From contig CAJOIP010000007.1 of assembly GCA_905234785.1 (NCBI GenBank), positions 1 through 53,536 of the forward strand: DNA of 53,536 nucleotides. The letters run 5' to 3'. A program made the translations under genes and the position numbers. Positions 1 through 53,536 of this stretch are shown here, piece by piece; positions within the stretch are counted from its first letter, which is position 1; each line of letters starts with the position of its first letter. Origin of the DNA: an uncultured Eggerthellaceae bacterium. GTDB lineage: Bacteria > Actinomycetota > Coriobacteriia > Coriobacteriales > Eggerthellaceae. The notes beneath the pieces were generated by a model. The model searched no databases. It worked only from the letters and a program-made list of their open reading frames with translations, and was not told the DNA's origin.

Positions 1-438
1 GACGACGTCGATGGAGTTGTCCTCGATGCCGATCTCGTCGAGCGCCTCGATGAAGCCCTTCTTGAACTCGACGTTGTCATAGCCCCACTTCTCGGCCATT
101 TCGGCATGGAACTTCTCGGCGATGCCGAGCTGGTCCTCGTTCATGTCGACGCCGATGACCTTGCCGGTCGGACCGACGAGCTTGGAGGCCAGGTACACGT
201 CGCGGCCGGTGCCGCAACCCAGGTCGAGCACCGTGCAACCCTCGAGCGCCGGGGGCAAGGGGCTTCCGCAGCCGTAGAAGCGCGAAGTCACGTCCTCGGG
301 GATGTCCCCCAGGATGTCCTGGATGTAAGCCGGCATGCACTCGGGGCCGCATGCGCACGTGTTCGTGGCCATCTCGCCATGCTCTTTCATGCTGACGTTG
401 CTGTAGTACTCTTTGATTTCCTCACGGGTAACTGCCAT
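1..438 (-). CDS. ArsM-like SAM-dependent methyltransferase, C-terminus off the window
   Basis: Only the first 146 residues are inside the window. The fold is a class I SAM methyltransferase of the arsenite methyltransferase type: motif I DLGCGTG lies at residues 72-78, FYGCGSP puts a Cys at 57, and an N-terminal cluster has Cys 28, 30 and 34. These match places where ArsM proteins carry As(III)-binding cysteines. The ATG at 438 has an AAAGGAAC ribosome binding site, which fixes the start. It is the first of three ArsM-type domains in the left 5 kb and most resembles the methyltransferase half of the fusion gene at 3045-5231. Whether it too continues into a radical SAM domain cannot be seen. 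Function in arsenic methylation is inferred from the family. Confidence 0.85.
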   Translation of the reverse strand, partial: MAVTREEIKEYYSNVSMKEHGEMATNTCACGPECMPAYIQDILGDIPEDVTSRFYGCGSPLPPALEGCTVLDLGCGTGRDVYLASKLVGPTGKVIGVDMNEDQLGIAEKFHAEMAEKWGYDNVEFKKGFIEALDEIGIEDNSIDVV

Positions 439-556
439 TGTTCGTTCCTTTCAGTCTTCCTTGTCGAAGGTCCCCAGATAAACGAACGCGCCCACTTCGG
501 GGGCGCACAATGCTTGCGCCCAGAACGGGCGGCAAGGCAGCTATCGATTCCACGTC

Positions 557-577
557 ACATATCCTAGCAGATTACTG
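557..577 (-). promoter_or_regulatory. Putative extended -10 promoter / direct-repeat operator upstream of the partial arsM-like gene
   Basis: On the minus strand the site reads as an extended -10 (TGCTAGGAT). The same extended -10 occurs at the suf promoter near 34902. A related copy with TAGGATATGT lies at 608-628, matching 16 of 21 bases, so the pair could also be a direct-repeat operator. No good -35 is visible. Confidence 0.35.
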
Positions 578-686
578 GGTTTTTACTGGACATGGCCTAC
601 CATTCATACATATCCTACATAATTGCTGGGATTTGCATGAGACGGGGCGGGTTCCCGGCTTGCGCTCCCCGAGCGGAGCGCAAGCC

Positions 687-714
687 AAAGGCCCCGCCAT
701 CAAGCGGGGCCTTT
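687..714 (-). terminator. Hairpin terminator downstream of the Cys-less ArsM paralogue
   Basis: Perfect 11-bp stem (AAAGGCCCCGC / GCGGGGCCTTT) with a 6-base loop, 38 bases past the stop at 753. The tail is only three U on either strand, so it could act in both directions. A second perfect 11-bp hairpin with GCTTGCGCTCC arms lies next to it at 658-685. Confidence 0.6.
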
Positions 715-752
715 CCGAGTTTCCAACCTTGAGAGGCTTGAGAGGCGCTGGG

Positions 753-1688
753 CTATTCCCAAACTTCCTCGGCCGAATACGGGATGTTGCCACAGCCGGG
801 ATACGGGCCGCCGTGCTTCTCGTTTTCGCCGCGCTCGCCGCCGGTGATCTCGAAGTACTTGCCCACGCGGGTATTCTCGACCATGGCGCAGGAGTTGCCG
901 CACACGGACAGCGGCTCACCCTTCATGAAGCGATGATGGTCGTCGAGGTCGTAGTAATCCGGCGCACCCTCGATGCCGCCCTGATACGTCGCGTACTGAT
1001 AGTACTGCTCGCAGAGGTCCTCCAGGATTCCGGGGATCTTGTAGCAGCGCATCGTGCGCACGAAGTACGTCCAGTCGGCGACCTCGGCCGGCTGCTCCTT
1101 CTTGTAAATCGCCGTGCACATGCAGCGGATGGTCGGCCAGCCGGCCAGCGCGCAGAAGCGACGGTAATCCTCGATGTACAGGGCGCCGGCCAAGCCGAGC
1201 TCCTTCATCTTGTCGGTCTTCACGGCTTCGGGCGTGCGGCGGTCGACGAAGATGTCGCTCATGTAGAACTCGCCGCCGAACTTCAGGACGCGGTAGATGG
1301 TGTTCAGCTGCGTCTGCGTATCCGGAGCGGTGCTGACCGCGCCGTTGGCGATGACCAGGTCGATGGAATCGGACTTGATGCCCAGGCCGTTCAGCGTCAT
1401 GGGGCAGCCATGCACGATCTCGACGTTGTTCGCGCCGAGCTCTTCCTTGATCTCGTTGGCCTTCGCGACGAGGTCCTCATGATGCTCGACGCCGATGACG
1501 CGGCCGGTGGGACCGACGAGCTTGCCGGCGACGAACGCGTCGCGGCCGGCGCCGCATTCAAGCACGAGCACCGTGCAACCGTCCATCGCCAGAGGGAACG
1601 GATTGCCCCAATCAGGAGCGCCCTCGGAGGCCGCAGCGGGAATCTCGGCCAGAATGGAATCGATTGCAGCTTTCTGAATATCTGCCAT
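753..1688 (-). CDS. Degenerate ArsM-family methyltransferase lacking the arsenic-binding cysteines
   Basis: A 311-residue protein that aligns by eye with the ArsM domains at 1-438 and 3045-5231. It keeps the SAM fold (VLECGAGRD in place of DLGCGTGRD, then GPTGRVIGVE) and the C-terminal ArsM signature region (QYATYQGG, DLDDHHRFMKGEP, GNSCAMVE). The catalytic cysteines are gone: SNCV is replaced by ANGA, the ECLGGA motif by ELGLAGA, and the N-terminal Cys/FYGCG region is shortened and replaced. Other cysteines near the C-terminus remain. It is therefore either a non-catalytic partner of a neighbouring ArsM or a methyltransferase for another substrate. The ATG at 1688 follows GAGAGG. The reading frame is intact, so this is not a simple pseudogene. 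Confidence 0.8.
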   Translation of the reverse strand: MADIQKAAIDSILAEIPAAASEGAPDWGNPFPLAMDGCTVLVLECGAGRDAFVAGKLVGPTGRVIGVEHHEDLVAKANEIKEELGANNVEIVHGCPMTLNGLGIKSDSIDLVIANGAVSTAPDTQTQLNTIYRVLKFGGEFYMSDIFVDRRTPEAVKTDKMKELGLAGALYIEDYRRFCALAGWPTIRCMCTAIYKKEQPAEVADWTYFVRTMRCYKIPGILEDLCEQYYQYATYQGGIEGAPDYYDLDDHHRFMKGEPLSVCGNSCAMVENTRVGKYFEITGGERGENEKHGGPYPGCGNIPYSAEEVWE

Positions 1689-1824
1689 AAGAAGAATCCT
1701 CTCTTGCGCCTGGCAGTGCGCAAAAGCGGGAACGTGCGGGTGTGGAATCGACAGCTCCCTTGCCAGGCGTTCGCTTTTCAGGTTTCAAAGGTTCATGCAG
1801 TCGGCCACCTGCATGCAGTGCAGA

Positions 1825-1853
1825 AGCCCAAAGGGGAGCACCCCCTTTGGGCT
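1825..1853 (-). terminator. Terminator of the aquaglyceroporin gene
   Basis: Perfect 12-bp stem (AGCCCAAAGGGG / CCCCTTTGGGCT) with a 5-base loop, 11 bases past the stop of the gene ending at 1864. The U-tract is weak. A similar shorter hairpin stands near 14133, between arsM and the phosphatidyltransferase gene. Confidence 0.6.
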
Positions 1854-1863
1854 GTTTCGATCG

Positions 1864-2670
1864 TTAGTTGGACGGAGCCTCGTTGGCCTTGTTGGCATGC
1901 AGCGGCTCGAGCCAGAACATCCAGAGCAGGGCACCCACGATGCCGCCCACGATGGGGGCGATGACGTAGACGACCCACACGCCCGGCGCGAAGACGACGG
2001 ACGGATCGGCGCCCATGACCAGCGACATGATGCGCGGCATGATGTCGCGGGCGGGGTTGAAGCCGGCGTCGGTCATCGGGCCGACGGTGCAGATGCCCAT
2101 GGTGATGGTCAAGCCGATGAACAGCGGGAAGATAACGTCGCCGGGCTTGCCCACGTTGGCATCCTCAGTCATCGAGAAGATGATGATCAGCAGGATGCAC
2201 AGGAAGATGCCCTCGCCGAGGGCGCCCTGCAGCACGTCGATGACCAGATGTCCGTTGTTCGGATACGGCTCGGCCCAGACGGTGAGGGCGGCGGCGTAGG
2301 TCGCCTGGTCGCCCAGGTCGGGCATGCCGGCCTGCAGCGCGGCCACCGTGGGGCCGAAGTACAGCCACAGGATGAAGGCCGCCACGAACGCGCCGAGGCA
2401 CTGGCCGATGAGGTAGATTGGCAGCTCCTTCCACGGCAGGCGCTTGGCGATGCACATGGCGATGGAGACGGCCGGGTTGAAGTGCGCGCACGACAGGTTG
2501 CGCGTTGCGTAGATGGCGATGGCGATGGTAACGCCCCACACCATGCCTACTTGGAAGGGACCCGTGTGGGCCCCGGCGAGAACGGCGGTTGCCACAGCAC
2601 CGATGCCAAAGAAACACATCAGGAAGGTGCCGAGGAACTCGCCGCTGAACGCCCTAGCTGGACTATTCAT
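1864..2670 (-). CDS. MIP-family aquaglyceroporin (glycerol/arsenite channel)
   Basis: Major intrinsic protein of 268 residues with six hydrophobic segments and both half-helix motifs: HFNPAVS in the first half and GFNPARD in the second. The Asp after NPAR is typical of glycerol facilitators rather than water-only aquaporins. Such channels also pass undissociated arsenite, and some bacteria encode one in ars operons (AqpS). No glycerol kinase or dehydrogenase is nearby, and methyltransferases of the ArsM type lie on both sides, so metalloid transport is the contextual inference. The ATG at 2670 is preceded by AAAGGAAC; an in-frame start at 2730 lacks such a site. It has its own promoter, a roughly 250-base leader and a hairpin inside that leader. 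Confidence 0.9.
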   Translation of the reverse strand: MNSPARAFSGEFLGTFLMCFFGIGAVATAVLAGAHTGPFQVGMVWGVTIAIAIYATRNLSCAHFNPAVSIAMCIAKRLPWKELPIYLIGQCLGAFVAAFILWLYFGPTVAALQAGMPDLGDQATYAAALTVWAEPYPNNGHLVIDVLQGALGEGIFLCILLIIIFSMTEDANVGKPGDVIFPLFIGLTITMGICTVGPMTDAGFNPARDIMPRIMSLVMGADPSVVFAPGVWVVYVIAPIVGGIVGALLWMFWLEPLHANKANEAPSN

Positions 2671-2921
2671 GCTTTTCTTGTTCCTTTCGCTCAAGTGACG
2701 ATTTGGGTTCACAAGGCGCAGAACAAGCAAGCAGCGGTATAATTACCACTGCTCTCACCTAGAGCACGTCGGCGGATCCGCTCATTCGACGGTCCTCGCA
2801 TGCTGGCCGGCATGCGTGTCACCGGAGCTGGTCCGCTGACATCTTCTCCGCCGCATGAGCGCGGGCAAACGCACCCGCACCGCGCCTTGCTAACCTAGCA
2901 AATTACTTCGTGTAATGTGCC
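2671..2921 (-). promoter_or_regulatory. Long structured leader RNA of the aquaglyceroporin gene (candidate riboswitch/attenuator)
   Basis: The transcript predicted from the promoter at 2928-2955 begins near 2921 and runs about 250 bases before the start codon. It contains many small hairpins in series: ATTAC/GTAAT, TTGCTA/TAGCAA, GCGGG/CCCGC, GTCA/TGAC, GCATGC/GCATGC and GCTCT/AGAGC. Two longer pairings cross each other (2847-2852 with 2771-2776, and 2855-2860 with 2780-2785), so they are alternatives or a pseudoknot. An intrinsic terminator-like hairpin follows at 2721-2752. I do not recognise any known riboswitch core. The layout promoter, structured leader, terminator, gene is that of a transcription-attenuating riboswitch. 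Confidence 0.5.
2721..2752 (-). terminator. Terminator-like hairpin within the aquaglyceroporin leader
   Basis: On the minus strand a 9-bp stem (GCAGTGGTA / TACCGCTGC, one G-U) with loop ATTA is followed by the T-rich TTGCTTGTTC. It lies 51 bases before the start codon. The adjacent hairpin GCTCT-AGGTG-AGAGC (2751-2765) shares its last two bases with this stem, so the two compete slightly. It might instead end transcripts arriving from the fusion gene at 3045. Confidence 0.55.
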
Positions 2922-2927
2922 AATATC

Positions 2928-2955
2928 ATTTTATAAGGATACTAGACGTTGTCAA
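2928..2955 (-). promoter_or_regulatory. Sigma-70-type promoter for the aquaglyceroporin leader
   Basis: Minus strand TTGACA (2950-2955), 16-base spacer, TAAAAT (2928-2933). The -35 is a perfect match. It sits in an AT-rich patch (2890-3010) between the fusion gene and the channel gene. Confidence 0.7.
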
Positions 2956-3044
2956 TTACTTTATTAGTTCTTATAGGCTATTGGCAATTGTAAGCCAGCT
3001 ATTACTTCAAGGGGAGACCAGCCAAAACAGGGCATCCTATTGCG

Positions 3045-5231
3045 CTACACGAGCGCGCCGCCGCATGAGCTGCCGAAACCGGCAGCGCAGCTGTAGCAGA
3101 GCGGGTTCGTGCGAACCTGGCGCGGCGGCAGCTGGCCCGCGAGCACATCGTCGATAGTCGCGTCGCGCGCCCCTTCCCCCTCGCCCACCTGAATGGGAAG
3201 GCCCAGCACGTGGTTCGGCTCGCAGTCGTACAGGCGGCCGTCGTAGTCGACGTTCACCATGTCGAGGCACATGAGCCGCGTGATGGCCATGGCGTTGAAG
3301 TTGTCGGCGAGCAGCGCCAGGTAATCGTCGAACATGCCCATGTCGAGCAAATCGGCGGCAAAGCGCCCGCACGCCCAGTTGTTGAACGCGAAGAGGCTGT
3401 CGAACTTCACGCCGAAATCGCGCTCGAGCACCTTGTGATACTGCGCCTCGATCATGTCTTGCGGCAGCGGCAGGAACGGACCCGCCACGTTGTACACGAG
3501 GTCGAGTTTGAGAAGTTTTCCCGCTTGACCGCTTCGCGGAGATCCTTCGACTCCGCGCTGCGCGCTTCGCTCAGGATGACAGGTTAAGGGAGCGTGCGCG
3601 CTTCGCTCAGGATGACAGGTTAAGGGAGCGTGCGCGCTCTGCTCGGGATGACAAGAACCCATGCCATAGCCTCGGGTATTTAGCTCGCGGATGCTGGCGA
3701 TGGCGCGCTCGAACACGCGCGAACCGCGCTGGCTAGCCGTGCCCTTCGGGTCGTAGAACGGAAGCGACGCCACGATGTGCGGGCCCACTTCGGCGAACAC
3801 GTCGAGGAAGCGCGCGTACTCGGGCTGCTGTTCCAGCGTCAGGTTCGTGCGCACGATGACGTCGCCGAGCTTGGCCGACTCGCGCAAGAACCACTCGAAG
3901 TCGGGATGCAGCTCGGGGCTGCCGCCCGTGATGTCCATGACCTCGAAGCCGCCGGCCGAAAACGCGTCGAGGCACTTCTGCAGCGTCTCGCGCGACATGG
4001 CCTCGGTGTTCTTGGGGCTGCATTCCAGATAGCAGTGGCGGCACGCCAGATTGCAGGCGTACGTGATGTTCACCTGCATGGTCGCCTGATGCTCGCGCGT
4101 CTGCAGCAGCGTCGGCTGGCCGACGCGCTCCTCGAACGTCAGGTAATCGGCCTGGTCGTAGGCATCCTGCAGCATCTTCAAGTCGACGGCGCGCTTACCG
4201 CGGCGCACCTCGAGCGCCTGCTGTGCGCGCTCGGCATTGAACGCGCCCCGATGAAGGCGCGGCTTCGACACCTCGAAGAACGCGCCGTAGCGCGACGCTT
4301 CCAGCATACGCGCCGTGTTGCCGCTAATGGCGCGGGGCTTGCCCTTCACGAAGCGCAAATTGCTGTCGAAATCGAAATAGCGCGGCATCTCGGGCATGCC
4401 GCCCAGATAGGTGGCGTGCTGGCCATAGTCTTCCTCGGTTTCCTCCAGCCCATCGCACTTGATGGCGCGAATGGTGCGGCTGCGGAAGCTCGTGAAGCCG
4501 ACGCGCGTCTCGATGGCAAGGTCGCCCACGTACATGGGGTCGTCGACCGTCCACACGAAATGCGGCCAGCCCGCGCGGCGCATGAGCTGGCGGAAGTCCT
4601 CAGCGTACGTGGCGCCGCCCAGGCACTCGCTGTGCAAGATGGGGTCGTCGCGCAGCTCTTCGGGCAGGCGGCGGCTGGCGTACACGTCGCTGAAGTACAG
4701 CTCGCCGCCAGGCTTCAGCACCCGGTACACCTCGCTCATGACCATGTCCTTGAACGGGGACAGGTTCACCACGCAGTTGGAAACCACGAGGTCGATCGAT
4801 TCGTCCTCGATTCCGCACCCGGCCAAGTCCTCGATGTAGCCTAGGCGGAATTCGACGTTGCTCTTTGCATGGCCGAAGCGCTCAGCCTGTTCCCGTTGGT
4901 AGCGCTTGGCCACTTCCAGCTGCTCGGGCGTCATGTCCACGCCGATGACGCGGCCGGTCTCGCCCACGAGTTTCGACAGCACGTACACGTCGCGCCCCGT
5001 GCCGCAGCCCAAATCGAGTACCGTGCAGCCTTCGAGCGCGGGCGGGATGGGCGAACCACAGCCGTAGAACCGCGCGATGATCTCGTCGGCGATGAGCGGC
5101 ATGACGTCGAGCACGTACTTCGGGGGCGGCACCGCCTCGCAATGCGGCGCATTCGTGCCCAGGTCATCCGACCCGGACAGCGTGCGTCCGTAGTACTCGC
5201 GCACCTCGTCATGTATCGTCGTCAGTTCCAT
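3045..5231 (-). CDS. ArsM-ArsS fusion: arsenite methyltransferase plus radical SAM/Cys-rich domain
   Basis: A 728-residue two-domain enzyme. Residues 1-325 are a complete ArsM: Cys 31 and 58, motif I DLGCGTG at 73-79, SNCVVNL (Cys 153) and SECLGGA (Cys 203), so all expected As-binding cysteines are present. Residues 380-728 are an ArsS-type radical SAM domain with CNLACRHC (Cys 393, 397, 400), the GG motif DITGGSPELHP, and a C-terminal Cys cluster CYSCAAGFGSSCGG. ArsM and ArsS are neighbours or fused in arsenosugar-type pathways, where ArsS is thought to add a SAM-derived 5-deoxyadenosyl group to methylated arsenic. Residues 526-568 are an in-frame repetitive insertion (see separate entry). 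The ATG at 5231 follows GGGAGGAG; the longer frame to 5333 runs into a fold-back element and was rejected. Confidence 0.88.
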   Translation of the reverse strand: MELTTIHDEVREYYGRTLSGSDDLGTNAPHCEAVPPPKYVLDVMPLIADEIIARFYGCGSPIPPALEGCTVLDLGCGTGRDVYVLSKLVGETGRVIGVDMTPEQLEVAKRYQREQAERFGHAKSNVEFRLGYIEDLAGCGIEDESIDLVVSNCVVNLSPFKDMVMSEVYRVLKPGGELYFSDVYASRRLPEELRDDPILHSECLGGATYAEDFRQLMRRAGWPHFVWTVDDPMYVGDLAIETRVGFTSFRSRTIRAIKCDGLEETEEDYGQHATYLGGMPEMPRYFDFDSNLRFVKGKPRAISGNTARMLEASRYGAFFEVSKPRLHRGAFNAERAQQALEVRRGKRAVDLKMLQDAYDQADYLTFEERVGQPTLLQTREHQATMQVNITYACNLACRHCYLECSPKNTEAMSRETLQKCLDAFSAGGFEVMDITGGSPELHPDFEWFLRESAKLGDVIVRTNLTLEQQPEYARFLDVFAEVGPHIVASLPFYDPKGTASQRGSRVFERAIASIRELNTRGYGMGSCHPEQSAHAPLTCHPERSAHAPLTCHPERSAQRGVEGSPRSGQAGKLLKLDLVYNVAGPFLPLPQDMIEAQYHKVLERDFGVKFDSLFAFNNWACGRFAADLLDMGMFDDYLALLADNFNAMAITRLMCLDMVNVDYDGRLYDCEPNHVLGLPIQVGEGEGARDATIDDVLAGQLPPRQVRTNPLCYSCAAGFGSSCGGALV
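3528..3655. repeat. REP-like repeat inserted in frame in the ArsS domain, with a 36-base tandem duplication
   Basis: This DNA matches the dispersed REP-like family also seen at 12028-12117, 47291-47335 and 50959-50994 (core with cttcgcggagatcc and ctcaggatgaca). It contains a tandem repeat of 36 bases: 3561-3596, 3597-3632 and a partial third copy to 3655. As 36 is a multiple of three, the frame stays open and encodes a 12-residue repeat, CHPERSAHAPLT, then CHPERSAQRGVEGSP. The stand-alone ArsS at 19839-20828 lacks it. Confidence 0.9.
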
Positions 5232-5279
5232 AACTCCTCCCATAGGGAAGATCGCCTGCAATAGCGAGCCATAATGTGT

Positions 5280-5406
5280 GCCGAATGACGTGCGTGTGAA
5301 GCGAATATCGTAGAAATCGTCTTCGAAATCCACTTTTCGCAGCGTAGCGAAGAAAAGTTAGTTCGAGGCGATTTCCAGATTGAGCGGAACACGCACGTCA
5401 TTCGGC
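5280..5406. mobile_element. Fold-back (MITE-like) palindromic element, 127 bp
   Basis: Perfect 18-base inverted ends (5280-5297 and 5389-5406, GCCGAATGACGTGCGTGT outward). The interior is also nearly symmetric: gaaatcg and acttttcgc on the left recur as their complement on the right, so the whole element can fold into one long hairpin. Its right end supplies the last bases and stop codon of the CobW gene (5398). No clear target duplication is seen. It separates the ABC-CobW operon from the ArsM-ArsS fusion. Confidence 0.7.
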
Positions 5407-6537
5407 ATATCTAGATGCTCGCCCACCATTGCGGCGGCCTTCGTCCGCAAACCCGAAGCACTCGGTGAAGATGACGCGGCACTTCAGGTTGTACTTGGCC
5501 TTGATGGCGTCCATGGCGTCTTCGGCGATGTCGCCGAACGTCTCGGATTCGCACACGGCGCGCGCGTTCACGACGATGGCGATGCCCGAGTACTCATGGT
5601 CGAGCTTGCGTTCGAATTCCAGGTCGTAGTCGATGCCCACGATCGAGCACTTCACGAAATCGTCGCCCTCGCCCGCCGCGAACAGTTTCAGGTGCGGCAC
5701 GTTGCGCTTCGCCTCGATGAGGCCCTCGCGGATGGCCTCCATGAAGTCCTCGATGACGGCGTTGAAGTCGATGTTGCGCCCATCGCGCTCCTCGGCGAAG
5801 AAGCGGCGGTTGTACCAGCACATCTGCGCTTCTGCCGCATCGAATTCCTCGGAATCGGTGCCCAGGTCGCGCGGCTCGGCAGCCGCTTCGTGCGACAGCA
5901 GGTAATCGACCAGCTCGTCGATGCCCTCGCCCGTTCGCGCGGAGATGGCCATGACCGGGATATCCGGATACGCCTTGCGGATGAACGCCAAATCGGCTTT
6001 GCGTTCCTCGTCGCCGATGAGGTCGATCTTGTTCAGCACGATGACGTCGGCTTCGGCAAGCTGCGCGTTCAGCAAGAAGCGCATTTCCTCGGGCAGATGG
6101 ATGTCCTCGCCTTCCGGCAGGATCATGCGCAGGCGCATCGGGTCGACCAGGCACACGAGCGGCAGCAGGTCGAACTTGCCGGGGTACTGCTCCTTCAGCG
6201 GCACGTACACGTGGTTGAGCGCGCCCACGCCGCAACCGGGGATGTCCGACACCACGATGCCCGCGCCGTCGTCGGCCAGGCGGTTGATGTGGTACACGAG
6301 GTCATCGGTTATATAGCAAATGCAATCGCCGGGAATCTCGTCGATGGGCACGTCGGCCGTGCGCGTGTAGTCGGCGTCGACCAGGTTCTTGGCGCCCAGG
6401 TCGTTGGCGATAATCGCCACATGGGAAGGCTCGCCTTCCTTCTGGTCGCGGGCATTGACGGCGCGGGCAAGCGCGATCATGGCCGTGGTCTTGCCCGACC
6501 CCAGAAACCCGCTGAAAATCATGTACTTCGTGTTCAT
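5398..6537 (-). CDS. CobW/COG0523-family GTPase (metal chaperone type)
   Basis: 379-residue G3E P-loop GTPase. Walker A GFLGSGKT spans residues 10-17, the switch II region reads SDIPGCG, and the base-recognition motif is NKID. In place of the usual GCxCC metal-binding motif it has GDCICY, followed later by PGCGVG, so metal binding may differ from zinc-handling CobW proteins. Family members load or deliver metals or cofactors with GTP hydrolysis. It is 28 bases after a Cys-rich DUF5714 gene and belongs to the operon starting with the ABC transporter at 11027. The ATG at 6537 follows AAAGGGAT. The C-terminal end lies in the fold-back element, so the native tail may have been changed by its insertion. 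Confidence 0.85.
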   Translation of the reverse strand: MNTKYMIFSGFLGSGKTTAMIALARAVNARDQKEGEPSHVAIIANDLGAKNLVDADYTRTADVPIDEIPGDCICYITDDLVYHINRLADDGAGIVVSDIPGCGVGALNHVYVPLKEQYPGKFDLLPLVCLVDPMRLRMILPEGEDIHLPEEMRFLLNAQLAEADVIVLNKIDLIGDEERKADLAFIRKAYPDIPVMAISARTGEGIDELVDYLLSHEAAAEPRDLGTDSEEFDAAEAQMCWYNRRFFAEERDGRNIDFNAVIEDFMEAIREGLIEAKRNVPHLKLFAAGEGDDFVKCSIVGIDYDLEFERKLDHEYSGIAIVVNARAVCESETFGDIAEDAMDAIKAKYNLKCRVIFTECFGFADEGRRNGGRASRYAE

Positions 6538-6565
6538 GCGATCCCTTTCGGACAGAGGAACCAGT

Positions 6566-7342
6566 TTACCCCACCCAGCGCTTGTCGGCATGGGGCTGGA
6601 AGGACGCCTTCACTTCCTCGCCGGCACCGGGGAAATACGGGCATTCCGTGCGGCGGCATTCGGCATTGCGCTGGTAAAACGTGCACACGACCTCGTCGGG
6701 CAACTGCATGTTGGCGCCGAGCGTCATGTCAATGTAGGGCACCGCCGTGATGATGGACGTGTAGCCCGTGCGCTTGCAGCAGCGCGGGCCGCCCAGGTCG
6801 GCCAAGCGCCCCAAGATCATCGACGTCAGGCGCTGGCATTGCGCCCACGGCTCCTGCGTCATGGGCGTCGAACCGTTCAGCACGCTCATGGCCTGACCGG
6901 CCGAAACCGCTGCGCCGCACGTGCCCCAGAAGCCGCACGTGCCGCCCGGCACCTGCAGGCTGCGGCGCTTCAGCTCGGCAAGCGCGGCGTCTTTGTCGAG
7001 CGGCTCGCCCTTGGGGTTCTTGCCGCCCGCGTTCGCGTACGCCGTGATGAGCGACGCGCCGATGAGCGTGTGGTGCTCGGGGCCGTTCGGGTAAATCGAC
7101 TTGTCGTTCATGGCCTCGTTGATGATCTCGATCGGGTCGGTGGAAGTCGATTTCGAGCACAGGCCCATGATGTAGTCGACGCCTTCGGAACGGTGGCAGT
7201 CGTTGCACACGTAATGGCCGTCCTGGCAGATGGAATGGCCGAATTCCTTCTTGCCGCAGATGTGGCACGCAACCTCCTGGGCCTCATCCCAGTACACCAG
7301 CGGCTCGCCGCACACCAGGCAGTTCGCCTTTCCTATCGACAT
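6566..7342 (-). CDS. DUF5714 Cys-rich protein
   Basis: 258 residues with an unusual density of cysteines: CLVCG near residue 9, CHICGKK, CQDGHYVCNDCH, then GGTCGFWGTCGAA, RCCKRTG and CRRTECPYFPG. The N-terminal pairs look like a zinc ribbon or rubredoxin-like knuckle; the later ones may bind a metal or Fe-S cluster. I recognise it as DUF5714, a family without an assigned reaction. It stands between the LRR gene and the CobW GTPase with gaps of 22 and 28 bases, so the three are co-transcribed. A role as the client or scaffold that the GTPase loads is inference only. GAGAGG precedes the ATG at 7342. Confidence 0.8.
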   Translation of the reverse strand: MSIGKANCLVCGEPLVYWDEAQEVACHICGKKEFGHSICQDGHYVCNDCHRSEGVDYIMGLCSKSTSTDPIEIINEAMNDKSIYPNGPEHHTLIGASLITAYANAGGKNPKGEPLDKDAALAELKRRSLQVPGGTCGFWGTCGAAVSAGQAMSVLNGSTPMTQEPWAQCQRLTSMILGRLADLGGPRCCKRTGYTSIITAVPYIDMTLGANMQLPDEVVCTFYQRNAECRRTECPYFPGAGEEVKASFQPHADKRWVG

Positions 7343-7364
7343 GGCAGATCCTCTCTCTCGCGCG

Positions 7365-7979
7365 TCACACCGACGCTATTCCACATCCTTCGAATGCGTT
7401 GTCCGCAAAATACCCTACTTGGACGGGCATGCGCACGCCGCCAAGCGCAACGCAATGCCTAAACGCGTGCTCGCCCAGGTAGACCATCTCGTCGGGAAAC
7501 GCCTGCAGCTGCAAGGCATTGCACCAATTGAACGCTTGCGCGCCGATATCGACCGCATGCTGCAGCGGCTCGCACGTCACGAGCTTCTTGCAGCCGGCAA
7601 ACGCCTCGGCGCAGATGCCGTACGTGTTCGCGCCACCCGTCACGATTTCAAGCTTCGCGCATTGGCTGAACGCTCCATCGGGAATGACCTCGAGCGACGC
7701 AGGAACATGCACGCTCGCAAGCGATATGCAGTTGCGAAACGCCCGCGCGCCCAATTCGCGCAAGCCCTCTGGCAACACCACGCACTCGAGCGCCGAACAC
7801 CCGATGAACGCCTCTTCGCCAATCGAAACCAACGTGGAGGGCAGCTCGATCGTGCGCAGAGCCTTCTGACGTGCGAACGCTCCGTCGGCAATGGCCGTCA
7901 CGCCCTCGGGCACGACAACATGTTCGCCCACAGCACCTGCACAGCCCCTAACGGCGATATCTAACAGCTCCCCCAACAC
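7365..7979 (-). CDS. BspA-like leucine-rich repeat protein (LRR_5)
   Basis: 204 residues made almost entirely of about eight 23-residue repeats with the pattern I(P/G)xxAFxxCxxLxxVxLPxxLxxIGxxAF, typical of BspA/LRR_5 proteins. There is no signal peptide or membrane segment, so it should be cytoplasmic, unlike the secreted BspA surface proteins. It begins at a GTG (7979) 14 bases after the permease stop, with AAGGTAG nearby, so it is in the transporter operon. Such LRR modules usually bind proteins; a link to DUF5714/CobW partners is possible. Cysteines recur at one repeat position (GC, NC, QC, GC, WC, HC). Confidence 0.8.
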   Translation of the reverse strand: MLGELLDIAVRGCAGAVGEHVVVPEGVTAIADGAFARQKALRTIELPSTLVSIGEEAFIGCSALECVVLPEGLRELGARAFRNCISLASVHVPASLEVIPDGAFSQCAKLEIVTGGANTYGICAEAFAGCKKLVTCEPLQHAVDIGAQAFNWCNALQLQAFPDEMVYLGEHAFRHCVALGGVRMPVQVGYFADNAFEGCGIASV

Positions 7980-7993
7980 GACGACGCGCTACC

Positions 7994-8953
7994 TTACTCG
8001 CTCCATTTCACGGTCTTCCTGATGAGCAAGCTCACCAGGCAGTCGAGGATGGTCACCACGATTCCCACCATGATAATGCCCGCAACCACGTTGGTGTAGT
8101 TACCGTAGTTGGTGTAGTTGATGACGAAGTACCCCAGGCCGCTCGACGCGCCGTACATCTCGGCCATGACCAGCATGAGCATGGCGGCCGGCAGCTGCAC
8201 CTTCAGGCCCGTGACGATGGTCGGGTACAGGTACGGCAACAGCACGCGGAAGATCATCGTGGGCGTGGAAAGCCCCATCATCTTGGCCGAATCGACAATG
8301 CGCCGGTCGAGCCCCTGCACGCGCAGGATCGTGTTCATGAGCGTGGGCCACAGTATTCCCAGGAAGATGACCATGACCGCCGCCGCGCGGAACGAGTGCA
8401 GCAGCATGACCAGGTACGGCGTGAACACGATGGCCGGCACCGGGGCCAGCACCTTGGCGATCGGGAACACCGTCTCGCGCACCTTCGGCAACCAGCCGAC
8501 GAACAACCCGACGATCGTGGCGATGACGAGCGACGTGAGGAAGCCTTCGCACAGAAGCGTCATCGACGACACGACGTTGCGCGCCAGCTCGTCGGGGATG
8601 CGCGTGTACACCGCAAACACGTTCTCGGGAATGGGAACGAGCACCGGATGCGTGACCTTCAGGTCGGTCGCGGCGACTTCCCACGCGATGAACAGCACCC
8701 ACATGACTGAGGCGATGTTGCATGTCGAGCGCTTCCGCCCGCCCGCCAGATAGCGCCAGAGAAACAGGCATTCCACGAGCACGACGGCCGCGTAGAACTC
8801 GGCCGAAGACTTCGGCACGACCTTCCCAGGCACCGCGATGGCGATGAGCGTTGCCACGAACAGCACGTTGGCGATGATGAAGGAGGGTTTCACGAGCCGT
8901 TCGTGTTTCTCGCGCTTGGCAAGCTCTTGCTGGGTTTCCGCCAAATCGGCCAT
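7994..8953 (-). CDS. ABC transporter permease, SsuC/TauC type
   Basis: 319 residues with about six membrane segments and the cytoplasmic EAA-like loop (AKMMGLSTPTMIFRVLLP) of BPD-type importers of the nitrate/sulfonate/taurine class. The true start is the ATG at 8953, which overlaps the TAA of the ATPase gene by one base (TAATG), showing translational coupling; the longer frame to 9181 runs through the ATPase gene. The substrate cannot be read from the permease. It works with the ATPase at 8953-9726 and the lipoprotein at 9804-11027. Confidence 0.9.
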   Translation of the reverse strand: MADLAETQQELAKREKHERLVKPSFIIANVLFVATLIAIAVPGKVVPKSSAEFYAAVVLVECLFLWRYLAGGRKRSTCNIASVMWVLFIAWEVAATDLKVTHPVLVPIPENVFAVYTRIPDELARNVVSSMTLLCEGFLTSLVIATIVGLFVGWLPKVRETVFPIAKVLAPVPAIVFTPYLVMLLHSFRAAAVMVIFLGILWPTLMNTILRVQGLDRRIVDSAKMMGLSTPTMIFRVLLPYLYPTIVTGLKVQLPAAMLMLVMAEMYGASSGLGYFVINYTNYGNYTNVVAGIIMVGIVVTILDCLVSLLIRKTVKWSE

Positions 8954-9726
8954 TAGTCCTCCCTCCCTGTCTCGGTCGCCTCGAACAGCTCGAGCACCTC
9001 TTCTTTGATGGCGCGCATCGCCGGATCGTCTTCGGTGGCTGTGCGGTCGCGACCTGCTGGGAGGTCGAACGTCTTCACGATGTGCTTGGGTTCCATGAAC
9101 ACGATGCGGTCGGCCAAGATGAGCGCTTCGTCGATATCGTGCGTGACGAACACGGCCGTCTTGCAACACGAGCCTTCCCACAACTGCAGCAACATGTCCT
9201 GCAGGCGACGGCGGATCATGGGGTCGAGCGCGCCGAACGGCTCATCGAGCAACATGATGGGGGCGTCGATGGCAAGCGCGCGGGCAATTGCCACGCGCTG
9301 GCGCATACCGCCCGACAGCTGCGAGGGGTACCGGCTGGCCGCATCGGCGACGCCAACCTGTTCGAGCAGTTCACGCGCACGCGCCTCAGCCTCGGCCTTT
9401 CCCACTTGCTTGTTCGTCTGACGAAGGGCGAACACGACGTTCTTCAGCGCCGTCTGCCACGGGAACAACGAGTAGTTCTGGAATACGATGGAACGGTCGG
9501 GGCCGGGTCCTTCCACGGGCGCGCCATCGATGAGGATCTCGCCGCGTGTCGGGTGTTCGAGCCCGGCAATGAGGTTCAACATGGTCGACTTGCCGCAGCC
9601 CGAATGGCCGACGAGGCACAGGAACTCGCCGTCGCGGATCTCGAGGCTCACGTCCTCGAGCGCAAGATAGGTCTCGGTTGCGTCGACGTACGCATAATCG
9701 ACGCCTTTGAATGATATCGAGGGCAT
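8953..9726 (-). CDS. ABC transporter ATP-binding protein, SsuB/TauB type
   Basis: 257-residue ATPase: Walker A GHSGCGKST, Q-loop IVFQNYSLFPW, signature [15 protein letters not shown], Walker B IMLLDEPFGALD, and the switch His in VFVTHDIDEAL. This is the standard form for nitrate/sulfonate/taurine-class importers. The ATG at 9726 follows AAGGA at good spacing. The gene is second in the operon, 77 bases after the binding-protein gene, and overlaps the permease start by one base. Confidence 0.93.
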   Translation of the reverse strand: MPSISFKGVDYAYVDATETYLALEDVSLEIRDGEFLCLVGHSGCGKSTMLNLIAGLEHPTRGEILIDGAPVEGPGPDRSIVFQNYSLFPWQTALKNVVFALRQTNKQVGKAEAEARARELLEQVGVADAASRYPSQLSGGMRQRVAIARALAIDAPIMLLDEPFGALDPMIRRRLQDMLLQLWEGSCCKTAVFVTHDIDEALILADRIVFMEPKHIVKTFDLPAGRDRTATEDDPAMRAIKEEVLELFEATETGRED

Positions 9727-9803
9727 TGCAGTCCTTAAAACACGGGTGCGCATGCGGCCAGGCAACCCAGCCGCATGCGCGCAAAAGGGAAGGAAACGCG
9801 AGG

Positions 9804-11027
9804 TTACACGCCGAGCGTGTTGTTCTTCTCGTACTTCTTCAAGAGGCCCTCGTAGAAGTCGGCGTTCTCGCCGCGGTCGATGAGCGTCTGCAGAGCCGTC
9901 TTGTAGATCGTGGAGTCCATGTGCTCGACGATGAGGTCCTCGTCGTCGTTCTCGATGTCGCCGTTGGCGATCATGTCGGCGTAGAACGCCTTCACGTCGT
10001 TCGTGCGCGGGTCCATCTCGAACTGCATGGCGGCCACGTAGTCGCCGTTGCCGTACGTGATGGCCGTGACGTAATCCTCGGGCTGGCCGGAATAGGCCAT
10101 GATGTCCTTGATGACGCCTTCCTTGTCGTTGGCGATGTCGTACATCGCGCGGATGTTGGCGATCTCGAACTTCACGAGCGCGGACTTCTTCTCCTCGAAT
10201 GCCGCGCGGTTGGTGGACTGACGGCAGCACGGGAACTCGTGACCGATGAGCTCCTGGGGCTGGAAGGCGATGGCGCACTTGCCGCCCTGCGTGGCGACGT
10301 AACCATAGCCGCTGTTCACGAAGCACATGTCGACTTCGCCGTTCTCGACGGCCGCGACTTCGGCCTGCGCACCCTCGAGCAGGATGAACGCGACGTCGGC
10401 GGTGCCGTTGTCGACTTCCTCGGCGCTGTTGCCGATCTTCAGGCCCTGTTCGCGCAGCCACGACTTCGTGACCATGTGACCGGTTTCCATACGGAAGCAG
10501 GCGATCTTCTTACCCTTGAAGTCCTCGGCTTTCTTGTAGTTGTCCTTGTTCTCGATGAGCGTGACGCATTCGGAGCCATTGGTCACGGTGCCGCCGAAGA
10601 TGACGAGGTCGTCGCCCTGGCCCACGTACGTGCACGTGGGAATCGACCCGAACGGCAGCACGTCGACCGTGCCGTCGGAGAGCATCGGCATGGCCTCGGG
10701 GAAGCCGCCGGACACGACCTGCGTGTTCAGCGTCAGGTTCTCGTCGGCGTAGTAGCCGCGCTGGCTGGCGATGATAATGCAGGCGATCTTCGAGTCCTTA
10801 CCGAGCAGAACGGCGTTGAGCTCTTCCATCTCATCGCTAATCTCGATAGCCGGAGCAGCAGCGCTGCTGGCCTCGGCGCTTGCGGATGCGCTGGAGGCGC
10901 TGGCCTGCGCGCTGCCGCCCGAGCTGGAGCAGCCCGCGAGCATTGCGCCCGCGCCGGCAACCGCGGCAACCGCCGCGCCGCCCGCGACGAACGATCGCCT
11001 GGAAACGTACGAATCGTGAAGTGACAT
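9804..11027 (-). CDS. ABC transporter substrate-binding lipoprotein (SsuA/TauA/NMT1-like)
   Basis: 407 residues. The leader carries twin arginines (SRRSF, residues 9-13) and a lipobox ending LAGC with Cys 33, so it is probably a Tat-exported lipoprotein, followed by a Ser/Ala-rich linker to about residue 60. The mature part is the NMT1/ThiY-like binding fold seen with SsuABC and TauABC systems (SQRGYYADENL early, then FKGKKIACFRMETG). It has several cysteines, including FPCCRQS, which is unusual in an exported protein and would suit a soft metal or metalloid ligand, though this is speculation. GAGGAAGGGG precedes the ATG. Confidence 0.85.
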   Translation of the reverse strand: MSLHDSYVSRRSFVAGGAAVAAVAGAGAMLAGCSSSGGSAQASASSASASAEASSAAAPAIEISDEMEELNAVLLGKDSKIACIIIASQRGYYADENLTLNTQVVSGGFPEAMPMLSDGTVDVLPFGSIPTCTYVGQGDDLVIFGGTVTNGSECVTLIENKDNYKKAEDFKGKKIACFRMETGHMVTKSWLREQGLKIGNSAEEVDNGTADVAFILLEGAQAEVAAVENGEVDMCFVNSGYGYVATQGGKCAIAFQPQELIGHEFPCCRQSTNRAAFEEKKSALVKFEIANIRAMYDIANDKEGVIKDIMAYSGQPEDYVTAITYGNGDYVAAMQFEMDPRTNDVKAFYADMIANGDIENDDEDLIVEHMDSTIYKTALQTLIDRGENADFYEGLLKKYEKNNTLGV

Positions 11028-11059
11028 GTCGATCCCCTTCCTCGTTGTTCGGCCCTGCG

Positions 11060-11130
11060 CCGAACGCTTTCAGCGCGACTATATCACCAAAATCGATAAT
11101 TGACTATATCTATTACTTTACGTAGTCATA
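11060..11130 (-). promoter_or_regulatory. AT-rich promoter region of the ABC-LRR-DUF5714-CobW operon
   Basis: On the minus strand TATAGT (11078-11083) could be the -10, with a poor -35 TAGTCA 17 bases upstream. The word GATATAGTC occurs twice about 27 bases apart, which may be a repeated operator. Weak evidence. Confidence 0.3.
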
Positions 11131-11233
11131 TCATAGATAGCTACTAGGAAATACAGGGAAACGCATGCCGGGTATCGGCTCCACCGGCACATTGCTATAC
11201 TAGGCGGGTTGCAATTTCTAACCCGAAAGAACC

Positions 11234-12016
11234 ATGCCCGAAGTCGTACAGCTGCAAACCATCGACAACGTGAGAGACCTGGGCGGCATCGCCGTTGCGG
11301 GCAATCGCGCTGTGAAGCGGGGCTTGCTGTTCCGCGGCAGCGCACTCGCGGGGCTTTCCGATGGCGATGCCGAAGAGCTGTTCGTTCGCCGGGGCGTCGC
11401 GCGCGTCATCGACGTGCGCTGCGGATGGGAACGCGCCGAGAAGCCCGATGTCGACATTCCGGGCGTCGAGAACCTTCACATTCCCTTTTACGATTTGGAT
11501 ATCGTGGGCATCGAGTACACCGAGCCCGCCGAAGGCACGAAGGTCGTCGGCCGTGATGTCGCCTGCGACCCCGACCGCTTCTACCGCAAGCTCGCCAATC
11601 CGCTGACCGTCGGCCAAATGCGCCAGGCGGTTGCCGCCGCGTTCGAAAGCGCTGCTGCGGAAAAACCCGTGTACATGCATTGCAGCGGCGGGAAGGACCG
11701 CGCGGGCATTCTGGCGTTGCTCTTGCTGACAGTGCTCGGCGCAAGCCGCGAGGCCATTTTGGATGATTACCTGATTACCAACGTAGCTCGTGACAAGAAC
11801 TACGAGCGCACGTTCCAGCGCTTCCTAAAGTTCGCCGAAGGGGACGAACAGCGCGCCCGCGAGCTTACCGAAGCGCATCGCGCCCGCCCCGAGAACCTCG
11901 CCGCCTTCTACGAGGCCGTCGACGAAGCATATGGCAGCATGGACGATTTCGTGCGCAACCAGCTCGGAATCGACGATTCCCTCCGCGAACAGCTGCGCAC
12001 ATCCTGCACCGAATAG
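11234..12016 (+). CDS. Tyrosine/serine phosphatase (Y_phosphatase3 family)
   Basis: 260 residues. It opens with NVRDLGGI and RGLLFRGSAL, hallmarks of the bacterial LipA/IphP-like tyrosine phosphatases, and carries the P-loop HCSGGKDRAG (C-X5-R) around residue 155. It hydrolyses phosphotyrosine or phosphoinositides in known relatives. No signal peptide is seen, so it acts in the cytoplasm. It is divergent from the ABC operon, monocistronic, and followed by a REP-like element. No link to the metalloid genes is evident. Confidence 0.88.
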   Translation: MPEVVQLQTIDNVRDLGGIAVAGNRAVKRGLLFRGSALAGLSDGDAEELFVRRGVARVIDVRCGWERAEKPDVDIPGVENLHIPFYDLDIVGIEYTEPAEGTKVVGRDVACDPDRFYRKLANPLTVGQMRQAVAAAFESAAAEKPVYMHCSGGKDRAGILALLLLTVLGASREAILDDYLITNVARDKNYERTFQRFLKFAEGDEQRARELTEAHRARPENLAAFYEAVDEAYGSMDDFVRNQLGIDDSLREQLRTSCTE

Positions 12017-12027
12017 TCGGGGCCATT

Positions 12028-12117
12028 CTGTCATTCAGAGCGCAAGCGAGGAATCTCCGCGAAGCGCCTATCGAGAAACCGCTTCTCGGAGATCCTTCGC
12101 TTACGCTCAGGATGACG
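12028..12117. repeat. REP-like palindromic repeat copy
   Basis: Inverted-repeat element between convergent genes: tgtcattcagagcgcaagcg ... cgcttacgctcaggatgac, with an inner palindrome around gagaaaccgcttctc. Same family as the copies at 3528, 47291 and 50959. Being between two convergent stops it may end both transcripts. Confidence 0.8.
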
Positions 12118-12134
12118 AGAAAGAAAGCGCATTC

Positions 12135-13187
12135 CTACGAGAAGCATTGCTCGGCAACGAGGTGCATGAAGTCGTCTGAGAGGTAGATCGGGAGCTTGGC
12201 CGCGGTCTTGCTGGTCTGATGCGCCTGCGAATCCCTGCCATATTGAATGAGCGCACGGCAGCACCAGGTGACGCTGCGCAGCGCAGTCATGGCGCGATAG
12301 GCGCGGCACCTCGCATCGAAGTTGCCTCGCTCGAAGCGGCCGTCGACGGCGCGCCAGTAATCTTCCACGAACGCGCTTTCCTCGGCAGCCGTCATGATGC
12401 GCTCGCTGTCCCAGAACGTGGTCGTCGGCGCCGTGAAGTACGCGACGTCTTGCGCAGGTTCTCCGATGATGGCGCGTTCCCAGTCGATGAAAAAACCAGG
12501 GGCCGCGCTCAAAAGGCCATGACCTTCGCCCGCTTCCGCAGTTTCGGAAATGAGGAAGTGGGAGGGAAGCGGCTCGGTGTTGATGATGTGCGCGCAGTCA
12601 GCCGGGTTCACCGGCGTGTCGAGCATCGGCTTCGCAGCATCGATGAACCAGCGCGCCCACCTCGTGAGGCGCGCGTCCTCATACGCCGACGAGTAATACG
12701 TCTCGAACCGCTCGATGCACTCGTCGTACAAGGCTCGCAGCGGATCGCCTGGCCGGAATAGCGCGCAATCCTGGGCGACAGGAACAGCATGCACATCGGC
12801 CATGAGCTGCGCAACGCAACGCAAGTCGCCAGGGCGCAAGGCGTCGAGGTCAAGCTCGTCGCCTTCGCAAAAGCCAATGACCATCGCGCCTTTCTCGAAC
12901 GTGGCAGACGGGCTGTCGAGGTACACGGGCTCAGGCGTGCATCCGCTGGGGGCAAGGGCCTTCAGCGCCGCGAACTCGTACGAAACCTGATCATCGTGAA
13001 ATGGCTGCGAGATGACGTTCACGCGCAGCACGTACTTCCTGCCGCTCGCAGGCTCGACGAACCAGAAGTTGCGGTTGTGCTCGCCAGCGCCGAGGTACTG
13101 CGGCTCGAGCACCGTGCCTTCGGGCGCGCCAACGGCAGCACGCAGCTTCGCGTTATCGCGCAGGTATGCCGCAAATACGTCTTCCAC
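12135..13187 (-). CDS. APH-fold phosphotransferase with altered catalytic loop
   Basis: About 350 residues, related to aminoglycoside/choline/homoserine-type small-molecule kinases. Visible are the nucleotide-binding strand pair (YLGAGEHNRNFWF, then KYVLRVN with the Lys replaced by Arg) and the metal-binding FIDWERA. The catalytic loop, normally HGDLHPGN, reads NTEPLPSH, so Asp is Glu and the metal-binding Asn is His. The enzyme may be inactive or belong to a divergent subfamily. I chose the GTG at 13187 because GAAGGCGG stands 7 bases before it; the frame is open to a TTG at 13217. It lies downstream of arsM on the same strand with only 61 bases between, so co-transcription is likely. Confidence 0.75.
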   Translation of the reverse strand: MEDVFAAYLRDNAKLRAAVGAPEGTVLEPQYLGAGEHNRNFWFVEPASGRKYVLRVNVISQPFHDDQVSYEFAALKALAPSGCTPEPVYLDSPSATFEKGAMVIGFCEGDELDLDALRPGDLRCVAQLMADVHAVPVAQDCALFRPGDPLRALYDECIERFETYYSSAYEDARLTRWARWFIDAAKPMLDTPVNPADCAHIINTEPLPSHFLISETAEAGEGHGLLSAAPGFFIDWERAIIGEPAQDVAYFTAPTTTFWDSERIMTAAEESAFVEDYWRAVDGRFERGNFDARCRAYRAMTALRSVTWCCRALIQYGRDSQAHQTSKTAAKLPIYLSDDFMHLVAEQCFS

Positions 13188-13248
13188 TTTCAAACCGCCT
13201 TCGAATGAATCTTGCAATCAACCACCTCGAAGGTAATCGATTCTCGCG

Positions 13249-14064
13249 TTATGCCTGCTTCACGCCCTCGACGAAGACGGACGCGAACGCGCCTTCGAGC
13301 TGCTCGTCGGAATAGGCGGCGAGCACATCGGCGTAGCCTTTGCGCACGGCGCGCTCGCGCATGTGCTCGGCGCTTGACACGTCGAACGTGCGGATGCTGA
13401 CATCGGCGAACCCCGCCTCGCGCATCATGGCCGCATACGACGCTTCCAGCAGCACGCCGGCACGGCAGCCGAGCAAGCGCGCCACCTCGATGCCGGCTTC
13501 GGCTTCGAATTCGGGCTTCAGCGTGATCATGTCCGCGACGATGAAGCGACCGCCCGGCTTCAGCACGCGGTATGCCTCGCGCAGCACGCGCGGCTTGTCC
13601 TCGCTGAGGTTGATGACGCAGTTCGACGTGATGACGTCGGCCAGGTTGTCGGGCAGCGGAATGTCCTCGATGAAGCCCTTCACGAACTCGACGTTGTCGG
13701 CGCCGGCCACGCGCTTGTTGTCATTGGCGAGCGCGAGCATCTCGTCGGTCATATCGAGGCCGTACACGCGGCCTTCTGGCCCCACCTCGGCTGCGGCGAT
13801 TAGGCAGTCGATGCCGCCGCCGCTGCCCAAGTCGAGCACCGTCATGCCAGGCTGAAGCTGCACCTCGCCGAGCGGATTGCCGCAGCCTCGCGATGCCTTC
13901 AGCGCCGCGACGGGCAAGCCGTCCTTCACGTCTTCCGGATACAGCCGCGACTCATCGCCGCCGCAGCACGAGCAGCACGCGCCTTCGGCCGGCGCCGCCG
14001 TCTCCTGCGCAACTGCGCTTGCCACCTCGGCGTAGTGCTCTCGAATCTCCTCGCGCTGTTCCAT
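13249..14064 (-). CDS. arsM: Arsenite S-adenosylmethionine methyltransferase
   Basis: 271 residues, canonical bacterial ArsM length. The N-terminal Cys cluster GACCSCCGG, the RGCGNP motif, SAM motif I DLGSGGG, SNCVINLS, the KPGGRFIVADM strand and LGCRAG are all present, giving the cysteines needed to bind and methylate As(III). It converts arsenite to methylated arsenicals with SAM. Start ATG at 14064 has GAGGGTGA upstream. It differs from the three ArsM-like proteins at 1-5231, which carry FYGCGSP and a longer C-terminus, so the window holds two ArsM lineages. SAH produced here would be recycled by the hydrolase at 44043. Confidence 0.92.
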   Translation of the reverse strand: MEQREEIREHYAEVASAVAQETAAPAEGACCSCCGGDESRLYPEDVKDGLPVAALKASRGCGNPLGEVQLQPGMTVLDLGSGGGIDCLIAAAEVGPEGRVYGLDMTDEMLALANDNKRVAGADNVEFVKGFIEDIPLPDNLADVITSNCVINLSEDKPRVLREAYRVLKPGGRFIVADMITLKPEFEAEAGIEVARLLGCRAGVLLEASYAAMMREAGFADVSIRTFDVSSAEHMRERAVRKGYADVLAAYSDEQLEGAFASVFVEGVKQA

Positions 14065-14247
14065 GCGTCACCCTCGCTTTCTTCCTTTGGGCATATAGTA
14101 GCGCATGTCTAGCACGCCACGAGCCCAAAGGGAGACTCCCTTTTGGTTCAGCGCGAGCAAGGGCTTATACTATGGGGGTATTGGTCATCAATCGAAGCCT
14201 TTGCGGCGTGCGAAGGCGAACGACTTGGAAGGGAGCCGCGGGTCATC

Positions 14248-14814
14248 ATGGGCGCTGACTCGACGTCGCAGGCAATCAAACGCATCCCGAACGCCTTGTC
14301 CGCCTTGCGCATCCCGCTTTCGCTGTCGTTGCTGCTGACGAGACCGTTTTCCACGTCGTTCTTCGCGCTTTACGTTGCTTGCGGGCTGACGGACGCCCTC
14401 GACGGGTTCTTCGCACGGAAGCTGCACGCGGAGTCGGCCCTGGGCGCCAAGCTCGACAGCATCGCGGATTTCACGTTCTTCACCGTGGTCCTGTACGTGT
14501 TCCTGACCGTCCTCAGCATTCCGCCGCTCATCGTCGCTTGGGCCCTGGCCATAGCGCTCATCCGGCTGGGAGGCCTGGTGGTGGCGGCCGTCAAGTTCCG
14601 GTCGTGGGCGGCACTGCACACGCATGCGTTTCGGGGAGTGGGCTTCGTGTTCTTCTGCTTCTCCCTGTTCTGCCTCGTGTTCGGCACGCTGGCGGCGGGA
14701 ATCGCGCTGAACGCCCTCGGGACCCTGGCGACCGCCGAGGAGCTCTACATCAACGCGCACGCAAACTCCCTCGACCCCGATATCCGCAGCGCGCGCCAGC
14801 TGCCCAGCGCCTGA
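14248..14814 (+). CDS. CDP-alcohol phosphatidyltransferase
   Basis: 188 residues with several membrane helices and a perfect CDP-alcohol phosphotransferase signature, D-x2-DG-x2-AR-x8-G-x3-D-x3-D, between residues 49 and 75. It joins CDP-diacylglycerol (or a CDP-alcohol) to an alcohol such as glycerol phosphate or inositol in phospholipid synthesis. Which alcohol is used cannot be told. I chose the ATG at 14248 because the family motif then lies at its usual distance from the N-terminus; the open frame extends to 14143. A GGGAG lies rather far upstream. It is divergent from arsM. Confidence 0.85.
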   Translation: MGADSTSQAIKRIPNALSALRIPLSLSLLLTRPFSTSFFALYVACGLTDALDGFFARKLHAESALGAKLDSIADFTFFTVVLYVFLTVLSIPPLIVAWALAIALIRLGGLVVAAVKFRSWAALHTHAFRGVGFVFFCFSLFCLVFGTLAAGIALNALGTLATAEELYINAHANSLDPDIRSARQLPSA

Positions 14815-15129
14815 CACGTGTGCATCGCAAGCGGCACGAACACGGCGATCGTGGCGACGTACAGCACTGCCAGCACCGTGGGAAAGCCACCACGATGGGG
14901 CCGGCTGCATACGACTGCATGGCCGTCCACCACGTAGCATTCGTCGGCCACCTGCATGCGTAACAAGGATGCGGTTCGCGATGAACCTCATATCGCTCAC
15001 GTCTCAATCGGTTACGCAACTGCGAAACCGCAGGTCGCGCATAGCGTGACGGATGGTGTCGTGACTTCTTGCCTCACCGACTTTACGCTCGGAGCGTAGA
15101 ATTCGACCGAGCGAGCGAAAGGCAATGCA
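14815..15129. other. Intergenic region with possible gene remnant
   Basis: 315 bases. A 73-codon minus-strand frame (14745-14966) contains one hydrophobic stretch (TVLAVLYVATIAVFVPLAM) but overlaps the 3' end of the phosphatidyltransferase gene and has no good ribosome site. It may be a decayed membrane-protein gene of the kind often paired with XRE regulators. The right part holds the promoter of the XRE gene and GAAAGGC before its ATG. Confidence 0.35.
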
Positions 15130-15641
15130 ATGGAAATCGGAGAGAAGATGCGCAAGCTGCGCACCGACTCGAACATGACGCAGGACGAGCTTGCCGCCAA
15201 GCTGCTCGTAACGCGCACGGCGGTGAGCAAGTGGGAGACCGGAAAGGGCTGGCCGGGCGTGGACAGCCTGAAGCTCATAGCCGACGAGTTCGGCGTCACC
15301 ATCGACTCCCTCGTGAGCGACGAGGACGTGCAATCGAAGCGCGAGACCGAGAACCGGCAATCGCTGCGCCTGTATTTCGCCGCCTTGCGTGCGCCGTCGT
15401 TACGATGGTCGCGGCCGTCGTCGGCATGAGCGGCGTGTTTGCTCTGCCGCCCATCGTGGCGACCGTCTGCCGCTGGATAGCCGCCTGGGGCATGACCGGC
15501 GACGTCATGCTCGCCTTCGCGTTCTCCCGCGCAAACGAGCGCATGAGCAAGCGCCGCGTGATCGCCTCGCGCGTCGTGGTCGTCCTTATCGTGCTCGTCG
15601 TGGTGATGGGCTTCGTCGGCATGGCCGGCGCCATGGGCTAG
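15130..15641 (+). pseudogene. XRE-family regulator with C-terminal membrane segments, frameshifted
   Basis: The first frame (15130-15429) gives a helix-turn-helix of the XRE type: MRKLRTDSNMTQDELAAKLL, then TRTAVSKWETGKGWPG and DEFGVTIDSLVSDED. It then drifts into an unrelated tail. The next frame continues what the family has after the HTH, two hydrophobic helices (LACAVVTMVAAVVG..., and IASRVVVVLIVLVVV) to a stop at 15641. The switch lies about 15385-15400, after RLYFAA. A one-base change would restore one protein of about 170 residues, as in membrane-anchored XRE proteins. It is either a recent mutation, a sequencing error, or programmed frameshifting; no slippery heptamer is evident. Confidence 0.7.
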
Positions 15642-15944
15642 GCGCCTGATTGCCTGTAGTTTGTTGCAGGCGGCCTTGCTTCTACCTCGGGTGCAAGAGT
15701 TCGAATCTCGAACATTGAGTGCACGAGATTGCGGGTCTTGCACCCGATTCTGGGTGTTTGCGGCATTTGGATCTAGCGTTTGCCCTGTTCGGCGATGTCG
15801 CTGCGCAAGCGCCCGGGTGCAAGAGTTCGAATCTCGAACATCGAGTGCTCGAGATTGCGGGTTCTGCACCCGGGCTCGGCGCAGATTGCGGGTCTTGCAC
15901 CCGGGCTCGGCGCAGATTGCGGGTTCTGCGCCTAGACGCGCCGC
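15642..15944. other. Intergenic region filled by palindromic repeats
   Basis: No coding signal. The stretch is mostly the repeat cluster at 15689-15935; the first 45 bases show nothing notable. Confidence 0.6.
15689..15935. repeat. Cluster of GGTGCAAGACCCGCAATCT palindromic repeats (cluster 1)
   Basis: Two hairpin units (15689-15744 and 15815-15871) begin GGGTGCAAGAGTTCGAATCT and end with the reverse complement of the consensus, so each can fold on itself. Two shorter direct copies follow to 15935 (ctcggcgcagattgcgggt). The same family forms cluster 2 at 49947-50190. TTCGAATC inside it resembles a tRNA T-arm but no tRNA can be folded. Confidence 0.8.
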
Positions 15945-16034
15945 TTATCGCGCGCCCTTGCGAGCGGCTTCCATGTCGGCGTTCAGCGCGTAGTTGTTCT
16001 TGTCGAGCTTCACCCTTGCGTATTCGTAATGCAT
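15945..16034 (-). CDS. Possible 29-residue small protein
   Basis: A short frame with a strong ribosome binding site (AAAGGAAC, 7 bases before the ATG at 16034) encodes a 29-residue peptide beginning MHYEYARVKLDKNNYAL and ending EAARKGAR. Composition is charged and hydrophilic, with strong third-position GC bias like real genes here. It ends directly at repeat cluster 1. No function is known to me. Conservation elsewhere would decide whether it is translated. Confidence 0.5.
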   Translation of the reverse strand: MHYEYARVKLDKNNYALNADMEAARKGAR

Positions 16035-16207
16035 CCTTCGGTTCCTTTCATACATTTCATACTTCGCATGGAATGGTAAACTGCGCGAATCAGCTGCTCA
16101 ACCAACCAAAGGCGGCAATTCGAGATACCTCGTGTAAGGTTCTGTTGACAAATGCGATTGTCGATTGCAAAGCGGCAAAGGACCCTTTAAGCCTGCATGC
16201 GCCTCTT

Positions 16208-18352
16208 CTAGCTCTCGTACGCCTCGCGGGACAGGGCGAGCGCGGCCAGGGCGGCGTCGATGTCGTCGCGCGTCGTGTGGACGCCGATGCTGATGCGCCC
16301 CGTGCCGATGCGGCCCATGGCGGCGTGCAGCGGCAGCGCGCAATGGCCGCCCGAGCGGATGGCCACGCCGAGCTTGCCCAGGAACGCCGCGGTCTCGGCG
16401 GGCGCGACGCTGCGCACGGTGAACGACACGAGGCCGTTTTGGCCATCGGGCCGCGAATGGTCGCCCATCACCTTCACGCCGTCGATGCGCTCAAGGCCGC
16501 GCACGGCGTAACGCGTGAGCGCGGCGTCGTGGCGGGCGATGTCGTCCATGCCGAGCGCCTTCATGTAGTTGACGGCGGCCGCCCAGCCGATCGCCTGCGA
16601 AACCGGCGGCGTGCCGGGCTCGTACTGCAGCGCCTTCGGGCGCAGGTAGTACGACTGCACGCCCACGTGCGAAACCGTGCCGCCGCCACCCGTCAGCGGG
16701 TCCATCTCGTCGAACGCCCCAGGAGAGACCCACAGCGCCCCGATGCCCATGGGGCCATACGCCTTGTGCGCCGAGATGGCGACCCAGTCGGCGCCCAGCT
16801 CGTTCACGTCGATCGCCACATGCGGGAACGACTGCGCCGCGTCGACGAGCACGCGCGCACCGACCCCATGCGCGGCCGCGGCCATGTCCGCAACCGGCGC
16901 CATGATGCCGAACACGTTGCCGATATGCGCGAGGCACACGAGCTTCGGGCGCTGCTCGAGCAGCTTCGCGTACGCAGCCTGGTCGAGCCGGCCGTCGGCG
17001 TCGTAGGGCACGTATTCCACGCGCGCACCCTTGCGCTCGGCCAGCATGAGGAACGGCAGCGCGTTGGAATGATGGTCGGCCAGGCAGCACACGATGAGGT
17101 CGCCCTCGCCGATGTTGCGCTCGCCCCATGCCTGCGCGACCAGGCTCGTCGCCGTGCTCGTGTTCTGCGTGAAGACGACCTGCCGATAGTCGGCTCCGAT
17201 GAAATCCTCGATCGTCGTGCGCGCGTCGCTGAACGAGAACGTCGCCTGCGCCGACAGCTCGTAGGCGCCGCGGTACACGTTCGCATTCTCGTGCGCATCG
17301 AAATCGTATTGCGCTTGCAGGGCGACATCGACCCGCTGGCTCGTCGCCGCCGAATCGAGGTAGGCCAGCTTGCCCGCATGCGCGCGGTCGTTCAGCAACG
17401 GGAAATCGAGCTTCGTGCGCTGGCCGAACGCATCGGCCCATGCAAGCTCGTCGCGTTCGCTTTCGGGAAGCGCCTCGGCGGCTTCCAGCACGTCGATCGC
17501 AGCCGCGACCAGCCGGGCGTCCGCCTCGCAAAGCGGTTCGGACTTGGTCGGCGCCAGCAGCGAACGCGCCTGGTTTGGCGAATGAAGCTCCTCGCCAGGG
17601 TGTTTGCGCGCGTACTTCGCCAACTGAACGGCTTCGAGCGCCGTCATGCTACACCCGTCGAGGAAGCCCGTCACCGCTGCGGGCGCCGCCTTCGCGGCTG
17701 CAAGCTTCTCCTCGCCGAACACGTGGTCGCGCAAGGCGACAAGCGGCACGCCCCCGCCCACCAAGGCGGGGTCGCGCGCTTCAAGACGGTCGAGGAACGG
17801 CCGGCTGACCCAGCAGGGCATGCGGCGCAGCCACTGGATCCACGACACGACCACTTCGGCCTCGGGGTGCTCGCGCGCATCGAGGCACAGCTCGTACAGG
17901 TGGTCGGAGGTGATGCGGCCCTGCGCCGCGTCCATGACGATCACGGCCTCGTACTCGTCGAGCAGCGAGTCGGCGACCGCCCGCATGGTCACGAGCAGCC
18001 CGTACGGCAAGTCGATCAGCTCGAAGTCGCCGGCATCGCGCGTCATGGGAATGGCCGCCGCCGGGTCGTATTCCATCGCCTGCACGAGCGTGTTGCCCTT
18101 GCGGCCGACGTTGCGCGTGGCCTCCATGGCCGCACGGGCCACCTCGGGCGTCGCCAGCACGATGGCCGCAGCCAAGCGCGCATGCTTGGCGGCCTCGATC
18201 GCCGCCGCCACGTCGGGGTCGCTTCCGTCGGCATTCTTCGAGAGCGCCAGCACGAACGCTATCGTGCGCCCGCAGGCCTCCTGCTTCTCCTCGGCCGAGC
18301 GCTTCGGCCTCTCGGGCGCCGCCTCAACTGGTTGATGATCTTCTCTCGCCAT
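16208..18352 (-). CDS. Fusion of a nucleotidyltransferase-like domain and a SufS-type cysteine desulfurase
   Basis: 714 residues. The C-terminal half (from about residue 320) is a class V aminotransferase of the SufS/CsdA group: LAYLDSAATSQ, HHSNALP, VDAAQSFPH, the PLP lysine in SAHKAYGPMGIG and the catalytic Cys in RSGGHCALPL. The first 290 residues resemble a MobA/MocA-like nucleotidyltransferase (AVIVMDAAQGRITSDHLYEL, then PCWVSRPFLDRL), but the usual AAGxSxRMG loop is missing. Desulfurases sulfurate molybdenum cofactors and MocA makes the cytidine dinucleotide form, so a role in maturing a molybdenum or selenium hydroxylase is a plausible inference. It is distinct from the suf-operon SufS. 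GGAGGACAT precedes the ATG at 18352. Confidence 0.82.
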   Translation of the reverse strand: MAREDHQPVEAAPERPKRSAEEKQEACGRTIAFVLALSKNADGSDPDVAAAIEAAKHARLAAAIVLATPEVARAAMEATRNVGRKGNTLVQAMEYDPAAAIPMTRDAGDFELIDLPYGLLVTMRAVADSLLDEYEAVIVMDAAQGRITSDHLYELCLDAREHPEAEVVVSWIQWLRRMPCWVSRPFLDRLEARDPALVGGGVPLVALRDHVFGEEKLAAAKAAPAAVTGFLDGCSMTALEAVQLAKYARKHPGEELHSPNQARSLLAPTKSEPLCEADARLVAAAIDVLEAAEALPESERDELAWADAFGQRTKLDFPLLNDRAHAGKLAYLDSAATSQRVDVALQAQYDFDAHENANVYRGAYELSAQATFSFSDARTTIEDFIGADYRQVVFTQNTSTATSLVAQAWGERNIGEGDLIVCCLADHHSNALPFLMLAERKGARVEYVPYDADGRLDQAAYAKLLEQRPKLVCLAHIGNVFGIMAPVADMAAAAHGVGARVLVDAAQSFPHVAIDVNELGADWVAISAHKAYGPMGIGALWVSPGAFDEMDPLTGGGGTVSHVGVQSYYLRPKALQYEPGTPPVSQAIGWAAAVNYMKALGMDDIARHDAALTRYAVRGLERIDGVKVMGDHSRPDGQNGLVSFTVRSVAPAETAAFLGKLGVAIRSGGHCALPLHAAMGRIGTGRISIGVHTTRDDIDAALAALALSREAYES

Positions 18353-18394
18353 ATGTCCTCCACCGAAAGCACGTTGCAATGTTGGTCGTAGTCT

Positions 18395-18532
18395 AATAAG
18401 CACTATACACGAGCAAGCAGAGAAATTCGCGCGACAGGCAAGCGAACCATCGCCGGCTTCGACAGCACCATGGGCGTCGTGGGCAAAAACGCCGGCGACG
18501 ACTTGGCGCTGCTGTATCTTCTGGGGTTGTAA
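18395..18532 (+). pseudogene. Possible C-terminal gene remnant without a start
   Basis: A plus-strand frame after a stop near 18393 reads 45 codons to TAA at 18532, ending TMGVVGKNAGDDLALLYLLG plus one Leu. Codon use from 18440 on looks coding, but there is no start or ribosome site, so it may be the tail of a lost gene. I do not recognise the family. It may equally be chance. Confidence 0.25.
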
Positions 18533-18539
18533 GGCGCCT

Positions 18540-19178
18540 CTAAGGTAAAGCGCCAAGCCCCAGCCGGAACCGCTCGACCTCCGCCGCCTGTTCCTTGCCG
18601 ACCAGCATGTCCAAGAGCAGGGCGGCCACTTCTTCGGAAGCAGCGGGCCCCGTGCACGAGACGAGGTTGCCGTCGACGCAAACCCGCTCGTGAGTTGGAA
18701 TGGCGCCGTAGCCGCGTAAGCAGGCAAGGTTGTCTTTGTTCGCCGAAAGCTCGTAGACGGTGGCGCGCCGTCCCTCAAGAGCGCCCGCTTCGCCGATCAC
18801 GAACACGCCCACGCACAACGTGACGATGGGCTTGCCTTGCTCGTTCATCGCTCGGACGATGGAAAGCACGCGCTCATCGTAAAGCTCCTCGTAGCCACGG
18901 CTTTTGAAGCCTCCGGGCACGACCACCGCGTCGTAATCGGCCGGGTCCGCATCTTCCAAGGCGATGTCGGTTTCGTACACCGTTCCGAACCACCCGCGCA
19001 CAACGGGCCGAAGCCCGGTAACAACCACGTTCACCTCGGCTAAATGCGGACGGTACTCGGTCCAACGCAGCGCCGACACAAGCACGCATGCCTCAGCGTC
19101 CTCGAACCCCTCGCCCAAAATCACCAGCACGTTCTTCGCGCTGGGCGCCTGATTTTCCCGTTCGTTGTTCCGCTCCAT
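18540..19178 (-). CDS. DJ-1/PfpI family protein
   Basis: 212 residues with the class I glutamine amidotransferase-like fold of DJ-1/PfpI: NVLVILGEGFEDAEA at the start with the conserved Glu, DAVVVPGGFKSRGYEEL, and the nucleophile elbow VTLCVGVF with its Cys. Relatives act as deglycases, glyoxalases, chaperones or redox sensors; which applies is unknown. The start at 19178 was preferred over 19208 because AAAGGCGG stands before it. The gene is divergent from the cyclophilin gene. Confidence 0.85.
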   Translation of the reverse strand: MERNNERENQAPSAKNVLVILGEGFEDAEACVLVSALRWTEYRPHLAEVNVVVTGLRPVVRGWFGTVYETDIALEDADPADYDAVVVPGGFKSRGYEELYDERVLSIVRAMNEQGKPIVTLCVGVFVIGEAGALEGRRATVYELSANKDNLACLRGYGAIPTHERVCVDGNLVSCTGPAASEEVAALLLDMLVGKEQAAEVERFRLGLGALP

Positions 19179-19272
19179 CGGCAAACCGCCTTTATTGCTA
19201 GTGGTCATAATCGAGTATCGGATATTGTGCCATATAATTGTGTTTCAGATTAACGCTGGAAGGAGCCGTGCT

Positions 19273-19842
19273 TTGAAGCTTTTGGACACCCCGCCGTGCG
19301 ATCCGTTTTTCCTGGGTGAGCAGCCCGTTGTCGTCATCGAGATGTGGAATGGCCGCAAGATCCGCATTCAGCTTGACCCCACAGCAGCCCCCATCACGGT
19401 GGCGTATTTCCTCACGCTCGTGCAGGACGGTTTTTACGATTGCCTGAAATTCCACCGCGTCGTGCCGAACTTCATGATCCAGGGCGGCGACCCCTTGGGC
19501 ACGGGCGACGGCGAGACCGACTGCTACATCAAGGGCGAATTCGCCGAGAACGGCGTCGCCAACCCCCTGCACCACACGCGGGGAGCCATCTCGATGGCGC
19601 GGCAAGAAGGCTGCGACACCGCATCGTGCCAGTTCTTCATCATGCTGCGCGACAACTACGGGCTCGACGGCCATTACGCCGCATTCGGGCACGTCATCGA
19701 GGGGATGGAAGCCGTCGACCAGGTGGCGGGCTTCCCCGTCGACGCGAACAGCGCCCCCACGGTCCCCGTCATCATGCGCCGCGTGTACGTGGAAGCGCGA
19801 AGCGCGCTAACCTGGGCAGCCCGCTTTGACGCGTCAGCTTAG
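19273..19842 (+). CDS. Cyclophilin-type peptidyl-prolyl cis-trans isomerase
   Basis: 189 residues. It contains the cyclophilin core: PITVAYFLTLVQDGFYD, FHRVVPNFMIQGGDP, GAISMARQEGCDTASCQFFI and FGHVIEGMEAVD. It speeds proline isomerisation during folding; no signal peptide, so cytoplasmic. I chose the TTG at 19273 because AGGAG lies 7 bases upstream and no ATG or GTG is suitably placed. Its TAG overlaps the stop of the convergent ArsS gene by four bases (19839-19842). Confidence 0.9.
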   Translation: MKLLDTPPCDPFFLGEQPVVVIEMWNGRKIRIQLDPTAAPITVAYFLTLVQDGFYDCLKFHRVVPNFMIQGGDPLGTGDGETDCYIKGEFAENGVANPLHHTRGAISMARQEGCDTASCQFFIMLRDNYGLDGHYAAFGHVIEGMEAVDQVAGFPVDANSAPTVPVIMRRVYVEARSALTWAARFDASA

Positions 19843-20828
19843 GCGGTTTCGCCGCCGCAGCTGCTGCCGGCGCCGGCCGTGCAGCCGTAGCAATGGTTCG
19901 CGAACACGATGGGCCGCGCCGGCTGCTTCTCGCGGGCGAAGTCGAAGATGGTCTTTTCGCCGTCGATCTTCAGGCCCAGCGCCTGGTTGAAGTCGCAGTC
20001 GTACACGCTTCCTTCCCAGTCGACGCTGATCTGGTTGCGGCACATCATGCCCTCGGTCGTGGCCGGGTTGAACGCGTCGCGCAGGCGCACGAGGTATGTT
20101 TCCAGGTTGTCCTTGCGGTTCAGCGCTTCGGCGAACCGGCCGGACGGGTTGTTCGTGATGGCCACGAGGTTGCTGAAATGAACGCCGTGCATGGCGGTCA
20201 GCTTCGTGCGGTACTCGTTTTCGATGGCGGCCTGGGGCGGCGGGAACGTGGCGGAAGACGGGTTGAACACGAGCGTGATGGCGTGCGTGTCCCCATCGCC
20301 GTCATGGTCGCCGTAGCCCACGGCGTTCAGCATGCGCAAACCCTCGAGCGAGGCGTCGAACGCGCCATCGCCGCGCACCTTGTCGACGTTGCGCGCGCTG
20401 TAGAACGGCAGCGAGGCGAACAGCGCGGCGTCGATGTCGGCGTACAGCTGCGCGAAATGCGCGTACGCGGGGTCGGTCAGGATGCACAGGTTCGTGCGGC
20501 AGATGGGCTTCACGCCGCGTTTCTGCCACTCGTGCAGGAACCATTCCAGATCGGGGTGCATCTCGGGCGCGCCGCCCGTGATGTCGACCGACGTGAACCC
20601 GCCCTTCTCGTAGGCGTCGAGGCATGCCTGCATGGTCTTGCGGCTCATCATCTCGGTGCGGGTCGGGCTGCAGGCCAGGTGGCAATGGCGGCACGCCAGG
20701 TTGCACTTGTAGCCCACGTTCACCTGCAGCGTCGTCAGCGGGTCGTTCGTCAGCCGATGTTCCTCGGGCACCATCTCGATGAACGGCGGCACGCATTCCA
20801 TCGCCTCTTCAACAGCCAGTTCGGCCAT
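19839..20828 (-). CDS. arsS: Stand-alone ArsS: radical SAM/Cys-rich domain protein
   Basis: 329 residues, same family as the second half of the fusion at 3045-5231. The radical SAM cluster motif CNLACRHC gives Cys 42, 46 and 49, followed by HLACSPTRTE and DITGGAPEMHPDLEWF. The C-terminal Cys motif CYGCTAGAGSSCGG is intact. The protein probably modifies methylated arsenic with a SAM-derived radical, as proposed for ArsS in arsenosugar pathways. Where the fusion carries the repeat insertion this protein has only a short acidic loop (DHDGDGD). The AhpD-like protein upstream (21030-21368) is the usual partner of this family. Start ATG at 20828 follows GAGAGGG. Confidence 0.88.
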   Translation of the reverse strand: MAELAVEEAMECVPPFIEMVPEEHRLTNDPLTTLQVNVGYKCNLACRHCHLACSPTRTEMMSRKTMQACLDAYEKGGFTSVDITGGAPEMHPDLEWFLHEWQKRGVKPICRTNLCILTDPAYAHFAQLYADIDAALFASLPFYSARNVDKVRGDGAFDASLEGLRMLNAVGYGDHDGDGDTHAITLVFNPSSATFPPPQAAIENEYRTKLTAMHGVHFSNLVAITNNPSGRFAEALNRKDNLETYLVRLRDAFNPATTEGMMCRNQISVDWEGSVYDCDFNQALGLKIDGEKTIFDFAREKQPARPIVFANHCYGCTAGAGSSCGGETA

Positions 20829-20886
20829 GTTATCCCTCTCTCTTGACCCTAGCGAAAGACATCGCGGGCGTTTTCATGTCACACAG

Positions 20887-21018
20887 CCGCCCTTCCGGCT
20901 TGCGGGGTGAATGCGATTCCGCAGCTAAGCGAGGCGGCGATTATCGTCACAGTTGTCCATATAAGCTTGCTGCCGAGCATGCGAGGACAAGCATTCGCCC
21001 CGCAAGCCGGAAGGGCGG
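20887..21018. repeat. 132-bp element with 28-base inverted ends
   Basis: Arms 20887-20914 and 20991-21018 are inverted copies matching 27 of 28 bases (CCGCCCTTCCGGCTTGCGGGG and on). The 76-base interior is not clearly symmetric. It lies between the AhpD-like and arsS genes, which are otherwise a natural pair, so it looks like an inserted MITE-type element or a processing hairpin. Confidence 0.65.
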
Positions 21019-21029
21019 CCCGCTGCTTT

Positions 21030-21368
21030 CTAAAACTCCTGCTCGCGGATGATCTTGAGCGCCTGCACCCCATGCGCAAGCGCGGCGCCGCCGCGGATGG
21101 CGTTGGTCACGTGGAACGCCTCGGCAATCTCGGCTTCGTCGCAGCCTTGCTGCAGGCAGCTGTTCGTGTAGGCGTCGATGCAGTAAGGGCACTGCACGGC
21201 GGCGGCCACGGCCAGCGCGATGAGCGACTTCTCACGTGCGGTCAGCGCGCCATCCTGGAACACCGAGCCGTAATAACCCATGTACTTTTCCCAGAGCTCA
21301 GGCGACATGGCGCCTACGCCATCGGCGGAGAAGTTGGCCAAGCCTGCGGGATCGTAATACGTTTCCAT
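21030..21368 (-). CDS. AhpD/carboxymuconolactone decarboxylase-like protein (arsenosugar-associated peroxidase-like)
   Basis: 112 residues with the AhpD-like helical fold and its redox pair CPYC at residues 60-63 (VQCPYCIDAYT). Small proteins of this type are regularly encoded beside ArsS radical SAM proteins, sometimes with selenocysteine in place of the first Cys; here it is an ordinary Cys. It probably supplies or removes reducing equivalents or peroxides for the pathway. The ATG at 21368 follows AGGA at 6 bases; a GTG five codons upstream is less likely. First gene of the arsS transcript, divergent from the second ABC transporter. Confidence 0.85.
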   Translation of the reverse strand: METYYDPAGLANFSADGVGAMSPELWEKYMGYYGSVFQDGALTAREKSLIALAVAAAVQCPYCIDAYTNSCLQQGCDEAEIAEAFHVTNAIRGGAALAHGVQALKIIREQEF

Positions 21369-21409
21369 GCCTTGTCCTTTCACGAAAGCGGTATGACTCT
21401 ATCGATTAT

Positions 21410-21427
21410 AGGATAATGTCTTATATT
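21410..21427 (+). promoter_or_regulatory. Shared TGTCTTATA motif, copy a
   Basis: AGGATAATGTCTTATATT. It matches the 18-base consensus TAGAYRATGTCTTATAYT also found at 21479-21496 and 38726-38743. It lies in the divergent region between the AhpD-like gene and the ABC permease. Confidence 0.4.
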
Positions 21428-21478
21428 AATGCAATCGACGCATGCCCGCCGCCGGCCACGTTATTCCCAATTCGTTGT

Positions 21479-21496
21479 TAGATGTTGTCTTATACT
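21479..21496 (+). promoter_or_regulatory. Shared TGTCTTATA motif, copy b, overlapping a -10
   Basis: TAGATGTTGTCTTATACT. The last six bases, TATACT, would serve as the -10 of the plus-strand ABC operon that starts translation at 21554. Confidence 0.45.
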
Positions 21497-21553
21497 TATA
21501 AGAGTCTTACAATTAACTAGCTCCATCGAGGGGAAAGCAAACGGCGTAACCGC

Positions 21554-22594
21554 ATGTCAGACGAGCAACAATCGATACACGGAAGCACGTCCGAGAAAGC
21601 CGCGCACCAGCATACGCGCGTGGTGAAGCAGCGTCGCCTGACCACGCCGTTCGAAGCGCTGAAAATGCTGCTGCCCATCGCGGCGGCAGTCATCTCGTAC
21701 GGCATCACCATGAGCCTGCCGAACGTCTATCCCGAAGGCTACGAGATGTCGTACTGGCCGGCGTTCCTCATCATCATGCCGTGCATTTACGCCGTGTTCA
21801 TGGTCATCGCCTGGTTCGTGCCGGCCATCCGCAACCGACTGGTGAACTGGTCATACCTGTTCGCCGCCGTGTTCTTCCTGCTCGAACTGCTCGACATCCT
21901 GACGCTGAAAACCGGCTACTTGCTGCTCCCCTTCGCGCCGAGCCCCGACCGCATCCTCATGGCGATTCCCAACAACGTCGACCAGTACATCGAGAACTTC
22001 TGCGCGTCGATGCTGCTGCTTGGCGAGGGCGTGTTCTGGGGGCTCGTCAGCGGATTCCTCACCGGCCTGCTCATGGGCTGGTCGAAGATCGCCAACTACT
22101 GGTTCGCGCCGGCGCTGAAAGTCATCGGCCCCGTGCCGTCGGCTGCGTGGCTGCCCATCGCGGTCGTGCTCATGCCCACCGCGCACCTGGCGGGTGTGCT
22201 GCTCATAGCGGTGTCCATCTGGTTCCCGCTGGCGCTCATGATGTCGTCGGCCATCCGGTCAACCGACACGCGCAAGATCGACGCTGCGCGCGTCATGGGC
22301 GCATCCGAGCCCTACATCCTGTTCCACGTGGCGCTGCCCGCTGCGGTGCCCAACATCTTCGACGCGCTGTTCATGGGCCTATCCTCCAGTTTCGGCGCGC
22401 TCATCATCTCCGAGCAGCTCGGCGTGAAGGCGGGCCTCGGCTGGTACATCAACTGGGCGAGCAGCTGGGGCGAGTACTACAAGGTGTTCGCCACCGTCGG
22501 CCTGTTCATCATCATCTTCTACGCGCTGATCAACATCCTGTTCAAGGTCCGCGACCGCGTCATGAAGTGGCAGCAATCGACGGTGAGGTGGTAG
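21554..22594 (+). CDS. ABC transporter permease, SsuC/TauC type, with extended N-terminus
   Basis: 346 residues, longer than most SsuC-type permeases because of two extra N-terminal membrane helices (LLPIAAAVISYGI and YWPAFLIIMPCIYAV). The later part holds the BPD-type permease helices and the EAA-like loop (ARVMGASEPYILFHVALP). First gene of a permease-ATPase-binding protein operon. The ribosome site GAGGGG is rather far upstream, so the exact start is uncertain. Substrate unknown; its position beside arsS suggests a metalloid compound or precursor. Confidence 0.88.
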   Translation: MSDEQQSIHGSTSEKAAHQHTRVVKQRRLTTPFEALKMLLPIAAAVISYGITMSLPNVYPEGYEMSYWPAFLIIMPCIYAVFMVIAWFVPAIRNRLVNWSYLFAAVFFLLELLDILTLKTGYLLLPFAPSPDRILMAIPNNVDQYIENFCASMLLLGEGVFWGLVSGFLTGLLMGWSKIANYWFAPALKVIGPVPSAAWLPIAVVLMPTAHLAGVLLIAVSIWFPLALMMSSAIRSTDTRKIDAARVMGASEPYILFHVALPAAVPNIFDALFMGLSSSFGALIISEQLGVKAGLGWYINWASSWGEYYKVFATVGLFIIIFYALINILFKVRDRVMKWQQSTVRW

Positions 22595-22597
22595 CGC

Positions 22598-23401
22598 ATG
22601 GCCAAGAACCACATCATCGACCCCCGTCCCGACCTGCCGCTGTTCGAACGCGGCGAATCGCACACGCTCGTTGCGCGCGACATCGTGCAGACCTTCCTCG
22701 ACGACGGCAACAACGAGGTGCGCGCCATCGAGGGTTTCTCGCTGGAAGTGTCCGGCGACGAGGTCGTGGGCATCATCGGCCCGTCGGGCTGCGGCAAGTC
22801 GACGTTCCTGCGCCTGGTCGTGGGCCTCGACGAGCCGCTGGCGGGCACGCTCGAATTCGACGGCGAGCCTATCACCGGCCCTGACGCGCAGCGGTCGATG
22901 GTCTTCCAAAATGCGAACCTCTTCGAGTGGCTTACGGTGGAAGACAACATCGCGTTCGGCCTGAAGGCCACAGGCTGCTACAAGGAGAAGTGCTACAAGA
23001 TTCCGCGGCTCATCGAGATGATGGGCCTGCAGGGCTTCGAGAAGTCGTACCCATCGCAGATTTCCGGCGGCATGGCGTCGCGCTGCGGGCTGGCCCGCGC
23101 GTTCGTCATGAACCCGGGGCTCATCTGCTTCGACGAGCCGCTTTCGGCGCTCGACGCCTTCACGCGAGCCACGTTGCAGGACGAGATCATCAAGATGCAG
23201 CAGGCCGCGCACGCCTCCATCATCTTGGTGACGCACGACATCGAGGAAGCGGTGTACCTGTGCGACCGCGTCGTCGTCATGACCGAGCGCCCCGGCACGA
23301 ACAAGGGCGAACTGGCAATCGACCTTCCCCACCCGCGCGACCGCGTGTCAGACGAGTTCGTGGAGAAGAGAAGGCAACTGCTCGAGCTGCTGAATAGGTA
23401 A
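22598..23401 (+). CDS. ABC transporter ATP-binding protein, SsuB/TauB type
   Basis: 267 residues: Walker A GPSGCGKST, Q-loop MVFQNANLFEW, Walker B LICFDEPLSALD and switch His VTHDIEEAVYL. The signature is altered from LSGGQ to ISGGMASRCGLARAF. An extra N-terminal stretch of about 25 residues precedes the domain. It starts three bases after the permease stop, so the two are translationally linked. Confidence 0.92.
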   Translation: MAKNHIIDPRPDLPLFERGESHTLVARDIVQTFLDDGNNEVRAIEGFSLEVSGDEVVGIIGPSGCGKSTFLRLVVGLDEPLAGTLEFDGEPITGPDAQRSMVFQNANLFEWLTVEDNIAFGLKATGCYKEKCYKIPRLIEMMGLQGFEKSYPSQISGGMASRCGLARAFVMNPGLICFDEPLSALDAFTRATLQDEIIKMQQAAHASIILVTHDIEEAVYLCDRVVVMTERPGTNKGELAIDLPHPRDRVSDEFVEKRRQLLELLNR

Positions 23402-23537
23402 ATCGTCGCATGCGGGCGCACGGAGCGCGCCGCTGCGGGAGTAATTGGATAGGCCAAAACCAGCCGAAAGACTAGGGGCGGCTGGCGGACATAGGCAAAG
23501 GCCCCGTAAACGGGGAGGATAGGGAGAAAGGACAGAC

Positions 23538-24641
23538 ATGTCAAAAGACCTCACCATGACGCGCCGTAACCTGCTTCGCGCGGGCGGCGCACTGGCAGGC
23601 ACGGCTGCGATGGCCGGCGTGCTGGCCGGCTGCTCGAACGGCTCTTCGTCCGCGAGCGGCTCCGCGAGCGGCTCGGCTTCGGCCGAGGCTTCCGCTTCGG
23701 GCTCTGCTTCGTCGAGCGCTGCGGCCAACAACAAGGTCATCCTGGGCTACTGGGGCGGCACCTGCGAGATGCCGATTTACGTCGGCTACGAAAACGGCTT
23801 CTTCGAGGAGGCCGGCCTCGACGTCGAGGTCATGAAGATCACCGAGGACGTGGCCCCGCTCATGGCCAACGGCGACCTCGACTGCTTCGAGCTGACGCCC
23901 GACAAGTTCAAGCCGATGGAGCAGGGCCTGGAATGCGTCATCATCGACTCGCTGCACTACGGCTGCCAACAGGGCGTCGCCTCCGCGGATTCCGGCATCA
24001 CCAGCTTCAAGGACCTCGAGGGCAAGAAGGTTGCGGCCACCATCGGCTCGATTTCGCAGATCGTCCTGGCTGCCCAGATGAAGGAAGCCGGCCTCGACCC
24101 CGACAAGGTCGACTGGATGACCTACAAGAACGCCCAGATGCAGCAGGCGCTCGAGTCTGGCGAAATCGACGCCATGGCCGCGTACGACCCGTGGCCCGAC
24201 ATCATCCTGGAGAACGTGCCGGGTTCGGTGCGCTACTACTCCTGGACGTATGACGACGCCCTGAAGAACACGCTGTGCTGCTTCGTCGGCATGTCGACCA
24301 AGCGCCTGAAGGAGAACCCGGAGCTCGGCAAGATGCTCTCCGAGGGCTTCAAGAAGTCGGCCGACTGGATTCGCGCGAACCCCGAAGAAGCATGCGATTT
24401 GGCCATCAACGCCGGTTACGTGCCCGTCAACACCGACACGGGCTTCACGCGCGACATGATGATCCAGGAAGTCACCGACTACCGCTTCATCTCGGGCGAC
24501 AAGAAGGTCATCGACGACAGCTTCATGCAAATCTGGAAGTGGATCGCCGCCGCCGGCGCCATGGAAGACGCCCCGGCCGACCTGGACAAATACATCATGG
24601 AGGACCTTTACTCCAAGATGGTGAACCTGCAGTTCTCGTAA
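23538..24641 (+). CDS. ABC transporter substrate-binding lipoprotein (SsuA/NMT1-like)
   Basis: 367 residues. Twin arginines at 9-10 (TRRNLLRAGG) and a lipobox LAGC with Cys 32 indicate a Tat-type lipoprotein, followed by a low-complexity Ser/Gly/Ala linker to about residue 64. The mature domain begins VILGYWGGTCEMPIYVGYE, placing a Cys in the first loop that normally touches the ligand in this fold, with further Cys at FECVI-like, GCQQG and LCCFVG positions. The second operon thus parallels the one at 7994-11027 in gene content but in the order permease, ATPase, binding protein. AAAGGA precedes the ATG. Confidence 0.88.
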   Translation: MSKDLTMTRRNLLRAGGALAGTAAMAGVLAGCSNGSSSASGSASGSASAEASASGSASSSAAANNKVILGYWGGTCEMPIYVGYENGFFEEAGLDVEVMKITEDVAPLMANGDLDCFELTPDKFKPMEQGLECVIIDSLHYGCQQGVASADSGITSFKDLEGKKVAATIGSISQIVLAAQMKEAGLDPDKVDWMTYKNAQMQQALESGEIDAMAAYDPWPDIILENVPGSVRYYSWTYDDALKNTLCCFVGMSTKRLKENPELGKMLSEGFKKSADWIRANPEEACDLAINAGYVPVNTDTGFTRDMMIQEVTDYRFISGDKKVIDDSFMQIWKWIAAAGAMEDAPADLDKYIMEDLYSKMVNLQFS

Positions 24642-24668
24642 GCGCCTCACGCGCTTCCCTTCCCAAAG

Positions 24669-24694
24669 GCATGCCCCGAGCAATCGGGGCATGC
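24669..24694 (+). terminator. Terminator of the second ABC operon
   Basis: Perfect 11-bp stem (GCATGCCCCGA / TCGGGGCATGC) with loop GCAA, 28 bases after the lipoprotein stop. Poor U-tract (TGTCAT). Confidence 0.6.
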
Positions 24695-24716
24695 TGTCAT
24701 GCAGTAAGGTGTTCGC

Positions 24717-25922
24717 ATGAAAGATCTGGTACTCCATAGCCTGAAAATGCACAAGGTGCAGACCGTTTCGGTCACGTTGTCGGTTGCGCTTTCGGTTATG
24801 ACGCTGTTCGCGCTCGTGCTGGTGTACGGCGGCGTGCAAGGCGGCGTGCAGCTGAACGCCGAGCGCAGCGGCGCGCAGATCATGGTCGTTCCGACCGAGG
24901 CGGCGGCAGAGCTTTCAGGCGAGGACCTTCTGTTCACCGGCGCTCCGGCGTCGTACTACTTAAGCGACGATGTCGCGCAGCGCATCGCGGGAACCGAGGG
25001 GGTCACGCGCATGAGCGCGCAGTTCTTCGGGCAAACGCTCGACGCCAGCTGCTGCTCGGTCGACACGGCCAGCCGGCTCATCGGCGTCGATTTCACGACC
25101 GATTGGACTATCCAGCCCTTCGCCCATATCGATATCCCCGACCACCTGGCAGCCGACGAGGTCATCGTCGGTGCAAGCACGGCGGGAAACGTCGGCGACG
25201 CGATCACGCTGCTCGACAACCAATACACGGTCGTCGACCGGCTTGAACCGAGCGGATCGGACCTCGATTTCTCGATTTTGCTCGACATCGACGTAGTTCG
25301 CGATATTTGCAGCGCATCGGAGGGCCTGGCTTATCTGTGGGACAAGTACGGCGACCCGCACGAGCTGGTTTCGTGCATCCTCGTCGACTACGAAGACGAA
25401 TCGCAGTACAACCGCCTTATCACGCGCCTGGGCAATATCGACGGCGTCCGCGTGCTCGAGCGCTCAACGCTCGTCAGCGAGGCGCAAGGCCAGCTTGAAA
25501 CCGTGTTCGCCATCCTGCTCGGCGCTGGCGTGCTCATGCTGATATCGACGCTCGCGCAGCTGTTCGCGCGGTTCTACTCGTGCGTGTGGGACCGCAAGAG
25601 CGAGCTGGCATTGTACCGCGCCATCGGCGCCAACCGCAGCCAGCTGCGCAAGCTCATCGGCGGCGAAGTGGCCGCCATCGTGGCCATCGGGTTGGTGGTG
25701 GGCCTCGTCCTGGGCGTCATCCTGTATCAGGCGCTCATCGGCATGCTGCAGAGCGGCACTGCCTTCCCGTTCGCAAGCTTGTCGATTGGCATGATGGTCA
25801 TCGTGGGCGTGGCGTTTGCCGTCGTATTCGCGCTCATCGCGCTTGCGGCCATCGCCGTGCCCTTGTCGCAACTCGGGCGTCTGGAACCCTCGCTGGTCAT
25901 GCAGCAAGGCGACATCGATTAG
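24717..25922 (+). CDS. ABC transporter permease, MacB/FtsX type
   Basis: 401 residues with one N-terminal membrane helix, a large outside domain (about 45-260) and three C-terminal helices with the FtsX-like core (LYRAIGANRSQLRKLIGGE). This is the MacB/LolC architecture, in which the transporter moves lipoproteins, peptides or drugs out of the membrane by mechanotransmission. An extracytoplasmic DASCCS Cys pair is seen. AAGGTG precedes the ATG. The ATPase follows after 17 bases. Confidence 0.9.
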   Translation: MKDLVLHSLKMHKVQTVSVTLSVALSVMTLFALVLVYGGVQGGVQLNAERSGAQIMVVPTEAAAELSGEDLLFTGAPASYYLSDDVAQRIAGTEGVTRMSAQFFGQTLDASCCSVDTASRLIGVDFTTDWTIQPFAHIDIPDHLAADEVIVGASTAGNVGDAITLLDNQYTVVDRLEPSGSDLDFSILLDIDVVRDICSASEGLAYLWDKYGDPHELVSCILVDYEDESQYNRLITRLGNIDGVRVLERSTLVSEAQGQLETVFAILLGAGVLMLISTLAQLFARFYSCVWDRKSELALYRAIGANRSQLRKLIGGEVAAIVAIGLVVGLVLGVILYQALIGMLQSGTAFPFASLSIGMMVIVGVAFAVVFALIALAAIAVPLSQLGRLEPSLVMQQGDID

Positions 25923-25939
25923 CGGAAGCGGGAGCATTC

Positions 25940-26593
25940 ATGTACATCGAAGCGATTGATTTGGGGAAATCCTACGACGGCGCCGTCGTGATAGAGCATA
26001 CGAGCTTCCGCGCTGACGAGGGCGAGTCCTTCGCGTTCTCGTCTCCTTCCGGTTCGGGAAAATCGACGCTGCTGTCGATGTTGGGCCTGTTGCTGGACCC
26101 GACGAGCGGCTCGGTCGTCGTCGACGGGCAAGAGGCGGGTGCGCTCTCCGACGATGCCCGCAGCGACTTGCGCTTGCGCACGTTCGGTTTCGTGTTTCAA
26201 CACACGCAGCTCATCGGGTCGCTGCGCGCCTGGGAAAACGTCGCCACGCCGGCGCGGTTCGCGGCAAAGCTCGACTTCGACCCCGAAGAACGCGCCAAGC
26301 AGTTGCTGTGCGAACTCGGGCTCGAAGACAGGCAGAACCATTACCCCTTCCAGCTGAGCATCGGCCAGAAGCGCCGTGTGGCGTTGGCCCGCGCGCTCAT
26401 CATGAAACCGCAGATCCTCATTGCCGACGAGCCGACCAACGACCTCGATTCGAGCAATGCGGCATCGGTCACCGAAGCCCTGTTCGGCCATGCGCAGCGT
26501 GGCGGCATCTTGCTGTATGCCACGCACGACCAGCAGCTGCTCGAACGCGCCACCCGCGTCATGCGCCTAAACGGCAAAGCCTTCGAGTTCTAG
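25940..26593 (+). CDS. ABC transporter ATP-binding protein, MacB/LolD type
   Basis: 217 residues: Walker A SPSGSGKST, Q-loop FVFQHTQLIGSL, signature LSIGQKRRVALARAL (LSGGQ with Gly replaced by Ile), Walker B ILIADEPTNDLD and switch His ATHDQQLLE. The Ile in the signature is uncommon. It pairs with the permease at 24717. The ATG at 25940 has GGGAG upstream. The last 27 bases overlap the convergent radical SAM gene. Confidence 0.9.
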   Translation: MYIEAIDLGKSYDGAVVIEHTSFRADEGESFAFSSPSGSGKSTLLSMLGLLLDPTSGSVVVDGQEAGALSDDARSDLRLRTFGFVFQHTQLIGSLRAWENVATPARFAAKLDFDPEERAKQLLCELGLEDRQNHYPFQLSIGQKRRVALARALIMKPQILIADEPTNDLDSSNAASVTEALFGHAQRGGILLYATHDQQLLERATRVMRLNGKAFEF

Positions 26594-27523
26594 CTCGCGT
26601 TTGGCGCGGGCGATGTGGCGGCGCAGGTGGGCGTCGTCTTCGCCGTAGCCGCGGTTGCGCGGGTCGCAGCCCGCATCGACCCAGCGCACGCCCCCGATGC
26701 CGCCAATTGGCGCCGACTCGCCGCATGCGAGCCGCGTGCAGGCGGCGACGTAGCGCAAGAACCCCTTCAGCGGCGGCTTGCGGCCGAGCACGTCGGCGCC
26801 TTGCACCTGCGTCAGCCCGCACGCACCCATGCAGAACGGCTCGAATTCGGGGATGTCGCAGATGCGCTCGGACAACGCGAGCGCATCTGCGCCCTGCCAG
26901 ACCGGCTCCACGCCGGTCATGAGGTCGAGGCCCGCCGCCTTCAGGTGGCGGATGGTACGGCGCCGGTCGATGGGCGCAATGTCGGTCCACTCCCCTTCGC
27001 CGAGGCGCAGCGCATGGTACGCGGCGTTTGCGCCGGCGTCTTTCAGCGCCTGGGCCTGCGCAAGCGTCAGGTCGCCGACGTTCGCCATGATGACCATGCC
27101 GTCCGACACGCTGACCCGCACGGCGCGGACCATGTCGAGGTACCGGTCGAAATCGAGCGCTGCCGTGGCCATGAGCGAGACGAGGTCGACCTGCTCGGCG
27201 TCGAACAGCTTCGCGTAGTGGACGATGCGCCCGATGGGCACTTCCACGCTGGCGGCGTCGTAGGAACCCTTGCCCACGTTCACCGCCGCGAACGAGCAGA
27301 AGCGGCAGTTCTTGGGGCATGCCGTGGAGTCGACGCCGATCTGCGCGTACACGCGGCCGCGCCCTTCGCATGCGCGCATGCCTATTGCCCGGGCGACCGC
27401 GCACACGTACGCGGCTTCGGGCGAATACGCGTCGAACTTCAGCAGGTGCACGATGTCGCCGCGCGAAGGCGCCTTGCCCCGCGCCGCGTCATCGGCTATC
27501 TTCTCCACCCGCTCGTCGAGCAT
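26567..27523 (-). CDS. BioB-like radical SAM protein (second of a tandem pair)
   Basis: 318 residues. The cluster motif ACPKNCRFCSFA (C-x3-C-x2-C) follows QIGVDST, as in the BioB/HydE/PylB group; LMATAALDFDRYL, ANVGDLTLAQAQAL and GVEPVW are the family's later motifs. Further Cys at FCMGACGL and ACTRLACGE may bind a second cluster. It starts 4 bases after the stop of its paralogue at 27528. Members of the group make biotin, pyrrolysine precursors or hydrogenase cofactors; no biotin genes are near, so the reaction is unknown. Confidence 0.85.
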   Translation of the reverse strand: MLDERVEKIADDAARGKAPSRGDIVHLLKFDAYSPEAAYVCAVARAIGMRACEGRGRVYAQIGVDSTACPKNCRFCSFAAVNVGKGSYDAASVEVPIGRIVHYAKLFDAEQVDLVSLMATAALDFDRYLDMVRAVRVSVSDGMVIMANVGDLTLAQAQALKDAGANAAYHALRLGEGEWTDIAPIDRRRTIRHLKAAGLDLMTGVEPVWQGADALALSERICDIPEFEPFCMGACGLTQVQGADVLGRKPPLKGFLRYVAACTRLACGESAPIGGIGGVRWVDAGCDPRNRGYGEDDAHLRRHIARAKRELELEGFAV

Positions 27524-27527
27524 GCAC

Positions 27528-28538
27528 TTAGTCGAACCAGCCCTGGGACGGGCCCTGGCGCACTTCCCAGCCGCCGGCCTGGAACATCTTGCGCTGGTGC
27601 TGGATAGCAGCGCCGCGTCCGCCGTGCTCGGTGCGCGCGACGGTGTCGCGCGGGTTGGTGCCGACTTCGGCCCAGGCCAGGTTCGCGCCCGACGCGGCGG
27701 TCATCGCCGTGTTCGCCGAGCAGTTCAGCTTGTAGTCGAGGCCCGTGGCCAAACGGTAGATGGCGACCATGTTGGCATTGGCGACGTCGGTCAGCATGCC
27801 GCGGTCGAAGATCTTCGTGCCGGGAACGGCGATGCGACGGCCCACGCCCGACGTCATCGGGTTGCTGTTGATGCAGCGGAACGTCGCCTCGGTCAGCTCC
27901 TCGGGCGTGTGCTCGGGGCCGACCGGCTCGACGCAGGTCGACAGCTTCAGCCCCGCCTCGCGCATGTACTCGAACGTGCGCAGGCGGTTCTCCACGGGAA
28001 TGGTCGTGTCGACGCCCTCGCGCATGCGCACGGCGTGGTAGGCGCCCTGCGCGCCGGCGGCCGCGAGGCGCTTCGCGCGCTCGAGCGTCATGTCCTCGGT
28101 GTTCACGAGCAGCGGCATGTCGGCGGGGATGACCTCGCGCACCGAACCGACCATGTCCTCGAGCTTCTCGAACTTGTAGCTGGCCGTGGTCAGCATGAGG
28201 ATGAGGTTCGCGCCCTCCTCCACGTAGATCTTCGCGTATTCCAGCACGTCTTCCTTCGGAACCTCGTACACGCCCTTGCGCACGTCGTTCACCTTCGCGA
28301 ACGAGCAGAACAGGCAGTCCTTCGGGCACGTGGTGGCGTTCAGGCCGATCTGCGCGTGAATCTCGGCGATGCCGTCGGTCGCCTGCATCGAGAGCTCTTG
28401 CCCGGCCCAGCGGATGTAGGCGGCTTCCTTGCTCGTCTCGGGCACCGAGTACAGTTCGCAGGTCTCGGCTTCGGTCAGGCCGTTGCCTTCCATCGCCTTT
28501 TCGACGATCTCGTAAATGCGGCTGTCGAACACTTGCAT
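27528..28538 (-). CDS. BioB-like radical SAM protein (first of a tandem pair)
   Basis: 336 residues. Cluster motif TTCPKDCLFCSFAK after QIGLNA; LMLTTASYKFEKL, LLVNTEDMTLERAK, CVEPVGPEHTPEEL and NPMTSGVGRR continue the BioB-type barrel, and the end NPRDTVARTEHGGRG resembles biotin-synthase-like proteins. It is about 30% similar by eye to the following gene. The two overlap in operon with a DUF4418 gene upstream. The N-terminal 50 residues form a helical leader (EIVEKAMEGNGLTEAE) typical of BioB-like enzymes. A heteromeric or sequential pair is likely. Confidence 0.85.
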   Translation of the reverse strand: MQVFDSRIYEIVEKAMEGNGLTEAETCELYSVPETSKEAAYIRWAGQELSMQATDGIAEIHAQIGLNATTCPKDCLFCSFAKVNDVRKGVYEVPKEDVLEYAKIYVEEGANLILMLTTASYKFEKLEDMVGSVREVIPADMPLLVNTEDMTLERAKRLAAAGAQGAYHAVRMREGVDTTIPVENRLRTFEYMREAGLKLSTCVEPVGPEHTPEELTEATFRCINSNPMTSGVGRRIAVPGTKIFDRGMLTDVANANMVAIYRLATGLDYKLNCSANTAMTAASGANLAWAEVGTNPRDTVARTEHGGRGAAIQHQRKMFQAGGWEVRQGPSQGWFD

Positions 28539-28565
28539 GGCGTTTCCCTCTCTCTTGTTGCCCTC

Positions 28566-29006
28566 TTAAATCGTGCGCTTCGGCAAATCGGCAGCAGCGG
28601 GGTTCGACTTCACGACCTGCACGATGCCGATGATGACCGCCACCGCGCAGAGCGCCCAGACGACCGTGGCCGTGGCGTGGCAATGCATCTCGGGCATGGC
28701 GCACAGGCCGATGCCGAACGACGCGGGCATGCACGCGGCGATGATGGCCACGGCGATGTAGCCGACGGCGGCCGCGCGGCGACCCGATTGGTCCTTGCAG
28801 GTGATGGCCATGAGCGCGATGACCACGCCGATGATGGGGATGAACGTGTCGGCCACGAACGTCCAGTGGCACTTCATGGGCGCGCTGTTGCCGTTGGCCA
28901 ATTCCACCATGGCGTCGCAACCGCCCATGACGGCCGAAACGATGGCGATGGCCGCCATGACGACGGCCCCGATGACGCTGACGATGCTCCAAGCGGTTTT
29001 GCTCAC
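28566..29006 (-). CDS. DUF4418 membrane protein
   Basis: 146 residues with four membrane helices and the DUF4418 signature MKCHWT after a short loop (residues 44-49), plus MPEMHCHATAT near the end. The Cys/His residues lie at membrane borders and may bind metal or haem. Function is unknown. The GTG at 29006 has AAGGAG at six bases, a strong site. It leads the operon with two radical SAM genes and faces a MacB-type ABC pair, a grouping that suggests a shared pathway. Confidence 0.8.
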   Translation of the reverse strand: MSKTAWSIVSVIGAVVMAAIAIVSAVMGGCDAMVELANGNSAPMKCHWTFVADTFIPIIGVVIALMAITCKDQSGRRAAAVGYIAVAIIAACMPASFGIGLCAMPEMHCHATATVVWALCAVAVIIGIVQVVKSNPAAADLPKRTI

Positions 29007-29171
29007 GATTAACTCCTTGCATGATATGCTCTAGTAATGGTCTATGACATGATACCGCAATCCCCGTTTTGATGGGCGTGCGGGCGAAGCCTCGCCGCAC
29101 GAGATTGAACGATTTGAGCAACGCGCATCGTCGATGGTTTGGAAGACGGGTTTCACCCGCCCCAAAGCCCC

Positions 29172-29431
29172 TTAGAACTTGTTGATGTCGGTTAGCTCGA
29201 AGCGCGGGATGCGGCGCAGCGAGATGACGCTCATGACGAAGGCGAGCACGGCGTTTCCGATGACGCCCACGATGGCGCCGACGATGGCGCCGACGATGAC
29301 CGCGATGCCCGAATAGGCCAGGAAGCTGAGCGTGATCTCGCGCCCGCATCGAGCTCGTCTTGCATGGCGTTGGCGATGACGTTTTGAACCCCGCCGATTG
29401 CCTTGAGGTACTGGAGCATCGAGTTTTCCAT
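29172..29431 (-). pseudogene. Small glycine-zipper membrane protein, frameshifted
   Basis: From the ATG at 29431 (GAGGCGCGC before it) the frame reads MENSMLQYLKAIGGVQNVIA... for about 31 residues, then leaves coding composition. The adjacent frame continues with EITLSFLAYSGIAVIVGAIV, a glycine-zipper membrane hairpin, and a charged end RRIPRFELTDINKF to the stop at 29172. A one-base shift near 29340 would give one protein of about 86 residues. I do not recognise the family. Confidence 0.55.
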
Positions 29432-29523
29432 GCGCGCCTCGCTCGCAATCGGTTACACAATTCACCATTGTTTAGCCAAAGACGAGCGAGCTTCATGGGA
29501 CAAGGCGCCCTGCCCCATCTGAA

Positions 29524-29949
29524 TCAGAGCATGCCATCCAAGGTGCGCCAGGCCAGCTCGGCGCACTTCACGCGGGCGGGCATGCGGCTGATGCTTTCCA
29601 GCTCGTAGGCCTCGTCGAGGTCTTCCCGCTCTTCCGGCGTCAGCTCCTCGCCCTGGATCATGCGGATGAACAGCTCGCTTAAGCGCTTGGCTTCCTCGAC
29701 GGTTTCGCCGGTGATGAGCTCGGCCATGATGTCGGCGCTCGCCTGCGACACGGCGCAACCTTGCCCGGTGAACGCAGCTTCCTCGATGGTCTCGCCGTCG
29801 GCCGACAGGCGCAAGCGCAGCACCATCTCGTCGCCGCAGCTCGGGTTGATGCCCTCGTGCTCGTGCGTGAAGTCGGTGAGCTCGAACTTGTAATCCGGGT
29901 GCGCGTTATGCTCCATCAGCGCCGCGGTGTATACGTTTGCATTAGCCAT
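29524..29949 (-). CDS. sufU: SufU, Fe-S cluster assembly / sulfur acceptor
   Basis: 141 residues with the three conserved ligand cysteines of SufU: NPSCGDE, GQGCAVSQASADI and RVKCAELAW. SufU accepts persulfide from SufS through a zinc site in Gram-positive type systems. The ATG at 29949 overlaps the last eight bases of sufS, so it is translationally coupled. It is the last gene of the sufCBDSU operon. Confidence 0.94.
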   Translation of the reverse strand: MANANVYTAALMEHNAHPDYKFELTDFTHEHEGINPSCGDEMVLRLRLSADGETIEEAAFTGQGCAVSQASADIMAELITGETVEEAKRLSELFIRMIQGEELTPEEREDLDEAYELESISRMPARVKCAELAWRTLDGML

Positions 29950-31252
29950 GGAACATGCTCCAAACATGGTTCAGGCCATCGACCAAACGGTCGATGTCGG
30001 TCGAGTCGTTATAGAACGCAAGCGACGCGCGGCAGCATGAATCGATGCCCAGGTGCGCCAGCAGCGGCTGCGCGCAATGGTGGCCCGCGCGGATGGCGAC
30101 GTTGTCCATGTCGAGGATGCTCGCCACGTCGTGCGGATGCACGGAGCACACGTTGAAGCTGACCACGCCGTGGTGCAGCGCCGGGTCGTCCGGGCCGATG
30201 AGGCGTATGAACTCGAGTTCGCCCAGGCGGCGCATGCACTGCGCCACGAGCGCCTGCTCGCGGGCGACCATGGCATCGAAGCCGACGCTCTCAACATAGG
30301 CGAGCGCCGCATCGAGCGCGTAGATGCCGGCGGCGTCCTGCGTGCCGGCCTCGAACTTCTCGGGCACGGGCGCCCAGGTGGCAGTCTGCTCGGTGACGGC
30401 GTCGATCATCTCGCCGCCCGTCAAAAACGGCGGCATGGCGTCGAGCAGCTCGTGGCGGCCCCACAGCACGCCGATGCCCATCGGGCCGAACACCTTGTGA
30501 CCCGAAAACGCGAAGAAGTCGCATCCGAGGTCGGTGACGTCCACGGGGAAATGAGGCACCGACTGCGCGCCGTCCACGATCATGGTGGCGCCGACCTCGT
30601 GGGCGATCTTGCCCATGAGCTTCACGTCGTTCGCCACGCCGAGCACGTTCGACACGTGGATGCAGCTGACGATCTTCGTGCGCGGGCCGATCTTGGCGCG
30701 CATTACCTCCTCGGAGATGAGGCCCTGCTCGTCGGGATACATGTACACCAGCTTGGCGCCGGCCAGGCGGCACGCCTGCTGCCAGGGAATCAGGTTGGAA
30801 TGATGCTCCATGACGGTGATGCACACCTCGTCGCCCGGGCCGAGCACCGTGGGCGCATACGCGATGGCCAGCAGGTTCAGCGCCTCGGACGTGTTGCGGC
30901 AGAACACGATGTCGCGCGCGTCTTTCTTGCCGGCCAGCCCGATGAAGCGGGCGATATGCGCACGCGAGGCGTTGATGGCCTCGGTGGCCTCGACCGACAG
31001 CTGGTACAAGCCGCGCAGGGCGTTCGCGTTCATGGTCTCGTAGAAGAACCTCTGCGCATCCAGCACGGCTTTCGGGCGCTGGGCGGTCGCCGCGCTGTCG
31101 AGGAACGCCAGGTCGGGGCGCTTCGCCAGCAGCGGGAAATCGCTCTTGTAAGGTGATGTGGCCAGCGCCGATGCGCGCGCGTTGCGGGTTTCCCACTCCG
31201 CACGGCCCGCGTCGGTCAGCATGTCGGCGCCATGCAGTTTCCTCGTGCCCAT
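29942..31252 (-). CDS. sufS: SufS cysteine desulfurase
   Basis: 436 residues. Class V PLP enzyme: LAFLDSAATAQRP, HHSNLIPW, VDGAQSVPH, the PLP lysine in FSGHKVFGPMGIG and the catalytic Cys in RAGHHCAQPLL. It takes sulfur from cysteine for Fe-S assembly with SufU and the SufBCD scaffold. The N-terminal extension of about 25 residues is slightly longer than usual. The gene starts two bases after the sufD stop. Contrast the fused desulfurase at 16208, which stands alone. Confidence 0.95.
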   Translation of the reverse strand: MGTRKLHGADMLTDAGRAEWETRNARASALATSPYKSDFPLLAKRPDLAFLDSAATAQRPKAVLDAQRFFYETMNANALRGLYQLSVEATEAINASRAHIARFIGLAGKKDARDIVFCRNTSEALNLLAIAYAPTVLGPGDEVCITVMEHHSNLIPWQQACRLAGAKLVYMYPDEQGLISEEVMRAKIGPRTKIVSCIHVSNVLGVANDVKLMGKIAHEVGATMIVDGAQSVPHFPVDVTDLGCDFFAFSGHKVFGPMGIGVLWGRHELLDAMPPFLTGGEMIDAVTEQTATWAPVPEKFEAGTQDAAGIYALDAALAYVESVGFDAMVAREQALVAQCMRRLGELEFIRLIGPDDPALHHGVVSFNVCSVHPHDVASILDMDNVAIRAGHHCAQPLLAHLGIDSCCRASLAFYNDSTDIDRLVDGLNHVWSMFHG

Positions 31253-31254
31253 CG

Positions 31255-32538
31255 CTACTCCTCGAACAGGTCGGCGAAACCGGGGTTCAGGCGCTCGCCG
31301 TAACGGACGACGCTTTCACGGGCGGCGTCGGTCGTCGCGTCGATGGCCGCCTGCTCCACGATGGCGCTTGCGAACATGCTCTCCGCCGCCTGCTGCGACA
31401 AGCCGCGGCTGGCCAGGTAGAACAGCTGCTCCTCGCGGATGTGCCCGATGGTGGCGCCGTGGTTGCCCGCCACGTCGTCCTCGTTGCACAGGATGACGGG
31501 CACCGTCTTGTTGTGAACGCCCTCGTCGACGAGCAGCACGGTCTCGTTTTCAGAGCCCTCCGCGCCCTTGCAGCCGCGGATGAGGTCGATCGTGCCGCGC
31601 AGCGTCTTGCTGCTCGTCCCCGCCAACACGCCGTTGGCCTGCAGGTTGCACTTGGTCTTGGCGCCATGGTGGCGCAGCGAATAGTTGAAGTCGCGCTTCT
31701 GGTCGCTGTGGCCGAGGTAACGCGTATCCACGTCGATGCGGCTCGAATCGCCACGCAGGTCGCCTGCCAGGCCGGTGAACGACGCAGCGGCGCCGAGCAC
31801 CGTCTGGCGCACCGCCACCTGCGCATTCTCGGCGGTGAACAGGCCCATGTCGTCGATGTCGGTGAAATCGCCGTCGACCGCCTGCGTGCGGTCGATTTCC
31901 ACCCGCGCGCCCTCGTCGGCGAACACGCGCACCGTCGTGCCCGTGATGCCCGCCGATGCGCCGCTTTGACCAGGCGCGGTTGGCGCATCCACGACAAGCG
32001 ACAGGTTCACGGCACTGTTCGCGTCGGCGATGACGTCGACCGCCGCGGCGCTGACGGCGCCGGGAACGGCGGAGACGACGACCTGGGCGTCGACCGACTG
32101 GCCCTCCTTGACGGCGACCACGATGCGGTCGCCGGCGGCATAGCGCAGATACGCGGCGGCTTCATCGCCCGTGCCGTGCTCGAACGCCACGGCGAGCGAG
32201 CGCGATTCCTCGATGGCATCGGCCGCGATCTGATACGCCGACTGGGCCGTGCCGCCATACGTGGCGTCGACCTCGGCGGCCACGTAGGCTTCGCGTTCGG
32301 CCAGCTCTTCGGCTGTCGGCGCAGGATGCGACTTCTCCCATTCCACCTGCGCATCGGCAAGCGCGTTCTCGAACTCGTCAGCCGCGCCCCGAGCCGCCCA
32401 CGGCTCGGACACCTGCACGGCAGGCGCGATGGAAAGCCCTTCGGGCATCTCGATCTGCGTGTCGTTCATGTTCAGGAAATGCCAGGTGGCGGCTGGCATC
32501 GCGCTTGCGCGCTCGATGGTCACATGCGTGGTTTCCAC
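31255..32538 (-). CDS. sufD: SufD, Fe-S assembly scaffold subunit
   Basis: 427 residues of the SufB/SufD family. The C-terminal beta-helix core is recognisable (HHGAKTKCNLQANGVL, DEGVHNKTVPVILCNEDDV, GATIGHIREEQLFYLASRG), while the N-terminal half is Ala/Glu-rich and diverged. With SufB and SufC it forms the SufBC2D scaffold. It starts with GTG immediately after the sufB TAG; GGAGGGGG stands 11 bases upstream, inside the sufB end. Confidence 0.93.
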   Translation of the reverse strand: METTHVTIERASAMPAATWHFLNMNDTQIEMPEGLSIAPAVQVSEPWAARGAADEFENALADAQVEWEKSHPAPTAEELAEREAYVAAEVDATYGGTAQSAYQIAADAIEESRSLAVAFEHGTGDEAAAYLRYAAGDRIVVAVKEGQSVDAQVVVSAVPGAVSAAAVDVIADANSAVNLSLVVDAPTAPGQSGASAGITGTTVRVFADEGARVEIDRTQAVDGDFTDIDDMGLFTAENAQVAVRQTVLGAAASFTGLAGDLRGDSSRIDVDTRYLGHSDQKRDFNYSLRHHGAKTKCNLQANGVLAGTSSKTLRGTIDLIRGCKGAEGSENETVLLVDEGVHNKTVPVILCNEDDVAGNHGATIGHIREEQLFYLASRGLSQQAAESMFASAIVEQAAIDATTDAARESVVRYGERLNPGFADLFEE

Positions 32539-33978
32539 CTATCCGATCGCCCCCTCCATCTCGAGTTTGATTAAGTTGTTCATCTCGACCGCGTATTCCA
32601 GCGGCAGCTCTTTCGAAATAGGCTCGGCGAAGCCGTTCACGATCATGGTGCGCGCCTCTTCTTCGGAAATGCCGCGGCTCATCAGGTAGAACACCTTGTC
32701 ATCGCCGATGCGGCCGATGGTGGCCTCGTGCCCGATGTCGACGTTCTTGCAGCGGATGTCCATGGCCGGGATGGTGTCGGAACGGCTGCGGTCGTCGAGC
32801 ATCAGCGACTGGCACGACACCGAGCAGCGCGACCCCTCGGCCGCCGGCGTGGCAACCACCGAGCTGCGGAACGTCTGGATGCCGCCGTCTTTCGAGATGC
32901 CCTTGGTCTCGATGCTCGCCGACGTGTCCTTCGCGGCCAGCACCACCTTGCAGCCGGTGTCGAGGTTCTGCCCGCGGCCTGCGAACGTGATGCCCGTGAA
33001 GCTGGCGCGCGCCTTGCGCCCAGCAAGGATGCTCATGGGGTACAGGTAGCCGACGTGGCTGCCGAACGAGCCCGAGATCCACTCGATTTCGCCTTCCTCG
33101 TCGCAACGGCAGCGCTTGGTGTTGAGGTTGTACATGTTCTTCGACCAGTTCTCGATGGTCGAGTAGCGCAGGTGCGCGCGCTTGCCGACGAACAGCTCGA
33201 CCGCGCCAGCGTGCAGGTTGGCCACGTTGTACTTCGGGGCGCTGCAGCCTTCGATGAAGTGCAGGTCGGCGTCGTCTTCCACGATGATGAGCGTGTGCTC
33301 GAACTGGCCCGCGCCCTTCGCGTTCAGGCGGAAGTAGCTTTGCAGCGGGTAGTCGAGCTTCACGCCCTTGGGCACGTACACGAACGAGCCGCCCGACCAA
33401 ACGGCGCCGTGCAGGGCCGCGAACTTGTGGTCGGTCGGCGGGATGAGCGTCATGAACTTCTCTTTGATCAGGTCGGCGTATTCGCCGTGTAGCGCTTCCT
33501 CAATGCCCGAGTACACGATGCCCATCTTCGCGGCGCTTTCCTGCATGGAGTGGTACACGAGCTCCGAGTCGTACTGCGCGCCGACGCCGGCCAGATAGCT
33601 GCGCTCGGCCTGCGGGATGCCCAGGCGGTCGAACGTGTCCTTGATGTTGTCGGGCACGCTTTCCCAGTCGGACTTCTGGTCGGTGTTTGGCTTCACGTAC
33701 GTGACGATGTTGTCCATGTCGAGGCCGTCGATGGAAGGGCCCCAGTCGGACATGTCGATGCTGTTGAAGATCTCGAGCGACTTCAGGCGATGCTCGAGCA
33801 TCCACGCGGGCTCGTCTTTGCGCTCGGAGATTTCGCGGACGATGTCGGGTGTCAGGCCCGCATCGAGCTTCTCTGCGTCAGCGTCGTCGTAGCGGAAATC
33901 GTACATGCTGCGGTCGACGTCATCGACCTGCGTGCGCTTCTTTCCCGACGCGGTGACGGTCGTCTTGGTTTCTGCCAT
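32539..33978 (-). CDS. sufB: SufB, Fe-S assembly scaffold subunit
   Basis: 479 residues, full family length. SufB motifs are clear: YLAGVGAQYDSE, VPPTDHKFA-like PTDHKFAAL, AVWSGGSFVYVPKGV, EHTLIIVEDDADLHFIEGC and the C-terminal GHEATIGRIGDDKVFYLMSRG with conserved Cys and His. It builds the nascent [4Fe-4S] cluster. The ATG at 33978 is 7 bases after the sufC stop. Confidence 0.96.
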   Translation of the reverse strand: MAETKTTVTASGKKRTQVDDVDRSMYDFRYDDADAEKLDAGLTPDIVREISERKDEPAWMLEHRLKSLEIFNSIDMSDWGPSIDGLDMDNIVTYVKPNTDQKSDWESVPDNIKDTFDRLGIPQAERSYLAGVGAQYDSELVYHSMQESAAKMGIVYSGIEEALHGEYADLIKEKFMTLIPPTDHKFAALHGAVWSGGSFVYVPKGVKLDYPLQSYFRLNAKGAGQFEHTLIIVEDDADLHFIEGCSAPKYNVANLHAGAVELFVGKRAHLRYSTIENWSKNMYNLNTKRCRCDEEGEIEWISGSFGSHVGYLYPMSILAGRKARASFTGITFAGRGQNLDTGCKVVLAAKDTSASIETKGISKDGGIQTFRSSVVATPAAEGSRCSVSCQSLMLDDRSRSDTIPAMDIRCKNVDIGHEATIGRIGDDKVFYLMSRGISEEEARTMIVNGFAEPISKELPLEYAVEMNNLIKLEMEGAIG

Positions 33979-33985
33979 GGCGCAC

Positions 33986-34777
33986 CTACTTCGTATCAGG
34001 GCGCCCGGAGTGCGCCCCTTCGGAAGGGGAAATGGAGGCTTCGTAGCGCTCGAAGCCCTGCGCGTCGATTTCGTCGATGAGCTCGGCCGTGCCTTCGGCC
34101 ACCATGTGGCCCGACACCATGACGTGCACGCGGTCAACGTTCAGGTGCTCGAGGATGCGCGTGTTGTGCGTGATGATGAGCAGGGTGCCGTCACATTGCT
34201 CGCGGTACAGCTCCATGCCGCGCGACACGACCGAAAGCGCGTCGACGTCGAGGCCCGAGTCGGTTTCGTCGAGGATGGCGAGCTTGGGCTGCAACAGCAG
34301 AAGCTGCAGCATCTCGACCTTCTTCTTCTCGCCGCCGGAAAAGCCCACGCCCAGCTCGCGGTCGAGATAGGCAGGGTCCATGTCGAGCGTTTCGGCGAGC
34401 GCCTGGGTCTTCTTGCGGAACTCCTTGTTCTTCATCTTCTCGCCGCGGCCTTCCATCATGGCGCGCAGGAAGCTGCGCAGCGGCACGCCGGGAATCTCGA
34501 CCGGCGCCTGGAAGCTGAGGAACAGGCCCGCCTGGCTGCGCTTGTCGGGCGTGAGCTCGGTGATGTCGGCACCGTCGAATTCGATGTCGCCGCCGATCAC
34601 CTCGTAAGCCGGGTTGCCCATGAGCACGTGGCCGAGCGTCGACTTGCCCGCGCCGTTCGGCCCCATGAGCACGTGAACTTCGCCCTGCGGAACCTGCAGG
34701 TCGATGTCGTGGAGGATCTGCTTGTCCTCGACAGCGGCCGACAAGCCGCGACAGCGCAGCAACACATTGCTTGTCAT
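33986..34777 (-). CDS. sufC: SufC, Fe-S assembly ATPase
   Basis: 263-residue ABC-type ATPase: Walker A GPNGAGKST, Q-loop LFLSFQAPVEIPGV, SufC-type signature FSGGEKKKVEMLQ, Walker B LAILDETDSGLDVDAL. SufC powers conformational changes of the SufBD scaffold. AAGGAG stands before the ATG at 34777. It is first in the operon. Confidence 0.96.
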   Translation of the reverse strand: MTSNVLLRCRGLSAAVEDKQILHDIDLQVPQGEVHVLMGPNGAGKSTLGHVLMGNPAYEVIGGDIEFDGADITELTPDKRSQAGLFLSFQAPVEIPGVPLRSFLRAMMEGRGEKMKNKEFRKKTQALAETLDMDPAYLDRELGVGFSGGEKKKVEMLQLLLLQPKLAILDETDSGLDVDALSVVSRGMELYREQCDGTLLIITHNTRILEHLNVDRVHVMVSGHMVAEGTAELIDEIDAQGFERYEASISPSEGAHSGRPDTK

Positions 34778-35104
34778 GATGGTTCTCCTTTATATAGCGG
34801 CGGACTCGTCTGAGGTTGCTGCCGGCTTTAGCGCAAAGGGATAACTCCCCTCGCGCGGGCGGCAACCCCCTGAATACCGCCTATCGTACTGTTCGGAGAT
34901 AATCCTAGCATCTCCATGGGTTTTTGCAACGGGAATCTTCTCGCTTCGTATTATTCTCGGTGAGTGCTATACTCGTTCAAGCCAAGTTTTGCTCGCGTGC
35001 CTTCAAGGCTCATCCGTCGTGCAGCGGAGCGCGAGATCGTCGTCCTTGCACCGGGCGCTTCGGGGTGGCAGCCGTCGCGTCGACCAGCTGGAAAGGTGCG
35101 AGGT
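34778..35104. other. Divergent regulatory region between sufC and the MOSC gene
   Basis: 327 bases without a gene. It contains the suf promoter (34902-34929), a GC-rich suf leader of about 120 bases, a plus-strand -10 TATACT (34968-34973) and a leader of about 125 bases before the MOSC gene with several possible stems (gctcatccg/cggagcg, cacc/ggtg). I do not see a Rrf2-type operator with certainty. Confidence 0.45.
34902..34929 (-). promoter_or_regulatory. Promoter of the suf operon
   Basis: Minus strand TTGCAA (34924-34929), 16-base spacer, extended -10 TGCTAGGAT with TAGGAT at 34902-34907. This leaves a leader of about 115 bases before sufC. Confidence 0.55.
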
Positions 35105-35716
35105 ATGGGCAGCGCTTCCGAAAACTGCGCGAAGATCAAGGAAAACGAAACCGCCAAGGCGCTGGCCGAGGATTTGGGTATCGACAACCCGCTCATGGAA
35201 TCGGACCAGGGACCCGCGCCCAAGGTGGGCGATGTCGGCGTCGTGAAATCGGTGAACACGAGCGTGCGCAAGGGCACGCGCAAGGCACCGGCCGAGGCGG
35301 GTTACATCGAGCTGACGGCCGATTACGGCGTGGCGGGTGACGCGCACGCCGGCGACTGGCACCGCCAGGTGTCGTTCTTGGCCGAAGAGTCAATCGACGT
35401 AGCGCGCGAACACGGCCTCGACGTGGGCTTCGGCGACTTCGCCGAGAACATCACCACGCAGGGCGTCAACATCAAGGGCATGCCGCTTGGCACGCTCGTG
35501 CAAGTCGGCACGGCGAAGGTCGAGATTTCGCAAATCGGCAAGATCTGCCACACGCGCTGCGCCATCTACTACCTGGCCGGCGACTGCATCTTCCCACGCG
35601 AGGGCATCTTCGGCTGGGTCGTGGAACCCGGCATCGTGCGCCCAGGCGACGAAATCCGCGTGCTCGAGCTCGGCAAGGGCGAAGTGCACCGCGCCCTTTC
35701 CGACAAGCCGCTGTAA
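35105..35716 (+). CDS. MOSC-domain protein
   Basis: 203 residues. The MOSC domain (C-terminal domain of molybdenum cofactor sulfurase) is seen in GVAGDAHAGDWHRQVSFL, FGDFAENITTQG, LGTLVQVGTAKVEISQIGKIC and the conserved Cys in GKICHTRCAIY. MOSC proteins carry sulfur to molybdenum cofactor or to N-hydroxylated substrates. The N-terminal 45 residues (SASENCAKIKENETAKAL...) are extra. Start ATG at 35105 follows AAAGGTG. Its neighbour, the suf operon, and the fused desulfurase could be the sulfur donors. Confidence 0.85.
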   Translation: MGSASENCAKIKENETAKALAEDLGIDNPLMESDQGPAPKVGDVGVVKSVNTSVRKGTRKAPAEAGYIELTADYGVAGDAHAGDWHRQVSFLAEESIDVAREHGLDVGFGDFAENITTQGVNIKGMPLGTLVQVGTAKVEISQIGKICHTRCAIYYLAGDCIFPREGIFGWVVEPGIVRPGDEIRVLELGKGEVHRALSDKPL

Positions 35717-36033
35717 GCGCCCGCAACATCTATTCCTTGCGAACCGTCGAGCGCTTCCAAACGCGCTCGTTATGAGGCTACTGGGCTAGGTGGCCTCATA
35801 AACGCATTGTCCTTGCTTACACACGGAGTCGATATCGCTGCATTTTGATAGCTTTCTCGAGTTTCATGCAGCCATATGAGGTCCGTGTGTATCGGTTTCA
35901 CCATGCAAAGGGGGAATACGATACACATGTGCATCGTATTCATGCAGCAGGTTACACATGGAGCCAATATCGCTGCGTGAAATGCGAAAAAACCTGCAAC
36001 AACGCCTGCGAAGGCGGCATGCCTGGGGGGACG
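35717..36033. other. Intergenic region with hairpins and direct repeats
   Basis: 317 bases, no gene supported. Present are two hairpins after the MOSC stop (35748-35769 and 35770-35801, the second with perfect TTATGAGGC arms), a direct repeat of 25 bases with 22 matches (35817-35841 and 35952-35976, core ATATCGCTGC), and between them a perfect inverted repeat GAATACGAT/ATCGTATTC. It may be a decayed element or a non-coding RNA. Confidence 0.5.
35817..35976. repeat. Pair of 25-base direct repeats flanking an inverted repeat
   Basis: Copies at 35817-35841 and 35952-35976 differ at three positions. The spacer has the palindrome gaatacgat-acacatgtgc-atcgtattc and repeated CATGCAGC words. Confidence 0.55.
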
Positions 36034-36699
36034 TTAGCTGCGCTTGTCGATTTTGCGTGCGAGCCAGTCGCCCAGGGTCTGGAACACCTGCACGAGCACC
36101 ACGCACAGGATGACCGCCGCCAGCATGACGTCGCCCTGGAAGCGCTGGTAACCGTAGCGGATGGCGATGTCGCCCAAACCGCCGGCGCCGACCGTGCCGG
36201 CCATGGCGGAATACCCGAACAGGTTCACGAACGTGATGGCCGCACCGCGCACGAGCGAGGGCAGCGATTCTTTCAGCATGACCTTCACCACGATCTGGAA
36301 ATTGCTAGCACCGAAGCTGTGAGCAGCCTCGATAAGGCCCTTGTCCACTTCGGCGAGGCTCTGCTCGACGATGCGCGCGACGAAGGGCGCGGCGGCGACC
36401 GTCAGCGGCACGACGGCGCCCGGCACGCCGAGCGACGTGCCCACGACCAGGCGCGTGAACGGGATGATGGCCACGAGCAAGATGATGAACGGGATGGAGC
36501 GCCCGATGTTGATGATCCAGCCAAGCACGGTGTTCACCGCGCGGTTGGGGCGCAGGCCACCCGGCGCCGTGACGGCGAACCAAATGCCCAGCGGCAAGCC
36601 GATAACGTAGGCGAACAGGCACGACAGGATGGTCATGACGAGCGTGTCGACCGTGCCTTGGGCGAGCAGCGCGCCGTACTTGTCGAAGAACTCGGCCAT
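36034..36699 (-). CDS. metI: Methionine ABC transporter permease
   Basis: 221 residues with five to six membrane helices and the MetI pattern: QGTVDTLVMTILSCLFAYVIGLPLG-type start, RSIPFIILLVAIIP, and the EAA loop AHSFGASNFQIVVKVMLKESLP followed by GGLGDIAIRYGYQRF. It imports methionine with MetN and MetQ. The ATG at 36699 overlaps the metN TAA by one base. Confidence 0.94.
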   Translation of the reverse strand: MAEFFDKYGALLAQGTVDTLVMTILSCLFAYVIGLPLGIWFAVTAPGGLRPNRAVNTVLGWIINIGRSIPFIILLVAIIPFTRLVVGTSLGVPGAVVPLTVAAAPFVARIVEQSLAEVDKGLIEAAHSFGASNFQIVVKVMLKESLPSLVRGAAITFVNLFGYSAMAGTVGAGGLGDIAIRYGYQRFQGDVMLAAVILCVVLVQVFQTLGDWLARKIDKRS

Positions 36700-37505
36700 T
36701 ACGCGACCACCTCCTCGGAACAATCAATTTCCTCCGAGGAAAATGATTCGTCCGAATCGGGCGCCTTTTCGAAGCCCCAATCGAGCAGCTCGCGGGCGAC
36801 CTTGCTCTGGGGGTTGGCGAACAGCTCGGCGGTCTCGCCCACTTCCACGATGTGGCCGGCGTCGATGACGGCCGTGCGGTTGCAGATGCGCTGCGCCACG
36901 GCGAGCGAATGCGTGATGACGACCATCGTCACGCCCAGCTCCTCGTTGATGCGCGCCAGCAAGTCGAGCACCTGTACGGTCGTGCGCGAGTCGAGCGCGC
37001 TCGTGGCCTCGTCGCAGAGCATGTAGCGCGGACGGTTTGCGAGCGCGCGGGCGATGGCCACGCGCTGTTGCTGGCCGCCGGACAGCTCGCTGGGGTAGCG
37101 CGACGCCTTGTCGTCGAGGCTGACGAGGCGCAGCAGCTCGTGCGCGCGTTCAGCGTTCTGGGCCTTGGGCTCGCGGCGAACCTCAAGCGGGAACATGACG
37201 TTCTGCAGCACCGTGCGCTGCTGGAACAAGCTGAAGTTCTGGAAGATCATGCCGATGTTGGCCCTCAGTTCGCGCAGCTGGCGGCCTTCGTAGTTGGTGA
37301 TGTCGTCGCCGTCGATGACGATCTGGCCCTCGGTCGGCCGCTCGAGCAGGTTCAGCAAACGCACGAGCGTGGACTTGCCGGCGCCCGACTCGCCGATGAT
37401 GCCGAAGATGTCGCCATCGTCGATTTTCAGGTTGATGTGGTCGAGGGCGCGGTGATCGCCATCGCTGGCGTGGTACACCTTCCCCACGTCTTTCAGTTCA
37501 ATCAT
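36699..37505 (-). CDS. metN: Methionine ABC transporter ATP-binding protein
   Basis: 268 residues: Walker [11 protein letters not shown]-loop [14 protein letters not shown], signature [15 protein letters not shown], Walker [12 protein letters not shown], switch His ITHSLAVAQ. The MetN-type start [11 protein letters not shown] and D-loop fit. It is shorter than E. coli MetN and lacks most of the C-terminal NIL/ACT-type methionine-sensing domain, so feedback inhibition by methionine may be absent. Confidence 0.94.
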
Positions 37506-37606
37506 CGGCCTCTTCCCTTTCTCAACCTTTCTTTATCGCAACATGCGGGGCCGACGTATCGGCCCCGCACACGGCAATCCGTTGTGACTTGCTTGGTCTT
37601 TACAGT

Positions 37607-38503
37607 TTACACCGGGATGACTTCGCCGTTGTAGGTCTTGGTGATGTAGTCCTTGACCTCCTGTGACGAGACTGCATCGACGAGCGCCTTGGTCTTGTCG
37701 GTGTTCTCGTTGCCTTCCTTCACGACGATCACGTTCACGTACGGGGAGTCGCCGGCCTCGGTCAACAGGATGAGGTCGCTGCCGAGGTTGGCACCGAGCG
37801 CGTAGTTCGTGTTGATGACCGCGATGTCGACGTCCTGCAGGACGGTCGGGACGGTGGCAGCCTCAACCTCGACGAACTGCAGGTTCTTCGGGTTCGACTT
37901 GATGTCCTTCGGCGTGGCGGCAAGGTCGGTCGGATCGTTCAGCTCGATGAGGCCGGCGGTCTGCAGCAGCAGCAGCGCACGCGCCTCGTTGGTGGTGTCG
38001 TTCGGCACGGCGACCTGCGCGCCATCAGCCAAGTCGTCGAGCGAAGCGGTCTTGCCAGCGTAAATCCTCATGGGCTCGATGTGCACGCCGGCCACGTTCA
38101 CCAGGTGCGTGCCCTGCTCGGCGTTGAAGTCGTCGAGGTACGGGATGTGCTGGAAGTAGTTGGCATCGAGCTCGCCGTCTTCGGTCGCCGTGTTCGGCAG
38201 CACGTAGTCGGTGAATTCGACGACCTCGAGCGTGTAGCCGGCCTCCTCGAGCAGCGGCGCGACGGCGTCGTTGAGGATCTCGGCATGCGGCGTCGGCGTG
38301 GCGCCCACCTTGATGACCTTGTCATCGGCCGTAGCTGCGCTGGACGTGCTTTCGCTGGCAGAGCTGGCGCTTGCGGAGCTACCCGAGCTGGAAGCGCTCG
38401 AGCTAGCCGAGTTTCCCCCGCATGCGGTCAGCCCGAACGCCAACACGACGCCGAGCGCAGCCACCAGGATGGCAGCAATTCTCTTGTTCTTCGCAACCTG
38501 CAT
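37607..38503 (-). CDS. metQ: MetQ/NlpA methionine-binding lipoprotein
   Basis: 298 residues. Signal peptide with lipobox LTAC (Cys 28), a Ser/Ala linker, then the NlpA fold: VGATPTPHAEIL, ANYFQHIPYLDDFN, IEPMRIYAGKTASLDDL, AVPNDTTNEARALLLLQ and VNTNYALGANL-like INTNYALGANL. It delivers methionine to MetNI, which would support SAM supply for the many SAM-using enzymes here. First gene of the metQNI operon; 101 bases separate it from metN. Confidence 0.94.
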   Translation of the reverse strand: MQVAKNKRIAAILVAALGVVLAFGLTACGGNSASSSASSSGSSASASSASESTSSAATADDKVIKVGATPTPHAEILNDAVAPLLEEAGYTLEVVEFTDYVLPNTATEDGELDANYFQHIPYLDDFNAEQGTHLVNVAGVHIEPMRIYAGKTASLDDLADGAQVAVPNDTTNEARALLLLQTAGLIELNDPTDLAATPKDIKSNPKNLQFVEVEAATVPTVLQDVDIAVINTNYALGANLGSDLILLTEAGDSPYVNVIVVKEGNENTDKTKALVDAVSSQEVKDYITKTYNGEVIPV

Positions 38504-38714
38504 AATGGTCCCCCTTCCATTTTGGGCCTCTTCAAGCCCGTGAAAATGTGCTGGGCGTTATTATGCCCAAATTGGGAAATCGCGCGCAAGGCCTGCTGTG
38601 TTGCACGTTTCTAATGCCCCGTTATCGATTATTCGGATAACCCGACTATCGGGTGTTTCGGCAATAGCCGGCCAGCGAACTATAAGGGGTTGCTGAGTTT
38701 GTTCAAATTAGATA

Positions 38715-38743
38715 TTGCCTTTTGTTAGACAATGTCTTATATT
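38715..38743 (+). promoter_or_regulatory. Promoter of candidate sRNA 1
   Basis: TTGCCT (38715-38720), 17-base spacer, TATATT (38738-38743). The shared motif TAGACAATGTCTTATATT (38726-38743) spans spacer and -10; its AGACA-A-TGTCT core is a perfect palindrome. Confidence 0.6.
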
Positions 38744-38749
38744 CGAGAA

Positions 38750-38854
38750 GGTCTGAAGCACGGCGGGTTCCCTTCCCTCCACCAAATAAGGTCCCGCCAC
38801 TTCTATAGCAACGGACCGCCGCGTCCCTCCTTCAAGCGGCGGTCCGTCCTTTTT
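38750..38854 (+). ncRNA. Candidate small RNA 1 with C-rich (anti-SD-like) loops
   Basis: Between a good promoter and a strong terminator lie about 105 bases with no credible ORF. Hairpin 1 has GGCGGG/CCCGCC (38762-38767 with 38793-38798) closing a loop that contains TTCCCTTCCCTCC. The terminator loop contains GTCCCTCCTTCAA. Single-stranded UCCC/CCUCC stretches are the seed type of Gram-positive sRNAs such as RsaE, which mask ribosome binding sites. No Rfam family is recognised. It could instead be an attenuator leader of the gene at 38916. Confidence 0.5.
38811..38854 (+). terminator. Intrinsic terminator of candidate sRNA 1
   Basis: Perfect 12-bp stem ACGGACCGCCGC / GCGGCGGTCCGT, 13-base C-rich loop, then CCTTTTT. 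The best-formed terminator in the window. Confidence 0.85.
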
Positions 38855-38915
38855 CGCAAATCGATTCGGTAGAATATCACCAAGATTACTGGCGCCTGTT
38901 TCGTTCGGAGACACC

Positions 38916-41120
38916 ATGGTTGAAACCCGCCGTGTCATGATCCCCCTGGCCCTGGCCCTGGCACTTGCCCTCGCCCTCGCATGCCTCGTTGCGCTTGGCG
39001 GATGCGTGGCGCAGGGGGCGAGTTCGCAGGCGGCTTCCGGCAACGGCCCCGAACAGAAGGACGTGAGCGTTATGGTACAGCTTCAGGTAACCACCACGCA
39101 ATGCGACTATGCGGAGGTCGGAGAGCAGACGGGCCACGGCGGTTATGGCGAATACACCGAGGTCGCCGTTGAATCCGAAGGCTACGACGGACTGAAGGCG
39201 GCGCTTGAGAGCCGCAACAAGCAGGCCGCCACGGCGACTATCGACACGGTGCGCGACCACGCGAACGACCCGGACGCGCAGAGCACGACCGAAGGGCACG
39301 AGCTCGACGTGCTGCTCGGCGGCGTCGACAACACGGTGCAGGCGATCGACTTCATCAATTTCATCAGCCAGGCTGCCGTGACGCGCGCCGACAGCAACCT
39401 GACGTGCCTTCTGGAAACGAGCGTCTCCGAGATCGACGGCTGGGGCAAGAAGCTGAGCTTCGCCTCGCACGTCTACGACTCCGCCACGGGCAAGGAGCTC
39501 GCGCTTGGCGACCTTGTCACCGACACGGCGCAGCTGCCCGACCTCGTCGATGCGGCGATGCACGAGAAGTACTACTTCGAGGGCATGTTCGAAGAAAGCG
39601 AAGACGTGGCGCAAATCGTGCGCGGCAAGTTGGAAGACCCCGCGGCGAACGGCGCGCTGGCGTGGACGGCCGACTACCTGGGCATGAAGATCTATTTCGA
39701 CAGCAGCGACCTCTCGCATGCCGACACGTACCAGGGCATGTACGTCTCGCTTCCCTACGACGAGCACCCCGAGCTGTTCGCCGACACGTGCAAGGCGCTT
39801 CCCGACGAGTTCATCGCGCAATTGGAATACGGCAAAACGTACGCGTTGCCCGGCGATGCGCAGGGGCGCTCGGTGCGCGTGACGCGCACCCACGACGATG
39901 ACGCGCGTCCGCAGGGCCTGCTCGGCACGTCGCCCAACACGTCGAACGCGACCGCCGGCTGGATGTTCGCCGTCGAGGTCGGCATGGGGGAAGGCGCCGA
40001 CTTCGCGCCGACGGGAGAAGCGGCGAACTATCCGTGGTTCTACGACATGCACCTCCAGGACTACATGCCGAGCCTCGTGCGCTCGGGCGGGAACTGGTAC
40101 GTGTACGGGTTCGGGGACCGCAATTCCGAAAACTACCCGACCGCCGTGTTCAAGCTCGACGGCGAAGTGAAGCTGGTGAAGGAGTTCGAAGAGGGATTCG
40201 CGCCGAGCGCGCCGTACACGACCTGGGCGTTCCCGAGCAATCCGACTGCGGTCACCATGGCCGACCGCGATTGCCTGGCGAGCTACGACCGCATCCTGTT
40301 CGAGCGCGCGTGCTCGATTGACGGCGCCACCGGCCTGCCCGCGCCCGCGGCCGAGAGCTATCGGGCGCATACCAAGAACCAGGCGTACAAAATGCGCATG
40401 AGCGTAAGCGGCACGCTTGTCGGCAAAGACGGGCAGCTGGGCGACGCTGCGGTCATAGACGAGGGCGCCGTGTGCTTCCTCGAGGCGGGTTTGCGCTACA
40501 ACTTCTACGACATGCGGTTGGAGGACGGGCGGCTCGTGCGCCTTGAATGCGACCCGCGCACGCGCAAGATCGACGGCCATTACACCGCCGACATCATGTC
40601 GATGGTGCCCGCCTACACGGCCGCTTCGGCGACGATCGAGTCGGGGCCGCGCCAGCGCACCGTGAACCAGCACGGCCGAGAAGTGCCGCTCGTGCCCGAG
40701 ACTGGCAACCTCGTGGGCATGGGCGCCATCCTCGATTATGGCGGCACTCCCTGGTGGGTGGCCGAGGAATTCGTCGGCACGTGGAAGATGACCGAAGGCG
40801 ACCGCGAGCTCATCGCCGGGCGGTATCCCGACGGGAAGGCGCCGGCTGACGGTTCGCTTGAAATCCGCGAGGACGGCACTTTCACGTTCGCGTTCGACGG
40901 GCGCACGTTCGAGGGATCGCTTGACGAAACGCGCGGCTGGGGCGTATACGCCGGCGGATCGATGACGCCGACCGACAGCGGCACCGAGCAGGACGTGTAC
41001 TTCGATTATGCGAGCGATGACGACCATGCGTGGACGCATTTGGAATTCCACGTCGTCGGACTGCCCTACCCCCTGCACGAGCAATCCCCCGCCATCCTCT
41101 GCTTTCTCACACGCGTTTAG
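38916..41120 (+). CDS. Large lipoprotein of unknown function
   Basis: 734 residues. Signal peptide made of an unusual (Leu-Ala)n run ends in lipobox ALGGC (Cys 30). The body is acidic and soluble. Residues about 50-250 resemble the DUF4163/DUF3298-type arrangement (QAIDFINFISQAA, then HVYDSATGKELALGDLVTD and the end LSYDEHP-like SLPYDEHPELFAD), seen in RsiV-like and other secreted proteins. The C-terminal part (about 620-734) reads like a lipocalin-type or META-like beta domain (GSLEIREDGTFTFAFDG). No catalytic motif is evident. Last four bases overlap the convergent comF gene. Confidence 0.75.
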   Translation: MVETRRVMIPLALALALALALACLVALGGCVAQGASSQAASGNGPEQKDVSVMVQLQVTTTQCDYAEVGEQTGHGGYGEYTEVAVESEGYDGLKAALESRNKQAATATIDTVRDHANDPDAQSTTEGHELDVLLGGVDNTVQAIDFINFISQAAVTRADSNLTCLLETSVSEIDGWGKKLSFASHVYDSATGKELALGDLVTDTAQLPDLVDAAMHEKYYFEGMFEESEDVAQIVRGKLEDPAANGALAWTADYLGMKIYFDSSDLSHADTYQGMYVSLPYDEHPELFADTCKALPDEFIAQLEYGKTYALPGDAQGRSVRVTRTHDDDARPQGLLGTSPNTSNATAGWMFAVEVGMGEGADFAPTGEAANYPWFYDMHLQDYMPSLVRSGGNWYVYGFGDRNSENYPTAVFKLDGEVKLVKEFEEGFAPSAPYTTWAFPSNPTAVTMADRDCLASYDRILFERACSIDGATGLPAPAAESYRAHTKNQAYKMRMSVSGTLVGKDGQLGDAAVIDEGAVCFLEAGLRYNFYDMRLEDGRLVRLECDPRTRKIDGHYTADIMSMVPAYTAASATIESGPRQRTVNQHGREVPLVPETGNLVGMGAILDYGGTPWWVAEEFVGTWKMTEGDRELIAGRYPDGKAPADGSLEIREDGTFTFAFDGRTFEGSLDETRGWGVYAGGSMTPTDSGTEQDVYFDYASDDDHAWTHLEFHVVGLPYPLHEQSPAILCFLTRV

Positions 41121-41845
41121 ACGCGGGCGTAGGTGAGGGCGTAGACGGTTTCGCAGCCTGCGGCGAGAAGGGCGTCGGTGGCGGCGCATAATGTGGAACC
41201 AGTCGTGAAAACATCGTCGACGAGCAGGATGCGGGACGGCACGTCGCCCTCGAGCACTTTGAAGCGCCCGGCGAGGTTGGCAATGCGTTGCGCTCCGGAA
41301 AGCGCGCGCTGGTCGCGCGTTTTGGGACGCGCCAGGGTGTCCGCACACGGCATGCCAAGCTCGGCTGACACATCGTGGGCGATGAGGCTCGCGTGGTCGT
41401 ACCCGCGACGGCGGTAGGCTGCGAGCGTCGCCGGCACATACGTCACGGCGTCGAAGCGCCAATCGGGCGGAACCATCTGCGCCATCGCCGACGCCATCAC
41501 AGCCGAAAGGCGTTGCTCGCCCTGATCCTTGAACACGCGCACGACCCTGCCCGCCTCTTCGCCGAAGATCACAGCGCTCGCGCATGCTTCAAACGGAAGG
41601 CTCTTGCGCCCCAGACGGCCGAGGGCTATGGGATTGCAAACATCGCACTGCACGAACCCGAACGGCGACCCGCAGCGACGGCAGGCGCGCCACCAATCCA
41701 CGCTGGGCAGCTGCGCAGCACAGCGCTCGCAGAGCACTTCGCCCAGCGCATCGCACAACGCGCAGCGCGTCGGCCATAGCGTCTCGGCCGCCACCTCCGC
41801 GGCGAACCGCAATGCCTGTCGAACCGTGCCCTGAAAATCGCCCAT
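41117..41845 (-). CDS. comFC: ComF family phosphoribosyltransferase-like protein
   Basis: 242 residues. N-terminal zinc-binding Cys pairs CALC, CERC, CRRCG and CDVC, then the PRTase fold with RRRGYDHASLIA and the PRPP-loop ILLVDDVFTTGSTL. ComFC proteins act in DNA uptake in competent bacteria and may help recombination otherwise. I chose the ATG at 41845 to give the usual distance to the first CxxC, although no clear ribosome site is seen; a GTG at 41899 is possible. Confidence 0.88.
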   Translation of the reverse strand: MGDFQGTVRQALRFAAEVAAETLWPTRCALCDALGEVLCERCAAQLPSVDWWRACRRCGSPFGFVQCDVCNPIALGRLGRKSLPFEACASAVIFGEEAGRVVRVFKDQGEQRLSAVMASAMAQMVPPDWRFDAVTYVPATLAAYRRRGYDHASLIAHDVSAELGMPCADTLARPKTRDQRALSGAQRIANLAGRFKVLEGDVPSRILLVDDVFTTGSTLCAATDALLAAGCETVYALTYARV

Positions 41846-41973
41846 GGCGCCACGATACGCGTGCCCATCCGACAAACGAGCCACCGCAACCCGACGCACA
41901 TGCGCCTAAAAACGACGAAAGCCCGACAGCTTTGCGCTGCCGGACCTTCGGTTTCCAACGGATTATCGACCGA

Positions 41974-43383
41974 TTATCGCTCGGCGTTCGCTCCCGCAAC
42001 GAGCGCGTCCGACGATTTGGCGTCGGCGAAATCTTCGGCCGACATGGCGATGGTGTGCGTGATCGGCTTCCACTCGGCCTTCTTCACCAGCGCGACCAGC
42101 GCGATGGGAATGTAGGTCAGCATGAAGAACGGGAACGTGAACATGTAGCGGATCTTCTTGCCCGTGGTGGAGCGGATGGAATCCCATTCCACGAACGTGG
42201 TCAGCACGCCGAACATGAACATGACCACGACGTAGCTGAGCACGCAAAACGCAAGCGACGATACCGACGAGGCCACCATGACGCCCGTCGACATGGCCCC
42301 CGTCAGGCCGAGCACCAGAATCGTGCCGTTGAACAGCACCGAGATGATCGTCAGCAGCATGGCCGGCGAAATGGTCATCAGCATGTCGTAGCACGCGAAC
42401 TTGTGGCCCTTGGTCTGCGTGAAGATGCCGCGCACCAGCTGGCCGGCGTACTTGCCGAACACCTGGTAGAAGCCCTTCGCCCAGCGGAAGCGCTGGTTCC
42501 ACGAATCGCGGAACGTGATGGGCTGCTCGTCGTAGAGCACCGCGGTCGGGCAGTACGAGATGCGCAGGCCGTCGATGATGCTCGAGGTGGAAAACTCGAT
42601 GTCCTCGGTCAGCAGGTGCCACTTCCAGCCGCCGACCTTGTTGATGATCTCGGCGCTGATGAAGAATCCCGTGCCGGAGATGGCGCAGCTCGTGTTCAGG
42701 TTCAGGCGAGCCTGGCTGAGGAACTTCGCCTCGCGCAAAAACCACGTTGCGTAGCCGGCGGAAATCCAGTTCGAATCGTAGTTCTTCGAGTTGCGGTAGC
42801 TCGTCGACGCCATGGCGCCGTTGTCGAACGTCTTGTTCATCTCGCGGAAGTAGTTCACGTCAAGCACGTTGTCGGCGTCGAACACGAAGTAGGCCTCGTA
42901 ACCACGGTCGGCGTAGCGCGAAAGGATGGTCTTGATCGCGAAGTCGAGCGCGTAGCCCTTGCCGATGAGCTCGTCGTTGAAGCGGCGGAACACCGTGGCG
43001 CCGGCCTCCTCGGCGATCTCGGCCGTGTTGTCGGTGCAGTTGTCGGCGATCACGAAGATGTCGATGAGTTCCTGCGGATAGTTCTGCACCTTGATGGAAT
43101 GGATGAGGTTGCCGATGACGGCTGCCTCGTTACGCGCCGAGATGAGCACGGCGTACCGGTGGTTCTTGCTTGCCGTGAGCTCTTTGGGCTTGGTGGTCAG
43201 CACGTTGAACACGTAATACAGCTGATAGGCGAAACAAATGGTGAAAATCAGAAACACGCTGAAGTTGAAGACGTCGACAAACGACACCTGCGAGAAAAAC
43301 TGGTCTACCACAGCTTCCTTCTTCTTACGCGCCGCCCCCTCGCGGCTCCCGGCGTTCAATATGGGGTGCCGGTCCTTCCCCAT
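41974..43383 (-). CDS. Membrane glycosyltransferase, GT2 family
   Basis: 469 residues. One N-terminal membrane helix, then a GT2 domain with ISARNEAAVIGNLI, FDADNVLD (metal-binding DxD), the catalytic TEDIE and the QRFRW acceptor motif, then four C-terminal helices. This D, DxD, D, QxxRW layout is that of processive synthases such as cellulose, hyaluronan or poly-N-acetylglucosamine synthase. Product unknown; no PgaB or export partners are near. Start uncertain: ATG 43383 has a poor site, while a GTG near 43314 has AAGGA before it. Confidence 0.87.
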   Translation of the reverse strand: MGKDRHPILNAGSREGAARKKKEAVVDQFFSQVSFVDVFNFSVFLIFTICFAYQLYYVFNVLTTKPKELTASKNHRYAVLISARNEAAVIGNLIHSIKVQNYPQELIDIFVIADNCTDNTAEIAEEAGATVFRRFNDELIGKGYALDFAIKTILSRYADRGYEAYFVFDADNVLDVNYFREMNKTFDNGAMASTSYRNSKNYDSNWISAGYATWFLREAKFLSQARLNLNTSCAISGTGFFISAEIINKVGGWKWHLLTEDIEFSTSSIIDGLRISYCPTAVLYDEQPITFRDSWNQRFRWAKGFYQVFGKYAGQLVRGIFTQTKGHKFACYDMLMTISPAMLLTIISVLFNGTILVLGLTGAMSTGVMVASSVSSLAFCVLSYVVVMFMFGVLTTFVEWDSIRSTTGKKIRYMFTFPFFMLTYIPIALVALVKKAEWKPITHTIAMSAEDFADAKSSDALVAGANAER

Positions 43384-43549
43384 CCCACATGTTGTGTCCC
43401 TTACACAACAAAGCCCACGTATCGTGAGCCGCAGGGAATTATAGCGAGAGAGCCGAAATGCAAGCGCATATTTTTATTGACAAGTGGTAAATTCCCAGGT
43501 CAAACGCTGATTGTTGGGAAACGAGCAAACTATCTTCACCAAGCCCCCA

Positions 43550-43587
43550 TAAATAATCGGGCGGCCCGCTCGTTGCAGGCCGCCCGG
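43550..43587 (-). terminator. Terminator downstream of the ahcY operon
   Basis: Perfect 9-bp stem CGGGCGGCC / GGCCGCCCG with 11-base loop; on the minus strand it is followed by ATTATTTATG. It lies about 36 bases past the stop of the gene at 43623. Confidence 0.8.
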
Positions 43588-43622
43588 ATTGCGAAAACCG
43601 TGGCACAACTGAAAGCGAGAAA

Positions 43623-44033
43623 CTAGCTTCCGTCTGCGTAAAGGCCCGAGTACATGGTGTCGGACCCGCTGGTGAAATCTCCGGTGGAAGCGGACATCAC
43701 GAACTCGTGCGAGCTGACGACCGCGCCGGCTGACGAGCCGATCTGCGTGCCGAAGATGGTGATGACGCCGATGCTCGTCTCGCACGTAACATCGATCGAG
43801 TTGCCCCAGACGCTTCCCTTGGCCACGTAGTCGATCTGCCCCACCGAGGGAAACTCGCCAGACCCTTCGAACGTGAACTCCTTGTCGGCGCACATGCCCG
43901 CGAATCGCGCGTCCTCGAGGTCGCCGACGTTCAGAACGCCGGCAATCGCCCCCTCGTTGCTCTTCAACGACAGCGTGCCGCGCCTGTGCAGTTTCGGCGT
44001 GTCGACCGCAACGTCGTACAGTCCGTCAATCAT
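43623..44033 (-). CDS. Conserved-looking small protein of unknown function
   Basis: 136 residues, soluble, rich in Gly, Ser and beta-branched residues: IDGLYDVAVDTPKLHRRGTL, then a pattern of short strands suggesting an all-beta barrel or sandwich. There is no signal peptide. It follows ahcY by 9 bases with GGGGAT before its ATG and is ended by a strong terminator, so it is the second gene of that operon. I do not recognise the family. Confidence 0.8.
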   Translation of the reverse strand: MIDGLYDVAVDTPKLHRRGTLSLKSNEGAIAGVLNVGDLEDARFAGMCADKEFTFEGSGEFPSVGQIDYVAKGSVWGNSIDVTCETSIGVITIFGTQIGSSAGAVVSSHEFVMSASTGDFTSGSDTMYSGLYADGS

Positions 44034-44042
44034 GCGATCCCC

Positions 44043-45293
44043 CTAGAACTTCCAGCTGTTCATGTAGGCGATTTGCTCCTCGGTGAGCTCGTCGATCTCC
44101 ACGCCGAGCGTTTCCAGCTTCACCTTCGCCACGCCGTCGTCAATCTCGGCGGGCACGTCGTAGACCTTGTTTTCCAGCTCGCTTGCATGCTGGTACAGGT
44201 ACTCTGCCGCAAGCGCCTGGTTCGCGAAGCTCATGTCCATGACGGAAGCCGGGTGCCCCTCGGCGCACGCCAGGTTCACGAGGCGGCCCTGCGCCAAAAG
44301 CACGATCTTGCGGCCGTCTTCGAGCGTGTACTCCTCGACGAGCGGCTTCAGCTCGACCTTGCCGGTGGAATGCTCCTCGAGCCAGCCGATGTTGATCTCG
44401 GAGTCGAAGTGCCCCGAATTGCAGAGTATCGCGCCGTCCTTCATGTTCTCGAACGCCGGCGCGTCGACGACCTTGCAGTCGCCGGTGACGGTGACCCACA
44501 CGTCGCAGTATTTCGCCGCCTCTTCGGCCTTCATGACGCGGTAGCCCTCCATGTGGGCCTCGAGCGCCTTCAGGGGGTCGACCTCGCAGACGATGACGTC
44601 CATGCCCATGCCCTTCGCGCGCAGCGCCAGGCCGGACCCGCAGTGGCCGTAGCCCGAGATGACGATGGTGCGCCCGCACAGCAGCCGGTTCGTGGCGCGC
44701 ACGATGCCGTCGAGGGTCGACTGGCCCGTGCCGTAGTGGTTGTCGAAGAAGTGCTTCGTGTTGGCGTCGTTGATGTTGAAGACGGGGTAGCCGAGCGCCC
44801 CTTCCGCGGCCATGGCGGCCAGGCGCACGACGCCGGTCGTAGTCTCCTCGGTGCCGCCGATGACGCCTGCGAGCTTCTCGCGGAAGCGCGTGTGCAGCGC
44901 GGTGTCGAGGTCGGCGCCGTCGTCCATGATGATCTGCGGGTCGGTGGCGACAACCGCGTCGATGTGGGCGTTGTAGGTGTCGGCGTCCTCGCCGGCCAGC
45001 GCGTACACGTCGATGCCGAAGTCGCGCACGAGCGATGCGGCCGTGTCGTCCTGCGTCGAGAGCGGGTTGCTCGCGCACAGCGTCACCTTCGCCCCGCTCG
45101 CCACGAGCGCGCGCATGAGGTTGGCGGTCTCGGTGGTGACGTGCATGCACGCGCCGATGCGCACGCCTTCCAGGGGCTTTTCGGCCTCGAAGCGCTCGCG
45201 GATGCGCGTGAGCACCGGCATGTCTCGCTCGGCCCAGAGTATGCGCGCCAGGCCCGCGTCCGCCAGGTTGATGTCCTTGATCTCATATGCCAT
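44043..45293 (-). CDS. ahcY: Adenosylhomocysteinase
   Basis: 416 residues. SAH hydrolase motifs: [44 protein letters not shown], the NAD-binding [13 protein letters not shown] and the end LPAEID-like [14 protein letters not shown]. It splits S-adenosylhomocysteine to adenosine and homocysteine, removing the product inhibitor of methyltransferases such as ArsM. The C-terminal Lys-Tyr ending of the common form is replaced by SWKF, as in the archaeal/Thermotoga type. GGAGGTATTTCC precedes the ATG. Confidence 0.96.
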
Positions 45294-45378
45294 GGAAATA
45301 CCTCCGTGTACTAAAGGTCAGTGTGTGCAAGGGTACCACAATCCAGAATGAGGCACGAAAGGGGGCTTTCCGCCTTGT

Positions 45379-46269
45379 TCAGAACGTTGCCTTGTGGATC
45401 ATCTCGCGCAGCAGGCGCGCCGAACGCTCGTTCATTTTGGGGATGTACGCATCCATGAGCTGCAGCATTTTTTCCTTATCGCCTGGCAGCAAGCCGTCGA
45501 ATCGTATGATGTCGGAATCGTGCGAGCAGACGATTTTCGCCGGGCAGTCGAGATGCTCGATGAACGTGCGGATCTCCTGTGCCGCCTCGACCTCGCCAGC
45601 GGGCGACCAGCGTCCGGCGGCGATGTCTTCGGCAAGCGGCCACGTCTTCGTCGGCGTCAGCGTAACGATGAGGATGGTTCGCGGACGTGCGGCGCTAAAC
45701 GCCTTGGCCGATGCCAGCGCGTTTTCGGTCCCCTTCCCCGCTCCGGCCAGGCCCGCCAGGTAGAAGAACGTGAAGTCGATGCCCGCCTTATGCAGGCGTT
45801 CGCCCTGTTCGACCAGGTCGGCGGCCGTCTGGCCCTTTTCCATGAAGGCCAGCACCTCGTCCCAGCCGCTCTCGGCGCCGATGGCCAGGTCGTTGACGCC
45901 GCGGGAAGCCAGCTCGGCAAGCTCGGAATCAGTTTTGCGCGCGATGTCCATGATGCGGCAGAACCCGCCGTAGCTGTTCACCGTGGGAATGCGCGCTTCC
46001 ACGGCGTCGAAGATCTCGAGCAGCCGCTCGTTCGGCAGCGCGAGGGGATTTCCTCCCGTCAGGTATATGCGCCGCGTCAGCGCCGTGGCCGTGCGCGCGA
46101 TCTCTTCGATGTCCTCGACGATTTCCTCCATGGGCGACGAGCGGAACGGCACGCCCGTGTAGATGTCGCAGAAGCGGCACTTCCCGTGCGTGCAGCCGTC
46201 CGACACCTGAAGCATCGGGCACATCATGTCCTGCGGCGGCCGATGTTGCGGCCGATTAATATGCGCCAT
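45379..46269 (-). CDS. Radical SAM protein, Elp3-like, with C-x4-C-x2-C cluster motif
   Basis: 296 residues. After MLQVSDGCTHGKCRFCDIY the barrel continues with RRIYLTGGNPLALPNERLL, VNSYGGFCRIMDIARK and LAIGAESGWDEVL. The cluster motif is CTHGKC-RFC, one residue longer than the standard C-x3-C-x2-C. A C-terminal Cys in IVCSHDSDIIRFDG is seen. Such stand-alone proteins are common in anaerobes; no reaction is assigned. GAAAGGG precedes the ATG. It lies 85 bases upstream of ahcY on the same strand and may share a transcript. Confidence 0.85.
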   Translation of the reverse strand: MAHINRPQHRPPQDMMCPMLQVSDGCTHGKCRFCDIYTGVPFRSSPMEEIVEDIEEIARTATALTRRIYLTGGNPLALPNERLLEIFDAVEARIPTVNSYGGFCRIMDIARKTDSELAELASRGVNDLAIGAESGWDEVLAFMEKGQTAADLVEQGERLHKAGIDFTFFYLAGLAGAGKGTENALASAKAFSAARPRTILIVTLTPTKTWPLAEDIAAGRWSPAGEVEAAQEIRTFIEHLDCPAKIVCSHDSDIIRFDGLLPGDKEKMLQLMDAYIPKMNERSARLLREMIHKATF

Positions 46270-46475
46270 CTCGCAACCCTTTCACGAACTAGTTCCAATA
46301 CCCATTCTAACGTTCCAGGTTGGCGTAGTAAGTCAGCGAGGGCGTCTGTGGTGCCCAAGATTGGCTTGAGCCGCGAACGCCGCGCCCTTCGTGGCGCAAG
46401 CGAAGGCTCGAAAGACAAGTTGAATGCCACTGGCAGCCGCAGCGTTGGCATACTTCGCCGTTCGTAGAACGACGA

Positions 46476-46522
46476 AACAAAATAAGAAGCGCCGACATAC
46501 CATGTAGGTGTGCCGGCGCTTC
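46476..46522 (-). terminator. Intrinsic terminator of candidate sRNA 2
   Basis: Stem GAAGCGCCG / CGGCGCTTC (46486-46494, 46514-46522) with an inner CATACC/GGTGTG helix; minus-strand tail TTATTTTGTTT. Confidence 0.8.
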
Positions 46523-46596
46523 CTCTCCAAGAAGACGGTGAAGTTCGTCCCCTCCCAGAAACAAGCTTCACGTCATTGAAAAGGCGATTTCCGCTG
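46476..46596 (-). ncRNA. Candidate small RNA 2 with G-rich hairpin loop
   Basis: A strong minus-strand promoter is followed by about 120 bases and a good terminator, with no credible ORF. Hairpin 1 pairs GTGAAG and TTGTTTC with GGGACGA and CTTCAC, leaving a loop TGGGAG. The second hairpin is the terminator. The loop region GGGAGGGGA (46548-46556) is complementary over nine bases to TCCCTTCCC of candidate sRNA 1. It is not SRP, tmRNA, RNase P or 6S RNA by size and motif. Unknown family. Confidence 0.5.
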
Positions 46597-46602
46597 ACAG
46601 GC

Positions 46603-46630
46603 ATTATAGCACCGTTCACCCTCGAAACAA
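46603..46630 (-). promoter_or_regulatory. Promoter of candidate sRNA 2
   Basis: Minus strand TTGTTT (46625-46630), 16-base spacer, perfect -10 TATAAT (46603-46608). Confidence 0.65.
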
Positions 46631-46686
46631 CGACAATTTTTAGCCCATTCACCTGCGTAAACGCATATTGGACCATGTGGCTCGCG

Positions 46687-47283
46687 CTAAAGCTCGCGGC
46701 GCGCCTCGATGGCCCGCGAAAGCGTGACCTCGTCGACGAAGTCGAGCTCGCCGCCGACGGGCATGCCGCTGGCCAGGCGCGACACCGTTATGTCGAGCGG
46801 CTTCACGAGGCGCGCGATGTAGGCCGCCGTGGTTTCGCCCTCCACGTTGGGGTTCGTGGCCAGGATGATTTCCCGTACGTCCTCCGACGCCAGCCGCCGA
46901 AGCAGGTCGGCGATGCGCAGCTCGTCGGGGCCGATGCCTTCCATAGGCGCCAACTCGCCGCCGAGCACGTGGTACAAGCCCGAGAATGCGCCCGTGCGCT
47001 CGATGGCCGCGATGTCGCGCGGTTCGGCCACCACGCAGATGACGCCCTCATCGCGCCTGTCCGATTGGCAGATTTCGCACAGGTCGTCCTCGGCGTAATT
47101 GAAGCAACGCGAGCAGAAATGCACTGTGCTCTTCACTTCGGTGATGGCCTCGGCAAGGCGCAGCACGGTGGCGCTGTCGGTGTTCATCATCCAGTACGCG
47201 ATGCGCTGAGCCGACTTCGAGCCGATGCCGGGCAGCCGCTCGAGCTCGTCGAGCAGCTTCTGCAGTGCGGGAGCCTGGCTCAT
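46687..47283 (-). CDS. recR: Recombination protein RecR
   Basis: 198 residues, usual length. Helix-hairpin-helix LLDELERLPGIGSKSAQRIA, zinc finger CSRCFNYAEDDLCEIC, Toprim domain VVAEPRDIAAIERTGAF and the GLYHVLGG motif, with the Walker-like NPNVEGETTAAY. RecR loads RecA at gaps with RecO and RecF. It is downstream of ybaB and dnaX on the same strand, the classical dnaX-ybaB-recR order. Confidence 0.97.
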   Translation of the reverse strand: MSQAPALQKLLDELERLPGIGSKSAQRIAYWMMNTDSATVLRLAEAITEVKSTVHFCSRCFNYAEDDLCEICQSDRRDEGVICVVAEPRDIAAIERTGAFSGLYHVLGGELAPMEGIGPDELRIADLLRRLASEDVREIILATNPNVEGETTAAYIARLVKPLDITVSRLASGMPVGGELDFVDEVTLSRAIEARREL

Positions 47284-47290
47284 TGCGACC

Positions 47291-47335
47291 TCCTCGCGCT
47301 TCGCGGAGATCCCTCGCTTACGCTCGGGATGACAC
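47291..47335. repeat. REP-like repeat copy
   Basis: Core cgcgcttcgcggagatccct and cttacgctcgggatgacac, matching copies at 3528, 12028 and 50959. It lies between ybaB and recR and leads into the 21-base tandem array. Confidence 0.8.
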
Positions 47336-47408
47336 AGGGGGAAACCGGGATGACACAGGGGGAAACCGGGCTGACACGGGGGGAAACCGGGATGACATGG
47401 GGAAAAGC
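47326..47408. repeat. Tandem array of a 21-base unit
   Basis: About four copies of gggatgacacagggggaaac(c): 47326-47346, 47347-47367, 47368-47388 and a decayed copy from 47389. The array seems to have grown from the end of the REP-like element, as did the 36-base array at 3561. Confidence 0.85.
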
Positions 47409-47464
47409 TGGCATGACAGCGAAAGCGGCTAGGGCAGGACGAGAGTTGCAGGGTATCTGGCTCA

Positions 47465-47773
47465 TTAGAACAGCCCGGGAATGGACATACCGCCGGTCAC
47501 GGAAGCAAGGCGCGCCTCGCCCTGTTCGGCCACGCCGCGCAGCGCCTCGTTCACGGCTGCGAGCACGAGGTCCTGCAGCATGTCGACGTCGTCAGGGTCG
47601 ACCACTTCGGGCTTGATGGCAATCGACTGGATGGAGCCGTCGCCTGCTGCCGTGGCCTCGACCATGCCGCCGCCGACCGTTGCGGTGAACGTCATGTCCT
47701 TGATCTCTTCCTGCGCGCGTGCGAGCTCGAGCTGCATCTTCTGTGCTTGCTGCATCATCTGGTTCATGTCCAT
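47465..47773 (-). CDS. ybaB: YbaB/EbfC nucleoid-associated protein
   Basis: 102 residues. Begins MDMNQMMQQAQKMQLELARA and continues with the YbaB core VGGGMVEATAAGDGSI and PEVVDPDDVDMLQDLVLAAVNEAL. Dimeric DNA-binding protein usually encoded between dnaX and recR, as here. AAAGGAAGCG stands before the ATG. A perfect 9-bp hairpin (CATCCAAAC/GTTTGGATG, 47796-47824) lies between dnaX and this gene and might modulate readthrough. Confidence 0.96.
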   Translation of the reverse strand: MDMNQMMQQAQKMQLELARAQEEIKDMTFTATVGGGMVEATAAGDGSIQSIAIKPEVVDPDDVDMLQDLVLAAVNEALRGVAEQGEARLASVTGGMSIPGLF

Positions 47774-47829
47774 GGTGCGCTTCCTTTCGCTCTGTCATCC
47801 AAACAGCCTAAGGCCGTTTGGATGATGGT

Positions 47830-49854
47830 TTACTCGTCAACCTCGCTGAAGACCACGTTTCCGCCGAAACCCGCTTGCAGCATGGCCTCGATGTCGTCCA
47901 CGCCGTCGGGGGTTGCGTTGTCGGTCGGCGACGGCGCCGTGGATGCATCTGGCTTCGCGGGCTCAAGGTCCTCGTAAGGAACGGGCTCATAGGGAATGTC
48001 CTCGTAGGGAACCTGGTCGTATGGAACCGGATCCGGCTCGGGTGTCGGCTGGGGCTCGGGCTGGGGCTCGGGCTGGGGCACAGGTTCAGGCTCAGGCTTC
48101 GGCTCGGCCTTGGCAACCGGTTGCGCAGCCGCGTTGCCGGCTTGCTCGTACGCGAACGGGACATCGGCACCCGCAGCCTTGCGCAGGGCGCCGGCCAGCG
48201 CGTCTTGCACGTCGGGCTTCTGCACCGCATTGAACGCGAATGCGCTTTCTGCCGGGAACACGACCTTCACCATGCCGGCCGCTTCGTCGAAACGCGCCTT
48301 CGTGCCCATGAACAGCACGCCATACGCTTGCTTTTCCTTCCTCACGGCCGCGAGCGCAGCTTGCCAGATGCGCTGCAGCGCCGCGGGGTTGGAAAGGGCG
48401 TCGAGCGCTGACGGCTGCGAACGGCCTGACGACCCCTGCGCGGCAACATCTCCCGTAGGGGCGCTCTCCGAGCGCCCGGCGTCGCTTGCGACGCCCTGGG
48501 ACGGTTGCGACCCGAACGGGGTTGCAGCCTCGGCATATGCAGCAGCCTCCTCCGCGCGAGCCTCGCTCGCCGGGCGCACGGAGCGCGCCCCTACGGAATC
48601 GGCCGGAATGCGATCGGTCGCAGGAACGGGCTCGGGCGCAACGAATCGCGCCTCTGCGGATGCGGCCTGTTGCGCAGCAGCCGGCGCCTCGCTCACGACG
48701 TGCGCCACGGCCGAATAGCCCGACTCGAGCGCCTCGATGCGCTCGGCCAGCGCTTCCAGCGTCAAGTCGGAATCGGGGCGCACCATGCGCGTGAGCGCGA
48801 TCTCGAACGCCAGACGCGGGTTCGACGTCGTCTTCAGCTCGGCGGTCAGGTCGCCCAGCACGCCGAGCAGGCGGCTGGCGCGGTCGGCGCCGAACCACTG
48901 CAGCTCGTTTGCAAGCTGGCGGCGCGTCGTTTCCGACACCTCGATCTCGGCGTCGTCGCCCACGAGCGCCATGACGTACAGGTTGCGCACGTGCTCGGCC
49001 ATGTCGCGCACGAACTGGGCCAAATCGGCGCCGGTTTCCACATACGCAGCCACCCAGCGGAAGCAGCTCGCGATGTCGCGGCTGCCCACATGCGCCATGA
49101 TCTCGGCCAAATCGCTGGAATCGATGGAACCGAGCAGGTACTCGGCTCCTTTCAGCGTCACCTTCCCGCCCTCGTAGGCGATGATCTGCTCGAGCGACGT
49201 CAGTGCGTTTCGCAGGCCGCCTTCGGCTCGCTGCGCGATGAGGTCGAGCGCCTCGCCTTCGAACTCGACGTCCTCGGCCATGCAGATGGCGCCGAGCCGC
49301 GACACCATGGTCTCGGGGGCGATACGGCGGAAGTCGAAGCGTTGGCAACGCGAGTGGATGGTCTCAGGGACCTTCTGCGGATCGGTCGTGCAGAGGATGA
49401 ACACAACATGCGACGGCGGCTCTTCCAGCGTCTTCAACAGCGCGTTGAACGCGGCCGTCGACAGCATGTGGACCTCGTCGATGATATAGACCTTGTACCG
49501 CCCACGCGTCGGCGCGAACTGCACGCGGCTGATGATCTCCTCGCGGACGTTTTCCACGCCCGTACGGCTTGCCGCATCGAGCTCGTACACGTCGGGATGG
49601 GCGCCCTCGGCAATGAGCTCGCAGTCCTCGCATGTGCCGTCCGGGTCGGGCGTGGGCCCGCTTTGGCACAGCAGCGCCTTCGCCAACAGGCGGGCCGTGG
49701 TGGTCTTGCCCGTGCCGCGCGGCCCGCAGAACAGGTACGCGTGCGAAACCTTGTCCTGCGCGATGGCGTTCTTCAGCGTGCGTTCGATGGGCTCCTGCCC
49801 CACCACGTCCTCGAACACCTGCGGACGGTATTTGCGATACAGTGCTTCAGCCAT
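47830..49854 (-). CDS. dnaX: DNA polymerase III subunit gamma/tau
   Basis: 674 residues. The AAA+ part shows LYRKYRPQVFEDVVGQEP, Walker A GPRGTGKTTTARL, zinc ligands in CQSG...CEDC, Walker B IIDEVHML, and sensor 1 ILCTTDPQKVPETI. It loads the sliding clamp. The C-terminal half is an Ala-rich and Pro/Glu/Gln-rich linker (repeated PEPQPEPQ) and a tau-type end with the LQRIWQAALAAVRKEKQA region. No obvious A-run for programmed frameshifting was noticed, so only tau may be made. ATG at 49854. Confidence 0.96.
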   Translation of the reverse strand: MAEALYRKYRPQVFEDVVGQEPIERTLKNAIAQDKVSHAYLFCGPRGTGKTTTARLLAKALLCQSGPTPDPDGTCEDCELIAEGAHPDVYELDAASRTGVENVREEIISRVQFAPTRGRYKVYIIDEVHMLSTAAFNALLKTLEEPPSHVVFILCTTDPQKVPETIHSRCQRFDFRRIAPETMVSRLGAICMAEDVEFEGEALDLIAQRAEGGLRNALTSLEQIIAYEGGKVTLKGAEYLLGSIDSSDLAEIMAHVGSRDIASCFRWVAAYVETGADLAQFVRDMAEHVRNLYVMALVGDDAEIEVSETTRRQLANELQWFGADRASRLLGVLGDLTAELKTTSNPRLAFEIALTRMVRPDSDLTLEALAERIEALESGYSAVAHVVSEAPAAAQQAASAEARFVAPEPVPATDRIPADSVGARSVRPASEARAEEAAAYAEAATPFGSQPSQGVASDAGRSESAPTGDVAAQGSSGRSQPSALDALSNPAALQRIWQAALAAVRKEKQAYGVLFMGTKARFDEAAGMVKVVFPAESAFAFNAVQKPDVQDALAGALRKAAGADVPFAYEQAGNAAAQPVAKAEPKPEPEPVPQPEPQPEPQPTPEPDPVPYDQVPYEDIPYEPVPYEDLEPAKPDASTAPSPTDNATPDGVDDIEAMLQAGFGGNVVFSEVDE

Positions 49855-50263
49855 ATGCAAGCTCTCTTCTGATTCAAGCCAAATGGTGCTTCAAGTTCTT
49901 GATTGTATATCTTACCGAACCCGCGCCCAAGCGAAACTGGGGGCGTAGGTGCAGAACCCGCAATCTGGGGCACTTCGGGTGCAAGACCCGCAATCTGAAA
50001 CAACTTCGGGTGCAGAACCCGCAATCTCGTGCATCGAATGTTCGAAATTGCGAGTCTTGAACCTGACCATTTTGGTGTTATTTATTGCGACCAGGGCAAA
50101 CAATCTTGCAAAGAGCGCAACTTACCCGTTTTCGGGTGCAAAACCCGCAATCTGGAACATTCGTTGCTCGAGATTCAGGGTTTTGCACCTAGGCATTCCC
50201 TAAACCGCCAGATCTATGCCCAAGCGGAAGAACACGGCCCGATTTGCCGGGCGGGCAAGCATC
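49855..50263. other. Intergenic region filled by palindromic repeats (cluster 2)
   Basis: 409 bases. Besides the repeat cluster at 49947-50190, it contains the dnaX promoter region (49860-49940) and a short stretch beside the DedA stop. No gene or tRNA is supported. Confidence 0.6.
49947..50190. repeat. Cluster of GGTGCAAGACCCGCAATCT palindromic repeats (cluster 2)
   Basis: Three direct copies of GGTGCA(G/A)(A)ACCCGCAATCT in 49947-50025, then inverted partners (gattcagggttttgcacct near 50170) and another copy at 50137. The orientation is mixed, so several hairpins can form. Same family as cluster 1 at 15689-15935. Confidence 0.8.
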
Positions 50264-50953
50264 CTACTTCTTGCGAGAAGCGAGCGCGCCCTTCACGGCG
50301 CCGATGATGGCGGGGAGCACCGACACCAGAATGATGGCCAGCACGATGGTGCTGAAGTGCTCCTGCACGAACGGCACGCTGCCGAAGAAGTAGCCCACCA
50401 GCACGAACAGCGACACCCAGCTGATGCCGCCGATGGCGTTGAACAGCGTGAACTTGCCGAAGTTCATGTGGCCGGTGCCCGCGATGAACGGCGCGAACGT
50501 GCGGAAGAACGGCATGAAGCGCGTGATGACGATGGTCAGGCCGCCCCACTTCTCGAAGAACTCGTCGAGCTTGCGCATGCGCTCGGGCGTGAGCGCCTTC
50601 ACCTTGCCCGAGTCGATGATGCGGGCGCCGAAGAAGCGGGCGATCCAGTAGTTCGAGGTGTTGCCCAGAATCGCCGCCGCGTAGAACACGAGCAACGACG
50701 CGATGAGATTCAGCCCCTCGCCGTCGGGCAGGCCGTCGTACATGCCCGGATGCGAGAACACGCCGCACGCGAACAGCAGCGAGTCGCCCGGCAAAAACGG
50801 GAAGAACACGACGCCCGTCTCGATGAACACCACGAGGAACAGCGGGCAGTACACGAGCACGGGGCCGAGCGCGATGATCCACGCCGCGATGTAGGTGCGC
50901 GGATCTTTCAGGAAGCTGATGATGAATTCGATGAAACCCATGCGTTTTCCCAT
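50264..50953 (-). CDS. DedA family membrane protein
   Basis: 229 residues with about five membrane helices and the DedA/VTT signature: FIETGVVFFPFLPGDSLLF, NTSNYWIARFFG, and ITRFMPFFRTFAPFIAGTGHMNFGKF with the conserved arginines. DedA proteins flip or move lipids such as undecaprenyl phosphate and support membrane potential. Start may be the ATG at 50953 or that at 50941; neither has a strong site. Confidence 0.93.
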   Translation of the reverse strand: MGKRMGFIEFIISFLKDPRTYIAAWIIALGPVLVYCPLFLVVFIETGVVFFPFLPGDSLLFACGVFSHPGMYDGLPDGEGLNLIASLLVFYAAAILGNTSNYWIARFFGARIIDSGKVKALTPERMRKLDEFFEKWGGLTIVITRFMPFFRTFAPFIAGTGHMNFGKFTLFNAIGGISWVSLFVLVGYFFGSVPFVQEHFSTIVLAIILVSVLPAIIGAVKGALASRKK

Positions 50954-50958
50954 TGGCC

Positions 50959-50994
50959 ACTTCGCGGAGATTCCTCGCTATGCTCGGAATGACA
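50959..50994. repeat. REP-like repeat copy (short)
   Basis: acttcgcggagattcctcgc and gctcggaatgacagg, a short copy of the family seen at 3528, 12028 and 47291, immediately upstream of the DedA gene. Confidence 0.75.
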
Positions 50995-51021
50995 GGAAGC
51001 AATCAGTTAGCCCGTGACATG

Positions 51022-51134
51022 AAAAAGTGCCCCGAGAAGACTAGGACGCTCGTCAGAGGCCCCTTATGGCTGCTTCCTCCCGGACCTGACCAGGTTCGGG
51101 ACGTGGCGCCGTCCTAGTCCTTTCGAGGCACTTA
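51022..51134 (-). ncRNA. ffs: Signal recognition particle RNA, small bacterial type
   Basis: On the minus strand the conserved apical domain GGTCAGGTCCGGGAGGAAGC with AGCCA following is unmistakable. The flanks (GTGCCTCGAAAGGACTAGGACG and CGTCCTAGTCTTCTCGGGGCAC) pair to form the long hairpin, and TTTTTC follows as terminator. A minus-strand -10 TATACT lies at about 51150. It partners Ffh in membrane protein targeting. Confidence 0.95.
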
Positions 51135-51188
51135 CGTGCTGCATTGGCAGTATAGCGAATCGTCGCGCACTGCCCTGCCGATTCACAT

Positions 51189-52868
51189 TTAATCCGTCAC
51201 GCCGTCTTGGGTGCGGATGAGCTTGCGCTTGATCTTGCCGCCGATGGTCTTGGGCAGCTCGTCGGTGTACTCCACGATGCGCGGGTACTTGTAGGGCGCC
51301 GTCTCGTGCTTCACCCAGGTCTGCAGCTCGCGCGTCAGCTCGTCGGAGGGCTCCCAGCCGGCCGCGAGCACCACGGTCGCCTTCACGACCAGGCCGCGGA
51401 TGGGGTCGGGCGCGGCGGTGACGGCGCATTCGATGACCGCGTCGTGCTTCACGAGCGCGCTTTCCACCTCGAACGGGCTGATGCGGTACCCCGAGCACTT
51501 GATGACGTCGTCATTGCGGCCGACGAAGCTGATGTAGCCCTGGCTGTCGCGCCAGGCCATGTCGTGCAGGTTGTAGTACTCGCCGCCGACCGCCTCGGCG
51601 GTTTCGTCGGGCATGCCGTAGTATCCCACGAACAGCCCGGGCGGGTATGCCTGCTTCAGGCTGGTCACGCACACGGCGCCCTCTTCGCCATCGGGCACCT
51701 CGTGGCCGTCGTCGTCGAGCAGGCGGATGTTCAGCAGCGGCGACGGCTTGCCGAGCGAGCCGGGATGCGGCTCGATCCACGGGAAGGTGGCGATGAGCAC
51801 GGGGCCCTCGCTCTGGCCGAAGCCCTCGCGGATCTTCTTGCCCGTGAGCTTCTCCCACTTGATGGAAACCTCGGCGTTGAGCGGCTCGCCCGCCGTCGCG
51901 AAGTTCTGGATGCTGGAAAGGTCGTAGGCCGCCACGTCCTCCTGCAGCATGAAGCGGTACATCGTGGGCGGCGCGCAGAACGTGGTCAGCTGGTAGTCCT
52001 GCATGTGCTGCAGCAGCTTGGCGGGCACGAACTTGTCCATGTCGTAGGCGAAGATGGTGGCGCCGGCAATCCACTGGCCGTAGATCTTGCCCCAGCCGAA
52101 CTTCGCCCAACCGCTGTCGGTGACCGACATGTGCAGGCAGTTCTCACGCACCTGCTGCCAGTACTTGGCGGTCAGGATGTGCCCGAGCGGGTGCGCGTAG
52201 TTGTGCATGACGGGCTTGGGGTTGCCGGTCGTGCCGCTCGTGAAGTAGATGAGCATGATGTCCTTGCTGGTGACGGCCTCGGGCGAGCCCGCCGTCGGGC
52301 GCTCCCACGTGTCGGGCTCGTCGGCGATGAGCTCGTCGAAGCTGAGCCAGCCTTCGCGAGTGCCCGCCACGCAGATGCGGTTCTCGATGGAGGGCGATGT
52401 GGGCAGCGCGCCTTCCACCTGCGAGCACACATAGTCGTCGGTGACGCAGACCATCATCTTCACGTTGCACTTGTTGGCACGGTACTCGATGTCGTGCGTC
52501 GTCAGCTGCAGCGACGCGGGAACCACCGTGGCGCCCAGCTTGCAGAGCGCGCTTGCGACCACCCAGTATTCCCAGCGGCGGCGCATGATGCACATGACGA
52601 TATCGCCCTTGCCGATGCCGAGCTTCTTGAACGCGTGCGCCGTCTTGTTGGAAAGCCGGCTGATGTCGGTGAACGTGAACGTGCGCTCCTCGCCGGCGTC
52701 GTTGCACCACAGAAGGGCGCGCTTGTCGGGCTCGACGCGCGCCCACTCGTCCACGACGTCGTAGCCGAAGTTGAAGTCGTCGGGCACGTTGATGCGGAAG
52801 TTCACGTAGAAGTCCTCATAGGACTCGAATTCAACCCGCGGGCAGTACTTCTTCAGTATGTAATCCAT
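51189..52868 (-). CDS. AMP-forming acyl-CoA synthetase (acetyl-/medium-chain type)
   Basis: 559 residues. ANL-superfamily motifs: P-loop YFTSGTTGNPKPV, A5-like GFGQSEG, the hinge VGRNDDVIKCSGYRISPFEVE and catalytic Lys in LPKTIGGKIKRKL. The protein activates a carboxylic acid with ATP and CoA; similarity of layout suggests the medium-chain (ACSM/AcsA-like) group. It is 4 bases after the XRE-cupin regulator gene, which probably controls it. Confidence 0.9.
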   Translation of the reverse strand: MDYILKKYCPRVEFESYEDFYVNFRINVPDDFNFGYDVVDEWARVEPDKRALLWCNDAGEERTFTFTDISRLSNKTAHAFKKLGIGKGDIVMCIMRRRWEYWVVASALCKLGATVVPASLQLTTHDIEYRANKCNVKMMVCVTDDYVCSQVEGALPTSPSIENRICVAGTREGWLSFDELIADEPDTWERPTAGSPEAVTSKDIMLIYFTSGTTGNPKPVMHNYAHPLGHILTAKYWQQVRENCLHMSVTDSGWAKFGWGKIYGQWIAGATIFAYDMDKFVPAKLLQHMQDYQLTTFCAPPTMYRFMLQEDVAAYDLSSIQNFATAGEPLNAEVSIKWEKLTGKKIREGFGQSEGPVLIATFPWIEPHPGSLGKPSPLLNIRLLDDDGHEVPDGEEGAVCVTSLKQAYPPGLFVGYYGMPDETAEAVGGEYYNLHDMAWRDSQGYISFVGRNDDVIKCSGYRISPFEVESALVKHDAVIECAVTAAPDPIRGLVVKATVVLAAGWEPSDELTRELQTWVKHETAPYKYPRIVEYTDELPKTIGGKIKRKLIRTQDGVTD

Positions 52869-52872
52869 AACG

Positions 52873-53433
52873 CTACTCCGCTATCACTGTGACGAATCGA
52901 GCAGGAACGTCGCTGCCGCACCGCTGGCTATGGGGAAGCTGCGGGTTGAAGTACACGCTATCGCCGGGGTTCAGCTCCATCTCGTCGTCGCCGATGTGCA
53001 CGATGACGGTACCCTCGAGCACTAAATTAAACTCCTGGCCACCGTGGGTGACGAGCTTCGCGGGCTCGTCGGTCGGGTCGAGCACGACCTCGAGCGGCTG
53101 CATGATCTTGTCGCGGATGCGCCACGCCAAGTCGTCGTAGTGGTAGTCGGGGTAGCGGTCGACTTCCTTGCCCTCGCCGGCGCGCACCACCTGATAGGTG
53201 TCGAGCTTGGCGGCGGTGCCGGTCAGGATCTCGGTGAACTCCACGCCGAACTTGCGCGCCATGTGGTACACGGCCGAAATGGGCACGCCCGCGCCGGTCT
53301 CTTCCCAGCGCTTGTAGCGCTCGACGTCGACTTCCAAATCGGCGGCCATTTCCTCGACCGTCACATCGCACGCCTCGCGCAGCCCGCGCATGCGTTCGCC
53401 CACTTGCCTCAGTTCCTCGGCTTCGCTCGCCAT
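52873..53433 (-). CDS. XRE-cupin transcription regulator
   Basis: 186 residues. N-terminal HTH (MRGLREACDVTVEEMAADLE, then ERYKRWEETGAGVPISAVYHMA) and a C-terminal cupin barrel (HGGQEFNLVLEGTVIVHIG, LNPGDSVYFNPQLPHSQR) that would bind a small ligand. Regulators of this type often stand directly before an acyl-CoA synthetase, as here, and sense its substrate or product. AGGAGC before the ATG at 53433. Confidence 0.92.
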   Translation of the reverse strand: MASEAEELRQVGERMRGLREACDVTVEEMAADLEVDVERYKRWEETGAGVPISAVYHMARKFGVEFTEILTGTAAKLDTYQVVRAGEGKEVDRYPDYHYDDLAWRIRDKIMQPLEVVLDPTDEPAKLVTHGGQEFNLVLEGTVIVHIGDDEMELNPGDSVYFNPQLPHSQRCGSDVPARFVTVIAE

Positions 53434-53536
53434 GAATCGCTCCTATCTTTAAGTCGTTGCATTTCTAAGCCTTTTATCGAATGCTTATGGATGCAATGCA
53501 GATTCTGGCGGGCAGGGTTGCCGACATGTCATGTGA
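53434..53536. other. Upstream region of the XRE-cupin gene at the window edge
   Basis: 103 bases containing the ribosome binding site and presumably the promoter. ACATGACATGTC (near 53525) is a short palindrome that could be an operator; nothing else is supported. Confidence 0.3.

Follow-up and report, generated by a model that had tools for sequence, protein, structure and literature searches.

The window, by which we mean the whole 53,536-nucleotide stretch of DNA analysed, comes from an uncultured Eggerthellaceae bacterium and carries on its minus strand a promoter, a 5' untranslated region (UTR) of about 250 nt and then the gene of a MIP-family channel protein, an aquaglyceroporin. The next gene downstream encodes an ArsM-like methyltransferase, and another ArsM gene is cut off by the end of the window. 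Upstream of the channel gene, on the same strand, lies an ArsM-ArsS fusion gene (TIGR04167, 303.8 bits; cut-off 300). The six neighbouring proteins that were scanned in the window included no ArsR. Within the ArsS part of the fusion, a tandem repeat with a 36-base unit (2.6 copies, 3559-3653, within window positions 3530-3660) forms an in-frame insertion, and the orthologue in the relative L058 is without these ~40 residues. Two genes upstream of the fusion gene encode a CobW-type GTPase and a DUF5714 protein with similarity to the double selenoprotein MbdU (164 bits, under the cut-off). The sole Rfam match in the window is the bacterial small SRP RNA (RF00169, 51028-51125, 58.6 bits). The features of the locus are collected in Table 1.

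Table 1. Features of the leader and of the genes around it, in window positions.
Feature	Position	Strand	Remarks
Promoter TTGACA-16-TAAAAT	2955-2928	minus	11/12 consensus; conserved in four orthologues; spacer with conserved motif RTCYANTAT
P1 hairpin, GGCACAUUA / UAAUUUGCU, 7-nt loop	2921-2897	minus	presumed transcript start
P2 5' strand GGUUAGCAAGGCGCGG	2895-2880	minus	long-range closing helix
P3 5' strand GCUCAUGCGGCGG	2860-2848	minus	weak in L060
Helix H 5' strand GUCAGCGGA (helix 4)	2840-2832	minus	alternative to P3 and P3 inner hairpin
P5 hairpin (helix 6)	2816-2797	minus	invariant CGGCCA hexaloop 2809-2804; stem covaries; arm-swap rank 1/24
P3 3' strand CCGUCGAAUGAGC	2792-2780	minus	
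Helix H 3' strand UCCGCCGAC	2776-2768	minus	within strongly conserved block
P6a segment GCUCUAGGUGAGAGC (helix 7)	2765-2751	minus	invariant, hence no covariation evidence
P6b hairpin	2754-2729	minus	UAUUAUA-like loop; hairpin earlier described as terminator-like; arm-swap rank 1/24
Anti-Shine-Dalgarno strand CUUGUUC	2727-2721	minus	pairs with GAACAAG
P2 3' strand CUGCGCCUUGUGAACC	2721-2706	minus	also within Shine-Dalgarno-masking hairpin; proposed switching strand
GAACAAG	2683-2677	minus	overlaps 3' side of Shine-Dalgarno region AAAGGAACAAG; partner of CUUGUUC
MIP-family channel (aquaglyceroporin) gene	1864..2670	minus	downstream of leader; Pfam PF00230, 131 bits
ArsM-like methyltransferase gene	753..1688	minus	PRK11873 arsenite methyltransferase, 113 bits, under cut-off 263
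ArsM gene, truncated by window end	1..438	minus	L059 and L060 orthologues 199 bits on PRK11873 (cut-off 263)
DUF5714 protein and CobW-type GTPase	6566-7342 and 5398-6591		

The promoter claimed in the initial annotation is present, and sites of the same hexamer class and spacing stand before all four orthologous channel genes described below, so that each of the five loci has a promoter matching 11 of 12 consensus positions with a 16-base spacer. Two promoter-like sites were found in the region, against 0.4 expected. The leader had also been described as rich in hairpins, and its strong folding bears this out: its predicted energy is -112.5 kcal/mol, compared with -87.6 kcal/mol for dinucleotide shuffles (z -5.3; 0 of 200 shuffles). 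A search against Rfam 15 matched no family to the leader at gathering scores, and at a permissive threshold the best match reached 17.5 bits (threshold 55), the level of chance, in agreement with the earlier remark that no known riboswitch core could be recognised.

A scan with the channel protein led to four further loci (L058, L059, L060 and L068) at which the orthologous gene is preceded by the same promoter and leader, all in metagenome-assembled genomes labelled Eggerthellaceae or Coriobacteriaceae, which correspond to G004, G008, G013 and G014 of the window's genus. A plain DNA search for relatives recovered L058, the closest relative, strongly and L059 weakly, its other matches being due to chance. 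The leader is known from five species of one genus, the window's and four others, and all five leaders fold better than their shuffles (z -2.2 to -5.2). A covariance model of the core scored 91-117 bits in these five leaders and found nothing comparable elsewhere in the searched genomes of the family (138), the order (397) or the class (398). Its best match outside the five orthologues (L095, 30.7 bits) lies inside a glmM coding sequence and was rejected; L096 and lower matches score at the level of chance. The leader is also absent before channel genes about 50% identical, including L074 and L075 of the same genus. The leader of these two genes is of another form and shorter; it carries GCAAAU close to its start and AUUUGC/GUUGC close to the Shine-Dalgarno sequence, and is possibly a second leader type.

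The initial annotation had taken a lack of covariation among homologues as the result that would speak against a riboswitch-like leader. Covariation is present: RNAalifold, applied to a plain MAFFT alignment, gave 46 consensus pairs, 18 of which have both sides changed in at least one sequence, while shuffling the partners gave a mean of 8.3 such pairs and reached 18 in 0 of 500 trials. The signal was lost when partners were slid by one column, and the consensus energy had a z of -6.2 relative to column shuffles. We also used an arm-swap test, in which the arms of each helix were anchored on invariant sequence, leaving no choice by eye, and exchanged among the four more distant lineages. Of 24 assignments, the cognate one ranked first for P1, P5, P6b and the Shine-Dalgarno helix and second for P2, and 0 of 200,000 permutations equalled it when the helices were combined, in a sample that is small (n=5 sequences, ~4 lineages). 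Both-side changes occur in 3 pairs of P1 (helix 1) and in 5 pairs of P2 (helix 3). Conservation clusters in loops and helix blocks, the invariant ones including the P5 hexaloop CGGCCA, a block around AUNCGCCG, the segment GCUC...AGAGCA, and the 3' side of P1 with UGCU.GG. The P6a segment reads GCUCUGGGU(A)AGAGC in relatives and, in its extended form, competes with P6b, because the strand GAGC is common to both.

Two mutually crossing long-range pairings had been proposed within this leader. Both complementarities exist, but only that of GCUCAU (2860-2855) with AUGAGC (2785-2780) sits in a helix that the relatives keep; that of GGCGGA (2852-2847) with UCCGCC (2776-2771) is interrupted in L058, and we replaced it with helix H, since 2776-2768 can pair with 2840-2832, a partner that is better conserved. 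The five sequences together present what is looked for in a riboswitch, a conserved, structured 5' UTR with covariation. The leader is real, new and narrowly distributed, with a riboswitch-like architecture, and the covariation supports it as an RNA family not described before.

It could be argued that regulation here is exerted by the promoter only, through a transcription factor acting on the RTCYANTAT spacer, and that the folds of the leader are a by-product of a GC-rich genome. The spacer motif TTGACANNRTCYANTAT (window 2955-2939; G007:C3:47628-47644) is indeed conserved: of six genomes searched, five have a single copy each, and it stands only before aquaglyceroporin genes, even in G007, where the leader differs; it is possibly the operator of an unknown regulator. 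Further, in some species pairs the overall identity of the leader is not above that at four-fold sites of the channel gene. However, every leader folds beyond its shuffles, the covariation too exceeds them, and the conserved positions gather in loops and helix blocks, so that the part of the argument that relies on chance folds is largely refuted by the arm-swap, alifold and covariation tests. A promoter layer could also coexist with the leader, and a transcription factor may act at the spacer motif in addition to it. As a complete account, control by the promoter only is in our judgement highly improbable.

The hairpin P6b had been described as terminator-like; it does fit a loose terminator pattern, but shuffles give 0.8 such matches, and the U-rich stretch that follows it pairs with the Shine-Dalgarno region, which accounts for its presence. 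No terminator-like site was found on the gene's strand in L058, L059 or L060, and in L068 there is a single weak one. A transcription attenuator with an intrinsic terminator was thus rejected, there being no conserved hairpin of this kind, GC-rich and with a U-tract, ahead of the gene. Since no canonical terminator is conserved, translation is a more likely output than termination, and the leader probably acts on the former. Translation could itself be the controlling event if a short open reading frame (uORF) starting in the leader at about -114 were translated and its ribosome opened or closed the start region of the gene. All five leaders have a start codon at -113 to -116 (ATG; GTG in L060), and in L058, L059 and L060 the frame ends at ATGA over the start codon of the channel gene. 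Yet the frame stops after 8 codons in the window and 15 in L068, it is displaced between species by single-base indels within the GCUCUGGGU(A)AGAGC segment, the peptides are unrelated, and the helix covariation requires no peptide. With a common start position but neither frames nor peptides conserved, we rejected control by a leader peptide or uORF, to which we attach a very small probability.

In the isolated 3' part of the leaders, the Shine-Dalgarno region is predicted to be masked by an upstream strand in four of the five species (window, L058, L060 and L068). The masking partners vary by species in a compensated manner: CUUGUUC/GAACAAG in the window, CCAAUUC/GAAUUGG within a longer helix in L060, and CUUUCUUGUUCC/GGAAUAGGAAAG in L068. 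The predicted masking hairpin includes the 3' strand of P2, so P2 and the hairpin are mutually exclusive in a nested fold. In the predicted ensembles, P2 with the site free is favoured for the window and L058, and masking of the site for L060 and L068; the P6a values computed for the window and L058 in this step rested on a wrong match position and were left out. In L059 no masking helix was found (arm-swap p 0.98; z +1.3 in the isolated 3' part), and this is the main gap in the switch model.

According to this model, transcription would begin at or just before P1, judging from the position of the promoter. In one fold, P2 would close a domain containing the hairpin with the CGGCCA loop and the GCUCUGGGU(A)AGAGC segment, leaving the ribosome-binding site free; in the other, the 3' strand of P2 would be drawn into the hairpin in which the Shine-Dalgarno region is covered by CUUGUUC. 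Stabilisation of the P2-closed domain by a signal would turn translation on. We infer that the two folds interchange in the cell, with translation as the output and with this direction of switching, in response to a small molecule that is most plausibly related to arsenic. The proposal of a riboswitch-like cis-regulatory leader is thus supported by conservation, by covariation and, in four of five species, by a predicted alternative fold that masks the Shine-Dalgarno region, and we lean towards the view that such a leader would control translation of the aquaglyceroporin in its arsenic-methylation neighbourhood.

The main rival is a structured leader that works without a small-molecule ligand, the same folds masking and exposing the ribosome-binding site while the RNA is bound by a protein (for example in autoregulation by an operon product), pairs with a small RNA or responds to temperature. 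Most riboswitch classes are distributed more widely than one genus, so the confinement of this leader counts against a riboswitch, and such a range is typical of protein-bound or lineage-specific leaders. In addition, the CGGCCA loop could be a protein or kissing site, and competition for a strand between P2 and the masking hairpin requires no ligand. On the other hand, the long conserved internal blocks outside simple hairpins resemble, if weakly, an aptamer more than a single protein-binding hairpin. We regard a ligand-free leader as possible, though rather unlikely.

If the leader does respond to a small molecule, the neighbouring genes point to its nature. ArsM lies 3' of the channel gene in the window and in most relatives examined, Bacillota included. 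The order recurs in L058, L059, L060 and L067, in other Coriobacteriia (L061, L064, L065 and L073) and in the genera Peptoniphilus and Aedoeadaptatus (L062, L063 and L066), and the pair also occurs in L074-L077 and L087; ArsM was not seen in the short flanks examined of L080, L081 and L086. The channel gene of L067 (G014:C238) appears frameshifted, with residues 25-114 and 126-263 in different frames, by assembly error or decay. The recurring pair suggests that the channel moves arsenicals, and transport of this kind has been described: arsenite passes through E. coli GlpF, and methylarsenite is moved by rat AQP9 and by yeast Fps1p (PMC1440775). On account of this gene context and these transport properties, an arsenic-related signal is our leading guess and is favoured over glycerol, which is less likely because it is ArsM that is conserved beside the channel; a glycerol-kinase-like gene lies on another contig. 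Since trivalent arsenic chemically prefers thiols to RNA, the metalloid is no more plausible as the signal than a metabolite of the pathway. We know of no natural precedent for the binding of trivalent arsenic by RNA, and no description of an arsenic riboswitch was found in the literature searched. We consider it doubtful that the leader represents a riboswitch class not seen before, one that would be the first to recognise an arsenic species or a metabolite of arsenic methylation and that would control the ArsM-adjacent aquaglyceroporin in gut Eggerthellaceae. If what the leader senses were an arsenical or a metabolite linked to one, it would be, to our knowledge, the first RNA sensor of arsenic chemistry, in gut bacteria with arsenic-methylation genes; even without a ligand it offers a clear and testable switch, and the genes beside it narrow the candidate ligands to a short list.

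Among known systems, ArsR-controlled ars operons with an aquaglyceroporin of the AqpS type share with this locus an aquaglyceroporin gene that adjoins arsenic-handling genes, but here the conserved partner is ArsM, a structured leader stands between promoter and gene, and the adjacent genes annotated in the window include no ArsR gene. Orphan riboswitch candidates are similar in combining a conserved, structured 5' UTR with a suggestive gene context, although the distribution of this leader is far narrower and its gene context single; two riboswitch reviews mention neither arsenic nor aquaporins. Masking of the Shine-Dalgarno sequence is used by translation-acting riboswitches, such as many SAM, preQ1 and TPP riboswitches of Gram-negative and actinobacterial genes. 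Unlike these, whose ligands are known, the leader matches no Rfam family and occurs in one genus only, but like them it is a long conserved 5' UTR in which the 3' strand of the closing helix is predicted to be reused in a hairpin that masks the ribosome-binding site.

Follow-up and report, generated by a model that had tools for sequence, protein, structure and literature searches.

A TGTC-tagged REP-like repeat inserted in frame in an ArsS loop of an Eggerthellaceae bacterium, and other palindromes in the same loop positions of sister species

Intragenic REPs (GTAG- or CGTC-tagged palindromes) are small, tagged, dispersed hairpins, which are mostly intergenic, form inverted dimers, and in some cases lie in frame in genes (Di Nocera et al., 2013, PMC3733652). 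Clusters of them encode 43-82 aa in Thauera and R. conorii, and the REPs that lie at roughly one position of recB in two Xanthomonas species are not the same; REPs of the CGTC type have no dedicated transposase, and the main text of that paper does not contain the word Actinobacteria (PMC3733652). Rickettsia palindromic elements (RPEs; Ogata et al., 2000, 2002) are in-frame palindromes in unrelated conserved proteins, according to two reviews (PMC10969869, PMC3767692), which also note a frequent ATGAC motif in RPE-4, RPE-6 and RPE-7, and discuss hotspots struck by different RPE groups. The repeat described here, which has multiplied in one species of Eggerthellaceae, resembles both systems in part.

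In the window (the whole stretch of 53,536 nucleotides that was analysed), a gene on the minus strand at 3045-5231 encodes an ArsM-ArsS fusion protein, with a methyltransferase, a radical SAM and a DUF3641 domain (Methyltransf_31, Radical_SAM, DUF3641 and TIGR04167), 728 aa long from the start used in the analysis; the open frame itself begins at 5333. It shares Radical_SAM and DUF3641 with the ArsS proteins of TIGR04167 (arsenosugar biosynthesis radical SAM (seleno)protein), here fused to ArsM, and scores above the curated cut-off of that family (303.8 bits vs 300); in contrast to them it is interrupted by a 48-aa loop coded by repeat DNA, which breaks the TIGR04167 match into two stretches. 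The radical SAM motif CxxxCxxC is present as CNLACRHC, and the C-terminal cysteines C318, C333, C375, C378 and C386 are invariant across the ArsS orthologue alignment. Several ArsM-like methyltransferases and an aquaporin-like gene surround the fusion gene (window 1-5333), and a standalone ArsS paralogue lies separately at 19839-20828. The source genome (G000; 2.26 Mb, 83 contigs, 96.9% complete) appears to be a MAG; its relatives are mainly gut and rumen MAGs, and the comparison set, with one genome per species, holds 14 congeners.

The whole inserted segment (3513-3656, minus strand; 144 nt) is delimited by the orthologue alignment and stands where congeners have Gly-Asp. It encodes SCHPEQSAHAPLTCHPERSAHAPLTCHPERSAQRGVEGSPRSGQAGKL (48 aa with three cysteines) and replaces GD, for a net gain of 46 aa, somewhat more than the approximately 43 residues given in the earlier note, which had correctly recognised the insertion itself. 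All 21 aligned orthologues have a short ArsS loop between GYG and LDLVYN (GGD in most congeners), and so, as the same note had observed, does the insert-free paralogue (GYGDHDGDGDTHAITLVFN), which excludes a segment native to all ArsS proteins. The repeat proper (3530-3653) is a TGTC-tagged REP-like hairpin, in which a terminal unit of 52 nt follows two units of 36 nt, all on the minus strand. The first 36-nt unit (CHPEQSAHAPLT, 3618-3653) is diverged and is followed by the second (CHPERSAHAPLT, 3582-3617), both delimited by tandem-repeat search; the terminal unit (CHPERSAQRGVEGSPRS, 3530-3581) contains the conserved hairpin of the family, TGTC-ATCCT...AGGAT-CTC, with the tail CGCGAAGCG. Tandem Repeats Finder and a repeat search describe the 36-nt array as 2.6 copies with 94% matches at 3559-3653. 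In the alignment, a further 17 nt (GTCAAGCGGGAAAACTT, 3513-3529, minus strand) separate the repeat from the conserved LKLDL strand. This copy has no inverted second arm, as many intergenic copies do, and its predicted RNA folding is no better than that of shuffles (z -0.48).

The core motif occurs seven times in the window, against 0.44 occurrences expected from shuffles, and the genome has 62 such sites when up to one mismatch is allowed (reversed control pattern, 0) or 105 with up to two (reversed control, 3). At up to one mismatch, 13 of the 14 congeners have zero or one core site; the exception is G001, which has six but measures 4.5 Mb and is 8% contaminated. The short form of the repeat is a 27-32-nt arm, TGTC-ATCCC-GA-GC-loop-GC-GA-GGGAT-CTC; the long form, mostly a 43-47-nt arm, combines an outer stem of 5 bp with a separate inner hairpin. 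Compensatory base changes occur in both forms, with covariation of 0.203 in the short form (shuffled mean 0.114) and 0.227 in the long form (shuffled mean 0.050), values reached by none of 500 shuffles in either case. The family is dispersed, hairpin-conserving, lineage-specific and mostly intergenic, and its ArsS copy is in frame in a protein that is otherwise conserved. Many copies are inverted pairs of two facing arms, or have tandem arrays upstream. Within the window, core-motif search finds an inverted pair of arms at 12029-12117, and repeat search, at 47306-47418, a single arm that runs into a degenerate tandem array of 21-nt units.

In the intergenic arrays of this genome, the period usually falls within 33-40 and is most often 36. 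The 36-nt period of the ArsS copy does keep the frame, as had been pointed out, but since the same period is the commonest between genes, it is no evidence of selection for frame. In the intergenic arrays upstream of a terminal unit (for example L040, L032 and L041), the spacer is uniform inside an array and differs among arrays, a pattern suggestive of duplication in place. No Rfam family covers the repeat, the sole match being the SRP RNA, and searches with the DNA core and the peptides, in a literature mostly without subscription papers, returned no paper on this repeat, nor on such insertions in Eggerthellaceae. A separate family of 31-nt tandem and inverted repeats (GGTGCAGAACCCGCAATCT...) occupies 15687-15929 and 49948-50189 of the window.

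Compared with CGTC REPs, the collected arms start with TGTC, an allowed variant of the tag, although the search pattern itself required TGTCAT, so that arms without a TGTC start would be missed. The stem of CGTC REPs has 8-9 bp and starts with A-T pairs, with a loop of 4-5; the short arms here, with ATCCC/GGGAT, two G-A mismatches, GC/GC and a 4-nt loop, come close to the 9-bp version, and the long arms have the 5-bp outer stem and the inner hairpin. The tail of CGTC REPs is mostly CCA (3 nt, unpaired), whereas nearly all arms collected here end in CTC; the repeat is therefore labelled REP-like and placed outside the CGTC super-family. Like CGTC REPs, it forms inverted dimers, is mostly intergenic, and has no dedicated transposase, no Y1_Tnp gene being found in this genome; unlike intragenic REPs, it has been amplified mostly as the longer hairpin with an inner stem, and in tandem arrays, in an actinomycete host. 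Mobilisation by a RAYT, as in REPs of the GTAG type, needs a Y1_Tnp gene, and none is found in this 96.9% complete genome, whereas 12 of the 14 congeners have one; the genome with by far the most copies is thus one in which no Y1_Tnp gene was found. The sole GIY-YIG match, considered as a mobiliser candidate, lies in a 700-aa frame that is probably UvrC and was set aside, so that neither the Y1_Tnp nor the GIY-YIG search of the genome yields a dedicated transposase. With RPEs, the repeat shares in-frame insertion in conserved proteins, of which there are six here, with empty sites in congeners; it also has the ATGAC motif of RPE-4, RPE-6 and RPE-7 at its ends, as ATGACA, while RPEs differ in their size of approximately 100-150 bp, their phylum, and in that nearly half of them lie inside genes, against approximately 7% of clusters here.

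The survey of the genome, scored with a strand-aware codon score, comprises 81 element clusters, at least one of which is a chance match. The majority are intergenic, often less than 100 nt past a stop codon; in six cases, the repeat is read in frame as part of a conserved protein. Besides the one in the ArsS domain, such copies lie in the N-terminal domain of MurD, within HypF_C_2 of HypF, between Fer2_BFD and Pyr_redox_2 in a GlpA-like oxidoreductase, between the two ABC domains of an ABC-F ATPase and, with three units, between the membrane and ATPase domains of an ABC exporter. Two further clusters extend C-terminal tails, one of a TatB-like protein and one of the gene preceding galactokinase, both named from their sequence; in the latter, a four-unit array (G000:C12:20313-20461) lengthens the C-terminus (CHPERSAERSPLRHPERSAERSPLR...). 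A 717-aa in-frame candidate at C17:113383 was dropped as probably intergenic. No gene-splitting copy is found among the 81 clusters by the codon score, which is simple, and by a search that favoured open frames; likewise, that all six internal insertions keep the frame is partly ascertainment, because the search targeted open spanning frames. Gene-internal clusters (6 of 79) are far below chance placement if a coding density of approximately 85% is assumed, which indicates that coding insertions are strongly depleted. All six host proteins have orthologues in congeners without this element; within the set of genomes compared, all the insertions are therefore recent and confined to this lineage. 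The view of the earlier note, that a dispersed and mainly intergenic REP-like repeat sits in frame between GYG and LDLVYN, is thus borne out by the genomic cores and the empty orthologues.

Unexpectedly, three of the six loops (those of ArsS, HypF and the ABC exporter) carry different palindromes, likewise in frame, in sister species. In the nearest relative (G004), the same ArsS loop holds a perfect 27-nt palindrome (AATCAATTTCCTCGGAGGAAATTGATT; L002), which encodes the cysteine-free peptide SISSEEIDS, the same HypF loop a 73-nt palindrome (L117), and the exporter linker a long inverted repeat (L164); other long inverted repeats occupy the exporter linker in G012 (L166) and G002 (L148). The three G004 elements (27 nt, 73 nt and that of the exporter) belong to dispersed families, with copies in G004, in G000, or in both. 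Of the G002 exporter element, the central part recurs at dispersed sites in each of the four genomes tested, and for the G012 element the searches give just a few partial matches, which are weaker. The 27-nt family also has a member in the window (36722-36748, minus strand), unrelated to the TGTC repeat, which a MetN-like ATPase gene (36699-37505) reads in frame in its C-terminal tail. In the exporter linker of G000 (G000:C32:1567-1772), the TGTC element adjoins the left arm of an older, G004-type inverted repeat (match at C32:1739-1772), and the survival of this arm shows the insertion to be nested. The second length-variable loop of ArsS (residue 682) holds no palindrome. Precedents for palindromes of different kinds in the same loop are the recB REPs of the two Xanthomonas species and the discussion of Rickettsia hotspots. 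The ArsS loop is very probably a place where palindromic repeats land time and again, and not a domesticated module.

Two internal positions vary most in length among the orthologues, and the insertion site is one of them. An AF2 model of the protein (mean pLDDT 66.5, moderate, from 13 sequences) matches radical SAM enzymes in the PDB and places the insert, at pLDDT 26-30, between a helix (169-182) and a strand (239-245); the insert is predicted to be disordered. In radical SAM barrels, helix-to-strand loops sit on the face opposite the active site. The site is read as an α4-β5 loop of the barrel, probably away from the active-site face.

The best account of these observations is, very probably, the neutral persistence of an in-frame REP-like insertion at a permissive loop, as with RPEs and intragenic REPs; the repeat looks like selfish DNA that is tolerated where it lengthens proteins, and not like a new functional part. 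The TGTC-tagged hairpin multiplied in this one species and inserted into arsM-arsS, arriving presumably by short-repeat mobilisation, either already arrayed or to be tandemly duplicated afterwards. As read from sequence, the core hairpin is open in four of its six frames, which makes the survival of coding copies likelier; together with a length that is a multiple of three and the permissive α4-β5 loop, this would explain why the ArsS insert persists, adding disordered residues with little effect, while insertions at other gene positions would presumably have been purged by selection.

It is improbable that the gene is instead dispensable and on its way to becoming a pseudogene, with the insert as an early lesion. 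The genome could offer substitutes, in the standalone ArsS paralogue and in further ArsM-like genes, but the fusion frame is open over 728 aa, with the invariant cysteines and the radical SAM motif retained. Moreover, dN/dS against the nearest relative is 0.10 for the gene outside the insert, and within the ArsS half 0.14 for the radical SAM part before the insert and 0.10 after it, though the insertion may be too young for decay to show; the lineage-specific ratios of replacement to silent changes (11/18 in this lineage, 16/37 in the sister) give no significant excess of replacements (Fisher p = 0.62).

Still less likely is that the insert has been domesticated, i.e. kept because its Cys-His repeats bind arsenic or another metal, or alter the activity of the enzyme. 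What speaks for this is the presence of three evenly spaced Cys-His pairs in a metalloid-handling enzyme, and the insert does add three cysteines to ArsS, as the earlier note had stated. These cysteines, however, follow from the reading frame of the repeat (TGT CAT = CH): CHPERS-type peptides occur in four hosts (ArsS, MurD, the GlpA-like protein and the ABC exporter), while the HypF and ABC-F copies are read in a cysteine-free frame. The same element occurs in five unrelated proteins, the loop is length-variable, its structure prediction, a check that the earlier note had proposed, suggests disorder, and in the nearest relative the unrelated peptide SISSEEIDS takes its place without cysteines. 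No evidence of function was found, and neither the term domesticated nor a functional reading of the cysteines is upheld. That a short-read assembly misplaced repeat reads into the gene can be dismissed almost entirely, in spite of the repetitive family and a fragmented genome that is probably a MAG, because the five other in-gene copies likewise keep long reading frames; in addition, the element has about the length of a typical read between unique flanks, and its array spacer CACGCTCCCTTAACC is absent from every other element compared.

Neutral persistence, as favoured here, has natural alleles that bear on it in the other palindromes that sister species carry in the same loops. With its closely related empty sites, the repeat offers a clean case of repeat DNA lengthening conserved proteins, in an actinomycete of the gut and beyond the groups for which this had been described. 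Cys-rich repeat peptides in databases, such as those of the CHPERS type, can be translated REP-like DNA and are not to be taken as metal-binding motifs. It is quite conceivable, if somewhat short of probable, that in this genus unrelated dispersed palindromes, inserting in frame and in succession, turn over the length-variable loops of conserved proteins, with different families in the same loop of different species and, in the ABC exporter linker, one element nested in what is left of another. If this is true, the sequence evolution of loops and linkers in this genus would be driven largely by repeat DNA.
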